Shown: piece after piece, positions 1-64,000 of the stretch | Layout: the number at the start of each line of letters is the position of its first letter | Position numbering within the stretch: the stretch's first letter is position 1 | Assembly: GCA_002224055.1 (NCBI GenBank) | Contig: AZLU01000160.1 | Location: forward strand, 33,252 to 97,251 | Length of the DNA: 64,000 bases | Direction: 5' to 3' | Source: Pezizomycotina sp. ARF18 | Lineage: Eukaryota > Ascomycota | The notes under the pieces: model-generated | The model's input: the letters and a program-made list of their open reading frames with translations, nothing else | Database searches by the model: none | Told to the model about the DNA's origin: nothing | Position numbers and translations under genes: made by a program

Positions 1-880
1 CTCATCGACGACCTTGAAGACTATACATTGTGTTTCGTGGTACAGTAACATGAGCCTGACCCTTTCCGCATCTATTTCCGATTTTAAGGAAGAGGGGAAG
101 TCTTCGTTCAGAGGTTTGGCGTCCACGTTTGCTCGAACAGGTAACGTCCGCAGCAATGGACGAAGGACTCGGAGTACACGAAGTGGTCTTGAATCTTTAG
201 CGAGATCCAGAGCAGCACGTCTGGGACATTCACGATGAGGAAGTGCAGGTTGTATAGGTCGTGAAGTAAACTGCGGATGGAAGGGGATAAACGCTTCAGG
301 CAGTCGTATTCGTCCGCGAGGTGGACGAGAGTCCTCATCAGTTGGAGGGATTGTATCCGACCGAGTGATTCGTCGTATATCAAGGCGAGTAAGGCTACGA
401 AACCTTTCTCCACTCGCGGGAGGATCCTTCTCCGTTCTGCTTGCAGTTTCTGGAAGACTTTCTTCTGCTCGTCGCTTAGGTCCGCGGGCGTCTTGTCCTC
501 ATCCCCATCTGACGCCATTTCCGACGATGTATTCGTTTCGCCGTCATGGTTGCCGTCTATTTGATCAGCGTCCACTCCAGTATGTCATCGTCAGGCTCTG
601 CGTCCTTGTCTTCGACGCACTTGTAGCGGTAGATGATTGTATCACCGCCGCGAACATCGGACGAAGGCCACCATTTGGGGTTCATGCTCATGCGAAACCA
701 TCCTGATGCGACTTTAAGCGTTGCGGAGTGCGCAAAGACAGTTAGACCGGTCGGCAAGCGGATGGAGACATCATGAGCGCCTAACTCCTTCCCCAGCCGG
801 AGTTCTTTCCTGTCGACGTTTGTGTTGGGACTATCTTTATCTGGTGCCGTGGAGGATGACTGTTCCCTGCCGTGAGACAT
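1..880 (-). CDS. BTB/POZ domain protein, partial at the left edge
   Basis: The N-terminal part carries the BTB-type core GAHDVSIRLPTGLTVFAHSA followed by LKVASGWFRMSMNPKW. An acidic linker rich in D, E, S and T comes next, then a helical part with LADEYDCLKRL and LHFLIVNVPDVLLWISLKIQ. Fungal proteins of this kind are usually nuclear or cytosolic and use BTB for dimerisation or cullin-3 binding; the role here is unknown. The first ATG in the frame is at 880. The frame slips near 557-575, with no intron signal there, and again near 108-120, after which TPxPLNEDFPSSLKSEIDAE runs to the edge. The 3' end is outside the window. The domain call is good; the exact protein is not resolved. Confidence 0.7.
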
Positions 881-1732
881 TTGATCTGATAATAGATTGA
901 TTGACGTCTCCAATCCGTGGGACAAGACTGAGGGGGAGGAGGGAAAGGAGGTGAAGTTGTGATAGTTTCAAGTTGAGAGAATGGATGAAACCGCTGCAAA
1001 TCAATAATTCGGCGATCTTTAAATAGAACGACGCACACTAGAAGTCTCGGGGTATAGTAGGACAAGGAATCAGGGAATTGAAAAAGCGGGGCTTACTCAG
1101 CTACCTAGTTAGCGCGAAAACGCGAGGTGCTTTGTTTTCTGGAAGGCTAAGTTGCTGGAGGCTCTGGCTATGGCCGGAATAGTTTGTTCACGGGCACTAA
1201 ACGGCATTCCGAAAACGATCAATACGACGCAAAGGAAAGCTTATTAGGGGCCTGCTGTCTTATAACGAGGTCAAAAATTCCCTCACGGAAGCTTGTTTAT
1301 AACCCATGCTGACTCCCTCGCTGGTATGTATTTGCTTCGAGGCGAATGACAAGGTATCAAAGAAGGCTTTTCACGAGTATACAAGGGTTTCTTTTATGAT
1401 ATCTCTCGAATTTGTTAATATGGAGAGATTCGCAAATGTCGATAAGGGATACGAATCCTTCTCCTCGCGTGAAGCTCGACAAGGCTTGTACTACATATAC
1501 GTCGTCATCTTTGTACACGTGGCACCTTATATTCGCTCAGAGATTCTACCTGTATCTTAATACGAGGTCTTTTTTTATTCTCAATAAGTGCAATGGAACG
1601 TTTTTGAACGCCAGTGAAATATATACAGAGTTATAAGCTGGAGCAAACTTGTGTCTACAGCTACTTAGTCTAATCCTCCAACCGTTATGCAGGGCGATTT
1701 TTCCGCCAGCGAGGTTACCACCGGAGCAACGT
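881..1732. other. Intergenic, no gene seen
   Basis: This is spacer between two minus-strand genes. It holds the promoter side of the BTB gene and the 3' flank of the membrane-protein gene. Reading frames here are short and not protein-like on either strand. Confidence 0.5.
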
Positions 1733-2990
1733 CTAGATCCTGATGGTCTTAGTAATAACCCGGGGTGGGGTAAATGCCCTCGCAGCCTCCCCTTCCATCT
1801 GCATTTGCTTCTTCACATCCTCGAGCTGCATCTTTATCCTGTTCCTATTGGCTAAAGGTCGCAGAGTCGGCACCGAGGCCGCGATGATGATGCAGTTCGA
1901 TTCTACTATCGTGACGATCCACATCAGGATCATCTTGTCGACATCTACGGTGAAAAGTGGTTTCCCACCTAGAAATACGTCGGCGATTAAGGGGATGCGG
2001 ACGACGGAAAGTATAAAGACACTAGATTGAAACAATCCAGAAGTTTGTTAGTTAACGGCTCGGAGCATAACTGTATGTTTACGAGATGATTGGATTTGAG
2101 ATTGCGTACATTCCACCAAACGCAAAGAGCGCGTAAACATCCCACCGCTTATGCGGCACGAAGGACGCCTTCCAGAGTAGCCAGAAAGGCATGATGTATA
2201 TTGCCAAGTCCAACGCCAGCCCAACCAGTGCGCTCCACCAGAACGGCGCGCGGGCTGGCAAGCAGGTGTATCTCGCATTCTGCCAGCTTCGTTGGGGTAA
2301 GTCATGATGTGAGCAGGGTAGCAGGGCGTAATCTCGAGGAACGCGAACAAAACTCCGAATACGACAGATAGGACGGCGAGGGTGTTGAGAGCTCTCCAGC
2401 GAGTTTTGCAGACGTGCTCGCGAGGGGTGAACCGCCGGTAGGAGTAGAGGAGCGAGAGTCGGGAGCAGGTGTTTTGGAGAGTGTTAGTGGACATCGCGGC
2501 TACGTTAAGCTATAGAAAGGATCACGGTGTTAGCTAAGGTCCCCAAGTTGAAAGTGTTTTCCGAGAAGAAGTCTTACATTGCCGTAATCCCAGTAGAAGC
2601 TATTGAACTTTGGACTATCATAAGGAAGCGTCATGTGAGGAATATCTCGAAACGTAACTACATACAGTAGATTCAGGGATTGTTAGCCGTAAGAATGATA
2701 GGATGCTTTTATACGTGTAGAAAGGCCTTTGGCTGAGGAAAACTTACAAGTCATGATAGCCCGAAGCTAACAAATCCAAATACTAACGCCAGTGCCAACC
2801 AATCTATTCAAACTAGTCATATCATGCTCGGTCTCAAGCAGCGCAGTCTTTTCAGAATTCCCTTACAATCGTCCCATTTTAATGACCGCAATAATACCCC
2901 TCGAACATAGAATCTCCCAGCCACAAAAACAGAACCGAGCGCGGTGAAAGCGCTGGCTGTTATCGCCAAAGGTATTACAGTGTGCGTCAT
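1733..2990 (-). CDS. SAT4/Pth11-like seven-helix membrane protein (1)
   Basis: This matches the fungal rhodopsin-like integral membrane family. The first exon starts at the ATG at 2990 and encodes ITASAFTALGSVFVAGRFYV and then SLKWDD, the usual helix 1 and following W-D-D. Later pieces are WLALALVFGFVSFG, LNTLAVLSVVFGVLFAFLEI, WWSALVGLALDLAIYIMPFW and ILMWIVTIVESNCIIIAASV, then PTLRPLANR and a charged tail. At least three introns are visible; one runs from about 2082 to 2021 between NPIIS and VFILSVVRIPL. The frame slips near 2270 and again near 2755. Family members are plasma-membrane receptor-like proteins. No ligand can be inferred. Confidence 0.75.
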
Positions 2991-4450
2991 CCCGTTAGAT
3001 GTTGAACACCATACGTTATACCAAGTCGCTCAATAGTCGTGCCTGTTGATAGGAATCGCTCAGCGATACCAATCAGTCGAAGAAGATATGAAATGAAAAA
3101 CAATACCGAAATTATTCGTCTCTGGTCCCGCCCACGAGACGAAAAAAGATAAATTAGAAACTTGACATTTTTTACTATTGTCAAGGGACGCTGCAGGATA
3201 TATATTCGACACTGCTCTGTTCCTCGCCAATTCCTGCCAAGGGGAGGGGGGCCTTCGATACTCTGGGGGGGGGGGGGGGGGTACCATGGGGTTTATAATG
3301 CTTTAATTCTGGAGAAAGGTGAAGAGTTTGCCGGGTTAATCACGCGTATCAGAAGTTTTTCTTGCTTGCTTGGCTGGACAAGGGGCGTTTAGGCTGAACC
3401 GTTAAGAGGATCGTTAATAGGTGTGTTCTATCCGTTGTTTTACGCGTTCGATTCACAGGAACAAGAGCCACATGGGGCAGACACATGCATGTATACTGGG
3501 CAAAGAATAGAACGTTTCAAAACTGTCAAAGCGCTTTTTTTCGGCGATCAGCCGGATAGCTGAATGCAGGTACTCTCTTTGAGTCTCTTCTGAGTATCCT
3601 CCGTGGGAGGACGGTGTTGAAAAACGGCACGCGAATCCCTCCAGAAACGGGGGACGCAGACGTATGAGAAATGCATCACATTTGGGGTTGTTTGTAGTGA
3701 TTGGCGAGAGACATTGCCACGAGCTGAAACAGCCAGGACTTCCTATCTTCAGAGTCTCAGGGGGCCACGGTTACGCGGCATAACAACGATTGCTAAGAAC
3801 AAAGCAGCAATTCCCTTCCCGTCCGCTTGGGAGTCAAAATAGTTATCTAGATAAATCATTGTAGAGTTTGGGGTTTCTCATGAAAACATTATCGGATCAT
3901 ATGCGCTATATAATATCCTAATATAGCGAGAAACACCGGAAAATGCGATTATACCCGTTCGGTGTCTTATAAATCCAGGCGTTCCAATACATAGAAAAAC
4001 TCCATAGAGTTGCCATCTCCGGATGATGTTTAGAAGTGTTTAAACGATCGCTATCTATTTAACAATCTCGTATGTTTTCTTCACATTTCTAAGACCCGCA
4101 GTTCATAAAACAGCTTGAACAAACACGCATGACGGTTCCGAAAGTAAGCAAATCTGAAGATATTCTCCATGGTCTTGAGGTATCTAGACCGTTCTTTTGA
4201 GGCTTTTTCTTCTTTCCAATCAATCTCCACTTCCAACTTTCCAACCTGGTTTGCAAAAGGGTCATGACAAAGCGGCGACATTACTTAACACACTCTTGTT
4301 TCGCATGCGCTTGTGGTCAACTATAGGAATTGCCTCATAGAGGATTTTCCCACACCCATTTGAGAATCGAGAAATTTTGGCATTACGGTCTCCAAGAACA
4401 ACATCACGGAATAGATTAATCGGTGTTCAATTGCGCAGCAAACTAACTAA
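2991..4450. other. Intergenic, no gene seen
   Basis: No supported coding signal on either strand. A minus-strand frame at 4081-4281 is too short and unlike known proteins to call. A pure G tract lies at 3265-3281. Confidence 0.45.
3265..3281 (+). repeat. G homopolymer, 17 nt
   Basis: Seventeen consecutive G residues are read directly from the sequence. The true length is uncertain because single-base indels are common in this window. Confidence 0.9.
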
Positions 4451-5562
4451 CTAGCCCACTAACCCCTTACTCTCGATGATGTTTGGTTTCACTTTTTTTT
4501 GCAATCCCAAGGTTAGACTGAAGAATTTAGCTTTGTGGTCCCCGGTCGCATCAGCTATCCCCTTGAAGTCTTCTTCGTCCAACTCCCAACCCTCTACAAC
4601 ATCCATCTGCTCCTTCATCCTGTCTTCCTTTCTGCTGGACGTGACAACAGTAAATCCTTGCTGCAGGGACCACTTGAGAGAATCTGCGCGACTGTGCGGT
4701 TGGGATACTCTCGGCCACGAGGCTCTCCAGGTATCCTGGCAATGGGCCTGCGTCGAGGCGACCCGCAATCGGCGCCAGGGACTATACCCCTGGTTAACGA
4801 TACCGTATTTCTTGTTCGTGGCGATAGTCTCGTGTCTTATAAAGTAGAACGTATAATGTCAGTTTGATTACTATTCCCTTCCGATAGGACTCGGAAATAC
4901 TACACCATGAAAATGCAGTATTCTGATCGTGACACTAGAGGAAGTGCTCACTCGATGTAATAAGGGTTCAGTTCAAACTGATGCATCGCAGGCCTTATTT
5001 TTGCGACTTTTACAATCTGCTCAATCTGTTCCGGCTGGAAATTGGAAATGCCAATCGACTTTGCCAGACCCTTTTCCTTGATCCGCTCCATCATCCTCCA
5101 CCCTTCCTCGATAGCCGGAGTCCTCCTTGTTGTGAGGTGCGTGGATTAGGAAAGCGTCGACGTAGTCCAGCTGCAATTCAGCGAGGAATCCCCTGAGGAC
5201 TTCCTCCCAGTCTTTGCTGTGGTACAGAGACGGCCAGATTTTGGTGTCGATACAGAACTCGGAGCGCGGAATACCCGAGTTCTTAAGGGCGACTCCGACC
5301 TCTTTGTGTGTCCTGTAGCGACCCGCACAGTCGAAGGCCCTGTAGCCGACTTTGATGGCGGCCGAGAATTGTTCGACCCATTTTTCGTCAAAGTCGGGCT
5401 TGGTGGGACTACGGGGACTCATGTTAGTGTGTGAAGAGCTGCGGGTTTAACAAGTACTCGGAGACTCAGCTTACTCGAGATTTCCAGCGCCGTAGGCAAT
5501 AACGGCAACGGAAGGTTATCAGCGTTGGGAAGAGGAATGGTCGGAATCTTGGGAGCGGACAT
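4451..5562 (-). CDS. Aldo/keto reductase
   Basis: An NAD(P)H-dependent carbonyl reductase with a TIM-barrel fold, cytosolic by family knowledge. From the N terminus: MSAPKIPTIPLPNADNLPLP, then IAYGAGNLE, an intron, VGYRAFDCAGRYRTHKEVG, TKIWPS, DYVDAFLIHAPHN, GLAKSIGISNFQPEQIEQI, FELNPYYIE, a further intron, KKYGIVNQGYSP and LKWSLQQGFTVVTSSRKEDR. The expected catalytic Asp, Tyr, Lys and His can all be seen (FDCAG, GRY, TKIW, IHAPHN). The start is the ATG at 5562. The frame slips at least five times, for example a three-C run where the family would have four (at about 4780). The fold residues are otherwise intact, so this is probably a functional gene blurred by indels. Confidence 0.85.
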
Positions 5563-8274
5563 TGTAATGCGTATAACTATGGTCAGAGGGAGAGAGGCTG
5601 GTTTCTCGTTATCGATGAAAGTATCAGTAAGGTATGTATGCTCGTTCGTTCTGTGTACAGTTTGCTTGTTTGAAGAATTTTTTTGTTTGCCAATTGAAGG
5701 AAAATGCTCTCAATTTATGGTCGCTCTGGATTGCTATCATCACATCGTTTGCACTAAACTCTTGCCTTAGCATTGTTTGTTTACTCAACTGAAGCATCAA
5801 TGTTCATGATTACAGAATAGTCGATCGCTATACTAGAAGGTTCGTTACTTGGGTAATTGATGTTTGCTGGACGCGTGCCTTAGTCCTCGGTCCGAGCCCT
5901 CGATCTTCGATCATGTAGTCCGTGATAGTGTGAATTAACAGACATTACGACATAGCGCCATCCAACACCGCGAACCTGCGACTGCGAGGAAGCCACATTT
6001 CTAAACATACTACAGCTACAAAGCTTGTCTGTTTTTGTAACAAGACGCTCTACACTGTAGAGCTGGTCTTCCTCGGCCTATAATTTCGGGAGGCAAGTTT
6101 CACTAATCAAGGGCTGATGCTTGCTTCCGGGATCCGATGAACGGCGCGAGGCGTGCGCCGGCGTCACTCTTTACCAGTCATTCATCGCTCCCCACCATGT
6201 CGCGGGGTGATTATTTAACCTCCTACGGTATTTCATGGGGAAATAGCTCGTTGGGGCAGACTAAACATCGATTATAAAGACGCTGCGGCATTGCCGTCCC
6301 AAGAACTTCGCTAGAATTGCGTACCTTTTTAATAGTTACTGGACTGTTAATCGTTTGCAATCGTTGATATCTCGACCGAGAAACAGTTCTGGCCACGTAT
6401 AGGCAAGATTACCTAAGGAATTCTGAACCGCAATAGTCGTTCGCGACAGCACTCCCATAAGTGTCCTTCATGACCTGACGAAATAGCGGATGAGGTAGTA
6501 AGTTTAGAGCCACTAATCCTTACAAACACCCCAATAAACTAAAAAGCGGACAGGAATAGGATAACTTTGTTCCCAGTGGTGAACTGCTTGTCTACCTGAG
6601 AAACATGGGAAGCTAGAAATACCCAGTAAACCGATCATGTAAGGCCACAATGAAGGATTCAATTCCCATAATCACATTATCGAAACAATTACGCCTGGGA
6701 GAATACTATTCATTCGCGGGGCTCGTGTAGTCTCGATTTCGATGTGACTTGCCCGCTTGATCAGCTAAATCCTACTTCAAGAGTATGCTCCTCTCGTATT
6801 AACTGCTCGTCGCGGTCGGTTAACAAAACATGAGGACAAAATCAAACAGAGTCCTCTCTATCGTGAAAATGGTAGTCATGCACCAAGCTTACGTTCAGCC
6901 CTATATCTCTTGATGTAACTTAAAAATTAGGAATAATCATGAACAGCGATTAACAACAAAAGTAAAGCTGAATACGAACGTGATCGTCGTGCTAGGCCTT
7001 GTCGCAGAATTAGGAATATCACTTCCCGTTACCAGGTAAGGAGCTAGATAAGGTTTTGGGGAGGTGGATCATGACTATGCACAAAGCTTAGCCATCGTTA
7101 TTCGTTTTTCTTCGTTGCCTTAACTCCACCCTACAACTGACGACAGTCAGAATATTGTGAAGGGTCATCTGACGGTCTAAGCCCTTCCTCAATTGAGAAC
7201 CATGGCTTCGTGAGGTTACAGCGACCTTATCGAAAGCTTCGGTTAGCCTTGTCGTCGAGCATCGTGAACCAATCAGCACGGAACGAGCGAGCGGCATTCC
7301 GACAAAGTTTACGCATGAAGCAGGCATCTATGGATTCTACTATCCTGGCCAATGCCATTACCCAGCGGTGCCCCTCGTTTTGCTAGAAAGCTTGTCTTTC
7401 ATATCTTTCCTGTTTTTCTTTTCGAATCGCTGAAATGGTGGTCAACGGTATATGCTCGCGATACGCTATGATACGAAGACGTAACACACCTTTTAAAAAG
7501 AAAAAAGGTAACTCAGACTGAGTGATACGAAACCCGTTGCGGGAAGCATTCCAATATTCCCTCATCATGATCCTCATTCTCGATATATTCTTATACACTG
7601 ATATACACAGACAAGCTTCGTGGATCCAAGTTCGCCTGGGTTCGGAATATGTCAGACGTCGGGTAACGGAAAAAATTAAGCCCTCCTGGAACGAGGAATA
7701 CTGTGCGGGTATGTTCCTGCTGCCTTATCGGTTCTGCAACTCCGCACTTCGTGACAGTATTCAACCCCCCTGGATTCTGGAATATCCTCGGGGAATTTAG
7801 CGAAAAATAGCACTGCCGACCGACATACATGATATATCCGAAACTCTTATATTCTCCAACATATCGCCAACAACCGTAACGTACCAGAACTACCGGGATG
7901 CCAGGAGAATGGGGATAATAATTACTATACGTTCTATGTCGAGGATATTCCGTTCACAGCTGAGCCTGGGGTACCAAGGCACTTACGTGTGTGTCTACCA
8001 GGAGTCTAGTCTTTTTCACTTCTGTTTTTTCCAGAAAATCTGAAGCAATGGCAGGCAGATCGATGTCGGAAAAAACCGATCTCAATATCCGGTTTATCCA
8101 ATCCAAACCAACAGGTCTGAACTCCAAGTTTCCTTTACCTGTAGTCAGACACGAGCCAGTGACTAAGTATACTATATGTTAGATCGTCCCCGGGAAGGCC
8201 GGGATTGTATGATGTGCATAACGGTTAGAGAACTTAAGACGCAGTTAAGCAACTATCAACTTGAAGACGCAAGT
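5563..8274. other. Long intergenic stretch, no gene seen
   Basis: About 2.7 kb without a convincing reading frame, known repeat or RNA gene. Short frames near 7088, 7383 and 7522 are on opposing strands and of random composition. Confidence 0.45.
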
Positions 8275-8282
8275 TATATAAG
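8275..8282 (+). promoter_or_regulatory. TATA box of the Gly/Gln-rich protein gene
   Basis: TATATAAG lies about 220 nt upstream of the ATG at 8504. It is followed by a CT-rich leader, common in strongly expressed fungal genes, and a T run just before the start codon. Inferred from position and sequence only. Confidence 0.45.
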
Positions 8283-8503
8283 TCGGCAACCGCAAGAGCC
8301 ATCTCCACCATTCCTCCTCTCCTCATCACCTTCATCACTAACTTTACTTCTACGATTGTTCTCTTCTGTTCTTATAACGCTTGATGCGATTATATGACCC
8401 CGTTTTTGATATCCTTTTATATCATACTTAAATTCTAATACTTTCTATTTTTACCTTCTACAAGACCTAATTTATTTATTTATTTTTTTTTTTTTTTAAC
8501 AAG

Positions 8504-10533
8504 ATGGCTAGAATGAATGCTCTAACGGCCGCTCTTATCCTCGCATACACCGCCCAGGGTGTTCAGGGTCTGCCCGTAAGGGAAGGTGAGAGGACTGGAC
8601 ATCCCTTAACCCTCTCGTTCTATTCATATCTCACATTTGCTGATCTCTTATCTCTTGTATACAATAGAGCGCAGAGGTCTAATACCCGGCCTGGACCTTC
8701 CAGATCTTGGTATTCCAGGACTCGGTGGTAGCGGCGGCGGCGGCCTCGGTGGTATCCTTGGAGGTCTTATACCGGGTCTAGGAGGGGCAAGGGCGGCGCC
8801 GGAGGTAGCGCCGCGGGAGGAGCAGGAGGCGCGGACAACGGCGAATCGAAGTGTAAGTACTTACTCTAGATGTTTCTCGTCATGCGATCGACCCAGGAGC
8901 TAATGTTTTGCGATTGGAATATTTTTAGCGGCATCCACACCTGGACAAGCCGCTCCAGCACAAGCCGCTCCGGCGCAAGCAGCACCAGCTGAGTCAGCTC
9001 CTGCTCAAGAAGGTGGCGCTGCCGGTGGCTACGGAAGTCCATCGCAGTCTGCTGGTGGCGAGCAAGCTCCCCCGGGTGGAGGTGAACAGGCCCCAACCGC
9101 GGCGGCAGGCGGCCAGTCGGCTGCCAGTCCTGCCGAGACGCCTTGCAGCGCCGGAGAATCTCCAGAAGCTACCCCTACAGAAGCTGCTCCAGCTGCCGGT
9201 GGAAGCGGATCGCAAGGAGGGGAGCAAGGCGGGCAACAAGGTGGGCAACAGGGCGGCTCTGAAGGGCAGGGCGGTTCCCAGGCCTCGCCGTCTGAGAACT
9301 GCTCCGGCGCCGAAGCTGCACCCGCTGCGACGAGCGCTGCTGGAGGCCAACAGGGTGGAGAAGGCCAATCTCCGCCAGTTGAAACCGGGGCCGCCGGCGG
9401 TGAACAAGGTGGTCAACAAGGAGGCCAAGGAGGCGGATGCAGTCAGAATTGCAGTGCTGCTGAGGCATCTCCTCCAGCCGAGACTGGAGCTGCTGGTGGC
9501 CAACAAGGCGGGCAGCAGGGAGGTGAGCAAGGTGGTCAAGGTGGCCAAGCCGGTTGCAGCAGCGCTGCAGAGGCGGCTCCCCCTGCCGAAACTGGGGCTG
9601 CAGGTGGCCAGCAGGGAGGCCAGGGAGGTGAGCAAGGTGGTCAGGGCGGCGGCAAGCAATGCGGAAAACAGGGCTGCCAACAAGGCGGACAGGGAGGCCA
9701 GGAAGGAGGACAGCAGGGAGGACAGCAAGGAGGACAACAGGGAGGCGAAGGGGGTCAGGGAGCTCAAGCAGGTTGCAGCAGCGCAGCTGAAGCGCCGCCG
9801 CCGACGCAGACTTCCGGCTCTGGTGGTGGCTGTGCGCAACAATCTGGCTGTGGCGGTGGTCAGCAGGCTTCTCCAGTAGCATCTGGCCAGGCCGGTGGTC
9901 AAGAAGGTGGTCAAGGAGGTGAAGTTGGACAGGGCGGGCAGGCAACGCCGTGCAGTGCTGGCGAGCAGGCTTCATCTGCTCCTGAAGCCACCGGTCAGGC
10001 TGGACAAGGAGGACAAGCCGGCGAGTCTCAGCAAGCATCTGCTTCCTGCGGCAGCCGAGACCCCGTGCAGTGCTGGTGAATCACCTTCGCAGGCTGCTCC
10101 CACGGAGGCTGCCCCCTCGCAGGCCGGAGGCGAGGCTTCCCCGTCGCAAGCCGGTGGAGAATGCCGGGCTAACTGCTCTCAAGGTGCTGCCTCTCCGGAA
10201 GCTACCGGAGCTCGTCTCAGGGAGGTGAGGGAGGTCAACAGGGAGGACAACAAGGTGGCCAGCAAGGTGGTGAATCTGGATCCGGAGGTTCTCAGGGCGG
10301 CTCTCAAGGTGGGCAATACGGATCCGGGGCTCTCAGGGTGGCTCTCAGGGCAGTCAATCTGGATTTGGGGCTCCCAAGGTGGGCAGTATGGTGCTTCCCC
10401 ATCTGAGACAGCACCCGCTCAAGCCGCTTCGTCCGAGGATCTTCCGGCGGATATTACTAATCGACTTTCCAAGACTAGAACGTTGAAGTTCTTTGAATCC
10501 CAGAGCTTTCTCAGTTTTATTTTACATTTTTAA
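8504..10533 (+). CDS. Secreted Gly/Gln/Ala-rich repeat protein with scattered Cys
   Basis: The ATG at 8504 opens a signal peptide (MARMNALTAALILAYTAQGV QG). An intron at about 8576-8669 follows. Exon 2 encodes LIPGLDLPDLGIPGLGG and a Gly-rich run, and a second intron lies at 8853-8928. Exon 3 starts ASTPGQAAPAQAAPAQAAPA and continues for over 370 codons of GGQQGGQ-type repeats. These are broken by AAEA-P-AETGAA spacers that carry one or two Cys, for example TPCSAGE, GGCSQNCSAAEA and AGCSSAAEA. The main frame contains no ATG, so simple ORF calling misses it. It stops at about 10079 but clearly resumes in other frames (TPCSAGESPSQAAPTEAAP and so on) to a TAA at 10531-10533. Likely an extracellular or cell-wall structural protein. 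I do not recognise a named family. Confidence 0.6.
8938..10420 (+). repeat. Coding low-complexity repeats (GGQ/GGE units)
   Basis: Degenerate GGN-CAR-CAR units alternate with GCT/GCN-rich spacers, giving long reading frames in the other frames of both strands. The units vary in third positions, so the protein rather than the DNA repeat seems conserved. Indels cluster in the G runs. Confidence 0.7.
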
Positions 10534-13500
10534 TCAAGCGCTGACATTTTAACGTCAGTTCCATTTCATTTTCTGCTTTTAACCGTTTGTTCCTATTAGA
10601 AAATATCGTAGTACATATGTAATTCTCGTTCTTTCACTTTCTCTAAGCTGAGTCTTTCAGCTCCTTTCTCTATTCTAGTTAGATCTAAGTTAATGCTGTT
10701 GTATACCCATCTATAGTCTGAGTCTCTTTGACAATGCTAGGACGTGAATGATGGTATCACAAAAACGGTCTCTGGTATAAACCCGAGACCTATCAGCGTT
10801 GTCTTTCAGATTATTTTATATTTAAATCGGAATAATTACAACGTAAATTTACGTACAATGCTCATACTTTGCGGTCTGTTAGTTCGTTTGGAGTGTTATG
10901 TCCGTGTTAGAGTATTCACGGACCGCGCGTTTCAGCTTCGGATTAGTATCCGAGATCTTACAATCTCTGAAGCGTTTCTGGTGCAAACCTCTTTCCCTTC
11001 GCAGTTGGGATAACGCGTGGAGTACCTGTACGGAGCTAACAGATCAGACTATATGAAACATGGGATGATTTCGTCAGATCTGGCTTCCGGAGACAACGTT
11101 TCCGGGTGGAGCTGGAGATTCTAAAAGGTGGAGAAATTTCCTCCCGCTGTAGATTCCCTGGTACACATTCAGCCGCAAGGGAGTTGGAAAGGTATATCCT
11201 AAAGAAGTTATAAAACATAAAACTTGCTCTCCTGCTCAGTTACATATATACAAGTCTTAGGGACGGCCGAACGTCGGGCACCAAAGGCTCTTGTGTATAC
11301 TTATCAAGCGTAGAGATCACCAAATATAACTGCTGTAGAAACTTACATCATTGCAACGCAGATATCAACCAGCGAGATATAACCTGTCGGCTGATTAAAA
11401 CCATTTGCACACGCTTTCCTCTCTCCGCTGCAATGTGGTCACTACGGTACAGAGCCTGCACGCGACTAAACTACAACCATCTCTCAAAGCGTCGCGTAAG
11501 AACATTTACATTCAAGGTTTTAGCCATTGCATACTGTTTTTAATCTTTCTTCGAAAGCTCATATTTCTCAGATCTAGGATTAAGATGTTTTGGTTTTCGT
11601 TTGTTTTCTAATTTTTATCCAGATCATTTCCTTCATTCTGGTATGAGAAATATCTTGTCTTCTACTATGATGTATCAATTATTTGCTAGATTCAATTCGC
11701 TATTCGATAACAGGCGTAGGTGGACTCGCTGCTAAGCAAATTAGTACACAGTTACTAATCCGACCTTGACCTAAACTCGAGCCTAGAGAAAATGAAATTG
11801 AATTGGGACGCTTCACGAGCCCTTTACATTCTAAAATAATACTTTGAGCAGGTCGCGATTTTTCAGGGATGAGAAGCTCCAAGAAGACATCTGTGGCACC
11901 TGAGAGGGAAATAATAATTAGACGAAGGCGCTGATCTTTGAAAACACTTGCGAAATTCTCTCAACAATCATTTGGACATGGCTCGCCCTCGATTATAGGC
12001 AGTACATACAAGCTGCCTCTCACTTGCCGCTATTTCGCAAAATCTTCATGACCTGAAAATATTTACCACTTGATTCATCGCGGATCGGAAAATCTTGAAA
12101 GGCTCAGCCACCACGAAGGCATTCCCAACGGGAGAAGGCTATGTCGCCCCGCAGAGATTATTGGCTCGTCTCGAAGACATCTTGCGATGATTGTGGGGGA
12201 AGGCTCTCGTCGCGGCCCACTAGAGCTATTAATAAACGATTGTCTGTTGGCCGTATCTTCATACCGTCTGCAGACTAACAGGCAGCCACCACCAAGAACT
12301 CCGGCCTTGATAAATCATGAAATGAAGAGATCCTTCAACCAACAAACGAAAAAAAAAAAAAAAAAATACGAGAAGATGCCTTCGTCCAATTTTACCGGCT
12401 AGCGGAGAGCAGAGTAAGTGCGGAATAAAAACTGCTCATCGTTCATGATCCCTGAGCTCCATTCCACAGAAAGAAAAAACGACCGAGGTTTCTGTTGTCC
12501 CGAAAAGACTAAATGTTCCTGTTTACTTCAGCCGCATGCGAATAAAGTCAGCGAAGTGCTTTGCTGTTCGAGGGCACTCAATCTTAAACATGGGACCGGC
12601 GAGTTGCTTCACCCTTTCACGCGTATTTGTAATTTTACTTATTAAAATTTACCGAACTGCTTATTACCCCAGCCATTACTTCTATCCAATAACGACAGCG
12701 CGAGACCAAGAGCCAAGACGGTTGATATCAAGAGTGTTTATTCACTAATCACTTTCCCGATATACTTGCATTAAATAATAGAAAAAACCCTTGTCATCTT
12801 TCTGCCCAACCAGTTGCTATCAGTGTGTTTCTTCTTTCTTTAGTGAGGCTCCCGCCCATCTGGATGTAAGTACGGTTGCTCGACACCGCCTCAGGTTAAT
12901 GATCTGCAGAGCAGAGGAGAAGGCGACAACAAGAGTGGGTCATCGCGATGGCGCCAAGGGTGATCATCTGGCGAGGCTTTCATTTGCTGCCCAACCTAGT
13001 CGATATAAAAATGTTTATTTTTTTGTGGTTGGACAATGGACAGTCACAGTCTGCAGATACACGCTCCTTTGAGGACTAGTCCGATTGAATCCTTTCGGTC
13101 CTTGATCAATATAGGAGAAAGAGTCGAACAGAAGGATGATCACTAACAGCGCTACAGTGCACAATTTGGAATAGGAGTAAAAGGGTGAGTCTTTTTTGAC
13201 CCGTTCAAGGTGCGCGCGTGGAGGACTAGGGTTCCCCCTGAAGTTGGAAATAGCCTCGTCTAGCCTTCTAAAGTGTTTATCGTGTAAATATTTTCGCCGC
13301 CTGCCAGAAGATAGTGGATTGACGCATTTGTTCGAGCCACGTTTGGCTGTTATTGTGAAAAAACGATGTGAAAGCAAAGGAGCGGGACCCACACTCTTTG
13401 TGAGTTCCGCTCAGGCTATATTAGATTGCGCTGTTTAATATTATTACTAGCCAGAGAGGAACAAAGGAAATCTCGAACGAAAAGTGTGTGTACTACCCTT

Positions 13501-13719
13501 ATTTAATACCTCAGTCTTCCCCTTTGTGTATGTGTTCGTCCCCGTGTCTGTCGCTCCTTCAAGGAAATAACGAACGTGCCTTCGGTTTCGCGAGAAGTTC
13601 TCCACCTACTAGTACATTATCTTCGTATAGATAAATAAGCTAGACGACGCCTCAGTCAGACCCTTTACCTTCTTTATACCAACCAGTGCACGATCGTTAC
13701 CAACGGGAAATTATCAACA
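10534..13719. other. Long intergenic stretch, no supported gene
   Basis: About 3.2 kb with no recognised product. A minus-strand frame at 13015-13392 has one hydrophobic stretch but no other support. An A run lies around 12350-12366. Confidence 0.45.
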
Positions 13720-14658
13720 ATGCGGTCCATCGCCCTCTTCCTCGTCCCTTCCCTCGTCGTCGCCGAGAACTTTCACGCGCTCTCCGGCCACCATGCGACC
13801 TTCTTCCGCCCAGGTAACGACAAGCGCTCGCTCAACATCCACCACGTCTTCAAGCGCCAATCGGGTGGATGCCCGGGGATGAAACCATGTGGTTCCCAGC
13901 TCTGCATCGACCTCACAGATACCTGCTGCCCCGACGGCTCGGGAGGATGTCCGCTCGGCCAGGAATGTCAGAAAGGAGACAACGGGAAGTACGGTTGCTG
14001 CCTACAGGGACACAACTGCGTCGGTAACGGTGGCGCCATCACCCTGCCCGGAACGATACCCACGCCGTCGATCATAGCGCCGCCGCCTTCGAGCGGTGGT
14101 TCCGGCGGTTCTAGTGGAGGAAGCACTGGCAGCGGATGTCTGGCGACGGAGAAGTTGTGCGGCAGCAACATCTGCGTCCCGATGACCGATACGTGCTGCC
14201 CGGACAACTCCGGCGGCTGCCCGGTCGGTGAGCACTGCCAGCGGGGTTCGGACGGTAAGTACGGCTGCTGTTTGAACGGAAATACATGCGCTGGTAGCGC
14301 ACCCGGTAATCCTGGCCTGGGTACCGGCGGCAGTGGAGGTAGCAGTGGAGGTAGCAGTGGAGGAAGCAGTGGTGGAAGTGACAGCAGCTTCTCGGTCCCC
14401 AGCTTCACTTTCGGCTCTTCAACGCCGACCACGAGCAGTACGACCTCGAACTTATTCGGAGGTGGCTCGACCGCGACGTCCGGGTCGAGTTCCTTCAGCG
14501 GTGGCAGCGGAGGAACCAGCAGCGGCAGCAGTTCCTCGTTGTCGGGTGGAGGTAGTAACGCGGCTGGAGGAAGCGCTAGTGAGGCTAGCTCCGTCAAGGC
14601 TCTGTTTACGTCAACGCTTGCCGTCGCGGGAGTTATTGTCGCAGTCCTGGTTATGTAA
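13720..14658 (+). CDS. Cys-rich secreted protein with two 10-Cys modules, probable GPI anchor
   Basis: One uninterrupted 312-residue frame. Residues 1-15 are a signal peptide. KR at 45-46, just before the first module, is a likely Kex2-type processing site. Two copies of a 50-residue module (about 51-100 and 140-190) share the same ten-Cys spacing. Their shared elements are C-G-S-x-[LI]-C, D-T-C-C-P-D-x-S-G-G-C-P-[LV]-G and G-K-Y-G-C-C-L. The CCPD and CC pairs recall granulin-like folds, but I cannot confirm homology. A Gly/Ser-rich linker (200-290) leads to a hydrophobic C terminus (FTSTLAVAGVIVAVLVM) without a tail, which suggests GPI anchoring to membrane or wall. Unlike its neighbours it has no frame break. 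Confidence 0.85.
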   Translation: MRSIALFLVPSLVVAENFHALSGHHATFFRPGNDKRSLNIHHVFKRQSGGCPGMKPCGSQLCIDLTDTCCPDGSGGCPLGQECQKGDNGKYGCCLQGHNCVGNGGAITLPGTIPTPSIIAPPPSSGGSGGSSGGSTGSGCLATEKLCGSNICVPMTDTCCPDNSGGCPVGEHCQRGSDGKYGCCLNGNTCAGSAPGNPGLGTGGSGGSSGGSSGGSSGGSDSSFSVPSFTFGSSTPTTSSTTSNLFGGGSTATSGSSSFSGGSGGTSSGSSSSLSGGGSNAAGGSASEASSVKALFTSTLAVAGVIVAVLVM

Positions 14659-16072
14659 ATGCGAAGACTTTCGCTTTCCAGACCCTTCGTCCTATTCATC
14701 TTTATGATCCTTTATTCTCTTACATCTTCGACTGGATTATATGTTTTCCTACCTTTTATTAAAATTGTTTGATGCGAATCTTGTCTCAATATTATTCCTT
14801 TCTGCTTCTTTCCTTCTCTTCTGTCCGTCTAGGGTTAATTATGGTCTGCATGTTTGACGTTTTAATTTAAAAAAGAAACCAGATATAATGTTTAACACTC
14901 TCATACAGTGAACGAAAAGTTCACATTTCATAATGCCTGTATATTAGAAACTCCGCGTATTATCATATGAAGAAATATATTTAGTCTTAGGCAAGACGGT
15001 ATACAAGCCGTCATGCCGTCCAGAATCCCAATCGCTCCTACTCTTGAAATCGCGTATAATAACCTGGCTGCGATGAAGACCCTCCCAGGCTGCGGCTGGC
15101 CTCGGGTTATCTAGATCTCCCTTTTCCCTTGCATGCGGTCCTTCTACGAAGAGTTATATACGTTTTATCTCTGCAGGTATCCTTGAAACTAACTTAAGCA
15201 CTCGAGGACAAGAAAATTTGCGAGAAACGCTTCTCCTAAGCGGAAGGCCATCCGAAGCACTGGCATAATCTAATTTTCGAGCGCTACGTATGACCACCCT
15301 GTGTCCCTGATAATCGCCGATTATACTCCCGAGAGAAAAAATAGAAAGAAGCTGCTCGTAACCGAGCACAATTGCGTCGGAGTGTTCAGTCTCCAGTCAT
15401 TCACTGTTTGGTTCCTAGCGCTTGACTCGACAGATTTGGATCATGAAAAATTGATAATTTCCCACGAACCCGTCAGAACGCTGCATGGTCTGCTCTCGCC
15501 CGTGTTTTGCTCTCGACTCGATTCAATGGAACCCCTATCAAGATCGCGAGATTACCGTTGACCGGCTTCTGATGCTTATTTCTTGCGTGGGTTCCCTGCT
15601 GGAAATGCAGATCCCTTCGCATGCACGACATGGATCTGTAGCAGGCCGTTGCTTGAATATCATTATTCCCTGGAGGAATACGAGCCCTGGAGGAATACGA
15701 GCAGATCTTACCTTATCGCTAAAGATGGGCCTATTCACTTCGATTATGGTTCGAATGAGTGAATGAATCCCTGCGACTCGAAGAAAACTTTTACGAAAAA
15801 AGGCGTTATTCTTACAGAGTGGTAGCTAGATTGATGAAGATCGTGAGAGTATTACTACATTACTCCGTGTTGGCTAACTAGTTATCTATTATTATGTATA
15901 TTGCCTTTTTGTATGTATTTGTAGATTTTTCTTCGAAAGTATGAACACTAATAACTCCTACCGCCCAACCCCTAGCTTGCAGCTATTTACACCCAGTCTT
16001 GTACACATGCAACATGTAATTAAAAGTCTCATAATACAAGAAGAAACAAAAAAAAAGAAGTGTTTTGAATAT
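14659..16072. other. Intergenic, no gene seen
   Basis: Only short overlapping frames on both strands. It lies between the 3' ends of the Cys-rich gene and the converging membrane-protein gene, so both terminators should be here, but no clear polyadenylation signal stands out. Confidence 0.45.
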
Positions 16073-17510
16073 TTAGTTTCCCGAAGAAGACCAAGCGATC
16101 GTTGTGACCTTAGGATCTGCTGGCGTCTTTGCAAGTTTCGGTTCGTCCGTGGTGTTCGACCGGATCTCGTACGTGACCGTGATGCCATTGCTGAGCCGGC
16201 GTATCTGCCTCTTCTCGTCCTCGTACACGCCGACCAGGCTGTCGCAAGAGCCGGAGCCGTTCCTTCTGTGACCACCGCGCTCCTCGAGGTCGAAATCGGT
16301 AATATCAGCGCCCCTTTTCCCACTGCCGTTCGAGTTCGAGCCCGCGGACCCGATCATCTTCGCCGCTTCCGGAGACCTCAACATCTTCCCAGACCCGCTA
16401 AGCACCTGACTGTGACCGTACCTCGATCCTGGACTGCTTCCGCTGCTGCTTCCGGGAAACATCCGCTTGATGGACCTGCTGATGCGGTTGCCATCGCCCG
16501 TACTATTGTTGTCGCCCAGCTCTGAAGAACGCGCGGAAGCCGGGCAGCAGACGACAACCATGGCCCACGTCTGCTCGAAGTCGGAGTAGAGCCAGATGAC
16601 GACGCCGCGGCAGTTGGTCTCGATGGCGATCTGCTCCATGCAGGCGGAAGGCGATGCAGGTGAAGCCGATTACGAACGTTAGGGCGACGCCGATCTTCTG
16701 TTTTGTAGCAAGGCGGAGGCGGCGGAGGAGGAAGAGGGGAGGACGTAAACTAGCGAAAAAATTAGCAAAGATGTATCAAATGAGCGATGGTTTGATATTG
16801 ATGACTTACCTAAGATGTCGGTGAAAACGTGCTGCGACCACCGCACTGCGTCCCGATCGTTCCGGTCATCGGGTCGCAGAATTGCTTGCCGGGTGTCCAG
16901 TTTGCCATCATAGGCTCGCAGACGAACATCTTGACGAACAGCGAGGAGACCCAAACCGACGACTGGAGACCCAACCGACGATGTCAAACCAACCGTTATC
17001 CCACAACGGCAGCGCGCAAATGCCTTCATGTTACGAGGTATGAGTTCGTAAAAATGCCAACATCGACCTATTTAAAGTTTTTCTCAAATCGTTAGTTCAC
17101 GAATTATCTCGTAAAAAAATCAAAAGCTTTTGGCCGGCGTTTCGCGGAAATAGGAATCGTAACGAGAAAGTAGCGAGCGCCACAAGCGTCCACCGTTCGC
17201 AAAAAAAAAAAAAATAAAATAAAATAAAAACTCACCCACTTGACGAAGTAAATGTCGTATAGTAGAGGCACGTTCAACCGAGACGAGTCTTAAGTGCAGA
17301 GACGGTGTCGTCGTAGGCGAGGCCATGCCTCGGGTCCAAACTCCGTCGCCGGAGGCGCTGATTCTGCCTCGAAGTATCCAGCTTGTAGAGAGCGGTGTCC
17401 ATGGACGTCTGCATAAGGAAATATCCAGGCCGAGAAGGACGAAAGAGGTCGGAAATGTGAAGCGGGTTGAGGATCGTCGCCGTAGGTATAGCCGTAGGAT
17501 GACGAGGCAT
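16073..17510 (-). CDS. SAT4/Pth11-like seven-helix membrane protein (2)
   Basis: Recognisable parts, from 5' to 3': NVPLLYDIYFVKW before an intron; WFDIVGWVSS; SLFVKMFVCEPMMANWTPGK with CDPMTGTIGTQCGG, the Cys-bearing loop after helix 3; VYVLPLFLLRRLRLATKQKI and GVALTFVIGFTCIAF, the P-L-x-L-x-R-x-L-x-x-x-x-K-Q-K-I loop typical of the family; then IAIETNC and WAMVVVCCPASAR at the last helix. The cytoplasmic tail is about 150 residues, rich in Ser and Gly. The frame slips near 16640 and 16940. The 5' end is unresolved; 17510 is the best ATG I see. Family assignment is moderate because helices 1 and 2 are poorly defined. Confidence 0.55.
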
Positions 17511-18761
17511 AGTGATAAGCTGAGGTTGGACCTTTATCGTAATGCTAGAAGGACGGAGGGTTTGGTGTAAAAGCTTTGGAACCACGAGACCGGATCGTAG
17601 AGGGAAAAGGAAATGATCGGATATTTAAGCAAGCAGAGATCCAGACCCTCGTCGATTGAAATATGACCCCCTTTCTTTAATATATATTTTCTTAGTCTGT
17701 TTCTCGCTTCCAGGTTATTCCGTGTCTCTCGTCTAGGAGTATCCTTGGGACAAGCGGGGGTCGATGCAATAGTTTTAAGAGATGCGGAGGATACGAGTAC
17801 GGGTACTGTACTGTATACTTGGACGTAATATTCCAACAAGATAAAAAATACGCTAAACAATCTATTAAACAAAAAAAAAAAAAGTATACGCTGTGGGGAA
17901 CTAAAAATACTGTCAAGGCTTCTCCATCATAAGACATATGTATCCTAGAGGAAAAAAGTACATTAATACGAACTAATAGACCAGAGGAAAAAGTAGTAAA
18001 AAAAAAAGGTGTAGGGCGGTTTGTCAGAGCAACTGAAAGAAATTTTCACAAGGGACTTGCCATAATAAGAGGGGGTATAGTATATACTAATATACTGATA
18101 ACTATATGTATATCTGAGTACCTCCTCGTGAGCAGTCCACTTCTTTTGCTCCTTTCCGTTTATTGTTGCACATCTCGCTGGTCTAGCTGGTCTCGCGTAA
18201 GACAATGGGTTCAGGTGCAACGATTCTCCAAGTACACTAAAGGACTCCGCACCAAAAGAAGTAAAGGGATGGGGAGATCAAATACAAAAGTATAGGATTC
18301 GATTGGTCGCTAGGGACCAGAGTACTGCTCCTGCACGGAATATAAGAGGATGTACAAGATAACGGTCACGGTCGAACCGTGGAAGAAGAGAAAAGAAAAC
18401 CACGCCTTGATCGACATACAGAAAAAGCCACCAGAGGCTAGCAAGACTAGGCACTCCAGACTTTGCAGAAGGGTATCTTTAGACCTATGCAGTGATTGGG
18501 TGGGGACGGCGAGAAAAAGTTTTAACCTACGCCGTTTTTCTTTCTAGAGTTCTCTGGGCCCCTGGGTTCGGAAAGATTTTTTGGCGGCCAATGGGGATCT
18601 CGTATTCGCGTATTAGCGAGGACTTTGGTGGGGAGAAAAAGATCACTAATTGCGCTGCATGACAGATTGATAGAGACTTTAGTATGATGCTTATATCTAC
18701 TCGCAATTCTGAGGCCGATGAAATCAGGGGTTCAGAAACTCTAAAGAGAGCTGTAGAGCTG

Positions 18762-18787
18762 AAAAAAAAAAAAAAAAAAAAAAAAAA
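18762..18787 (+). repeat. A homopolymer, 26 nt
   Basis: Twenty-six consecutive A residues. No retroelement-like sequence ending at the run was recognised, so it need not mark a poly(A) insertion. Confidence 0.9.
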
Positions 18788-19922
18788 CGTTGGATGTTCG
18801 CCCCTCAGGACCTGCAGATTGATGGCGTACCGGTAGGGTTAAGATTAATCCGAAAGAAGACTTTTCTCGGTCAAACGTCCCCCACGCGACGCCATGAGGT
18901 TCACACTGACCGTGATGGTCTGTCTCGTTAAACACTAAGTCTTAATTGAGTCTAGGCCGTATTCTCGGCGCTTTGTTGTTCCTGGATATTCGGCTCAGAA
19001 TCAGTAGATCGAACTAGTTACCATAGCACTGGCTTCTGGAGACGCAGGGGTTGAAAAGAATATCAATAATAAGGTGACCTGTGTGGTTGAGGACCCCACG
19101 CCAGCTATCCAATATTCTTCTCTCTGCAGGACAACGCTTTCCCCTCCAAGTGGATCCATGGTTAATCCGATGTCAACCTAAAACTCATAGACAAAAACGG
19201 CAATATACTTTGGTTATAATTTGGTTGATCGTTGAATATTCTCCGCTTTACGACCAGACCGCGAGGTTAAAGCCAAGGGCCCTTAAATCCATGATATCAA
19301 ATTATATAACATGATATCAAATTAATAATATCTATTGAAAACCTGATAGAGTCTGGAACAAAAACACACCGTGCCGTGTATTCCCAAATTGCCATAGCGC
19401 GGATACGAAAGGTTTCAGCGAATATGAGACCTTGTGGGGTTTGGTGGAGAGTTTGTTATTCGTGGAAATATAGTTAATTAGCGATTTTAGTCTATGGTCT
19501 CTAATCTCCTTCCCTCGGGTTTTCGGATATATCGGGCATCATTAACACGCAGAAAATAAATTTCAGACAGGGATGAGAACTCTATGAATTGACTCAACTC
19601 TCTTAATTTACTTGATTGCTGAGAGCTGAGGACTCGGTTTTCAACTATAAGTCTGAATATATTGTTTCACTTACACGGGATACTCATCCCAGAACCTTAT
19701 TTTCTTTCTCGAGGAAGCAATCCATTATCGAGATAACCTTTATTTATTTATTCCTTGGTCAAAGTATACGATTTACATAGACGTTGACAAGGTCCAAGTA
19801 TGTACTGTATATTATGACTAGGTCTCTACTCATTCTCCGACGGCACGGAGTAGAAAGTTTAGAATATAAATTGCGATCAACTAATTATAGAAGAAGCGCC
19901 ACTTCTCAACAGAATACTTTAG

Positions 19923-20404
19923 TATATAGCTTAAGACGAGAGAAAGGTTGGGAAACGGCTGTAACTGTCTGGTTATCCCCGGTAATGGGGAGAGGTGAAC
20001 AGCTTCATGCGGTGGTTTTTTTGACTCGATCTCGGTAACAGAACAGAACGTCGAAAAAAACCCCGGGAGTTTCCTTGTGCCAGACTTTATAAATTATTTT
20101 CCTGCTTGGTCTCTAAAATGGATGAATGTACATCATAGTATCGTTCAAACCCTTGATAAAATTATATAGCTTAAGACGAGAGAAAGGTTGGGAAACGGCT
20201 GTAACTGTCGGTTATCCCCGGTAATGGGGAGAGGGTGAACAGCTTCATTGCGGTGGTTTTTTTTGACTCGATCTCGGTAACAGAACAGAACGTCGAAAAA
20301 AACCCCGGGAGTTTCCTTGTGCCAGACTTTATAAATTATTTTCCTGCTTGGTCTCTAAAATGGATGAATGTACATCATAGTATCGTTCAAACCCTTGATA
20401 AAAT
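19923..20404 (+). repeat. Direct tandem duplication of about 240 bp, two copies
   Basis: Copy 1 is 19923-20162 and copy 2 is 20163-20404. I find no substitutions between them, only four one-base indels: CTGTCTGG against CTGTCGG, AGAGGTG against AGAGGGTG, CATGCGG against CATTGCGG, and seven T against eight T. No coding function is apparent. Confidence 0.9.
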
Positions 20405-20741
20405 AGACGCAGTTGCGCGATAGATACTTCAAGCATTTGTTCTCGAGCAATGCCCATTCACATTTAGCCGTTCCATCGGCACATATAGCGCCAGTTATCA
20501 CAAACTGCCCTTTGGATATAGCCGAGAAGCATGTCTTATACACAACAAAGCTTGAAAGTTATTCTAAGCAGAATCTCTGTTCTGATGGTAACAAACTTTT
20601 AGACGCTTCAAAACGAAAGTATGAATACCCTATTAAGAGGGAAAGAGTCACCTCGCGTCCTCGCCGAGGTCTTTCGTAACTCCATGACGATAACTTTCGA
20701 CACTCCCGTCTCCGGATCATACATGGCAACTGACTATTCCA

Positions 20742-20758
20742 CCCCCCCCCCCCCCCCC
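20742..20758 (+). repeat. C homopolymer, 17 nt
   Basis: Seventeen consecutive C residues, a counterpart to the G17 tract near position 3270. Confidence 0.9.
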
Positions 20759-21299
20759 ATGTCCAATAGATCTAGGGTCCTTACGTACTCAGGTACGTCG
20801 CCCGATGATGCCTGTTTCGGCTGGCGGAATTGGTTTAAACACAGTGATCTCGGTGGCTGAGAGCTCTCAGCTAGTTGAAAGAAAGTTCTCATTTACAGTT
20901 ACAGGGAAATATTTCCCCCGCAAAAAATTTTTTTTTTCACACTAAAATTTCTATTTTTTGATTTTCCATTTAGTAAGAGGAAACAACCTGAAGATCCCAA
21001 CATCGCTAAAAGAACCAGAAAAATGACTCCCACTGCATAATAATTGGCGCATCCTATGGCAGTAATTACGTTAATGGCTGCACGCAGGATTTGCTTAGCA
21101 GGACGATCCTCTAACTGATTTTGTCCTTACGTATATATAAGCGATAGCCTGTCTGTTTTTACCGGTTATTCTTGGTTCTGATTTGTTGGATTTTCTGTGT
21201 GACAGTAACAAGCATTATCACCTTTATCATCCGATACACAGCGTATCCTATCTCCTCGTTAGATATAGATCGTCATTTCAGAAAGAGTTTCTTCCATTG

Positions 21300-22866
21300 A
21301 TGATGTATAACTACACAATCAAGAGGACTACGTTGCGGTCCTCAACGCACTTTCTCCGCCGGTTACCAGCGGCGACCCGCGGGTCCCGAGTACGCATCTT
21401 CGAGTCCGGAATACCGCCCGAAGGCAGCGACCTCTTCGTCCCTATCCTCGAAACCCTTTCTCGAGTCTGCGTTTCCGAAAAGCACCGCGTCGCGATGGCC
21501 TACGCGATCAGAAAGCAGCGGCCCGCGACGAATCAGACGACGAAGAACTCCAGCGAACCGGAAAGAAATTCGTATTCCACAGCACTTTATTTGTTAGCCA
21601 GACCTCTGCAAACCGATGACGGATTCATAGCACGCGGGAACAAAACGAAGGAGTTCTGATGGATGTTTGGAACTGTATGCACGGTATAAACGGGTGCTTG
21701 TCGGACAGGAAGCCGATCACGCAGCTGGCGCACCAGCCGTCGTGGCGAAGGGTGCGGCGGGCGAGAAAGCTTACGTAAAATTCGCGATCGCGTTCGGGAA
21801 CTTCAGCGGAAGGTTTCGCTTTTGGGTTTCTTCGGGTCCGGCGCCGCGTCCTCAAGCGCTGGGAAATATTCGACAACTTCGTGGATCACGCTCGCAAAGA
21901 CGAGACACTGGACAAGAACGTGAAGAACCAACTGATCAAAGTCCGCAATGGGCTATTAACTACCGCAAGAAGCACCCGAACGCGAAACTTCGCACGATCA
22001 CACCGCACTGGACGTCAAGCGGTACCTCAGGATATTCGCGCACTCGGAGTGCTGCCGCGTGTGGAGAACATCTCGTACTCTTGGCGGTACGTGCCGCTGT
22101 GTCACGGCCACATGAGCGTCGTCGTCTTCCGAGGATGTCAGGGAGATGAATAACCTCCCGCTGTCGAAACCAGTCCGGGGTCTGCTCAAGTCCTCTGTGT
22201 ATCTGAGAAGAACTTGAGAAACTGGATAGGTATATTTCGGCGCTGAGGAGGAACGGGTACTTTTTCGGATCGGACGGGCGATGAGAAAGAAAGGAAGTCA
22301 AGGTTACACTATGAGGCGAACCTGATCGCCTATGTACACCGCAGGTTTAGAATTGTGAGTTTGGCTCCACCCCTCTGGAAATTCCCGCAAGACAATGGAG
22401 TGGCTAACGTAAAGAAATCGATATAGGACGACCATGATACAATCCGTCGCTTCCAGACACGGGACCGGCGTACGAGCCATCCCCGTACCCCTTCATCGGC
22501 GTCTCCAAGCCATCCTGCACGTTATGCAAAGGATACATTGACGCTACAACCTGCTCATTGGCCAACATCCCCCGCGGCGTTTTCCGTAGTTACGCCAAAG
22601 TCATCTCCGGTTCCCATTCATCTGAAGTTCTCTCTTGCTCTGCCGACGGCCTCTGGATCTCCCCACGCCTCGGCGAAAAGCGTATGAAGAAGGAACCGAG
22701 AGGTCCTCACCAAACTTCTACGAGAGCAAATATCGAAGCTGGGGTGCCGCAGGTTGAGGATGAGTTTAAGGAGACGCAGTACTTGACGTGCCGGGTAGTA
22801 GAAAGAACGTTAGCAGGCCGGGGTTGTTTCTCTGTCTGTTTCGACGGTGTTCAGCGGTACGGATGA
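21300..22866 (+). CDS. OTT_1508-like deaminase family protein
   Basis: The N-terminal part has DLFVPILETLSRVCVSEKHR and VAMAYAI, which resembles the amino-terminal helices of fungal members of this family. The C-terminal part carries the zinc-site signature of the cytidine-deaminase fold: HYEANLIAY (H-x-E, 22308-22334) and PYPFIGVSKPSCTLCKGYI (C-x-x-C, near 22513-22530), separated by a short intron starting with GTGAGT. Family knowledge: these deaminase-like domains occur in bacteria and are expanded in fungi, where their substrates are unknown. The start is the first of two adjacent ATGs at 21300. The middle (21680-22150) slips frame several times, so the exact protein is not resolved. Catalytic activity is inference. 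Confidence 0.65.
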
Positions 22867-25245
22867 GAGTTCGACGGATGGTAGGGGAGGGTAAGCACGA
22901 GTAACGCGTCGTTTAGGGAGAAGGTGAAAGGGTTTATGGGTATTAGGAGGACGTCGCATGAATACTAGAGTTTGGTGGGTTTGAGGTGGTTTAAAAATTT
23001 ACTTGAAAAGTGATTTGCAGTATGCATGTATGAGTTTCGGCGTTGAGCGTTTTGGACCCGTTTGTAGGCGAGCGAAATGGAGGGGGAGATCGTGGGCAAA
23101 TGTCGTAAAAAGTGCACTGGTTTTGCATCGTAAGATTAGAAAATATTTATAACAACTAATGAATAATATCATCCTATAATATTGGTTGGTTTCTTCAAGA
23201 TTTTCGCCTTCCGATCAAACCCGAGCCTGCTTTCTTGCAGAATACTGCTTCATCAAATGTCGAAGGTACCTGAATATACTGAATCAAAATTTAAGCAAGT
23301 TTGAACCAAGTTAGAAGCACTTGTAATCAATCATGATATTCACTGAGACATCAAATCAATGCTGTTATAGAAGCACTTTGCTGTCTTGGACCGAGCCAAC
23401 GGAATCATGATCTATGGTTTGCGGTTGCGACCGGGACTTTTTACGGATTCACAGGAGTACCGAAATCCCCCGAGAAGTCCTTGCTAGGTTCAAAGAAGAA
23501 GGACCATAAATCGTGGCTATGTTTGGCTGGGAAACTTTGTCTTTTGAGAGACATCAAATCAATGCTGTGAAAGCTTTGCTGTCTTAGACCGGGAGCCAAC
23601 GGAATCATGATCTATGGTTGCGGTTGCGACCGAGACTTTTTACGGACTCACAAGAGTACCGAAGTCCCCGAGAAGTCCTTGCTAGGTTCAAAGAAGAAGG
23701 ACCATAATCGTGGCTATGTTTTGGCTGTGAAACTTTGTCTTGAAGCTCAGGATAGCGCGTGTTGATGGGGGTTATTCGAAATATACCGGTTCTGCTAGGT
23801 TATGGAGGTTGGCCTGTGAAACGGACGATCCCGATGTGGACTCATGGCACACCGGGGTTTATACTCTATCAACGCTACAATACGACATCGCGATGCCCAG
23901 CATAGATAACCATGAAATTGCCCCACAAATTCCCCGTCACTGGAGCGACTCCGAAAATACCCAGGATTCAATATCCGGATACACGAAACAGAGCATCGCG
24001 CGTGACCGAATATCTATCTTTGAAGATCGGAGATGTTCTGTAGCCTCTAAGTCTTGCGCTTCAGGTATTATTCAATCTGCGAATATTTATCGCAGGAAAA
24101 TTTGAATGAATGAACTGTCTCGAGTTGATTTGGAAATTCGGGAGACTGGATCTCTTTGGGAAATGATACCGGGGTGGAACGATATTCATTATTTAACTGA
24201 GTAGTAAAATTGAATGACCCGAGTAAGTCCGCGTTTGATGTTTCTCAACAGTACGTATGCTCATGCACAAGAATGGTTCTCTAACCACTGGCAAAGAAAA
24301 ACGTCTGGCATAGCATCGTATGGCTTTCTCCGTTTAGATTGGAGAGACGCGCCAGAGATTTTCTTGCTTTCAAACTCAGTGATCTCTATTTACCTAGCAA
24401 AACAATCTTTACACAAATAATCCATCATATGGTCGAATGGACTTCATAAGACAACGAAAATAGAAGCGTAGGTACGTCAAGAAGGCTTCTAGATGGGTTC
24501 ACGATGATGATGACATAGCATTTTGTATATCATTTTCCTTTCTCGAGATTCGAGGTGATTTTCGCGTGGCTGCGATGTAAATTCATCAAGTAAGTGGAGT
24601 TAGCGCCCAATGTCATCGTTGGCCTCACTGCGTCTTCAAAATATGCTATTTTTCTTTCCATAAAGTGTCCCTAAAACAAAACTCCGTCCTGACTCGTATT
24701 CTCAAATCCCACTTTCATCAGGAATCTCTTGAGACCTCAACCTAGCTGTTCAATCGCCCAGCGGCATGGATAGCTCCAGAAGCCAAAGAGGACTCTTCCG
24801 GGGCAATTTATGCCAAACACGCTGAACCATGACAATTTTCCTTTGTCAGCGTCGTGAAGAAAAAGCAAAGGATAGCGCGCCACCCCTGCTCGCCTATGGA
24901 AGATGCATGCACAGTGGAAGGCTCTCCGCTTCTTTGGTATAAGCCAGCTGTGACCTCACTTTTCGGCGGTCCGAGCGCTGCCAACTTTTGCACTCTAAGC
25001 CCCTCAGGGTAGATAGGTATCTGTCAAAACGTCCAGTAATAGAAAGAAGCTCATGGATAAAAATATGCTCATCTCGACTGGTGGGTTCTATTCACGGGTC
25101 CACGTTACAGGGTGCAGATTTTACCTCAGCCCTGCTTTCCTTGCTTGTTTGGATTTATCGCGGGCTCTGATCATGAAGCGTATCGCGATAGTTTTCTTGC
25201 GTGTAACATTGGAACGTCGCTATGTCTAACCAAGCTCCGGTTTGT
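22867..25245. other. Intergenic, with a tandem duplication
   Basis: No supported gene. A plus-strand frame at 23740-24105 of about 120 codons begins at a TTG and overlaps the end of the tandem duplication, so I do not call it. Confidence 0.45.
23345..23741 (+). repeat. Direct tandem duplication of about 200 bp, two diverged copies
   Basis: Copy 1 is 23345-23547 and copy 2 is 23548-23741; both start GAGACATCAAATCAATGCTG. They differ by several indels and a few substitutions, most of them transitions such as GGATTCACAGG against GGACTCACAAG. No protein is evident. Confidence 0.85.
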
Positions 25246-25253
25246 TATATAAA
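25246..25253 (+). promoter_or_regulatory. TATA box of the TAP-like peptidase gene
   Basis: TATATAAA sits about 150 nt upstream of the ATG at 25404 and is followed by a CT-rich stretch at 25340-25365. Position and sequence fit a core promoter. Confidence 0.5.
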
Positions 25254-25403
25254 CCTGAGAGAGGGCCAACTCAAGTGAATGTCAGTCCGACACTTTGCTC
25301 CTCGAAGACGATCAGTTCGCTCTGTTAATCAACTTAAAACTTCCTTTCTTTCTTCTCTCCTCAGATCAGGTTTCCGCTGTGCTGATCGCCAGACGTCAAG
25401 AAA

Positions 25404-27345
25404 ATGGTGTCCTTGAAACTACTAGCGCCACTCACTGCTTTGGTGATATCAGTAGCGGCAGCTCCAACGGCACAAAAGCCGACGAGCTATTCGTTAAAAG
25501 ATGTGCTTACCACCCTATCTACCGTTACAACTATTAAGACCGCATATATACTTACTTAAGTAGCTATTAAGAAGGCGACTGACTTATTTTTTTTACTGCT
25601 TAGATACCAACATCAAAAGACCTGAAATGGTACCCCTGTTATGGCGGATTCACCTGCGCTCGGCTTGAAGTTCCAAACGATTACGAAAACCCCAAGAATG
25701 GAATCGTGGCGTCCATACCGCTCATCCGGTACGAGGCGAACAAGACCCTACGAGACAACGGTAAACCTCAGATGGTGCTGTTGAACCCCGGCGGTCCCGG
25801 CGGATCCGGAGTTGCCCTTCTCCTCGAGTTCGCAAGCAAGCTTTCGACGATCCTACCGCAGTGGGACCTCATATCGTGGGACCCTAGGGGTATCGCGTTC
25901 GCCCGCCCGTCCGCCAACTGTGTCGACGACATCACCGCCCAAGCGAACACGTTTTCGGAATCGTACGTCGGCAGCCCCGGTTCTACTAATGCATCCCTGT
26001 ACCAAACGTGGGCGATAGCGAAGGCGGGATCCATGGTATGTAACCTCACTATCGGCGGCGAGCATGGCGCGGTGAGTTTATGAGTACGTCCACCGTCGCG
26101 ACGGACATGATCAGCATAACGGACGCGTGGAATAAGGCTTGCGGTATCCAGGACGAGGGCCTCGTCAATTTCATCGGCTACAGCTACGGAACGGTAATCG
26201 GCAGTACTTTGCGACGATGTATCCGAACCGCGTCGGCAAGTTCATCCTCGACGGCGTGGTCGATGTGGACGACTACAGCTCTGGAGCGTTCGATCACGAC
26301 ACTATCACGACGGACGACGCCGCTTACGAGTTCTTTAAGCAATGCTACGAGTCGGGTTCCAGCGAGCTCTGCACCCTGTATACCGACAAGGGACCAGACG
26401 CGATCGAGAGTCTCGTGATCAAGTTCCTGGACTCGCTCGAGAAGAACCCAATCGCGCAGTAGTACAAACGAGTGGGCAGATCTTCGGTGGCATCCTGACT
26501 AGCGATATTTGAAGCTTTCCGTCGGGGAAACCCTGTATACTCCCTCCGACACATGGATGCCTCTCGCTGAAGGAATCGCTCTAGCAATCGCCCAGCAGAA
26601 CGCGACGCTCCTCGTTGCGCTTACGACTAAGCCTATAAATGCGTCTGGTGGCTCTACAGACTGGGATGTTCCCGCCGAGCACGAGGAGTGGTTCCGCGGT
26701 GTCACCTGTTCAGATATCTACCCCGCAAATACCCAGGGAGACGCGGAGTCCTACGTCGGGTGGTACATGTCCGCCATCAAGCAGAGCTTCTGGGGTGGAG
26801 GCGCCATCACTGATAACAAGCTCTCCTGTATCTCCTGGCCGTTCGATGGTAAGGGCAAGTATAAGGGCAAGTTCGGCGCGCACACCAAGAGCCCTATCCT
26901 GTAAGTTTTAGACAAGCAACCATTCTTATATGCAAGTATCTACCAATTGTACCAACTAACAGCTCTTTAGGTTTATCGGCAACACCCTGGACCCTATTAC
27001 GCCGTTAGTCAACGCCGTCGGCGCCAGAAGAAATTCGGCGGATCAGGCCTGCTGAGGAATACCGGCCCCGGCCACACGTCCCTCAACGCTTACTCTGACT
27101 GCATCGCTGAGGTCTACGACGCTTACATGAACTATAACCAGCTGCCGGGTAATAAAATCTGCAAGGCTCCTAATGCTTTCGTCACTTACGCCCAGAAGCA
27201 GAATAGCACGGCTACGGACACTCAGAGCGGTCCTGGGTTGCCTCCTCCCACCAGTGGAGGTTCGGATTCTGAATTGGGTGCTTCCATCGACATGGCGAGT
27301 ACTGGGAAGTTCCTCGCGAAGCTCAATAGCCGTCGTAGTCGCTAG
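25404..27345 (+). CDS. Secreted TAP-like serine peptidase (alpha/beta hydrolase, S33 type)
   Basis: An aminopeptidase-like alpha/beta hydrolase, probably releasing N-terminal residues or short peptides outside the cell. The ATG at 25404 starts a signal peptide (MVSLKLLAPLTALVISVAAA). An intron follows, probably ending in TTAG at about 25604. Then come DLKWYPCYGGFTCARLEVP, MVLLNPGGPGGSGVALLLEF (oxyanion region), DLISWDPRGIAFARPS and GYSYGTVIG with the nucleophile Ser (26176-26190). The TAP C-terminal part has FIGNTLDPITP (Asp, about 26990) and GPGHTSLNAY (His, 27073). An intron with branch point ACTAAC ends just before the Asp exon. All three catalytic residues are present. The frame slips at about 26085, 26205, 26462 and 26513. 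Confidence 0.85.
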
Positions 27346-27711
27346 AGAAGGGGGAAATTTGTGTGATATAGCGAGCGGAAGGCACGAAGCCTCGTAATAC
27401 TCCAATGTTTTTCTTTCTTTCCGATTATGATGATAAATGGATTTGTTCACTTTCGTTGGTATAAAGGCCTTCTTTGTTCCGATTGAGCTTCACTCTTTCG
27501 TTTTACGTACACTCATAGCAAGAATTTTGATAAATCCAAGCATAGCGAATGATGAGCATGTTCTCTGAATTCCATAAATCTCTCCAAGATACAGTGGTTT
27601 GTTCTAAATTACAAATGTCAACTTGAACTCAGCACAAGGACTAAAATATCGCTTGCTCTTTGAAATGTGACACCTCTTTTGAGAGGTTACCGGCATATTC
27701 AGTGCTGTGTT

Positions 27712-28517
27712 TTAGAATGTTATCCTTAAGTGAACGCGACCGCACTTCGACCTATCGTACTGCCCGTCGGTAGACCAATGCAACCCCAAGAACTGGCTCT
27801 GGTCCACAGGATAAGTAGTCCAGCACATGATCCAGCTCGAATACCCTTGCTCAATACCAGCGCCGTTGATCAGCCTCACCAAATAACCCTCCCTCGTCAA
27901 CGCGAGGTCTCGAACCAATACATCTGCTGCGGCCCGCCCTCAGCGCTCATGAACACCGGCAAGGGAGACACGCCGCTGTCGAGCTCGTTCTTCAGGAAAC
28001 CAGCCCAAACGGGGACGGCAGCCCAGAGAGCGGGATGCTGGATATTGCCGACCACACCGACACCGCTGCCGGTTTGGTCGCGGGGAACCCATTGGAAGGA
28101 CTGGCCGCGGTCGCGCCAGGTGGGACCAAGGGTGAGCCAGTTAATACCGAGGTTTTGGTCGCCCTTCGACCTGGAGGTAGTGTCCGTGAACGTCCCTAAA
28201 TCATAGATGCATCTACTTAGATTTCAGGATCCCAGTCGTCGATAGACGGACAATAGCGTTGTGTAAAGGGGTGGATAGGGTTCTGTAGGTGGATGACTTA
28301 CCCCCATCTTGGATTTCGATCTGGATGGCAACGCTCCAGCTACCCTGCGCAGCCTCACCGATTTTGCTGGCCCATGGCTATTGTGGGCCTCATTGTGTTT
28401 AGGCCAAACAGTCACTTTGGACGGCGTGGGTGGGAAAGTTGAGTCAGACTCGATCGGGGACGCGGAAGCGCCGTAGACAGACACCAAAGCGGCGAGAAAA
28501 GCGAATGTGTACTTCAT
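27712..28517 (-). CDS. Uncharacterised secreted protein
   Basis: The ATG at 28517 starts a clear signal peptide (MKYTFAFLAALVSVYGASA). An intron begins GTAAGTCATCC at about 28301. The mature part contains INWLTLGPTWRDRGQSFQWV, GVGVVGNIQHPALWAAVPVW, FMSAEGGPQQMY, LTREGYLVRLINGAGIEQGY and a C-terminal KCGRV motif. Trp and Gly are common and Cys is rare. I recognise no named domain; the layout fits small secreted fungal proteins. The frame slips at about 27920. A TATA-like site lies 115-120 nt upstream. Confidence 0.65.
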
Positions 28518-28630
28518 GGCTAATTTTATCTGAGCGAGTGTATTTCAAACTATGTGATGAGGAGGCGGATCAGTGAGGTTCAAGGGCAACTCGAATGTCG
28601 ACTCGAAAGCCATCACGGTTCTGATTTCAT

Positions 28631-28640
28631 CTTTTTATAA
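28631..28640 (-). promoter_or_regulatory. TATA-like site of the secreted protein gene
   Basis: Read on the minus strand this is TTATAAAAAG, about 115-125 nt upstream of the ATG at 28517. Confidence 0.45.
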
Positions 28641-30120
28641 ACGCTTGATCCTATCTTACACGCTGAAACTCGTCATGAGTTCTCCTAATTTCTAACTTCC
28701 ATCTACAGGAACACCAGGATGCTTCCTGGCTTGAACATCACCATACCCAACCATCTAATTCCGCACTCCTGTCGCACGGACATCGGCTTCGCTCGAGCGT
28801 CTACTCATGGACCTGGTGCCGCAGCTTTCCGCACATATTTTGCCAAAAATGAAGAAAGTGTCATCCTATAAAGTCCACTCTACGTCGTATTCGGGTTCTC
28901 TTGATCATATATCAATCAGTAATCTGTTTCAATTCTGGTAAACGTTGCAACTCGGTGGAAGTTGTGACCCACCTAGGGGAAGTTCAAGTTTGTTGCCCTA
29001 GGAAAGTGTCTTACTATCGCCCTATCCTAGTCATTGAATGTCTCAGGTTCAATTCTGACAAACGTTAGCCTACCCTAGCGAGACTGTTTTTATGTGAACT
29101 ATGTTAGTTGAGATGTTTGTTTTGATGCTCATCGTGTTTGACTTCGCTAAGCAACCCCAGGTTCGAGAAGGTACCGATCTCGTATTCATTGCCAGGGCAC
29201 TGAGCGATATCCGTTATAGAAGGCTTACTCGACTCACGGTTTACTGAGTGGCAGCTTCCTTCGATGTCACTGGCCCGCTCTGGACTCACTCTAGCGCAGT
29301 ATACCATCCTCTTCACTGGATTGTCGATGTTCTAATGATTTCGAGTTTGATATCAGGTACAGGTGAGGTGACTTGAAGTGATAGGGATAACTTCACCCCT
29401 TCTGCTTCACGAAGTACTGAGTCAGGAAACATCGGATAATAGAACACTGCATCAAAAGATCGGATGAATATGCCTTGTCTTGTCTGTGCTCTCAACTGTT
29501 CGTCATAGCAGCAGTCAACAACACAATCTAGATTTAGGCAAAAGAAAGAAAGAAAAAACGAAAGCCCTCAGATGTTGTCCGAGCATGATTTCCGTTTCCG
29601 GTAATCTTGCCATAGAGTGATATCTTTGATATCGCAAGGACCATCTCGACGTCTCAGAACCGAATCCGGCACCGATCGATCCACCAGGTCATCATCTCCT
29701 TAACCGTTTCCGGCTATCTACACGTGAATATCGCGAAATGATGTAGGAACTGGAAGTTATCGTGGCTATTGATGTCGGCAAAGATGCCTTCGATAACCTG
29801 GAGTGGAAACATCCGATGAACCCCTTTTGGGTATGCTTTTGGGTACGGTACCGTAGTTCAGGTTTCGCTTGCGATGAGAGAGATCTTTATGAAGCCGCGA
29901 ACGAACGAAACTCGATCGAATCTCACCATCTCACCATCTCCAAACAACCACTTTCCCACCTCTTTTTCCTTCTCTTTCGAACCAATCTCTATCTCCTTCA
30001 TTCATTTCTTTTTCATCTTCGCTCCTTTCTTTTGTTTTCGAAATTACATCCAACATTCCCTTATCTCTCTATTCTGAAACCACTTGGGTATCGTGGGCCG
30101 AATAGTATCTGCTGTTCGCC
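28641..30120. other. Intergenic between divergent genes
   Basis: This is the shared upstream region of a minus-strand secreted protein gene and a plus-strand membrane-protein gene. A TTC/CTT-rich tract at 29940-30080 lies just before the latter's start. A minus-strand frame at 29313-29495 has no support. Confidence 0.4.
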
Positions 30121-31730
30121 ATGAACAGATCACACGTCTTCTCGACGGCCAGTCGTGGCAGGACCTTACAGACCTCGCCAACCTGGCCACTCTACTGCCG
30201 ACCGAGCCGCCGCCCGTCCTGACGGACTCAAATTACAAGCCGAAGAACTGGGGCACGGCGATGGTGATCGCGTACGCGGGCACGTGCGGGTTGGCGCTGC
30301 TGTTCGTGCTGATACGGGCGTTCGCGAGGTCGCAGGGTGCGTCGAGTGCTAAGGTTGGGATGGAGGATGGGGTTGTTGTATTTGGCGTCGGTATGTTACG
30401 ATACTGACAAGAACGGTGTTTTGGAGGGGGAGAGGTATGGGAGAAGATGGCTAACGAGGACCTTGATGTAGTTTATAGTTGTAGGAATAACCGCTCTCGC
30501 GTGCCTCGGGTCAGAGATGTATCAGTGGGGGTACGCGTCGCACGATCTCACGATTCGTTCCATTGTGATAACGATTAAGGTAAACCCAACTCGGTGATGT
30601 AGCGATGCGTATTTAATGAGAGAAAAGATACACGGTTTACTAATGTGAGCGATTTGTTTGGGTCGCGGATAGTTCAACTGTAAGTCAAGTCATCCTTCTT
30701 CAACCTCACACGCACCTTGAGACAACAACAGCAGGTTCACTTCAAAGGATCCCATAGCTAACAATTGAGCAGATGCCATCCACTTCCTAACAGCCATCGG
30801 CTCCGCCGCCTTCCGCATCGTATTCCTCCTCATGCTGCGGGAAAGGTATAAGCGCCTCTCGAATCAGTGGAAATGGTACGCGAACACTGCTATCAGCCTC
30901 TCGGTCGTCATACCCGCGGCGTGCATCGTGGGCTTCATCTTTCAATGCTCCAATGTGAAAGCCGGGTACGACCTCTGGAAGCGCGTGAGCACGCACTGCA
31001 ACGTCCCTGCGCTGCACGTACCCATCGCGGTGGCATATTTGGCGAACGATGTTATTGTCATGCTCGTGGGGACGAGTCGGTGCTGAGGAGGTGGAAGGTG
31101 TTGGCGATGGAGCTTGTGGGTGTGATGTGAGTAAACCTCGAGAGGCGCAATCTCTTTGTTTTAAAGATGGGAAGAAGCTGACTGTGAATACTTTTTTTAG
31201 TCCTCTCGGGCAGCGATTGCGAGGATCTACTTTGGAGGCCGACGGAGTACCTGGACTGGTTTGGTATGGAAGTTGCTCATACCTGATAAAACTCTGTTTT
31301 CTGTTTTTTCAGATCCCGCAGGCTAACATGGCTTATGAAGGCATCATGCTCGGAACAATCTGTTCCCAAATAGAGATCATCTCAGCACTAGTTATGGCTT
31401 GTCTCCCCTCCTTCAACCTTCTCATGGAGTCCGATATTAGCTTCGATGCCGTCCTCCGAAGCGCTGGAGACACCGCGTGCCGACCACAATGGTATGACAG
31501 GAGCAGCACCGGACCGAAAGAGCAGCACCGGAGACTCGCGAGCGCTAGATCACGAGGTCTTGGACGATGATCCGATCCAGGAGAAGGCCATCGTACGCAA
31601 AAGCTCCAAGGCGTCTCACGACCTGAGTCCCACTACGTCGCGGGGACCGCTGGACGGCAACGTGGAGTACCGCGAGCACGAACTCGAGTTCGAAACCGTC
31701 GTGTTTGACGGCGACGTCGAGCGCGAGTAG
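30121..31730 (+). CDS. SAT4/Pth11-like seven-helix membrane protein (3)
   Basis: Hydrophobic segments in order: GTAMVIAYAGTCGLALLFVL, FIVVGITALACLGSEMYQWG, AIHFLTAIGSAAFRIVFLLM, WYANTAISLSVVIPAACIVG, VPIAVAYLANDVIVML, then MAYEGIMLGTICSQIEIIS with ALVMACLPSFNLLME. The Q-I-E-I-I-S...C-L-P end is typical of the family's last helix. A GTATGT intron begins at about 30392, another at about 30580. A 7-nt exon TTCAACT (30671-30677) supplies F-N and part of the next codon. The tail is charged and Ser-rich. The ATG at 30121 is the likely start but is one base out of frame with the protein. Further slips lie near 31070 and 31300. Confidence 0.7.
30671..30677 (+). other. Candidate 7-nt microexon in the third SAT4-like gene
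   Basis: The seven bases TTCAACT are flanked by GATAG on the left and GTAAGT on the right. Together with the preceding exon ending TIK and the following exon starting ATGCCATCCAC they read I-K-F-N-Y-A-I-H-F. That restores the F-N-Y sequence common at this position in the family. RNA evidence is lacking. Confidence 0.5.
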
Positions 31731-32646
31731 AAGTTCCAGAGGGCTATTGCGACCGTCAGCGCGCCGAGCAGCGCGAGCCATTCTCTGGTCGGGAGGAAGC
31801 CTTCGCGGCATACGATGCACTTTGACGTGCCGACATTCAGCGGTGGTAATGAGAGCGGCAACGATTCTCGTCCGCCAGTCGCGGGAACGTGGAGCGGTGT
31901 GGGCCATAAGAATAGGCTGTCGAGGATTCCTAGCATTTATGAGGGTAGGAGGATGTCGGACCCTAACGGTTCAAATTATCCCCGGGTTCCCGCGCGGCGG
32001 GCTTTGCGGATGATATGGGGCTTGATTCCACCCTGGTCCGGAGCACCTCACACCCGCACCGTCGCCACCGTCAGCAGGTAATTATATTCTGAAGCCTAAC
32101 GCCGGTTTACAAGTCGACGCAAGATCGACAACGGGGTCGATAAGCCCCATGACGCGCACCGCAGCGCGGAATCCATCACCGAGTCTCACAAACCAGACAT
32201 TTGGCAGCCGCGACACTATTATTTCGTCGGCTCCCGACGCGACGGTGCCGAGGGGATACAACTACGGCGGCGCGGGACTGTTCGAGTACAACATCACGGG
32301 TAACATGCTAATTCCAAACCCGTCGTCCTACCCCAAAATCTCTCTGGTATTCTCGGTACCGGAAGACGAAGACGGCAACGTCAGCCCCACCGCGTCGCTT
32401 CTCAGCTAGTCCAACCACGAATCTGAGGCATACATATTCGGACCAGCGGTGACGTCGGATCGCAGGGACAGCGACGTCCTCAGCGGTGTTGGCACGTTGA
32501 ATTCGGTGTGGTGGCAGAACGCGAGGCTTTCTGCGGTTTCCAGCTTCTATAATCGGAGCAGGCAGAATTCGAGCTATAGTGCCCCGAGGACGATACTGAT
32601 TACCAGTTGCAGTGTGCGAAGAAGTCGATTGATAGTGGGAGGATGA
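31731..32646 (+). CDS. Possible extended cytoplasmic tail of the upstream membrane protein
   Basis: After the TAG at 31728-31730 the same frame stays open for 117 codons (for example SHSLVGRKPSRHTMHFDVPT and HKNRLSRIPSIYEGRRM). Further Ser/Pro/Asn-rich segments follow to about 32646, such as RGYNYGGAGLFEYNITGNML and VFSVPEDEDGNVSP. Low-complexity polar sequence of this kind is common in tails of this receptor-like family. It could equally be a separate gene or a non-coding 3' region. Confidence 0.35.
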
Positions 32647-34104
32647 GGAGGGTGGTGTGAAAAAAACTATTGGGTTTGCTAGGGCTGGTGTTAGTGTATT
32701 TGAAATCATTGCTGTAAACGCTGGGCTCCACGTGGGAGCTGTGCGTGGTAGGGGGGTTGTTGGTGGCCTGTTTGCCTGTGTTTTTTTTTTTTTTTTTAAA
32801 ACTCAGTGGGCGGATTTCGTTAATAGCGAGGCGGAGTTGCGCAATACTCTGGAGCCTTTGACCCTGGATTTTTCTTTGCTTTCTTGTCCTTCGCTTTCCT
32901 TCATCATTGATCTTCGCGATCGCCGTTCATGTTCATGTTTTGGAAAGTTAGAAGCATTGTTTCGATTAGAGAGAGCATCGTACTATAGCTACATCATTAC
33001 TCACTGTAAAATATCGATTCCTTCTTTTCCTTCGAGTCTTATATTGCCGTATTGCCGTATCTATCGATCGATCGATTGAGAGTTCACCTCCGGATATCTT
33101 CTTTTAGCCTGTTAATTTCACAAATTGTTGGATCTACAGTGCAAAAAGTGCAATCTTTTCCACCTCCCCCAAGTTCCAACCCACCAAATCCGGACAAAAT
33201 TAGCCATTGTGGAGCAAAGTTTGGCAGCAGGGGAGGGGGCCAAGATTTGGGGCTTCAGCTTTGGCTTTCGAAGGGCAAATGGCGGAAGATCTACTTCTGG
33301 GCGCTCCCCCTTTTTGTCTTTGTTGCTGCTCCTGCTCCCGCTCCTGGTCACCGAAGATACTTACTTATCAAGAGAGCGAAATCCTTTCGCCTAATGAACC
33401 AGTCTCATTAAGTGATTTTTATAAGGTAATACTATCTACCTTCCCGAAGGCTGCAACTTTTACCAGAAATGGATCCTTCTAGCGACGAGGGTGAAGCTTG
33501 TCTTTTCCTTGGAATTATCGCTTGCAAACGTGGTCAGTGGTCACACACCAAATATATTTGTATCGCGACATGGCGATATCTCTCCTCGCAAGGAGAAACT
33601 CATCCAGTGTTTTTTTTTTTTTTTTTTTTTTTTTTTTTCACAACCCTCTAGTGTTTACCGACTGCCTCAGCCGCATTTCTCCGGATGGTCGTGGGAAAAA
33701 GGGCCAAGGAAGATGAGGAGGAAATACGGGATTTACCGCGAGATGCTTTTTTCATCACTTTTAATTGTGCTCTTTCAAGTCTGATCTTGCTGTAATTTCC
33801 AGACACCGAAATAAGGGTGGGGGCCAGCGCTTGAAGTTCCTCAGCCTGCATCGAGTCTAGGCGCCTACGGACTAAGTGCACTGTGAGTAAAAATAATTAC
33901 ACAACGAACGCCAGGAAAAAAAAAAAAAAAAAAAACAAAGGGCAAATAAAAGTGTTTCCGTGCCCCCCCCCTTTTTTTTATTGTGAATATTTTTCTTCAC
34001 CATCTGCTTTAGAGGATCACAGTATTGAAATAAAAATCAATTTCTTTTTCTTTCGCTTTCTTTCTTCTTTCTTTGTATTGATATCGAATCCTGAAGAAAA
34101 AGAG
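32647..34104. other. Intergenic, no gene seen
   Basis: Rich in homopolymers: T15 near 32780, T29 at 33610-33638, A19 near 33916 and a C8-T8 junction near 33963. Short frames that span the T runs are artefacts of low complexity. Confidence 0.5.
33610..33638 (+). repeat. T homopolymer, 29 nt
   Basis: Twenty-nine consecutive T residues, the longest homopolymer in the window. Confidence 0.9.
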
Positions 34105-36200
34105 ATGCATCGAAGAGGCCTCCAGAAGGCGGGGAAGTTTATAGCTTCTTTCCTGCCGTTCCTACCCATAACATGCCTAGCCGAACCGATACTGCTCGAC
34201 CTCCGGCATGAACCTGAGGGAGGGTCACCGTTCGCGTCGCATCAGACGTCGCTGATCAAGCGGCAACAGCTGCTGGATACTTACATGACCTTCGTCGTAA
34301 GTGAGAGACTCTAGTGATGATGATGACGGGCTTCTACGGGATACTGATAATGTTGATTCTTGAAACAGCCGTCGCACAGTGAGTTTTATGTAAACATGGC
34401 GGTTGGTAAGTAAAGTAACCGTTTTTCTCTTATACTAATAATCAAAAATCTCTTTTGTGGAGGTGTTGAGTATTTCCTTCATTGCAACCTTTGCTGATAA
34501 AACTACACGCTTTCTGATAAACAGGCTCCCTGCCCAACAGATAAAATTCGCCGTGACGGTACTGGAAGATACATGGCTACCGGGACCATTACCGTCCGAC
34601 AACTACTGCAACGTCGATGTGTCCACTATGACGCTCCCGCAATACAACCTCTGCTACCAGTCCGAAGCATCGGGGACGTTCAACCCGTCGAAGTCGAATT
34701 CGTACAAAAACGAGACCGTCGTACAGACGTTCAACGCCAGCGTGACATACGTGCGTCCCATTTCTTCGCTCCGTCATGTTTTTGTGTCTGGTTATCTTAC
34801 TAATGGATTCTGTTTTTTTTTTTAGGCCTACGGCTACTACGGCATCGACAACTGGACCCTCGGCCAAACAAACATCAACAACGTGACCTTCGGCGTCGCG
34901 ACGAACTACTCCTTCTCGCCGCCGCTCGGTTTGGGCGTTTACCCGAACTTCGGCAGCAAGAGCGTCGAAACCCTCCCGCAGGCACTGAAGAGGCAAGGTC
35001 TTGTCGACATCGTCGCATACGGCGTGTACCTCAATGACTGGCGCGCAAACACCGGTCAACTATCCATCGGTTCCGTCGATATATCGAAGTACGACGGCGA
35101 CCTGCACACATTTGATCCACAGGTTCTTAATACCTTGGTTCCGCTGCAGGGATTGGACCTTGTCGCGGGTGGTAAGACGGCGAACCTGGCGCCGAGTTCG
35201 AAGTCGTATTTGACTACGATTCAGTTGGGAAATTCGGGGCTATACCTTCCGGATAACGTCATGACCGCGCTCGCGAGCCGCTATAACGGCAAGTACGACG
35301 CGAACTGGGGCGGTTACCTGTGCGACTGCTCTGAGGGAAACACGGACGATAAGCTGAAGTGGAACTTCGACGGTATCAGCGTTACCTCCCCATCGATCAG
35401 CTTATTATACCCGCGGTGTCGAAGAACGGAACCCGGTGGAAGTTACCAGGGAGTGATACGGACGCGTGTGAGTTGCGGATGGCGTCGTCCGCGCCGTTCG
35501 CGCCGATTAATTTCGGATTGGGCACGCCGTTTTTGAGGGGTGCGTATGCGGTGTTTGATTTTACGAATAATCAGACGAGCATCGCCCAGGCGAAGATCAA
35601 CGTTACGACACAGAATTTGGTTCCGATTAATGAGAGTTTGAAGCTTTTTAATCCGAAGGGGGACGGCGCAAACGTGCACACCATGTCCCTTCCCGTACCC
35701 ACGGTGACGGGAACCGGCGGTGCGACGAGCGGCGGTGCCAACCGGGGTGATAATGGTGGGGTTCAAAGTCACACACTGGAGCTATTGTCGGTGGTGTAGT
35801 CGGTGGCCTCGCTGTGCTCGCGCTGATCATCGGTGGTGCTTTACTATTCATTCACTTCAACAAGAAGAAGAACAAGGCAGCCGCTGATGCTGGTGCTGGT
35901 CAGGAATACCCACCCGTTCCTCCACCGGCTGCGGGAGCTGCTGCCGGTGCCGCTGGTGCGAGTAATGAGTATAAGGGGCATGAGAATAATCCTCCGCGAC
36001 CGGTTTCTGAACTGCCGAGCCCGATGTCACCGCCCCCGCCGCCAATTTCGCCCCCGCCGGGTGAATATGGGCAGCAAGGGCAGCAGAACTGGGGCAATCC
36101 GCAGCAGTACCAGCACCACGGGCACGGGTATCCGCAGGTGCCGCAGCCGCAGCAGTACACCCAGCAGCCAGATTATAGGCCGCCGGCGGAGATGCCGTAG
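34105..36200 (+). CDS. Membrane-anchored aspartyl-protease-like protein lacking both catalytic Asp
   Basis: The A1 pepsin fold is recognisable. The ATG at 34105 starts a signal peptide, then FYVNMAVGSLPN, two small introns, and FAVTVLEDTWLPG at the place where pepsins have the first D-T-G-S-S-D-T-W-L-P. Next come GSVDISKYDGDLHTF and TIQLGNSGLYLPD, where the second D-[ST]-G would be. Aligned residue by residue, both catalytic Asp are replaced (V and Q). Further on are APINFGLGTPFLRGAYAVFD, a Gly-rich stalk, a membrane segment (AIVGGVVGGLAVLALIIGGA), a basic stop-transfer sequence and a 110-residue Pro/Gln/Gly-rich cytoplasmic tail. Probably a non-catalytic surface protein. Frame slips occur at about 34530, 35400 and 35765. 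Confidence 0.8.
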
Positions 36201-36750
36201 TTCGTCCTGATGGTTTAGATAGCTGTAGGCAGTGAGTTGTAGAAGGAAAGCAAAGTGGTAGGAGGTGGAGGCGGGACAGGATTGTGGCGATCGAGAATGT
36301 AATTGTTTACTTCTCTTTTTTTGTATATCGCTTTCTTAGTCTTGCTTGTAAATACTTATTCTTTAGCGGCCATTTCGTCGTATTCAGCCCTTCGGATCTA
36401 TGCTTGAATTAATCTGCTTAGAAGATTTCATAACCGCAACAGATTTGTGACATAGGCGGACACGCCGGAATTTTTCAGTGCAATAAGCTATCTAGACCAT
36501 AATCGACGAACAGTTCAATGACAGGAATGGGTTTTTTAATATATCGGCTCAGTGGAAGGCGGCTTGTTAAAAGCCACGTACATGTCATGACTAAATGAGT
36601 GTCCGAAAACGATATGTAAAGAGTACATATCCTCTGGTTTTAAAGTAGAGCTAACAAGGTTATTTCATTCACTAGACGCAGTATCAGTCCGCGTTCAACA
36701 AACTTCCCTCACTGCAAGTTGTTAGTCAACTGCAATCCGAATCGTTCCAT

Positions 36751-37694
36751 CTAGATGAGATTCTTAGCCTTAAGAACCTGCGTGAGGGTAGCCTCCAGAT
36801 CTCCCTTAGGCAATCCCAAAGCAGCGCTCCACCTTACAGCGCTGCCCCCAAAGTCGCTGAAGCACCATGGCGCGTACGTCGATGCCGAAACTAATTTGGT
36901 ATACCCCTTAATTCTCGAAGTCGCCTTGAGCGACATCCTCGCGCCTTTGCTCGCCCAAAGCTTCAGAGGAAGCCCTAGTGATGATCAGTTTCTTACCAAA
37001 GAGGCTTTCGATAGCTTCGACGACTTGGTTCTGCGTCAAGTCGAATGAATGAACGCGAACGTGCTCGTTCTTAGTGAGGTCGAAGTGCTGCAGGACTGAG
37101 GCGATCGCCTGGACGACGGTCGCGACGTAGGTCGCGTCGAATCGCTCGTTGCCGGTGTCGAAGATGGTCACTTTGTTGTTTTCGAGCTCCCAGCCCATCA
37201 TGCCCTGGCCGAATTGGAGGACCTGCAAAAGTATGAAAAGCATAACTATAAGCATCTTAAATCTCATTTGAGCTTGTGGCTGGATACCTGGGGGGCGTGG
37301 GACAGAATAGAGAAGGACATACACCATCGAAGAAAGGTCCAGCATGCAAAGCGGTCCAAGTGAGACCAGTAGGTTCCTTCGCCTTGAGATACTGCACGAT
37401 CTCTTCCTTACCAGCGACGAACGCGACAAACTTCTCGACCTCTGGGAGGGAGGTATCGCCGCCGTATTCGCTGGGGAGGAAACGCTTCACGCCCGCCGCA
37501 ATGGCAGCATCAATGATATTCTTTTGATACCGGCAGCGAGCAGAGCGGCGAGAAGAGGAGGACCCAGGTTGCCGGAAGCCTGGATATTACCGTTATGTTA
37601 GCTTTGACTGATGGAAAGAGAGTTGGATATGTTGGTTGATGGGAAGGTTTGTTTGACCTACACCTACGACGGTGACATTCTTGATTTCCGTCAT
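36751..37694 (-). CDS. NmrA-like / isoflavone-reductase-like NAD(P)-binding protein, internally deleted
   Basis: The ATG at 37694 gives MTEIKNVTVVG, then an intron, then ASGNLGPPLLAALLAAGI, the Rossmann G-x-x-G-x-x-G start. It then jumps straight to KNIIDAAIAAGVKRFLPSEY, which in family members lies some 70 residues further on, so strands beta2 to beta4 are missing. The rest is regular: FVAGKEEIVQYLKAKEPTGL, HAGPFFDG, an intron of about 90 nt, FGQGMMGWELENNKVTIFDT, and a C-terminal helix ending TLTQVLKAKNLI. The reading frame also changes at the join near 37530 and near 36935. Family members are NAD(P)-dependent reductases or redox sensors. This copy is unlikely to bind the cofactor normally. 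Confidence 0.75.
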
Positions 37695-38898
37695 GATATT
37701 ATATTGAAGAGTTGATAGCTTAACAAGTGATACCGTGTTTTGAATCGCTGTTATCTGGATATTTCCATAAGTAGGAGGTAGTCTTTTGCTGCACCCAGTG
37801 AGTTATTTGAGTTGTTTGAGAGGTTCGAAGGAGCTATATTTATAGATTTCAACCTCCTAATGTTTGTTGTTCGGCCGGCATTCTCAACGGTTGGCATTGA
37901 GAGCCCTTCAACATGATTGCAATGCCTTAGATCTTGCAAAGAAGCCTCTTTGATGTCGTGATTGCATCTTCACATGGTTGAACAAATGCTGGGTAATCTG
38001 ACAAAAATTGATAGAAGCTTTTCACGCAACCATTACACCGAAGCAACGTGTTCTCTTTCATCTCTGAGCTATATGTACCTCTACGATTCGTAAGGGGATT
38101 AACGTAAACTTTTAGCATTGGCTGTAATAATGTAGGATATACCGAGGCAAGCGAGGACTTGCAAGATCTGACTCCATTTATCAAGCTTTATAGTGTAACA
38201 CAAAAAAGTGCGGTCGAGTTACACCGGTTCCAGAGACATGCTCGCAAGCCTGGGGTTGCAGTGGCGTTTCTTCGTGGAGTTTCCAAACCCCATCCGTGGT
38301 TAACGGGACCGGAGAGCTTCTGAGGTCTCGGATTCACCGTTTTTGCCGCGGGCGATTCTCCCAACTGCTCGGGAGATCTACTGAAGAGCGAGCTGAACGG
38401 AATTCTTTCTTGGAAAGGAATTTGTTTCCGAAGCCATCAATAGAGTCTTTTCCAACCTCCAGCGAACGCTCGCGAGCCCACAGAAGCAATACCGGGTCTT
38501 TAAACCTATTTGATTCCAGCTTCAGCTCATTCAACAATATGCTAAGTCGAAGCTTTTTGGCTAATAGATTCAAATCGGCAGAGCCGACCTCTTTATAATC
38601 AACTATTTTATATACTCATAGGGGAGTAAATACTATCAAAACAATTTCGTATTCGTCGACATGAATCTATTCGAACTATGAAGTGGTTAAAGCACTATAC
38701 CATTGATATTTTATTTCCTACTAAAGAAAACGTTTATTCAGCAGATACAGAGTCGAAGAGATGGTTGTAGTCCCAAACGATACGAGTATATATTAAGTAG
38801 AATGGATCAGCGGATATTAAATGTGAAGGAAGTTGTGTATCAGCGGAAGAGGTATTGTATCAGGTCCTTCTTACCTTTCCGCTTAACGCTATTTCAGT
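37695..38898. other. Intergenic, no gene seen
   Basis: No protein-like frame. Overlapping frames at 38296-38598 on both strands are shadows of each other without conserved features. Confidence 0.45.
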
Positions 38899-40600
38899 CT
38901 ATTCGTGGCGCAGGTCCGTGTGTTCTCGAATCTTCGACTCTCCCCACCCCTTCAGGGTTGTGATTTTAATACCGACGATAGCCGTTCTTCTCAGGTAATT
39001 CGAAGTGCCCCGCGGTTGAACATAAATATTCACAAGGCGTTCTAGACGGTCATCAGGCTCGAACCGAAGTTCGGCTGAAGGTTCATTGAACCCGAGCTGT
39101 CCCAGCGCCGTCCCATACTTGGGCGTTCCCGACCTATATTGTATCTTCAAGGCCCAATCTTGCCCAGCGTCCTCGAGGGGACGACGCTGCGAGCAATACT
39201 ACGCTCTGTTAGGGCCTAGACAGTGATACAGAATATGTCATCTAGCTCTGCGCTCGAGCGGTAATGAGGTAGACCACCAAGGCTCAGGCGACGCTCCTCA
39301 GGATATCCAGGGTGATATGTAATCTCGGCATTGAATATCACTGGAAGCTAATGCTCAGAAGCTTGGGGGTCCTATCAAGCGCTGAGAGTGCCCGTATCAG
39401 TACATCAAGCTGAGGCGCGGTGACAGCTTTGTAACAGGTTCCGACTCAGTTATCATGCCTATTGCGGTGAAGTAGTCGCCTTCTTTGGGAAAAACCACCT
39501 AATTATTCATATATATAAAAAAAGCGTTAGTCCTGAAGGTTCTACAACATTGGGTCGTTTTAGGGCCACATACTGAATAGAAAAAACCGTAGAACCCAGT
39601 AATGCGGAACCTGGGCTCAGAGGGTGTTGGGCCAACTTCTTCAATGACCATGACGTGCGCGTGAGCCTTCTGCTTAAGCTTGAATAAATCTATTGTTCTC
39701 AAAAGGTTATAGATCATATAATATGAAAGAAAATTTAAATAGGTCAAGAAGACTTTGCCTTAATTTACCGTTATGGCCGTCAAGGTATTGTCATAATGAT
39801 CCGTGTACAAGTCGAGACTGGCAATCCTTTCATTAAGGTCCGGGCACATGAAGAAATCTTCGAAATCTACCATATATAAAGGTGGAAACGAGAAGAGGGT
39901 GAGTGTGCTTGGCCATAGACGGAGGAAATCAAGTCCCGGGTCTGTTGACAGGTCTTCTGGGAATCCCTGGATGAGCAGGAGTGAAGACGTCGACATTCAA
40001 TCTTGAGTGCGCAACGATTGACGATGCTTTGTAATACAAGGCATGATTGATGTTATTTTCGAGCTCTGTTTACAAGTCAGTATTGTAGTTTTGATCAACT
40101 TGAAGTATTTGAGTGAAAATCCATACGTCGAAGCCAAAACACAATCTACGGATAGGATTGTCTGTACGTCGTGCCGCGAGCTCCGCAATAGCACAGTCGT
40201 TGTCAAGATTTCGTTCCGCTGCGAGCGGCCTCATCTTACCACCGGGGGCGGAAAACGCGATTTCATTGATCCCAAATGGGCTCACGGCGATCTTCAGAGC
40301 GAAAGATCTTGGGACATCGTAACGATGCTCACGTGTCGGAACAATAAAGCCGATCCCGCTTTCACTAGAGGAAGAGAATCATAGACCACTGGCAAACTCC
40401 ATTGCGTCCGAACCAGTGTATGAGATTCCAACTCTGGTCACGTTCGAGGGAATATCTATTAACCCCTCATAAAGCTTCTTGCTTCCCTCAAAGTAACCCT
40501 TATCCGTGTTGGACCTACTGACAGCGTTATACTGCGCCGATGCAAACAGTCCTTTCTCAAATATTCTGGTATGCTGCCAAAGATCAGAGATGTAGTGGGA
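38899..40600 (-). CDS. Uncharacterised multi-exon protein
   Basis: Several consecutive minus-strand segments look like one real protein split by introns and frame slips. From the N-terminal side: DKGYFEGSKKLYEGLIDIPS, VTRVGISYTGSDAMEFASGL, GIGFIVPTREHRYDVPRSFA, LKIAVSPFGINEIAFSAPGG, LCFGFDVW, DFEDFFMCPDLNERIASLDL, HAHVMVIEEVGPTPSEPRFR, APQLDVLIRALSALDR, GTALGQLGFNEPSAELRFEP and RTAIVGIKITT. Alternating hydrophobic residues suggest a beta-rich fold. The repeated I-x-[GF]-I-x-F style is reminiscent of C-terminal domains of fungal F-box proteins, but no F-box is seen and I would not assign a family. The two halves could be separate genes. Confidence 0.4.
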
Positions 40601-40837
40601 AGTTTGGGAATGTGATCAATATTAGTTGACGTGAGTTTGAAATATCAGAAATGACATCTGCAACTGCGCGACACAGGCTTTGGTTTCGTTTACGGTTCTT
40701 CCACGATCGGGGTTCTTTGCAGAAGCTACTCCATGATAAGGCCCACCGCAGCGATTAGGGGACATAGGCGCCGCAACATATCGCCGCGACATTGCTTGCT
40801 TTAGGGCGAGTTCCAGCGAAGAAAAAAACGAAGCAAA

Positions 40838-40951
40838 TGGGAACACCGCGGATCGAACGTGGGATCTTTCGAATCGGCGGGTCCACCTGAGCTTTCTTAG
40901 AACGCTCGGTGTAACTTCACTCGAACGTTCTCTCAACTAAGCTATGTCCCC
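40838..40951 (-). tRNA. tRNA-Phe (GAA)-like with a 41-nt intron
   Basis: Folding the minus strand by hand gives acceptor GGGGACA/TGTTCCC (7 pairs, one G-U), TA, D-arm GCTT..GAAC, anticodon stem TTCGA/TCGAA, anticodon GAA, then a 41-nt intron directly after position 37 as in eukaryotic tRNAs. The variable loop is AGATC and the T-arm CCACG-TTCGATC-CGCGG, with discriminator A. The mature length is 73 nt. The D and T stems each have one mismatch, and the D-arm differs from the usual GCTCAGTTGGGAGAGC by C->T and G->A changes only. It may be a mutated copy. Anticodon identity depends on the intron placement. Confidence 0.55.
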
Positions 40952-41034
40952 TTATTGGATTGTCGACTCAACATACGTTAAGACCTAAATAAAGCATCGA
41001 TCTGTGGGGATTTCACTATGCTTTCAATTATTAA

Positions 41035-41252
41035 CAAATTCTGCGAACTTCACAGAATTTACAACCCTCTCCCACTAAAATAATAAATTTCGTAGAATTT
41101 ACAAAATTTCACGGAAATTACTCGACCTTAATCTTACTAAAATCTGCGAAGTTAAAAAATTAAAAATTTCGCAAAATTTATATACAAATTCTATAAAATT
41201 TTTAATTTTTTAACTTCGCAGATTTTGCAACCTCAGGATTTCGCAGAATTTG
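41035..41252. mobile_element. MITE-like palindromic element
   Basis: Outer inverted repeats of 13 bp are exact: CAAATTCTGCGAA at 41035-41047 and its complement at 41240-41252. Inside is a perfect 31-bp inverted repeat, left arm 41139-41169 and right arm 41196-41226, around a 26-nt loop. Related TTCNCAGAATTT or TTCGTAGAATTT motifs recur through the element. There is no coding capacity. No clear target duplication was found. Confidence 0.6.
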
Positions 41253-41573
41253 AACAAGTCATAGTGTTGAAAGAATTGTGCTCTCAACCTAGAAGTTCAA
41301 CATATAATGAGGTATGGACAAAGGATTCCGATTTCCATCTCAATAGATAGCAAGACGTAAACGGCTATGCATGTTACAGATTACACAAAGGGATACTGAA
41401 ATGAAAACCATCTAGGATCATTTGAACTTCGTATTCGTGAAAGAATTTGATCTGATAAGCCCTATAATAACTATGAATTGACTTTTTTAATATACGATCA
41501 TTCAAAAGACAACAGAGCCTCCCAGAAGAGAAGAGATTATGAGAACACATCTTAGGTTTCGCGCGGTGTGAAG

Positions 41574-43987
41574 CTAGAAGTCGTGCTGGAGACAAAACTT
41601 GCCATACTTCTTGCCATCGACCACCACGGTGAAGATTGCCTCAGCGGACTTCAGGGTCATCTCAATAGTGATCGGGCAAAGGTAGTGCATCTTCCCGCTA
41701 ACGTACTTCGTACGGAATAACGACTTGGGAACGTCTACGATGTCGTATAGTAGGGTTCCAAGTTCATCAACTTCTGTTGGGAGGGAAGACGGTTAGCAGA
41801 ATATTGACTGATCTACATTGCTTCAATGAAAGGGAATCACGGTTTCTACGAGAAGGGAAAGGAGAGTCGTACTGTAGCTTTTGGCGTAATCTGGAGCGTC
41901 CTCAAACTTGCAGCCTTTGAGATGGATAGGGAAATTGTAGAAAGATCGTCTTCGTCGAAGGTCACGGAAGCGGGAAATTTCACCACCGATTCCTCCGTGA
42001 CATCTTGTCCCTAAAAGATTAGGTACCGTGTTAGTGAAAAAGATTACTTGCCTGAGTAGAAGTTCTAAATCTGTTGTTTGAGCGAAGCTTACTAATGGAG
42101 CCAACCATTCCATGCCTTGTGCAAACCGCTTGCCGAGGAAGACATCATTGTAACTCTCGTCCTCGCTATGCTTGCCGGGGACGAACTCCTTTCCTATCTT
42201 AAGTCCGTAGTGCGAACGCAGCTTGCGTGATCCTACGGTGGGGTTCAGACCTTGAAGAACTGCTCCACGGACAATCGCAGACCAACTATGTAACGAGATG
42301 GAGTAAGTATGAGACACAAACAAGCCATGGGTTGTTATTGAGATCACTTACGATTTTTCTGGATTGATGACGGTAAGAGGTGGACTCTGTTTCTTTCCCC
42401 AATCCTTGAGTCTATCGTACAGATACTGTGACTGCCCGAAACCACGACAAGAACTATAGTCTGATGCGAATTAGAATTGTGAGTAAGGATGACGTACTGC
42501 CCATGGGGCTTTTTCCGGCCCACATACCTTCAACTTGTTATTGCGATTGTTCTTCTTGGAGTTGTTGACTTGGACGCCGACTAAATCGATGACTTGATCC
42601 ACGACGGGGTCGAAGAGACCAGCCATATCATCACTAGCAGGGAAAATATCACCATTAGTTTCTGGAAGTGTAGATAATAAGGAAAAGGGGTCGGAAACTG
42701 ACCTGGTTAGATGTAATTCGTTGTCAAATATATTCATATCGTCGTCGTCATCCACATCGACCGGAAGTTCGATGACCCATTTATTCACGTTAGAGGTTCC
42801 GAACGTCCGCTTCAGGGCATCGAAGCGTTGCGCTAGCATGCTGCCTCTTCCCTTCCGCTTTGGGGTCCAAGTATTGACGTTATCGAAGGACGGTCCGATC
42901 CGGTCACGGAGGAGTTTGTGGAAGTTCTCATCAATATAGCTAGACCCACATTTATCGCCTACCACGACGATACAAAGAGAGAGTTAGTAAGAGATGTTAA
43001 GATGAAAGGGATGACGGTGTTTGTATACCTCCGCCTACAACGGACTCTTTGAGCTTTAGTGTTGGTGAAGTTGCGACGACTTCGTAGGTGATGAGATCCT
43101 ATTGAAAACAGTGAGTTCCTGCTACTTTGTCCTGTGATGCGTGACGAAGTTTTCTCGATAAACTTACGACGGTGCCGCCGCCAGCGTCGACAATGACGAA
43201 TTCCTCTCCGACCTCCATAGCCGTCATCGCACCATCGGATCGTAGATCTCCTTGAGTGCGTACAGTGCCGCGGCCTCGGGCTCAGATATAACCTTGATAG
43301 AATCGCCCGGCCTGCTGCCGAAGCCCGCCTTTTTGACAGCCGCCTTGGTGGCTTCCTGCGCTTTATGTTCCCATATAGCCGGAACAGTCACAATAAACTC
43401 GATCGGAGTAGAATAGAACGTCTCCGGAACCTGCTTCTCAAGCATGCTGAGGACGTGTTTGTAGAAAGGTTTTAGGTAGTCCGATGCAACCTCGAGAGCA
43501 TTCTTGCCGTCAGGAAGCGCGATGCGAGCATTCTGATTCCCGGCATCGGTAGATCTTCCGCGGTGACTGGAATTGGTCTTGGTGCCTCCGGTTTTGGGAT
43601 CTAATAGAAGCTTGAAGCGACTGTATATGGGAGAGTTTCCCTAGCCCCGGATCCCAATACGGCCGATGAGGTCGCCTCGTAGCCCCAGAGCGGATCCTCA
43701 CGTCCGGGCTGATAGCATATTTCCGTAGGAGCCTTCTCGTCGGCTTGGTTGATTTGACCAGGCCATTTTGTGATCACCTGAATCTCTTCTAGGAATGGTT
43801 TCGAGGTATGGCAGTATGCGGCACCTTTCATAAGGATTCACGAAAGTTAGCTTCACGTCCAGAGACTAGAGGTTTAGGGGAATACGATAGCCTCGGGACT
43901 AAATCTTTCTTACCGGAAATGTTGTTCGAAATCTATCCCCACGATGAAGCGATGCCTCTCCTGGTGTTGATCTAAATGATTTGGCAT
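41574..43987 (-). CDS. Hsp70-like ATPase of the HSPA12 type
   Basis: An actin-fold chaperone-like ATPase, probably cytosolic. The ATG at 43987 gives MPNHLDQ..RHRFIVGIDF, then the phosphate-1 loop (G-T-T-F), where one G is missing in the DNA. AYCHTSKPFLEEIQVITKWP follows, and later YSTPIEFIVTVPAIWEHKAQ, SIKVISEPEAAALYALKEIY, the phosphate-2 motif VIVDAGGGTVDLITYEV, IDENFHKLLRDRIG, and GGFGQSQYLYDRLKDWGKK (adenosine motif, again one G short). The end is VVVDGKKYGKFCLQHDF. At least six introns are visible. There is no canonical Hsp70 substrate domain or EEVD tail, as in HSPA12-like fungal proteins. The catalytic framework looks complete. Confidence 0.85.
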
Positions 43988-45233
43988 GTTCGTAAGGACA
44001 AGGTTGGGAAAAAAAAGTTGAGTCCTTGATCTGCTAAGAACGCTCAGAATGAAGCTGGAAAAGAAGAGGAAACAGCAATAGTGCTTGATGAGAATCGAGA
44101 AAAGAAAGAAAGTGTGATTTAGTTCATCATATTGAAAGTGACAGTCTTCTTGGTGACCCAATCTATCTCTTATCAGTAAGTCTCTGGATGATTTCCATGT
44201 GGGCTTAACGACCGGACAGACTCGGCGTGAAAACTTCTAGTCCCCTTATTCCTGCCTGGCATGAAACGACTCAAATCGGATCCACTGCGGCAGGAGCGAA
44301 CGTACGCCAAGGCTGAGAGATTCAAAAATAGATTCCACCCAGGGTTGTAAAAAGGGATACTGAGTTTTGTTCTCGATTGAGGCTATCCTTGCGGTTGGAA
44401 CAGAGTCCAAACAAGGCTTTCTATCATCGGGGGTTAAGGCTTTCGGCTGTTGAATCATAGGCATTTGTCACATCTGATCGGGGCAAAATCGAGCAACGTT
44501 TGAACCTCTCTTCTCTTGATCTATCTCCAGTGGCAAATATTGCAAGAATATAGCTCTCTTATCGACCACTCGAATATATCTTGAGCACGCGCGTCGTAGT
44601 GGTGTGTGTTCAATGCCGGATGCAAGCAAAACATTGGGTGAAGATACTGCAGTGAGGTCCACACCCACAGCCCCCACATCATCGCGGCGCAATCCTAGCA
44701 AACGAGGCTTTGGCCAGGGATGCATCCCGTACCTTCCATGTATCAAAGATGAAAGCCTTATGTACCATCTGTCAAAGCTTAGGAACTCTCGAGGAGCAGT
44801 AACAAATGCAAGGAAACAGGAAGGATTGATATTCGGCGGTTAGAAGCCTTTTCTTCAGCCGTGTGGGATCAGTCCACTAAGAATCCTGAACGTTGCGTTG
44901 TTGGCATTATCTTGTAGAAACTGGTGGAGAAGAAAGCGGGCTAGTTTTTTAATAGCCCTGGATGTGTCTGAACATGGGTGACAATTTTGAAAGCATGGCA
45001 ATTGTATGAAGGAAGCCTCTATGACGAGAATCTTCATCCTTGCCTAGGCTTCTTCCGACTGCCCTTATAGCCTACCACTGCTGATACCGGGACGAGTATT
45101 TCGTCCATAATTTCGCTTGCTGGACTACCAGTCTTCCAAATCCAACACCGAAGCATAACTTCACCTCAAGATCATCAAGCATTCTACGAAACCGCTATCA
45201 TATCACCGAGTTTTACGCGCATTCCTGTTATTG
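43988..45233. other. Intergenic between divergent genes
   Basis: Upstream region of the Hsp70-like gene (minus) and the coiled-coil gene (plus). A plus-strand frame at 44604-44843 and overlapping minus-strand frames have no recognisable features. Confidence 0.4.
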
Positions 45234-47265
45234 ATGAGCAACGAAACCATGCCACACTCTAAGCACTTCGATACTGAAGGTGAAGGTGAAGATATCGGTT
45301 CTCTCTCAGACAATGCGACTTATTCCCCTCCGAGAAAGAGAAAATCTCAATCTCGTGAATTCAACCTGAAAGGCCCTCGACCGAACAAACCTACCGTGGG
45401 AACTCATTACATTAGCTACGAAGTTGGTTGCTACTCAGCTGGCACATATGTTCGACCGCTCCCCGCGGAGCCCGGGCGGTCAAAACGAGTTTCACTAAGT
45501 GGGACGCTCTCGTGGCAGCGCAGGTCGCGGCCCAGGTTGCGGCCGAGGAGGAGGCGGCGAGGAAATATAAAGACCAATTTGCCCCACCTCCGCCGCCCCA
45601 GCTCATCGTGCTGAGCACACGATCGAAGTGGACGACCCAGAACATCACCACTCGGCGCCATCGACTACGGGAGGATCCGGTTCCGGGTGGTTATCTGGTC
45701 TTTCTTCGTGGGAAGACAATCTTCTTCCACGATCCTGATGCCTCACGAGCGGAAGCAAGACTGAAATCAGAAATTACTGAGCTCAAGGAGTCTAAGTCCG
45801 AGCTCAAACAGGAGCTTCGAGGGCTACGGAAGCAGAACGACGATCTAAAACACCGCTTGTTAAAGCTGAGCCCTCCAAGAAAGAACTCGCCGAATACAAA
45901 TATCACTACAGCCAGGCATGCAAGGACGTCAAAAACAAAGATAGACAGATTGCCGACCTCAACACCCTTCGAGTAAAGACCAGAAAATTTACGCGCACAC
46001 CATCACACAGCTCGAAGCTGAACTGCGCGAAATGAACTCGAAGATTCAAGCTCGAGAAATGGAAGTTTCACACCTTCAGGCGCGCGAATTCTCATCTAAT
46101 CGAAGGGACGACGATGTCGTCCTTACGGATGATGCCAAACTGGCGATAGAGGATGTCTTTGTGACGAAACTGAACGCTTGGTCTCGTGAATATTTCCGTG
46201 TTAACAAGAGAATATGCCTGAGCTCCTGAGAGCCCTTGACGAAATGCAAGCTCCGTCAGCAGGAGTGGCTGGAAGTGTATCACCCAGCAATAATGCCGGC
46301 GGCGATGCGGAAGATGACGGTGTCATGGTTGAAGTTCCCGGAACGGGTGAACTATGGAGGGCGTCGAGGCCCAAAATACCACCACCATAGCCAGTGGCAG
46401 CGACAACTGTAACAACCCCAAAGAACACCACCCACCACAGAAAGAGAGAGTCTCAGCGGGGCTTGAACCATTTTTGACTGCTCTCGCGAATATTTCTTGG
46501 GACGTGCGAGGACTCCTAGAATCAAAAGGCGCGTTCTTCGCCAGTCTTGTTCAGCCGTTGCCGCTCATATCTGGCCCGAGAAGTGCTGGCCAAGCCTTTC
46601 GCCGGATACGAATTCGCGCCAGAGATTGAAAGTATTTGGAGGAGCAGACTGCGAGGTAGGCCTACATCATCATCCACGGCGTGAACCATGAGTATATCCT
46701 GTGACTAACTTTGACCCGAAAAGTGAATCGCCTGGCCGGAAATCGCTTTCGAAGCGATATGATGAAAAACCTTCTCGCAACCTCGAAGCGGGGACTCAAC
46801 GGTGAGCCGAGCGACGAAGAAACCCGACAGAGAGATCTATACCTTGAGAATATCGTTCTTGAAATCGACAAGATTGTTTCTCCAGTGGCGAGATTGTCAG
46901 CGGCATTCAAGGAGGAATCTACGGAAGCTAGGCAGCGCGAGTTATTCCAGATCGCTATCGCTTGCGATCTTCTCACGAAAGACTGGAACAAGCGTCTTTT
47001 CGACGTCACTATTATCAACAAGGAATGGCTGGAGAAGAATAGGGGCTCGCCGAAGGCGCGAAGCTTTTTGAAGTCGTGCGGAGCCAAAGCTCGAAAGCGC
47101 CAGAGCCGGGATGACGGGGTCGATGACACCACTGCAGGAAATAGCAAATCTCGGACCAGGAAATTCCGAATGATTATGGGCTTGGTTGTCTGGGATTCGT
47201 CAAGACGGGGACGGATGACGGGTGCAATTTCGGCAAGGAGGAGGTCTGGGCGAAGGGGAAAGTGA
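45234..47265 (+). CDS. Uncharacterised coiled-coil protein
   Basis: The ATG at 45234 starts an acidic and Ser-rich N terminus with a basic patch (PPRKRKSQSREF). A short helical segment (AAQVAAQVAAEEEAARKYKD), a Pro run and HDPDASRAEARLKSEITELK follow. A heptad-type coiled coil (ELKESKSELKQELRGLRKQN, then CKDVKNKDRQIADLN and YAHTITQLEAELREM) spans about 100 residues. The C-terminal half is helical, with LTDDAKLAIEDVFVTKLNAW, NRFRSDMMKNLLATSKR, RQRDLYLENIVLEIDKIVSP and LFQIAIACDLLTKDWNKRLF. It ends in a basic tail. The frame breaks at about 45890, 46215 and 46360, and the stretch 46629-46710 may be an intron. I do not recognise the family. Confidence 0.55.
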
Positions 47266-48073
47266 TCCTGAGTGAACAGTGCTCGAGCAGGAGGCTCAAC
47301 TGCCCGGAAGTTTCCATCCGCGCAGTGCTGTATCAGGCGATTCCGCTTTCGTCATTTAGTGAATGTTTACTAGTGCTCATAACAACGCGAACCAAGCGTT
47401 GAAACAATTTAATTTGGCTTCTGTTTGCTTTCTTTTCACCTGTTGCCACCTCTTACGAAAGTCTTGTTATACATTTGTTATAGCGGCTGGTTATGGCGGC
47501 TGAACTGCGCTTCAGAAGCCTCATGTTAAAATGTACCACCAATGTACCTCTTGCTTATAGGCAAAGTATCCTGTGATATTCCTAATATTACCGAGTGGCT
47601 TCGCGCAGCATGCATTGATTTCAGTGTTGTATTACGAAACATGATTGTACTTTCCGGATTACTGAACCACCCCCACCTTTTCGCGTCCGAGTCGCCAATG
47701 GCCGAGTCTGCAGGAATGGCTTACTCGATTTGATCGTTGAGACACCCTCCCAATTAGAATGTTGGTGAGACAGACTGAGAGTGGATGAGAAGGCTGAAGG
47801 AGTATGTACTATGTAGCAAGCATTTTGGTTCTGGATCCTCGCATATTATTCTCTGATCCGCTGGCGATTTTGTACAACGTGATGAGAGTTATTGATCTTT
47901 TCTTCAGTATTGAACATAGGGGACTCTAAAAGCTGTCAATATCCTGGTTCCTCTTAAAAACGACGAGTTTCGAAACCCTTCAACTAACTGAAACTGACAC
48001 AGAAACTACACCACCAGTGGACCTGTGATTTCATCTAATTGCTTGAATCTGTTCCTCTCCGTTATCTGCCGCT
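47266..48073. other. Intergenic, no gene seen
   Basis: A short plus-strand frame at 47542-47733 is not supported. The 5' exon of the following GTPase gene may lie near its right end. Confidence 0.4.
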
Positions 48074-49364
48074 AGCGCTCACCTGTCGACCCACCATCCG
48101 CATGCGTTCGCGGGTTTCAAGAACGAGGCGGTGATTGCCGTCATGGGCGTGACAGGATCAGGGAAAAGCAATTTCATCAAAATTATGACAGACGATCCTG
48201 AAGTGGAAGTGGCCATAGTTTGAAAGCTTGTATGAGAATTTCTTGAGTAGGATTGCAATCATTCCGGCAAGCGGCTAACCAGGTTTCTCTATTGGAAGGT
48301 ACTCAGCATGTTTCGTGTTACGGTCTCGTCCTGGATGATGGTACAAAGGTTACGCTTGTCGACACTCCCGGTTCGATGATACCTATCGTACGGACGCACA
48401 GGTTCTAGTGGAGATTGCCGAGTGGCTAGAACAAACATATGTCGCCGATAAGAAGCTGTCCGGCATCATCTATCTCCACCGAATCACAGACCCACGCATG
48501 GCAGGGTCGGCTCTGAACAACTTGTTGATGTTTCGCAAGCTGTGCGGAAAGGACGCCATGGATCACGTAATTCTCGCTACCACTCACTGGGACAAATTTG
48601 AAAACGATATTGAAACGGCTGAGGAGAGGAGGTCGAACTCGTACAAGAGGAAGGTTTCTGGGGCGACATGATTGAGTGCGCGCTCGGCTTGCTAGATTTC
48701 GCGGCACGAAGGAAGACGGGTTGGAACTTATAAGGTTCCTCGCGGGTAAACAACGGTAGCCATGAACATTCAGAAGGAGATGGTGGATGAACAGAAACCA
48801 ATCCTGGAGACCGAAGCCGGCAGCGCTCTGAACTCGCAGATAGTGGCTCTTGAAAACACCACCGCGAGCAGTTGGCACTTTGGAAGTCCAATGGACCCTT
48901 GCCTTGGAAGAGAAAGATGAGAAACTGAAGCAGATGCTGGCCAAGCAGAGGCAAAAGCTAGAGAAGAAGATCGAAAACCTCGAATCTTCACAGGTTGTGC
49001 TGGCTGAGGAGCGTCGGTCTGAAATACGCCAATTAGAAAACAATTGGCAGCGTAAGATCATGGAAATGAGCCAGGATATCAAGGCCGAAAGGGAAAAGCA
49101 TGAAAGTGAGCTAAACGATATGAACAGCAACGGCGAGAAGAAGTGAAGAGCATCGAGATGAGTCTACAAGATAAGATGCAAGAGTTGGAGCAATTATATA
49201 GCGTGCAACGGCAGGAGTACTCTTCATCTGGCTCGTCGGGTTCCTTTTCCAAGCTGAGCCAGATCTCGGAAATGATCAAGCTGGGCTCAAGTGCGATATC
49301 ACTGCTCAACAAGCTACTCGGAAAAGCAGTGGCTTCTCCTCAAGTTCAAGGATCATCGATTTAG
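48074..49364 (+). CDS. P-loop GTPase with C-terminal coiled coil (AIG1-like G domain)
   Basis: The G1 loop is AVIAVMGVTGSGKSNFIKIM at 48140-48180. The switch region and G3 are VTLVDTPG followed, one base out of frame, by FDDTYRTDAQ. G4 reads VILATTHWDKF, with T-H-W-D in place of the usual T/N-K-x-D, as in AIG1-type G domains of fungi. After the G domain comes a long coiled coil: KDEKLKQMLAKQRQKLEKKI, ENLESSQVVLAEERRSEIRQ, then KSIEMSLQDKMQELEQLYSV. A short hydrophobic end is ISEMIKLGSSAISLLNKLLG. An intron follows the G1 exon (GTATGAG, about 48229). The true start is not seen; the frame is open from about 48074. Such proteins are probably nucleotide switches at membranes; the role is unknown. 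Confidence 0.75.
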
Positions 49365-49832
49365 ATGCACCAGGTGAGTTCTGGCCGTCCTCCGGCCTCC
49401 CGGCTTATATGGACGACCGTGGCCTGTCCAATAACGACACCTTTAGCAAGGCGATAAGTATAGCGCAGGCGGTTGCGACCGCTGTAAGTCTCTTTACTAA
49501 CCGGGAACATTCTAAAGCCGGAGCGATGTTTTATATTTAGGGTGGTAAGTGGTGATATAGCTTCAGAGGGCTTGCAGCCTGAAATAAAGCGATATTATTT
49601 CAAATATGGACATTCTTGCATGTTTAACAGCACTGTATTGCTGCTTAGCTTGTTCCTAAATGTTAATACATGCCTTATTCTTGTAACTCCGTGTATAATA
49701 GTCTCGCTTATAGTTATTTTTACTAAAGTGCTTGCTACATTATTGATCCATATACAAATGAAAAACGTAGAGGTTCAGTGAGCTTTGGAGACCAATTCAG
49801 GAGATATAACCCTCATGTCCACTCCGGGCCTG

Positions 49833-50415
49833 TCAAGCATCGCTTGCCCGACCAAGGTATAGCGGATTGTGCTCGAACGCACTTAGAGTCTCTGTTCTTC
49901 CATCTTTCCGCCTGACCGTAATCTCGAGATATTTCCCCTCGCCAGGCTTTGGATCCTGATACATCTCATTGTTCTCGGCATATACGGGGATCTTCCCCTC
50001 GTGGCTCATCAAGGACATGTATGCTTTGCGGATGACCTCCGGGTCCGTAATTTCCTTCCCACCCACACCACTTTGAGCACAGCAAGAACACCGTCGTGCT
50101 TGACCTCCGCACACTCGGCGGACCACCCAGGTGTATTCCAAGCTCCTACGTTATCGGACCTTGTGCCTTTGGCTCCGAGATGAATCGTTCCGTGCTCGAA
50201 TCCCGTGCGCGTTTCCACGGTTCCGTCCTCGCGTCGGTAGACTATGCAAGCGGTCTTTCCGGACCAACAGCGGGGTCGAAACCGAAGTAGTTATTCTCGA
50301 TGGGGACGCCTGTCTGACCGGAGCTATCTGCGGCAGAGAGGGTGGCTCCATCAATTGCGTCCTGATTCGTTACGATTCGACCGCCGTATGTGACGCGGAT
50401 GATTTGAGCTAGCAT
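49833..50415 (-). CDS. Uncharacterised protein made of two similar repeats
   Basis: The ATG at 50415 gives MLAQIIRVTYGGRIVTNQDA and LSAADSSGQTGVPIENNYFG. A module VPIENNYFGFDP...CIVYRREDGTVETRTGFEHG is echoed later by IPVYAENNEMYQDP...ITVRRKDGRTETLSAFEHN, so the protein is an internal duplication of about 50 residues. No signal peptide or membrane segment is seen. There are two frame slips, at about 50245 and 50075. No family recognised. A TATATAG site lies about 160 nt upstream on the same strand. Confidence 0.6.
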
Positions 50416-50570
50416 GATGTGTGGAGTTTTAGATATAGTTCTTGCGGATATTGAGTTGGAAGGAAAGAGGCTAGTTTAGATTTTAAGTTTGTGAATGGGA
50501 AATCGAAAATTGGAGCGACGAGAGGACTCGATGGTGGCCTTGGTGGTTTGGAAGGAGGAGAGAAACACAG

Positions 50571-50580
50571 GGCTATATAA
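50571..50580 (-). promoter_or_regulatory. TATA-like site upstream of the two-repeat protein gene
   Basis: TTATATAGCC on the minus strand, about 155-165 nt before the ATG at 50415. Confidence 0.4.
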
Positions 50581-52096
50581 GCAGAGGATGGACTACAAAT
50601 AAGTGAATTCATGAAGCTCACCCTATCGTGATTTTACGGTATTATTCCGTATTGCTTTTATGGCCAAATATTTCATTCGTATACTACCTGGAGTAATTTC
50701 GCGGCATTCGGCTTGAGAGGGGTAGCTGAGATGCCTGCAGGATCAAATCGGAGAAAAGGGTAAATTGCGACGATTCCAGCTGAAACTCGCCCGCCGTGCA
50801 TATAAAGAGGGGCTTTTCAGCTCGGTACGAAGAGAGTCAACTGGGGCGAAGAGTAACTAGCAATTAGGACAAGACGAAGTACGACGATAGTTTTCGTCCC
50901 TGGAAATTGGAGAAGTTGAAGCGAGTAAGGAAGGAAAAGTAAAATCTGAGATGCAGAATTCGCCGGTGGTGTGGAAAAGCGAGAGAGACTGCGGTAATTA
51001 GCTCTGTTGCATTGGAGGTGAGACTATCGATGCAAAGTGGATATTATAATCTATCTTATATTTCGTAGAATAATATCGCATTTCAATTTCAGAGCTCATT
51101 TTCAAAAGGGATGAGGACATAATTACATTAGGATCGCATGGACACATGCTATAACTGTAATTCTTTCACAGCGAATGTCTTGTAGAAGCAGCCGTCCTCG
51201 AGGCCTTGCACTGAACTGAGCCTCCAACAGGAGAACCCAAGAAACAATAGACAGCAATGACTTCCGCAAAACAGTTTGAACGTAACGAAAATATACCACC
51301 TAAGATGTCGTGGGCTCCACGCGCCTCTGGGCTGAAAAAGGTTAATACGTGTCTAGCGGGTATTAAGCGACAAGACAAGCCGTTGCCTGGCATTAGCACC
51401 GAAGTAAGCCGCTGATCGTCACCTCTTACCTCTGAATTTGGAACTTCTCACGGCCAGTAATGGCGACTAAGTGGTGATTCTGCGGAACATGTTCGAAGAC
51501 AACGACTTAAGCTTTTCTGGGCAGTCTAAAGGAGATAACGACGTCGACGGCGTGGATTATAAAACGCCAAAAAACTCTCCTGTACCATTTTTCTATAAAC
51601 ATGTGGAGCCAATATGCGAGTCTGGCCGGAACCGGGTGTTGAAACAACTTGGCCACGCATCGTGCCTCAACCTCAACTCTATTATTCCGCCTCCTCTCCT
51701 GATATTTGATCCGTGATCCGTGATGGTGTTTTCGAAAACGCTGTGTTCAAATATTTCGATCCGTTTTTGTAGTAATCTAATAATCTCCGAGTATTCGCGA
51801 TATACTCACATTGTCTTGTTGAGGCCTCAATCTATTTACCAACTTTGAGAGAAAGTTCAAAATATCCCCACACTTTATTACTGGTGAACTTGGCGTATAG
51901 GAGGTTCGAAGAATCGCGTGTGGAGACGAGTTGAAGATAAAGGGACGAGATGTATATAAACATCTGGTTGATCCCCACCGCTTCAACCACAAGGACTCTC
52001 GTTTCTCCGCGCCGCAAGCATTTATCCGGAATCCGCTCAAACCTTCAGAAAAGGAAACAATAGTATTAAATACCAACGTAAATTCCTACTCCGCCA
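50581..52096. other. Intergenic between divergent genes
   Basis: No supported gene. A second TATATAAAG-like site on the plus strand near 50800 is not followed by a recognisable gene. Confidence 0.4.
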
Positions 52097-53238
52097 ATGG
52101 TTGATTTAAGCGTTCAAGGATACCCTTACGTGGTAAGTGATAGAAGGTCTTACCCCAGATGAGGTACAAGCATTCACTAACGCGATATTTAAAAATAGGT
52201 ATTCGCGTGGTGTCTGTCGCGACCGCGACGCCATTTGTCGCGGTTCGGTTGTATGTACAGTTCCGCTTTCGATACCGGCCATGGAGGGAAGGCGGGTCAT
52301 CCTGGCGTGAGCGGAACATCAACATCTCCATCGAGAATGCAGGCCATTACTTCAGGTAACGCTACGACCTCAGCAAGGTCAGTGACGCTGAGGAGATGCC
52401 GCCGTTGATGGGTCGGTTCCTGGATGAGTTGCTTTACAAGCCTATGCTTTATGCTTGCAAGGTGGCGTTGCTGTGACTTTACGGTGATCTGGTGAAGGGG
52501 GAATACTTCCCGAAGACGTGGTCGTGTATCGTCATCACTTGGGTTCTAATGCTATTGGAAAGCTTTGGCAGGTGGGTTCTCTCAAACGCTTTCAAGTCTT
52601 TCCATTCATGCTCAGGAAATTGACTAACAACCTCTCCGTTATGTAGATACTTCTCGCCTGCCTTGAGGTCAAACCAGTCACTGCGAATTGGTTGTGGTCC
52701 CAAACAAGACCTTCTTCAACACCGACTTTTTCAAGCGGACAAATCCATACGAGTTCACTAGCTGGTCCATCCACCTCCTGACAGACTTGCTCGTTTAAGC
52801 AATCCCCTTCGCCATCCTGCGCAGCCTCCACAACCTCATCCACGGGAGAAGAAGGCGCAATTGACATGTTCGCTTTTGGATTCCTGAACATCCTGTCCGC
52901 CACGATACTAATGGCTGGGGTAATCTATTCTGTTACCATGATGGGTATATGTCAGACCTTCTTCGCGAATCGATGTTCAATGCTAGCGCGTTTTTGTACC
53001 TCTGGCAGGCCAGCAGTGCAATGATTATCATATGCATGCCATGTTGCCGCCGACTGTTGCGTGGCACAAGCACGGAAAGATTAAGAGCAGAGCAGGGGTC
53101 AAGCTGGAGGACAACCCGGCCAGGAAGGCAGAATTAATTGGTGTTCCACTTGAGGCGGACGTGGAATCTGCCAGTGGGTCGTCGCAGCCAACACCTAGTA
53201 TCGAGAAGACGCTGTCGGCTGTGTCGGAAGAGAAGTGA
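52097..53238 (+). pseudogene. SAT4/Pth11-like seven-helix membrane protein (4), degenerate
   Basis: The ATG at 52097 gives MVDLSVQGYPYV, an intron of about 65 nt, then IRVVSVATATPFVAVRLYVQ. Other pieces on the same strand are MGRFLDELLYKPMLYACKVA, FFNTDFFKRTNPYEFTSWSI, HLLTDLLV-stop-AIPFAILR, MFAFGFLNILSATILMAGVI and a Ser/Pro/Glu tail ending SIEKTLSAVSEEK. The order agrees with the fungal rhodopsin-like family, particularly the N-x-D...T-D-L-[LV]-x-[AI]-I-P before helix 5. Unlike the other genes here it has an in-frame TAA inside that helix at about 52797, besides frame slips. Either a pseudogene or poorly assembled. Confidence 0.5.
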
Positions 53239-53841
53239 TGCACATAGCATATCGGTAACTGTGTTTGGACAGTGAATTACGAAGGAATCCGGGAAGCGGA
53301 AAATTCGAGGAATGGAAAATATAATTCGTTTCATTGAAGTTAATGCCTAATGGCAAAATCTGTACTAGAACGCTTCTTACGCCTCGAAATACGCGCCTTG
53401 CAATATATGCTATCCCAACCGGTTAATATCGAGCCATCTTTGGTTATGTAACACTGCCAGTTCTTACCTTGAAATTTATATGAACCGAGTCGCCGGGTAA
53501 TAACAAAGCGTATTGGGATATTACTTTAGTGCGAGGCTTAGAGAGGTAAACTCGTTAATGAAACTGGAGCTTATTGTAACTAGCAATATTTCCCTTTCTA
53601 TTTAACTACCTTTTTTGAAGTAAAATAATTTCGGACATAAGTAATGATCACGATCGCGGTGGAAGAGGGTTTACTAGCCCGGTGCATTTATAACACATTG
53701 AATCCTTATCAACCACTCCCCTCTCTTCCCCCCCGCTTCCTCCTCCCTCCCCCGATTGTTCTTCTCCATTTCGTATACATTTCTCTATTCTCCCTTTTTA
53801 AGTTACATTATCGGAAATAGCAAGCTTTTAAAGGGTACAAC
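53239..53841. other. Upstream region of a secreted protein gene
   Basis: Holds a strongly CT-rich stretch at 53715-53800, the kind of leader often found just upstream of fungal start codons. No gene seen. Confidence 0.45.
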
Positions 53842-54405
53842 ATGGTGTTTTCATTGTCGAGTCTAGTTCTACTTACTATAGCATCTATCAATGCAGTTTC
53901 GAGCACTCCTATAATTTTAGATTATAGAACCCCAATTTGGGAAAAGCAAGCTTGGCGAAGTTCAGCTTCCAAAGAATACAATCCACTCCCCATCACCCCT
54001 ACTTTATCTCTTGAAGGAGCCCATATAGTGCTCGAGAACGTGGATGATAAGCTCGGAACTCAGCACACGGTGGAGATCTTTGGTATCCAGGTGGCACATG
54101 TCGAATTAGTTGGCAAGTCCTGCAACAAGCCATTACAAAAGTCCATGAAAGATTTGCGGGGCAAGTACTATCACGAAGGTGGGTGCTTTCATGATTTCGA
54201 TATTTAAAATCGCCTTTCGTGAATTCGTTACGTATATTGTTCTTTACATTCTAACGTCTTACAATCTTACTTTTTTCCCAGAATCGAAAAGAGCTTTCTC
54301 ACTTTGGGCTTTGACCCTCACGGATCTCGAAACCTCTACTACCCATACTTACTCAAAGAGAAGACTACCGATTCTTCCTTATCAATAATAGGCTTTATTA
54401 TATAA
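53842..54405 (+). CDS. Small secreted protein, uncharacterised
   Basis: The ATG at 53842 starts a signal peptide (MVFSLSSLVLLTIASINAVS). The mature part includes LDYRTPIWEKQAWRSS, LPITPTLSLEGAHIVLENVD and VEIFGIQVAHVELVG, and has only one Cys before KYYHE. An intron beginning GTGGGTGC at about 54180 and ending CCCAG at 54281 separates a second exon. That exon's most protein-like frame is IEKSFLTLGFDPHGSRNLYY followed by PYLLKEKTTDSS, ending at a TAA at 54403-54405. No family recognised. It is the last gene before the RIP-mutated block. Confidence 0.55.
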
Positions 54406-54431
54406 GAGAACTAAGTCTGGGTGATGAAGTA

Positions 54432-54740
54432 TTGAAGGCGCCTGGCAGCGGGTATAGCTGCGTAAAGCTGGGCTACTCCAGCAGGAATGTGGCCGGCGCG
54501 AAGGGTGTTGCTGAACTGCGCTTCGCTCGAGAGGCTAATGCTCTTTTCAGAGGCGAGCTATTATTTCCGATGATAATGTTCGACAGCGACAAGTTAATGA
54601 GGTTAGGTAACATATACAAACGAATGGGCCGCTGGAGTATTTTGTCAGAAAGCAGTTCCCAGCTCCAGGTGAAGTGGGTGATTACGCTAGTTCTCGGTGG
54701 ACTTTGGGCGCACCGACTTGCTGGGCGAAAGTCAAGTTAA
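54432..54740 (+). CDS. Doubtful open frame downstream of the secreted protein
   Basis: A frame of about 100 codons (GYSCVKLGYSSRNVAGAKGV, then FARE and LFPMIMFDSDKLMRLGNIYK) with a hydrophobic patch near its end. It might be a 3' exon of the preceding gene or chance. Composition is normal, unlike the sequence right of it. Confidence 0.25.
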   Translation: MKAPGSGYSCVKLGYSSRNVAGAKGVAELRFAREANALFRGELLFPMIMFDSDKLMRLGNIYKRMGRWSILSESSSQLQVKWVITLVLGGLWAHRLAGRKSS

Positions 54741-55713
54741 AAGAGTTTTCCCCAGTATGAAGACGACTATTATGCTTTAATTATGCTGTTTATTCGCAAT
54801 GCTGGGTTGGAAGATTGTTGGACATATACGTTTTTGTATGCTTATTTATATATGTAAGAAAGCCGGAGAAGGAAACAATGAAACTAGCTTCCATTCTTCG
54901 AGTTGTTAATACTTATTTTCATTTTACATAGCTCTTTGTAACTGTGGTAGTATGGGTAGCATCTTCTTAGTTATATTAAGGGAAACATGCTACTTTTCGA
55001 TACGCAATTTGTTAATACTTAGCGCGTTTATAAACGGCGACGCTAATTAGTTCGCCGCTTAAAATTTACCTATTTTATAATTACGATACGTACTCTTAAA
55101 CTTTAAGCCTTTAAAGCTCCCGAACTCTATAATAAATTTAATTGTTTAGCGTACCGTCGGATAATATTTAGCGAGACGATCCCGTCGATATAGATATTAA
55201 AGAGTTTTAACAGAGTTTATAATATTAGCGACGTTTTAAAGCGTAAGTCTTATAGCTATTATCGAGATAAAACCTATTTTAAAAAGTCGATAATCTTTTA
55301 TTAATTATACCTTTTTTTCTTCTCTTTTTAGCTTAATCTCTCGACTTTTTTAACTTTAACCTTTTATAACTACGTTATAAACTAAAGCTCGTATAAAATT
55401 GTTTTTAATATTCTTAAATATATAGCTTTATATAGTTTCTTTTCAGCGGTTACGCTATAGCAGTATAGGGATCGCGAAAATTATAGGCGACGCTTTTAGG
55501 CTACTGGTTCCGCGGCTTTTAGCTTTTAAACTCTCGCGATACTTTACTCTATAATTAGCATAATAGAACCGCTTATTAGGGCTAATATATAAAGAGTAGC
55601 GATATTAAGCCGTAGAAAATTACGGTAGTTAGTTTTTTTCGCGTGTAGGCTTAGCTAAAGCTAGTAAAAATTAGAACTTTGCTGGCGCAGATGTATGGTA
55701 CGATATCTAATAA

Positions 55714-56099
55714 TGTAGGATAGGATCGAACTTATAGATTTAATTTACAGAACTAACTAAACTAACTAAAGGAATATACGATACTATATATAATAAACTA
55801 ATAATACTATAATCTTAATATAATATATATAGTCTACCTCGACGGCTCATAGAGCCTTATCGTCGTAATCTTCTTAATATCTCTAGCTAAGAACTTAATA
55901 TCTTTAGCTAAAGTTTTTTATCTTTTAGCTATATAAGTATTACCTCGATACCTATAGATTTATTATACCTCTTTAATATATCTAATAACTAGTATCTTCC
56001 CTTATTGATAATATTAATAATCTTTATTTATTTTTTATATCTATAGGCTTTATAGCGCTATTATAAAATATCTTTATAAGCGGTTTAGTAAGTATATCC
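55714..56099 (-). mobile_element. Outer Ty1/copia element A, 3' part
   Basis: On the minus strand this reads DILTKPLIK, the end of copia RNase H, at 56079-56099. A short AT-rich tail follows, and a probable 3' LTR ends in ATCCTACA at 55714. The other side of the element is at 61131-61569, separated by element B. Heavily RIP-mutated, not functional. Confidence 0.6.
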
Positions 56100-56340
56100 T
56101 ATAGGATGAAGATCAAAATTGTCAATTGCATGAAGAACAAACTATCTACCGAGGGCAGTATCCTGCCGTTTATATATAAAAGGAATTCTATATAAAACGA
56201 ATCTTTACGATATTAATATCCTCGTATCGATATATACCGTTTATTATAGAGCTCGGCCGAGGTCGGTCGATATATAGCGCTATAGGTAATTCTCGATATA
56301 TTTATATCGTTTAATATTCCTTTACTACTTATATCTAACA
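56100..56340 (-). repeat. 3' LTR of element B
   Basis: Aligns along its whole length with 60885-61130. On the minus strand it starts TGTTAGATATAAG. It is more mutated than the other LTR: CA and TG sites intact there are TA here. It keeps the CG-rich core GAGCTCGGCCGAGGTCGGTC. Confidence 0.8.
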
Positions 56341-59300
56341 GCCTTCCTTACCCGCTACGGGCCGAGGCCTCCCTATTCTTTACGATCTAGGATAGGGCGT
56401 ACTCCTAGCGCTTACCTTAGTTTAATAAATATTGGCAGAGCTAGCGGTTTAGTAAATATATCGGCGACGTTATCGGCCGATACGACGCGCGCTAGCGTGA
56501 TCTTATAATCTTTAATTTTCTCTCTAATAAAATAATATTTAATATCGATATACTTAGTTCGTTTATTAACGTTATAAGCCGCGTTTATAGCTAGGTAATA
56601 AGCGCCCGTATTATTAATTTTTAATTTAACGGAATTATCTTCTCGTTATTAGTAGCTCTAGTCTATTAGTTTATAAGTAGACTTAACTAAAGTATCTTCT
56701 AAGTTATATTATCTTTTAAGTCGCGGCGCTAAATATCATATATTCTACCTCTGTTATTAAAATAGCGACGGTAGTTTATTTATAAGATATAAACGATACT
56801 ACTTTTTTATATATTATAAAGGTATAGCTATTAACTAAGCGGCGATTTTTAGCTCGAGCGAAGTTACTATCTATATATTTCTAAGGCTATATCTCTCTAT
56901 CGGTACTACTCGGGCTAAAGTGTAGGCTATATTTATGCGTCCTCTATAGATAGCGTAGTAATCGCTATATCGCGGTATATTATAAGTCCCCTAAGTAGGT
57001 AGTAAAGATAGCTAATTCTAACTAAGCGAAGGTTAGTTTTAGGCGCGTCTAAACCGTTAGATATTAAGTTTCTCTAAGTTTACTATAATAGTTCTCTAGT
57101 CTAACGATTTAATTCTTCTTAGAACGGCGTAGCGCGGATATTAAACTATTAATATCGTTACGACTACGTAGTTCTATATACTATAACGTTAAAATAATCT
57201 ATTAATATACGTCTCCTACGATAAGTATATCGTTTTTTATAGTAATTTCTCTCGATTTAAGCTTTTAAGAAGTATACTATATCGTTAAATTATTTAATAT
57301 TAAGCTATTTAAATAGCTTTTTTTTAATCTATCGGCTAGTTCGTTATATATAATAATAAGTAAGTTATTAATAAATATAAAATATATATATTAACGCCTT
57401 CTGTATTAATATCTCTTAAGTTATAGTATATACCCGTATTATAGGTAATCGATATAATCCTATATTAGTTAATACTTTATAAAATTTATTATTTTAGATT
57501 AATAGCGAGATGTATAGACTATATATTAATTTAGTAAGTAGAGTAATATATTATACCTTCGTATATTAGTTTATTAAGAATCGTTTATATTAATATATAC
57601 TCTTTAGGCGCGAGTATATTTACTTATTAATTAGGCGCTAGATCCTCTCTAAGAAATATAGAGGTAATATCTCTATATCGTACCTCGAGATCTAACGCGG
57701 CGGCTACCGCTAAAATAGCGCGGGCTATAGAGAATTTAACGACCAGTAAAATATATATCGTTTTATTAATCTTATAGATAGCCTAGAACTACTAGTCTTA
57801 CCTTATAGCGAACGATCTTTCTAAGCGTTTTATTTATAGCGAAGTATCTACTTTAGCGGTAGTAAACGCTACTACTCAATTCTTTTATATCTATTTAAAT
57901 TAGTTTTATACGTTATATTTTTCTAGCGAGAGTAGTTCTTTCTTTATTACTACCTACTATTCTACTTTTTTAGCGATTATATTATCTAAGCGTAGATAAT
58001 AGTATCTAGATCTTTAATATTCTAATATATAGCGAGAGCTACCGCGTTAATAAAAGTTAAAAAGCTACTTTAAGCGGCGAGTATAGAATTATCGTACTTA
58101 ATCTATCGCGGTAAATTTAATCTAGCGGTTATTATAAAATAAGAGGTTTATAATATTTTACGCTAAATTAGATTATATACTTTAACTATTTTACCGCTAC
58201 CTTAAATTCTATATATTTCTTTTTCTATACTCTTATAGCGAGTTTATTAATAAGATAATAATTTTTACCTATATATTAGTACTAAACGGGTAGAGTTTAC
58301 TAATATCTAGTTTATAGCCTTAATACGTCTTATAGGGCGTCTTACCGCGAAATACCTTTATAGATAATATATTCTTTAGTTTATAAATATATCGAGCGGC
58401 TTTTTCCTATAGATAAGCGGTAGATCTATATCGTAAAGCACTACGCGTATCTTATTTATAATAATTAGTAAAAAGCGTTCTACTACTCGTTTTAGCTATA
58501 ATCGTTTAGCGCGTACCGCTACTACTTAATACTATATAAGGCTAGTATATCTTTAAATTTACTATCGTTTAATTAATCGCTATATTTATCGCCGCTATTA
58601 TAATAAATAACGAGAATAGAGTATAACGATATTAAATCGCGGTCTCTTGAGTTAGAGCGCTTCGCGGTATATTTAATAATTTACGTCTTAATTTATTTAT
58701 CTATATCTACTAATTATTCTTTTTATTACTATATAGAAGTATCTAGCCGTATCGAGTCGTATCGTTAACTATATTATTAAATCTACTACTATTTTTTAAA
58801 CTCTATTATTTACGGGGCGCTATCTATATATCTACGTAAATCTTTATAGAGGTATAGTTTCTTAAGTACTAACGCTTGAGCGTCTAATAGTATATACTTA
58901 CCTATTATATATACTTTATAAGAACGTTAAATATACGTACCTTCCTAATAGTTATACCTAGATCTTTAATAAACGGCAAAGATCGATTTATTTAAATAAT
59001 TAGCGCCTAGTACTTCCTACGCTATTTACTTTATTCTTATAATAAGCGCCTATTCGCTATATATCGAGCTAATTTATAATAGTTATTATTTTCTATATAA
59101 CTATTAGAATATCCTTCCCTACTTAAACACTTAAGAGCGATTTTACCTATTTTATAATATTAAACGTAGTAGTATATCTTAATCCGAAAGATTAAACGTT
59201 AGTCTCCGTTAACTAATTATACTACTAATAGTAGCTTAGCTTATTTAAATTTTTTAATAATAGACGTCGGTTATTATAATAACTCGGTATTTATTATTAA

Positions 59301-60884
59301 TATTTACTTTAAGGCGTACGTTTCTAATATAAGTAGCTAGAACGACGTAATCGTCTTCTATACGTACGCGGTAAGACGATTTAAGCTTATATAACTCCGC
59401 GAAATCTCCTATTATTATAATATAATTATTATTTATTTATCGGCGTACTACTAACCGTTATTTAAGCTAGTATAGTACGCCTCGTATACTATTTTAAAGT
59501 ATCGTTATTTTGCTTATATTCTATGGCTTTATATTTAGTCTTTATCCTTTTATAGTTTACGGCTAAGGCGGCGCCTTCTAGCTTTATAGGTAGGCGCGGT
59601 AGTTAGCGGCGGGCTAGCGCAAAAGGAGTCTATCTCGTTCCTCTAGCGTTATCTAATAATACTACTAGCTAGCGTTATCTTTATAATTAAACTAGGTCTA
59701 AAATCCTCTTTATTATTAGCGTTAATTATAAGATAAACGCTTATAGGTAATAGTACATATATAGCTATATTCTCCGTATATAATATTATACCCTATATCG
59801 ATACGCTTTACGGTAACGCGCCTTATTAGCTACCGCGCTATTAAATCCTCTACGACTAATAATCTTCTCTTAGAGAGTATCTACGCTATCTTAATTATTC
59901 TATTTTCTTTTACTACTATCGTATTTATTACTACTAATATCCTTATTACCGGCGTATTCTTATTACTATATTAGGCTATATTATTATTACTTTTATTCTT
60001 CTTTTAGCGCGTTTATATCGGCGCCAAATTTATCGTACGTAAGTTTTTATACTTTTTAACGTACTTCTTCTTACTTAGTAGGCTTATTACTTACTTAAGA
60101 TTTATTATAACGCCTTCTACTATTATTAGTAACGTAATAGAGGATAATACGGTATTATACGACTTAAATAATTCTTTTAAGATATTCTTAATAAGCTAAT
60201 TATCGTAAAATCCTAAATTAAGAGCCTTTAGTTTTATCTACTATTCTTTTCGCGCGGTTAATATACGTATATATAGAGTCGTCGTCTTCTAATATACTTA
60301 TTAACTAAAGTTCTAATATTACCGATTCGCCTCGTTATTTACAAAATTTATAGATTTAAGGGCTATCTAAACGGCCTATACTCTTATTTATTAGCGTTAA
60401 AGTAATAAATCTACTTATTTTATCATAAAAGTAATAAGTACTATTACATATCATAATAGCCTATTTATCTTTACTAAGCTTCTTATCTAGAGTCTTAGAT
60501 TTTTACGATAGTATTTAGCGAGCTTTAATATACGTAGTTCTATAAAGTATACGCTTTTCTAGAGTAGCTAGTCGCTACTCTACTTAAATGCGGAATAGGA
60601 TTATAATAAATTACTTATTATATATATTAGATAGCTAGATATACTCGGCGCTATATAATAGGTATCTTCTATTAGAGTCGACGAGTATAATATTAAAATA
60701 TTTACTCTACTGATAGCCGAGCGTACTTATAATACCTTATAATAGCGCGACGGGCGGCGAGATAAGAATAAAGTATTCCTTAAGAACATACTACGTTATA
60801 AGCTTCGCGACGTTACTATCTAAGATCTAGATTATTATTTAAGATAGTACGGATAGAGTTATTACTTTTTTTTTATAATATAGT

Positions 60885-61130
60885 TATACCATAAATAAGA
60901 TTAAAATTATTAATTACATAAAGAATAAAAACTATTACCAAGGACAGTATCCTACCGTTTTATATTAAAAAATTCCATATAAAACGAATCTTTACGATAT
61001 TAATATTCTCGTATCGATACATGCCGTTCATTACAGAGCTCGGCCGAGGTCGGTCGATACATATGCGCTGCGGGTAATTTCTCGATATCATTCGTGTCGT
61101 TTTGATGTTCCTTTATACTTACATCCAACA
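60885..61130 (-). repeat. 5' LTR of element B
   Basis: On the minus strand it starts TGTTGGATGTAAG and ends near TGGTATA. It keeps CATGCCGTTCATTACAGAG and other CA/TG sites that are TA in the partner. Its outer half is the least mutated part of element B. The A-rich inner half differs by small indels. Confidence 0.8.
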
Positions 61131-61569
61131 TATCCGTGATATTATTCTCTAATCTTATATATTAAGGCTCGATAGTTCCTTTTTAAACTAATTCTCTTAT
61201 GAAATAATTTATACGTTAATATACTTAAATTTTAACTATATATTTAAAATCTTTTATAATACTAATAGTAATTTTAATTATCTATATATATCTCGATATT
61301 ATTAGAAGCCTTAAACTTAAAGGCTTACTGTATATCTTTAATATAAAGTACCTAGAGAGTTTCTCGTAATAGCTTTTCTATAGCTATATTGTATTTAAAC
61401 TACTAATAGCTATACTATATTACTTTTTAAGTATATAAGATAGCTATTCTATTAAATATTATTATATGTCGGTATAGATCTATAAGTAAGCTATATTAGC
61501 CTAGTCGGCGTTTATATAATATATAAATTTAATATTTTATCCTATATCTTATAGATAAAATATATAAGT
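61131..61569 (-). mobile_element. Outer Ty1/copia element A, upstream part
   Basis: The minus strand carries a RIP-altered copia RNase H segment: KYINV, then YFIRELV, KGTIEP, YIRLENNITD, with TAA where Arg or Gln codons would have been. The last codons run directly into the insertion point of element B. Continues to about 61569, where a GC-rich island begins. Confidence 0.6.
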
Positions 61570-61795
61570 ATATAGGTTTGACATTGGGTGGGTCGGGCGC
61601 CCGAGGGGGGATTGACCGCCCATGCTGCCCGTCGGGTCGCTACTACTAACCCGGCCCTATCGTGGCCATCGGATAGGAAATTCCTCCCAACCCACCCGAT
61701 CCCTACCAAGAGCTAGGGATAGGTAGCTATCCCGTCCTACCGGCCGGGTCGGGATTAAGAAGGATACCGCCTTTTATATATCTCCTCCGGGATAC
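61570..61795. other. GC-rich island inside the RIP block
   Basis: Abrupt switch from about 25% to over 60% GC. It keeps intact CA and TG sites (GACATTGGG, CCCATGCTGCCC, GGCCATCGG), so it escaped RIP or arrived later. It has repeated GGGTCGGG and CCCACCCGATCCC motifs. The left boundary AGGTTTGACATTGGGTGGG resembles the terminal region of some hAT-type DNA transposons, but no matching inverted end was found. Confidence 0.4.
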
Positions 61796-64000
61796 TAAGT
61801 ATCCCTACTAGAAATTAAGCTAATAAAGAAATATTATGTAAGTTTACGTATTTAATTTTTTCTTTTTACGTTTTATATTTATATATTTGTATTAACTTTC
61901 TTAATAAAATTATATTTAAAATAGTTTAATATAAAGACTTAAAATATATATTTTATCTTAATCTACGTAATATTTTTAATTTTTATAATTTAGATTTATA
62001 ATCTATATTAATTAAATTAAAAGATCTTATTTTTAAACTAATTTATATAAAGAAAGCTATCTAAATATTTTATAGTTTAATTGTTTTATAGTCTTTTACT
62101 AGTAAATTATTACTTAATTTATATAATCTTATTATTACTAATATAAAGATAAATATTAAACCTACTTAAAAAATATTATCTACGTAATATATTAAGGTAT
62201 CCCTATTTTTAAATTATCTTAAAAGAGAATTATTATATATAAGAAATAAGCGCGGCTAAAAAAACTAATAGTTTAATCTTCACTACTTTCTAAAGAGTTT
62301 CTTATCTTAACGCTAACGTATATTATCTTACTAGATCTAACTAATTTTATATAATCTTATTAATTAAACGTTAAATAGAATCTATTTAATAGTAAAGTCT
62401 TTCTTCTAGTACTTAATACTAAAAACTAACTTAGTAATTTTTAATCTTATTTAACGCTTTTACATAATATATATTAATATTTAATATATCTATATTTTTT
62501 ATATATATATATAAAAAAATACTATACTTACTTTTAGGCTTACTTTGTAAGATTTTATATTTTGTTATTCTAAAACCGCTGTATAATCTTTTTTTATCTA
62601 TTTTAATTAACCCGTAATTTTATAGTTTTTCTAATTATTCTTTAGTTATTTTTTAATTATTTCTTTAATTATTTCTTTTATAATTTCTTTCGTAGTTTCT
62701 TTTATAGTTCCTCTTATAGTTTCTTTTATAATTTTTATTCTTTTATTTACCGATAGCTATCTACTTACTATTATCTTTTTTTCTTTTTAACTACTTAAGT
62801 AGTACTATAGTATTAAACTATAAAATCGATAAGATCTAGAGAATATAATATATTTTAGATTTTAAAATCTATAAGTCTAGAATATCTAAACGTCGATAAT
62901 ATATAAAAAGAAGAAATAACTTAAAGAGTAAAGTATTTACTATTATAGTAGATTTTAGCTATATTACATATAAAAGAAAACTACTATTATAATATAAGTT
63001 TAAAAAAATTATTAAAAGACGTTTTTATTCGTTAAATATTTATTTACTTATTTTAAGCTTTTTATTTTAAATAATCTTTAAAAATTAATTTTTAGATATA
63101 TAATTAATACGTATAAATTTAAAGTAAACTATATATTTTATTAACTATATATAAATTAAATATTGATAGAACTAGAAAAAGATATCGATTAACTTAGATT
63201 AAATTTAACCTAAAAGAAAATAATAAAAATAAAGAAAAAAATAAAAAAAAAAATTAAAAAATAAAAATAATATAATATAACTATTAAATTATAAAAAAGT
63301 TTTAGACGCTAATAATTAATTATTATCTAATTTAATAATTAATTTTATTATAGCGGGAGCCTTTATACTAAGATATATAATAAATAAAGCCTTAAAATAA
63401 TATTAAAAATTTTAGTTATAGAGATTAATCATAACTATAATAAATAATATTTTATAACGAGTATATATAGAGAAAGAGGCTCGGTAAAGTTAAATAAAAA
63501 AAACTCTAATAGATATTAATAGAGTAGAGAAAAAAAAAAAAAAAGGAAAAAAAAAGAAGTACTAGTAATAAAAATTAATTTCTAAAGACGATAAAGATTT
63601 AAAAATTTAAAAAAAATTAAAAATTAAATAATTAAAGAGATTAGACGGCGTTAGAGAATAGCTTAAGAAAAAAAAGGAATTAGAAATAAGAGAGTAATAA
63701 TAATAGTAAAAATATATATTAATATAATATTTTACCTATTTTATTTTAAAATAGTTTAAAAAATAATATTCCTAGTAGTAGTGAATATAGTTCCTTAATA
63801 AAAATTTTTTTTTTTAAGTAAAGTAGATATTTTAGTTTTAACTTTATAATTTATTAAAGTATAATAGTAGCTATAGCGATATATTAAAATATAATAATAT
63901 TATACCGCTTAGGTATATTTTATAACGCTATAATATATAGAATAGTATTATATATAGTTATTTAATATATATAAAAAATAAAAAATAAAATAAAAAATAA
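61796..64000. other. Very AT-rich sequence, unassigned
   Basis: Over 80% A+T by eye, with long A- and T-rich strings (for example 63190-63300 and 63530-63560) and no reading frame. Probably a heavily RIP-mutated repeat running off the right edge. No telomere repeat is visible. Confidence 0.5.

Follow-up and report, generated by a model that had tools for sequence, protein, structure and literature searches.

Does the gene at positions 34105–36200 encode a working aspartyl protease, a decaying copy of one, or a membrane protein in which the pepsin fold is put to some non-catalytic use? The gene lies within the window, by which we mean the whole 64-kb stretch of DNA analysed (contig 160, bases 33252–97251), in an assembly of 46.36 Mb in 408 contigs. 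It runs on the + strand, as do all its features below, from an ATG at 34105 to a stop at 36200, and is read as four exons with three spliceosomal-type introns. On the basis of its sequence and those of its paralogues, it very probably belongs to a lineage of membrane-anchored non-peptidase homologues of the A1 family.

Read 5' to 3', the gene starts with a signal peptide and a short propeptide containing a K-R pair. The pepsin-type domain comes next, and a stalk leads from it to a membrane helix and a tail. In translation, exon 1 (34105–34296) gives the signal peptide, with FIASFLPFLPITCLA as its core and a hydropathy of 2.01 over 15 residues, and the start of the propeptide, whose K-R lies within LIKRQQ. 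Exon 2 (34369–34405), which reads PSHSEFYVNMAVG, is flanked on both sides by GT-AG introns; its junction with exon 3 is out of frame with a GTAAGT donor and open with a GTAAAG donor at 34410, four bases on. The translation of exon 3 (34525–34750) is N-lobe sequence carrying the first catalytic site (site 1). Exon 4 is read in two frames, of which the first (34826–35394) covers the remaining N-lobe and the start of the C-lobe, and the second (35392–35770) the end of the C-lobe (LGTPFLRGAYAVFDFTNNQTSIAQA) and a stalk containing Gly, Thr and Ser.

The stalk, membrane helix and Pro/Gln-rich tail claimed in the original prediction are all found. The helix, VVGGLAVLALIIGGALLFI, spans 35796–35852 with a mean hydropathy of 2.72, is followed directly by N-K-K-K-N-K, and shares its open frame with a presumed cytoplasmic tail of 113 residues (35859–36200, including the stop), of which 26 are Pro and 14 Gln (35% together). 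A sub-threshold Pfam match of the tail piece to T4SS pilin was put down to chance for a hydrophobic stretch. Stretches of up to 3.07 occur in an any-frame hydropathy scan of the 900 nt past the second catalytic site (site 2) in 24 control loci, a scan that reads all frames including non-coding ones and cannot tell which of the controls are anchored. Hydropathy alone thus does not mark anchors, and the anchor call rests on the open frame that joins helix and tail. To judge from the translation, the helix, the NKKKNK stretch and the 113-residue tail stand in place of the GPI anchor that characterizes yapsins. This arrangement suggests type I topology, with the pepsin-type domain outside the cell.

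In a Pfam search, the open reading frame 34826–35533 matches the pepsin-type A1 family PF00026 over profile positions 70–267 (E = 8.8e-20, 71.8 bits; cut-off 19.9 bits), which places the gene in the MEROPS A1 fold family. The C-lobe end in the second frame scores 15.4 bits at profile positions 290–315, below the cut-off, and neither exon 1 nor exon 3, searched on its own against Pfam, matches a family. The closest solved relatives in a comparison with the PDB are candidapepsins (candidapepsin-3, E = 8.5e-11), to which the first frame of exon 4 aligns. The C-lobe of A1 enzymes contains a cysteine pair that forms a disulfide; the corresponding cysteines of the window gene, in YLCDC and DACEL, align with those of candidapepsin-3, and the pair is kept in all four aligned members of the family described below (the window gene, C56, C37a and C125). 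The motif at the end of the domain, LGTPFLRGAYAVFDFTNNQTSIAQ, likewise aligns with a stretch of 24 residues in candidapepsin-3. Structure prediction on one contiguous piece of 191 residues, from an alignment of four rows, gave a mean pLDDT of 37.7 and is uninformative.

Neither of the two D-T/S-G motifs of active A1 peptidases is present. Aligned at D-T-W-L-P, as the original prediction had it, the first D-T-G reads V-T-V (34553–34561, in Q-Q-I-K-F-A-V-T-V-L-E-D-T-W-L-P), a reading from the translation that the control loci support. Aligned at Y-L-P, the second D-[ST]-G is replaced by Q-L-G (35222–35230, in T-T-I-Q-L-G-N-S-G-L-Y-L-P), which lies opposite D-S-G of candidapepsin-3 in the PDB alignment. 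An A1 fold without catalytic residues is what defines a non-peptidase homologue of the family, and paralogues and controls agree with this assignment. The further claim that the losses are substitutions is right in that residues are replaced at both sites, but site 1 is also one residue short: the loop from P-x-Q to D-T-W has ten residues, versus eleven in the D-T-G-bearing genes C147 and C11, so a deletion is involved besides the substitutions. The surrounding fold motifs are kept, as had been proposed, and so is the Cys pair, but the flap motif, Y-G-D-G-S in active A1 enzymes, is not recognizable; the exon 3/4 junction reads T-Y-A-Y-G-Y-Y-G, in which a Tyr is present and G-D-G-S is absent.

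The window gene is not alone in these changes. At least six anchored A1-like genes are present in the genome: the window gene, C56, C125, and three genes on C37 (C37a, C37b and C37c). C56, C37 and C125 are absent from the 47 PF00026 matches in the assembly. A search with the exon 4 protein found C37 and C56, and C-terminal searches added C125 and the second C37 copy; the third copy was read between the other two, and a tail search located one tail each near 47.7, 50.9 and 53.9 kb on C37. These three A1-like genes form a tandem array (L074, C37:44500–54499) with a spacing of about 3.1 kb. The lowest helix hydropathies in the family are 1.77 (C37a) and 1.92 (C37c).

Read by eye, site 2 carries Q, T, E and E in the four anchored relatives in which it can be placed. 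In C56, site 1 reads GTPPQ-DIWLSL-SLSE-NTW and site 2 reads T-S-Q-I-G, with an intron directly after it; the two sites of C37a are GNPPQ-NPKLKL-DIFP-GTL and T-A-S, keeping one Asp, in D-I-F, without D-T-G. In C125, GSPAQ and S-P-T-T-W are read across a frame break at site 1, and at site 2 E-F-V stands beside a frame break, with L-D-G in the other frame. The site 2 reading of C37b is E-S-Y; site 1 was not located in C37b or C37c, and site 2 of C37c lay outside the set read. The original prediction looked for relatives in which these V and Q replacements recur, and this is borne out only in part: Q recurs in the paralogue C56 and a V-T start in the more distant C55, but the other members differ. 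Since the replacements differ among paralogues, no new role for these residues is indicated.

The distance from P-x-Q to D-T-W, N-T-W or G-T-L is ten residues in the window gene, C56 and C37a alike, and C125 fits ten to within one base, versus eleven residues before N-L-W and D-C-G in C147 and C11. C56 and C37a cross site 1 in a single frame with the shortened spacing and no D-T-G. As the window gene shares its ten-residue loop with these two, the shortening most likely goes back to a common ancestor rather than to a misreading of the window copy. No family member shows both catalytic motifs where they can be read, and the presence of at least six such genes lends good support to the proposed A1 homologue that is anchored in the membrane and dedicated to a non-catalytic role; to judge from these sequences, there is a high probability that the pseudoprotease is real and a member of a family.

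The three tails from C37 share P-K-[VI]-E-A-x-x-x-N-x-x-x-E-A-x-A-x-V-P-V-E-L-P; otherwise the six family tails are dissimilar. E-L-P (36009–36017 in the window gene) occurs in all six as cut and is the only tripeptide common to them. The tails were cut at the basic residues after the helix, that of C37c ended before a stop, and that of C125 was taken beyond its frame break. When the tails of the window gene, C56, C125 and C37a were shuffled, some tripeptide was common to the four in 14 of 5000 cases. Given how the tails were cut, we regard the common motif as a lead and not as proof.

The coding sequence of the window gene is not in one frame: there are two or three breaks in about 1.8 kb, one at about 35373–35394, beyond which QLIIP...LKL resembles C56, and a further break or unusual intron in the stalk, visible in the translation at about 35740–35770. 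A 77-nt intron that would remove the first of these was rejected, as the excised stretch resembles coding sequence of C56; 13 GT-AG pairs are able to bridge the second. It could be that these breaks are real mutations and that this copy is a decaying pseudogene. However, the break rate is not above that of conserved genes in the same assembly: in HSP70, CCT and actin-family genes, whose matched coding sequence amounts to 20.5 kb, there are 38 breaks (1.85 per kb), and 15 of the 15 genes counted carry them. This is a rough count, as some of the pieces overlap or contain stops. A break was scored where the frame changes between neighbouring profile pieces with a gap that fits the profile within 40 bases and is not intron-sized. 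The count used 35 of 38 HSP70, 30 of 33 CCT and 13 of 20 actin-family matches, leaving out C44, C10, C70 (CCT), one overlapping C20 match, C104, C27 and C394, and four tubulin matches stood outside it. Within one frame, the assembly sequence looks good; one HSP70 piece, for example, aligns gap-free over 128 residues to the mitochondrial Stress-70 chain 6nhk_A.

With every conserved gene counted being broken, frame breaks are no mark of a pseudogene here, and a motif loss has to be set against controls from the same genome. The window copy also retains helix, 113-residue tail and stop in one open frame, which argues against decay. In comparison with C56, codon positions 1, 2 and 3 differ at 21, 12 and 36 of 62 codons, and 38 residues are identical, in three ungapped blocks picked for similarity. 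That third positions vary most fits protein-level selection over the history of the family, though it hardly bears on what has happened to this particular copy in recent times. Taking these points together, we consider a pseudogene unlikely.

For the in-genome controls, we grouped the 47 PF00026 matches into 28 loci, of which 26 make up the control set after exclusion of the window gene and C55. The motifs were located by pattern and by eye and recounted by script. Asp-Thr is present within one frame at site 1 in all 26 (25 D-T-G and one D-T-C), and 24 of them carry Asp at site 2, with the readings of C19 (DTC and DTA) scored as Asp kept; in C122 and C12 no second site was located. Errors at catalytic motifs are therefore rare in this assembly. 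In general, a claim of motif loss or of a pseudogene from an indel-rich assembly is credible only against controls of this kind.

What might such a protein do? A cleft without the catalytic Asp residues cannot run the A1 mechanism; as fold motifs and anchor are kept, binding would be the natural remaining function, and a cytoplasmic tail with a common motif suggests signalling or sorting. We envisage an extracellular pepsin-type domain in which the two catalytic Asp residues are gone and no usual flap motif is recognizable, but fold motifs and Cys pair are retained; a stalk would join it to a single membrane helix and, inside the cell, a tail. Its cleft may bind peptides or glycopeptides without cleaving them, and the tail may couple this binding, via E-L-P, to a cytoplasmic partner, giving the protein a putative binding or sensor role akin to that of a receptor. 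The joint reading, a type I surface pseudoprotease with a binding cleft and a tail that links to a cytoplasmic partner, we place slightly on the probable side. The existence of such an anchored family with a common tail motif suggests the dead fold is kept for a purpose; if binding is true, the family would provide specific candidates for a class of surface receptors in fungi. A bolder and rather doubtful extension is that some filamentous fungi have made the pepsin fold into cell-surface receptors, with the dead cleft outside and E-L-P docking inside, expanded in tandem and with the former active site diverging as in recognition proteins.

Alternatively, the dead cleft could act as a decoy or inhibitor trap, binding inhibitors of aspartyl proteases or competing for substrates and so shielding active secreted paralogues. 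The same genome does contain 26 A1 loci that keep the site 1 Asp and might profit from this. However, the changes at site and flap may be too great for active-site inhibitors to bind, and a decoy has no need of a common tail motif, which makes this role quite improbable. Weakest is the possibility that an active protease has two Asp codons masked by base-calling indels, an idea to which the indel-rich assembly and the other frame at the two sites (DGTG and FDYDSVG) lend some colour, but which we consider very unlikely given the 26 of 26 and 24 of 26 controls with Asp, the single-frame passage of C56 and C37a through an equally short site 1 without D-T-G, the lack of a clean D-T-G or D-S-G in either alternative frame, and the need for more than one indel at each of two sites. 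From the sequence alone, with its frame breaks and indel-rich background, the original prediction could not safely exclude a frame slip, but controls and paralogues support its claim.

The reading as a non-catalytic surface protein has partial parallels. Active A1 enzymes of fungi include the secreted candidapepsins and the yapsins, which are GPI-anchored at the C terminus; the window protein instead has a helix with a tail. A1 homologues that are anchored and non-catalytic occur commonly in Pezizomycotina, and C55 is presumably of this type. C55 (L072, C55:146300–149000) represents a second, more distant type of anchored A1 homologue in this genome. Like the window gene it is anchored and has the first catalytic Asp replaced, site 1 reading V-T-S-W-Q, and its segment ahead of the helix, S-H-T-G-x-I-V-G-G-V-V-G-G, resembles that of the window gene. 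Unlike the window gene, C55 keeps the site 2 Asp (V-D-S-A-I-P-Y-L-Y-L-P), and its E-T-W is preceded by eleven residues.

Phytophthora PxAP9 is described as a BACE-like, membrane-bound A1 homologue with an intracellular extension, probably inactive through a Tyr75 to Phe change, and a role as a peptide-binding surface receptor has been proposed for it (PMC3116508). By this description it resembles the window gene in A1 fold, C-terminal membrane segment and intracellular extension, but its change is at Tyr75, whereas the window gene lacks both Asp sites and has candidapepsins as nearest solved relatives. The same text names pregnancy-associated glycoproteins and Bla g 2 as inactive A1 proteins with altered D-T/S-G and as postulated peptide binders; these are from animal lineages and are not described there as tailed membrane receptors (PMC3116508). 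In Aspergillus niger, An11g09240 (starred as predicted secreted) and An11g10270 are listed as A1A homologues without active-site motifs that may not be active (PMC7804941). As described, they are like the window gene in being fungal A1 homologues without catalytic motifs, but the survey section, which sets non-peptidase homologues aside, mentions neither an anchor nor a tail (PMC7804941). In surveys of fungal proteases, genes of this kind are either included in the protease count or excluded as homologues without peptidase activity. Among the open-licence PMC matches listed, no paper had this anchored fungal family as its subject by title or start of abstract. Inactive A1 homologues are already known in fungi and, membrane-bound, in oomycetes, and the anchored family with tandem array and tail motif may be new. 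Searches with the exon 4 protein gave 18 pattern matches in prokaryotic genomes and 5 in viral contigs; none of these proved to be a relative, and the searches are uninformative on fungi.

Elsewhere in the 64-kb window, scans for tRNAs and Rfam families gave no matches. Long homopolymers, of up to 29 T and 26 A, occur at 33610, 18762, 33916 and other positions. An AT-rich block extends from 54000 to 64000, up to the contig end, with a GC content of 0.28 (0.156 in the last 2 kb) and a RIP-like bias: TpA/ApT is 1.41 versus 0.82 in bases 1–54000, and (CpA+TpG)/(ApC+GpT) is 0.26 versus 1.08. Together with the spliceosomal-type introns, this block suggests that the DNA comes from a filamentous fungus. 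An aldo/keto reductase fragment (PF00248, E = 7e-12) lies at 5024–5446 on the − strand.
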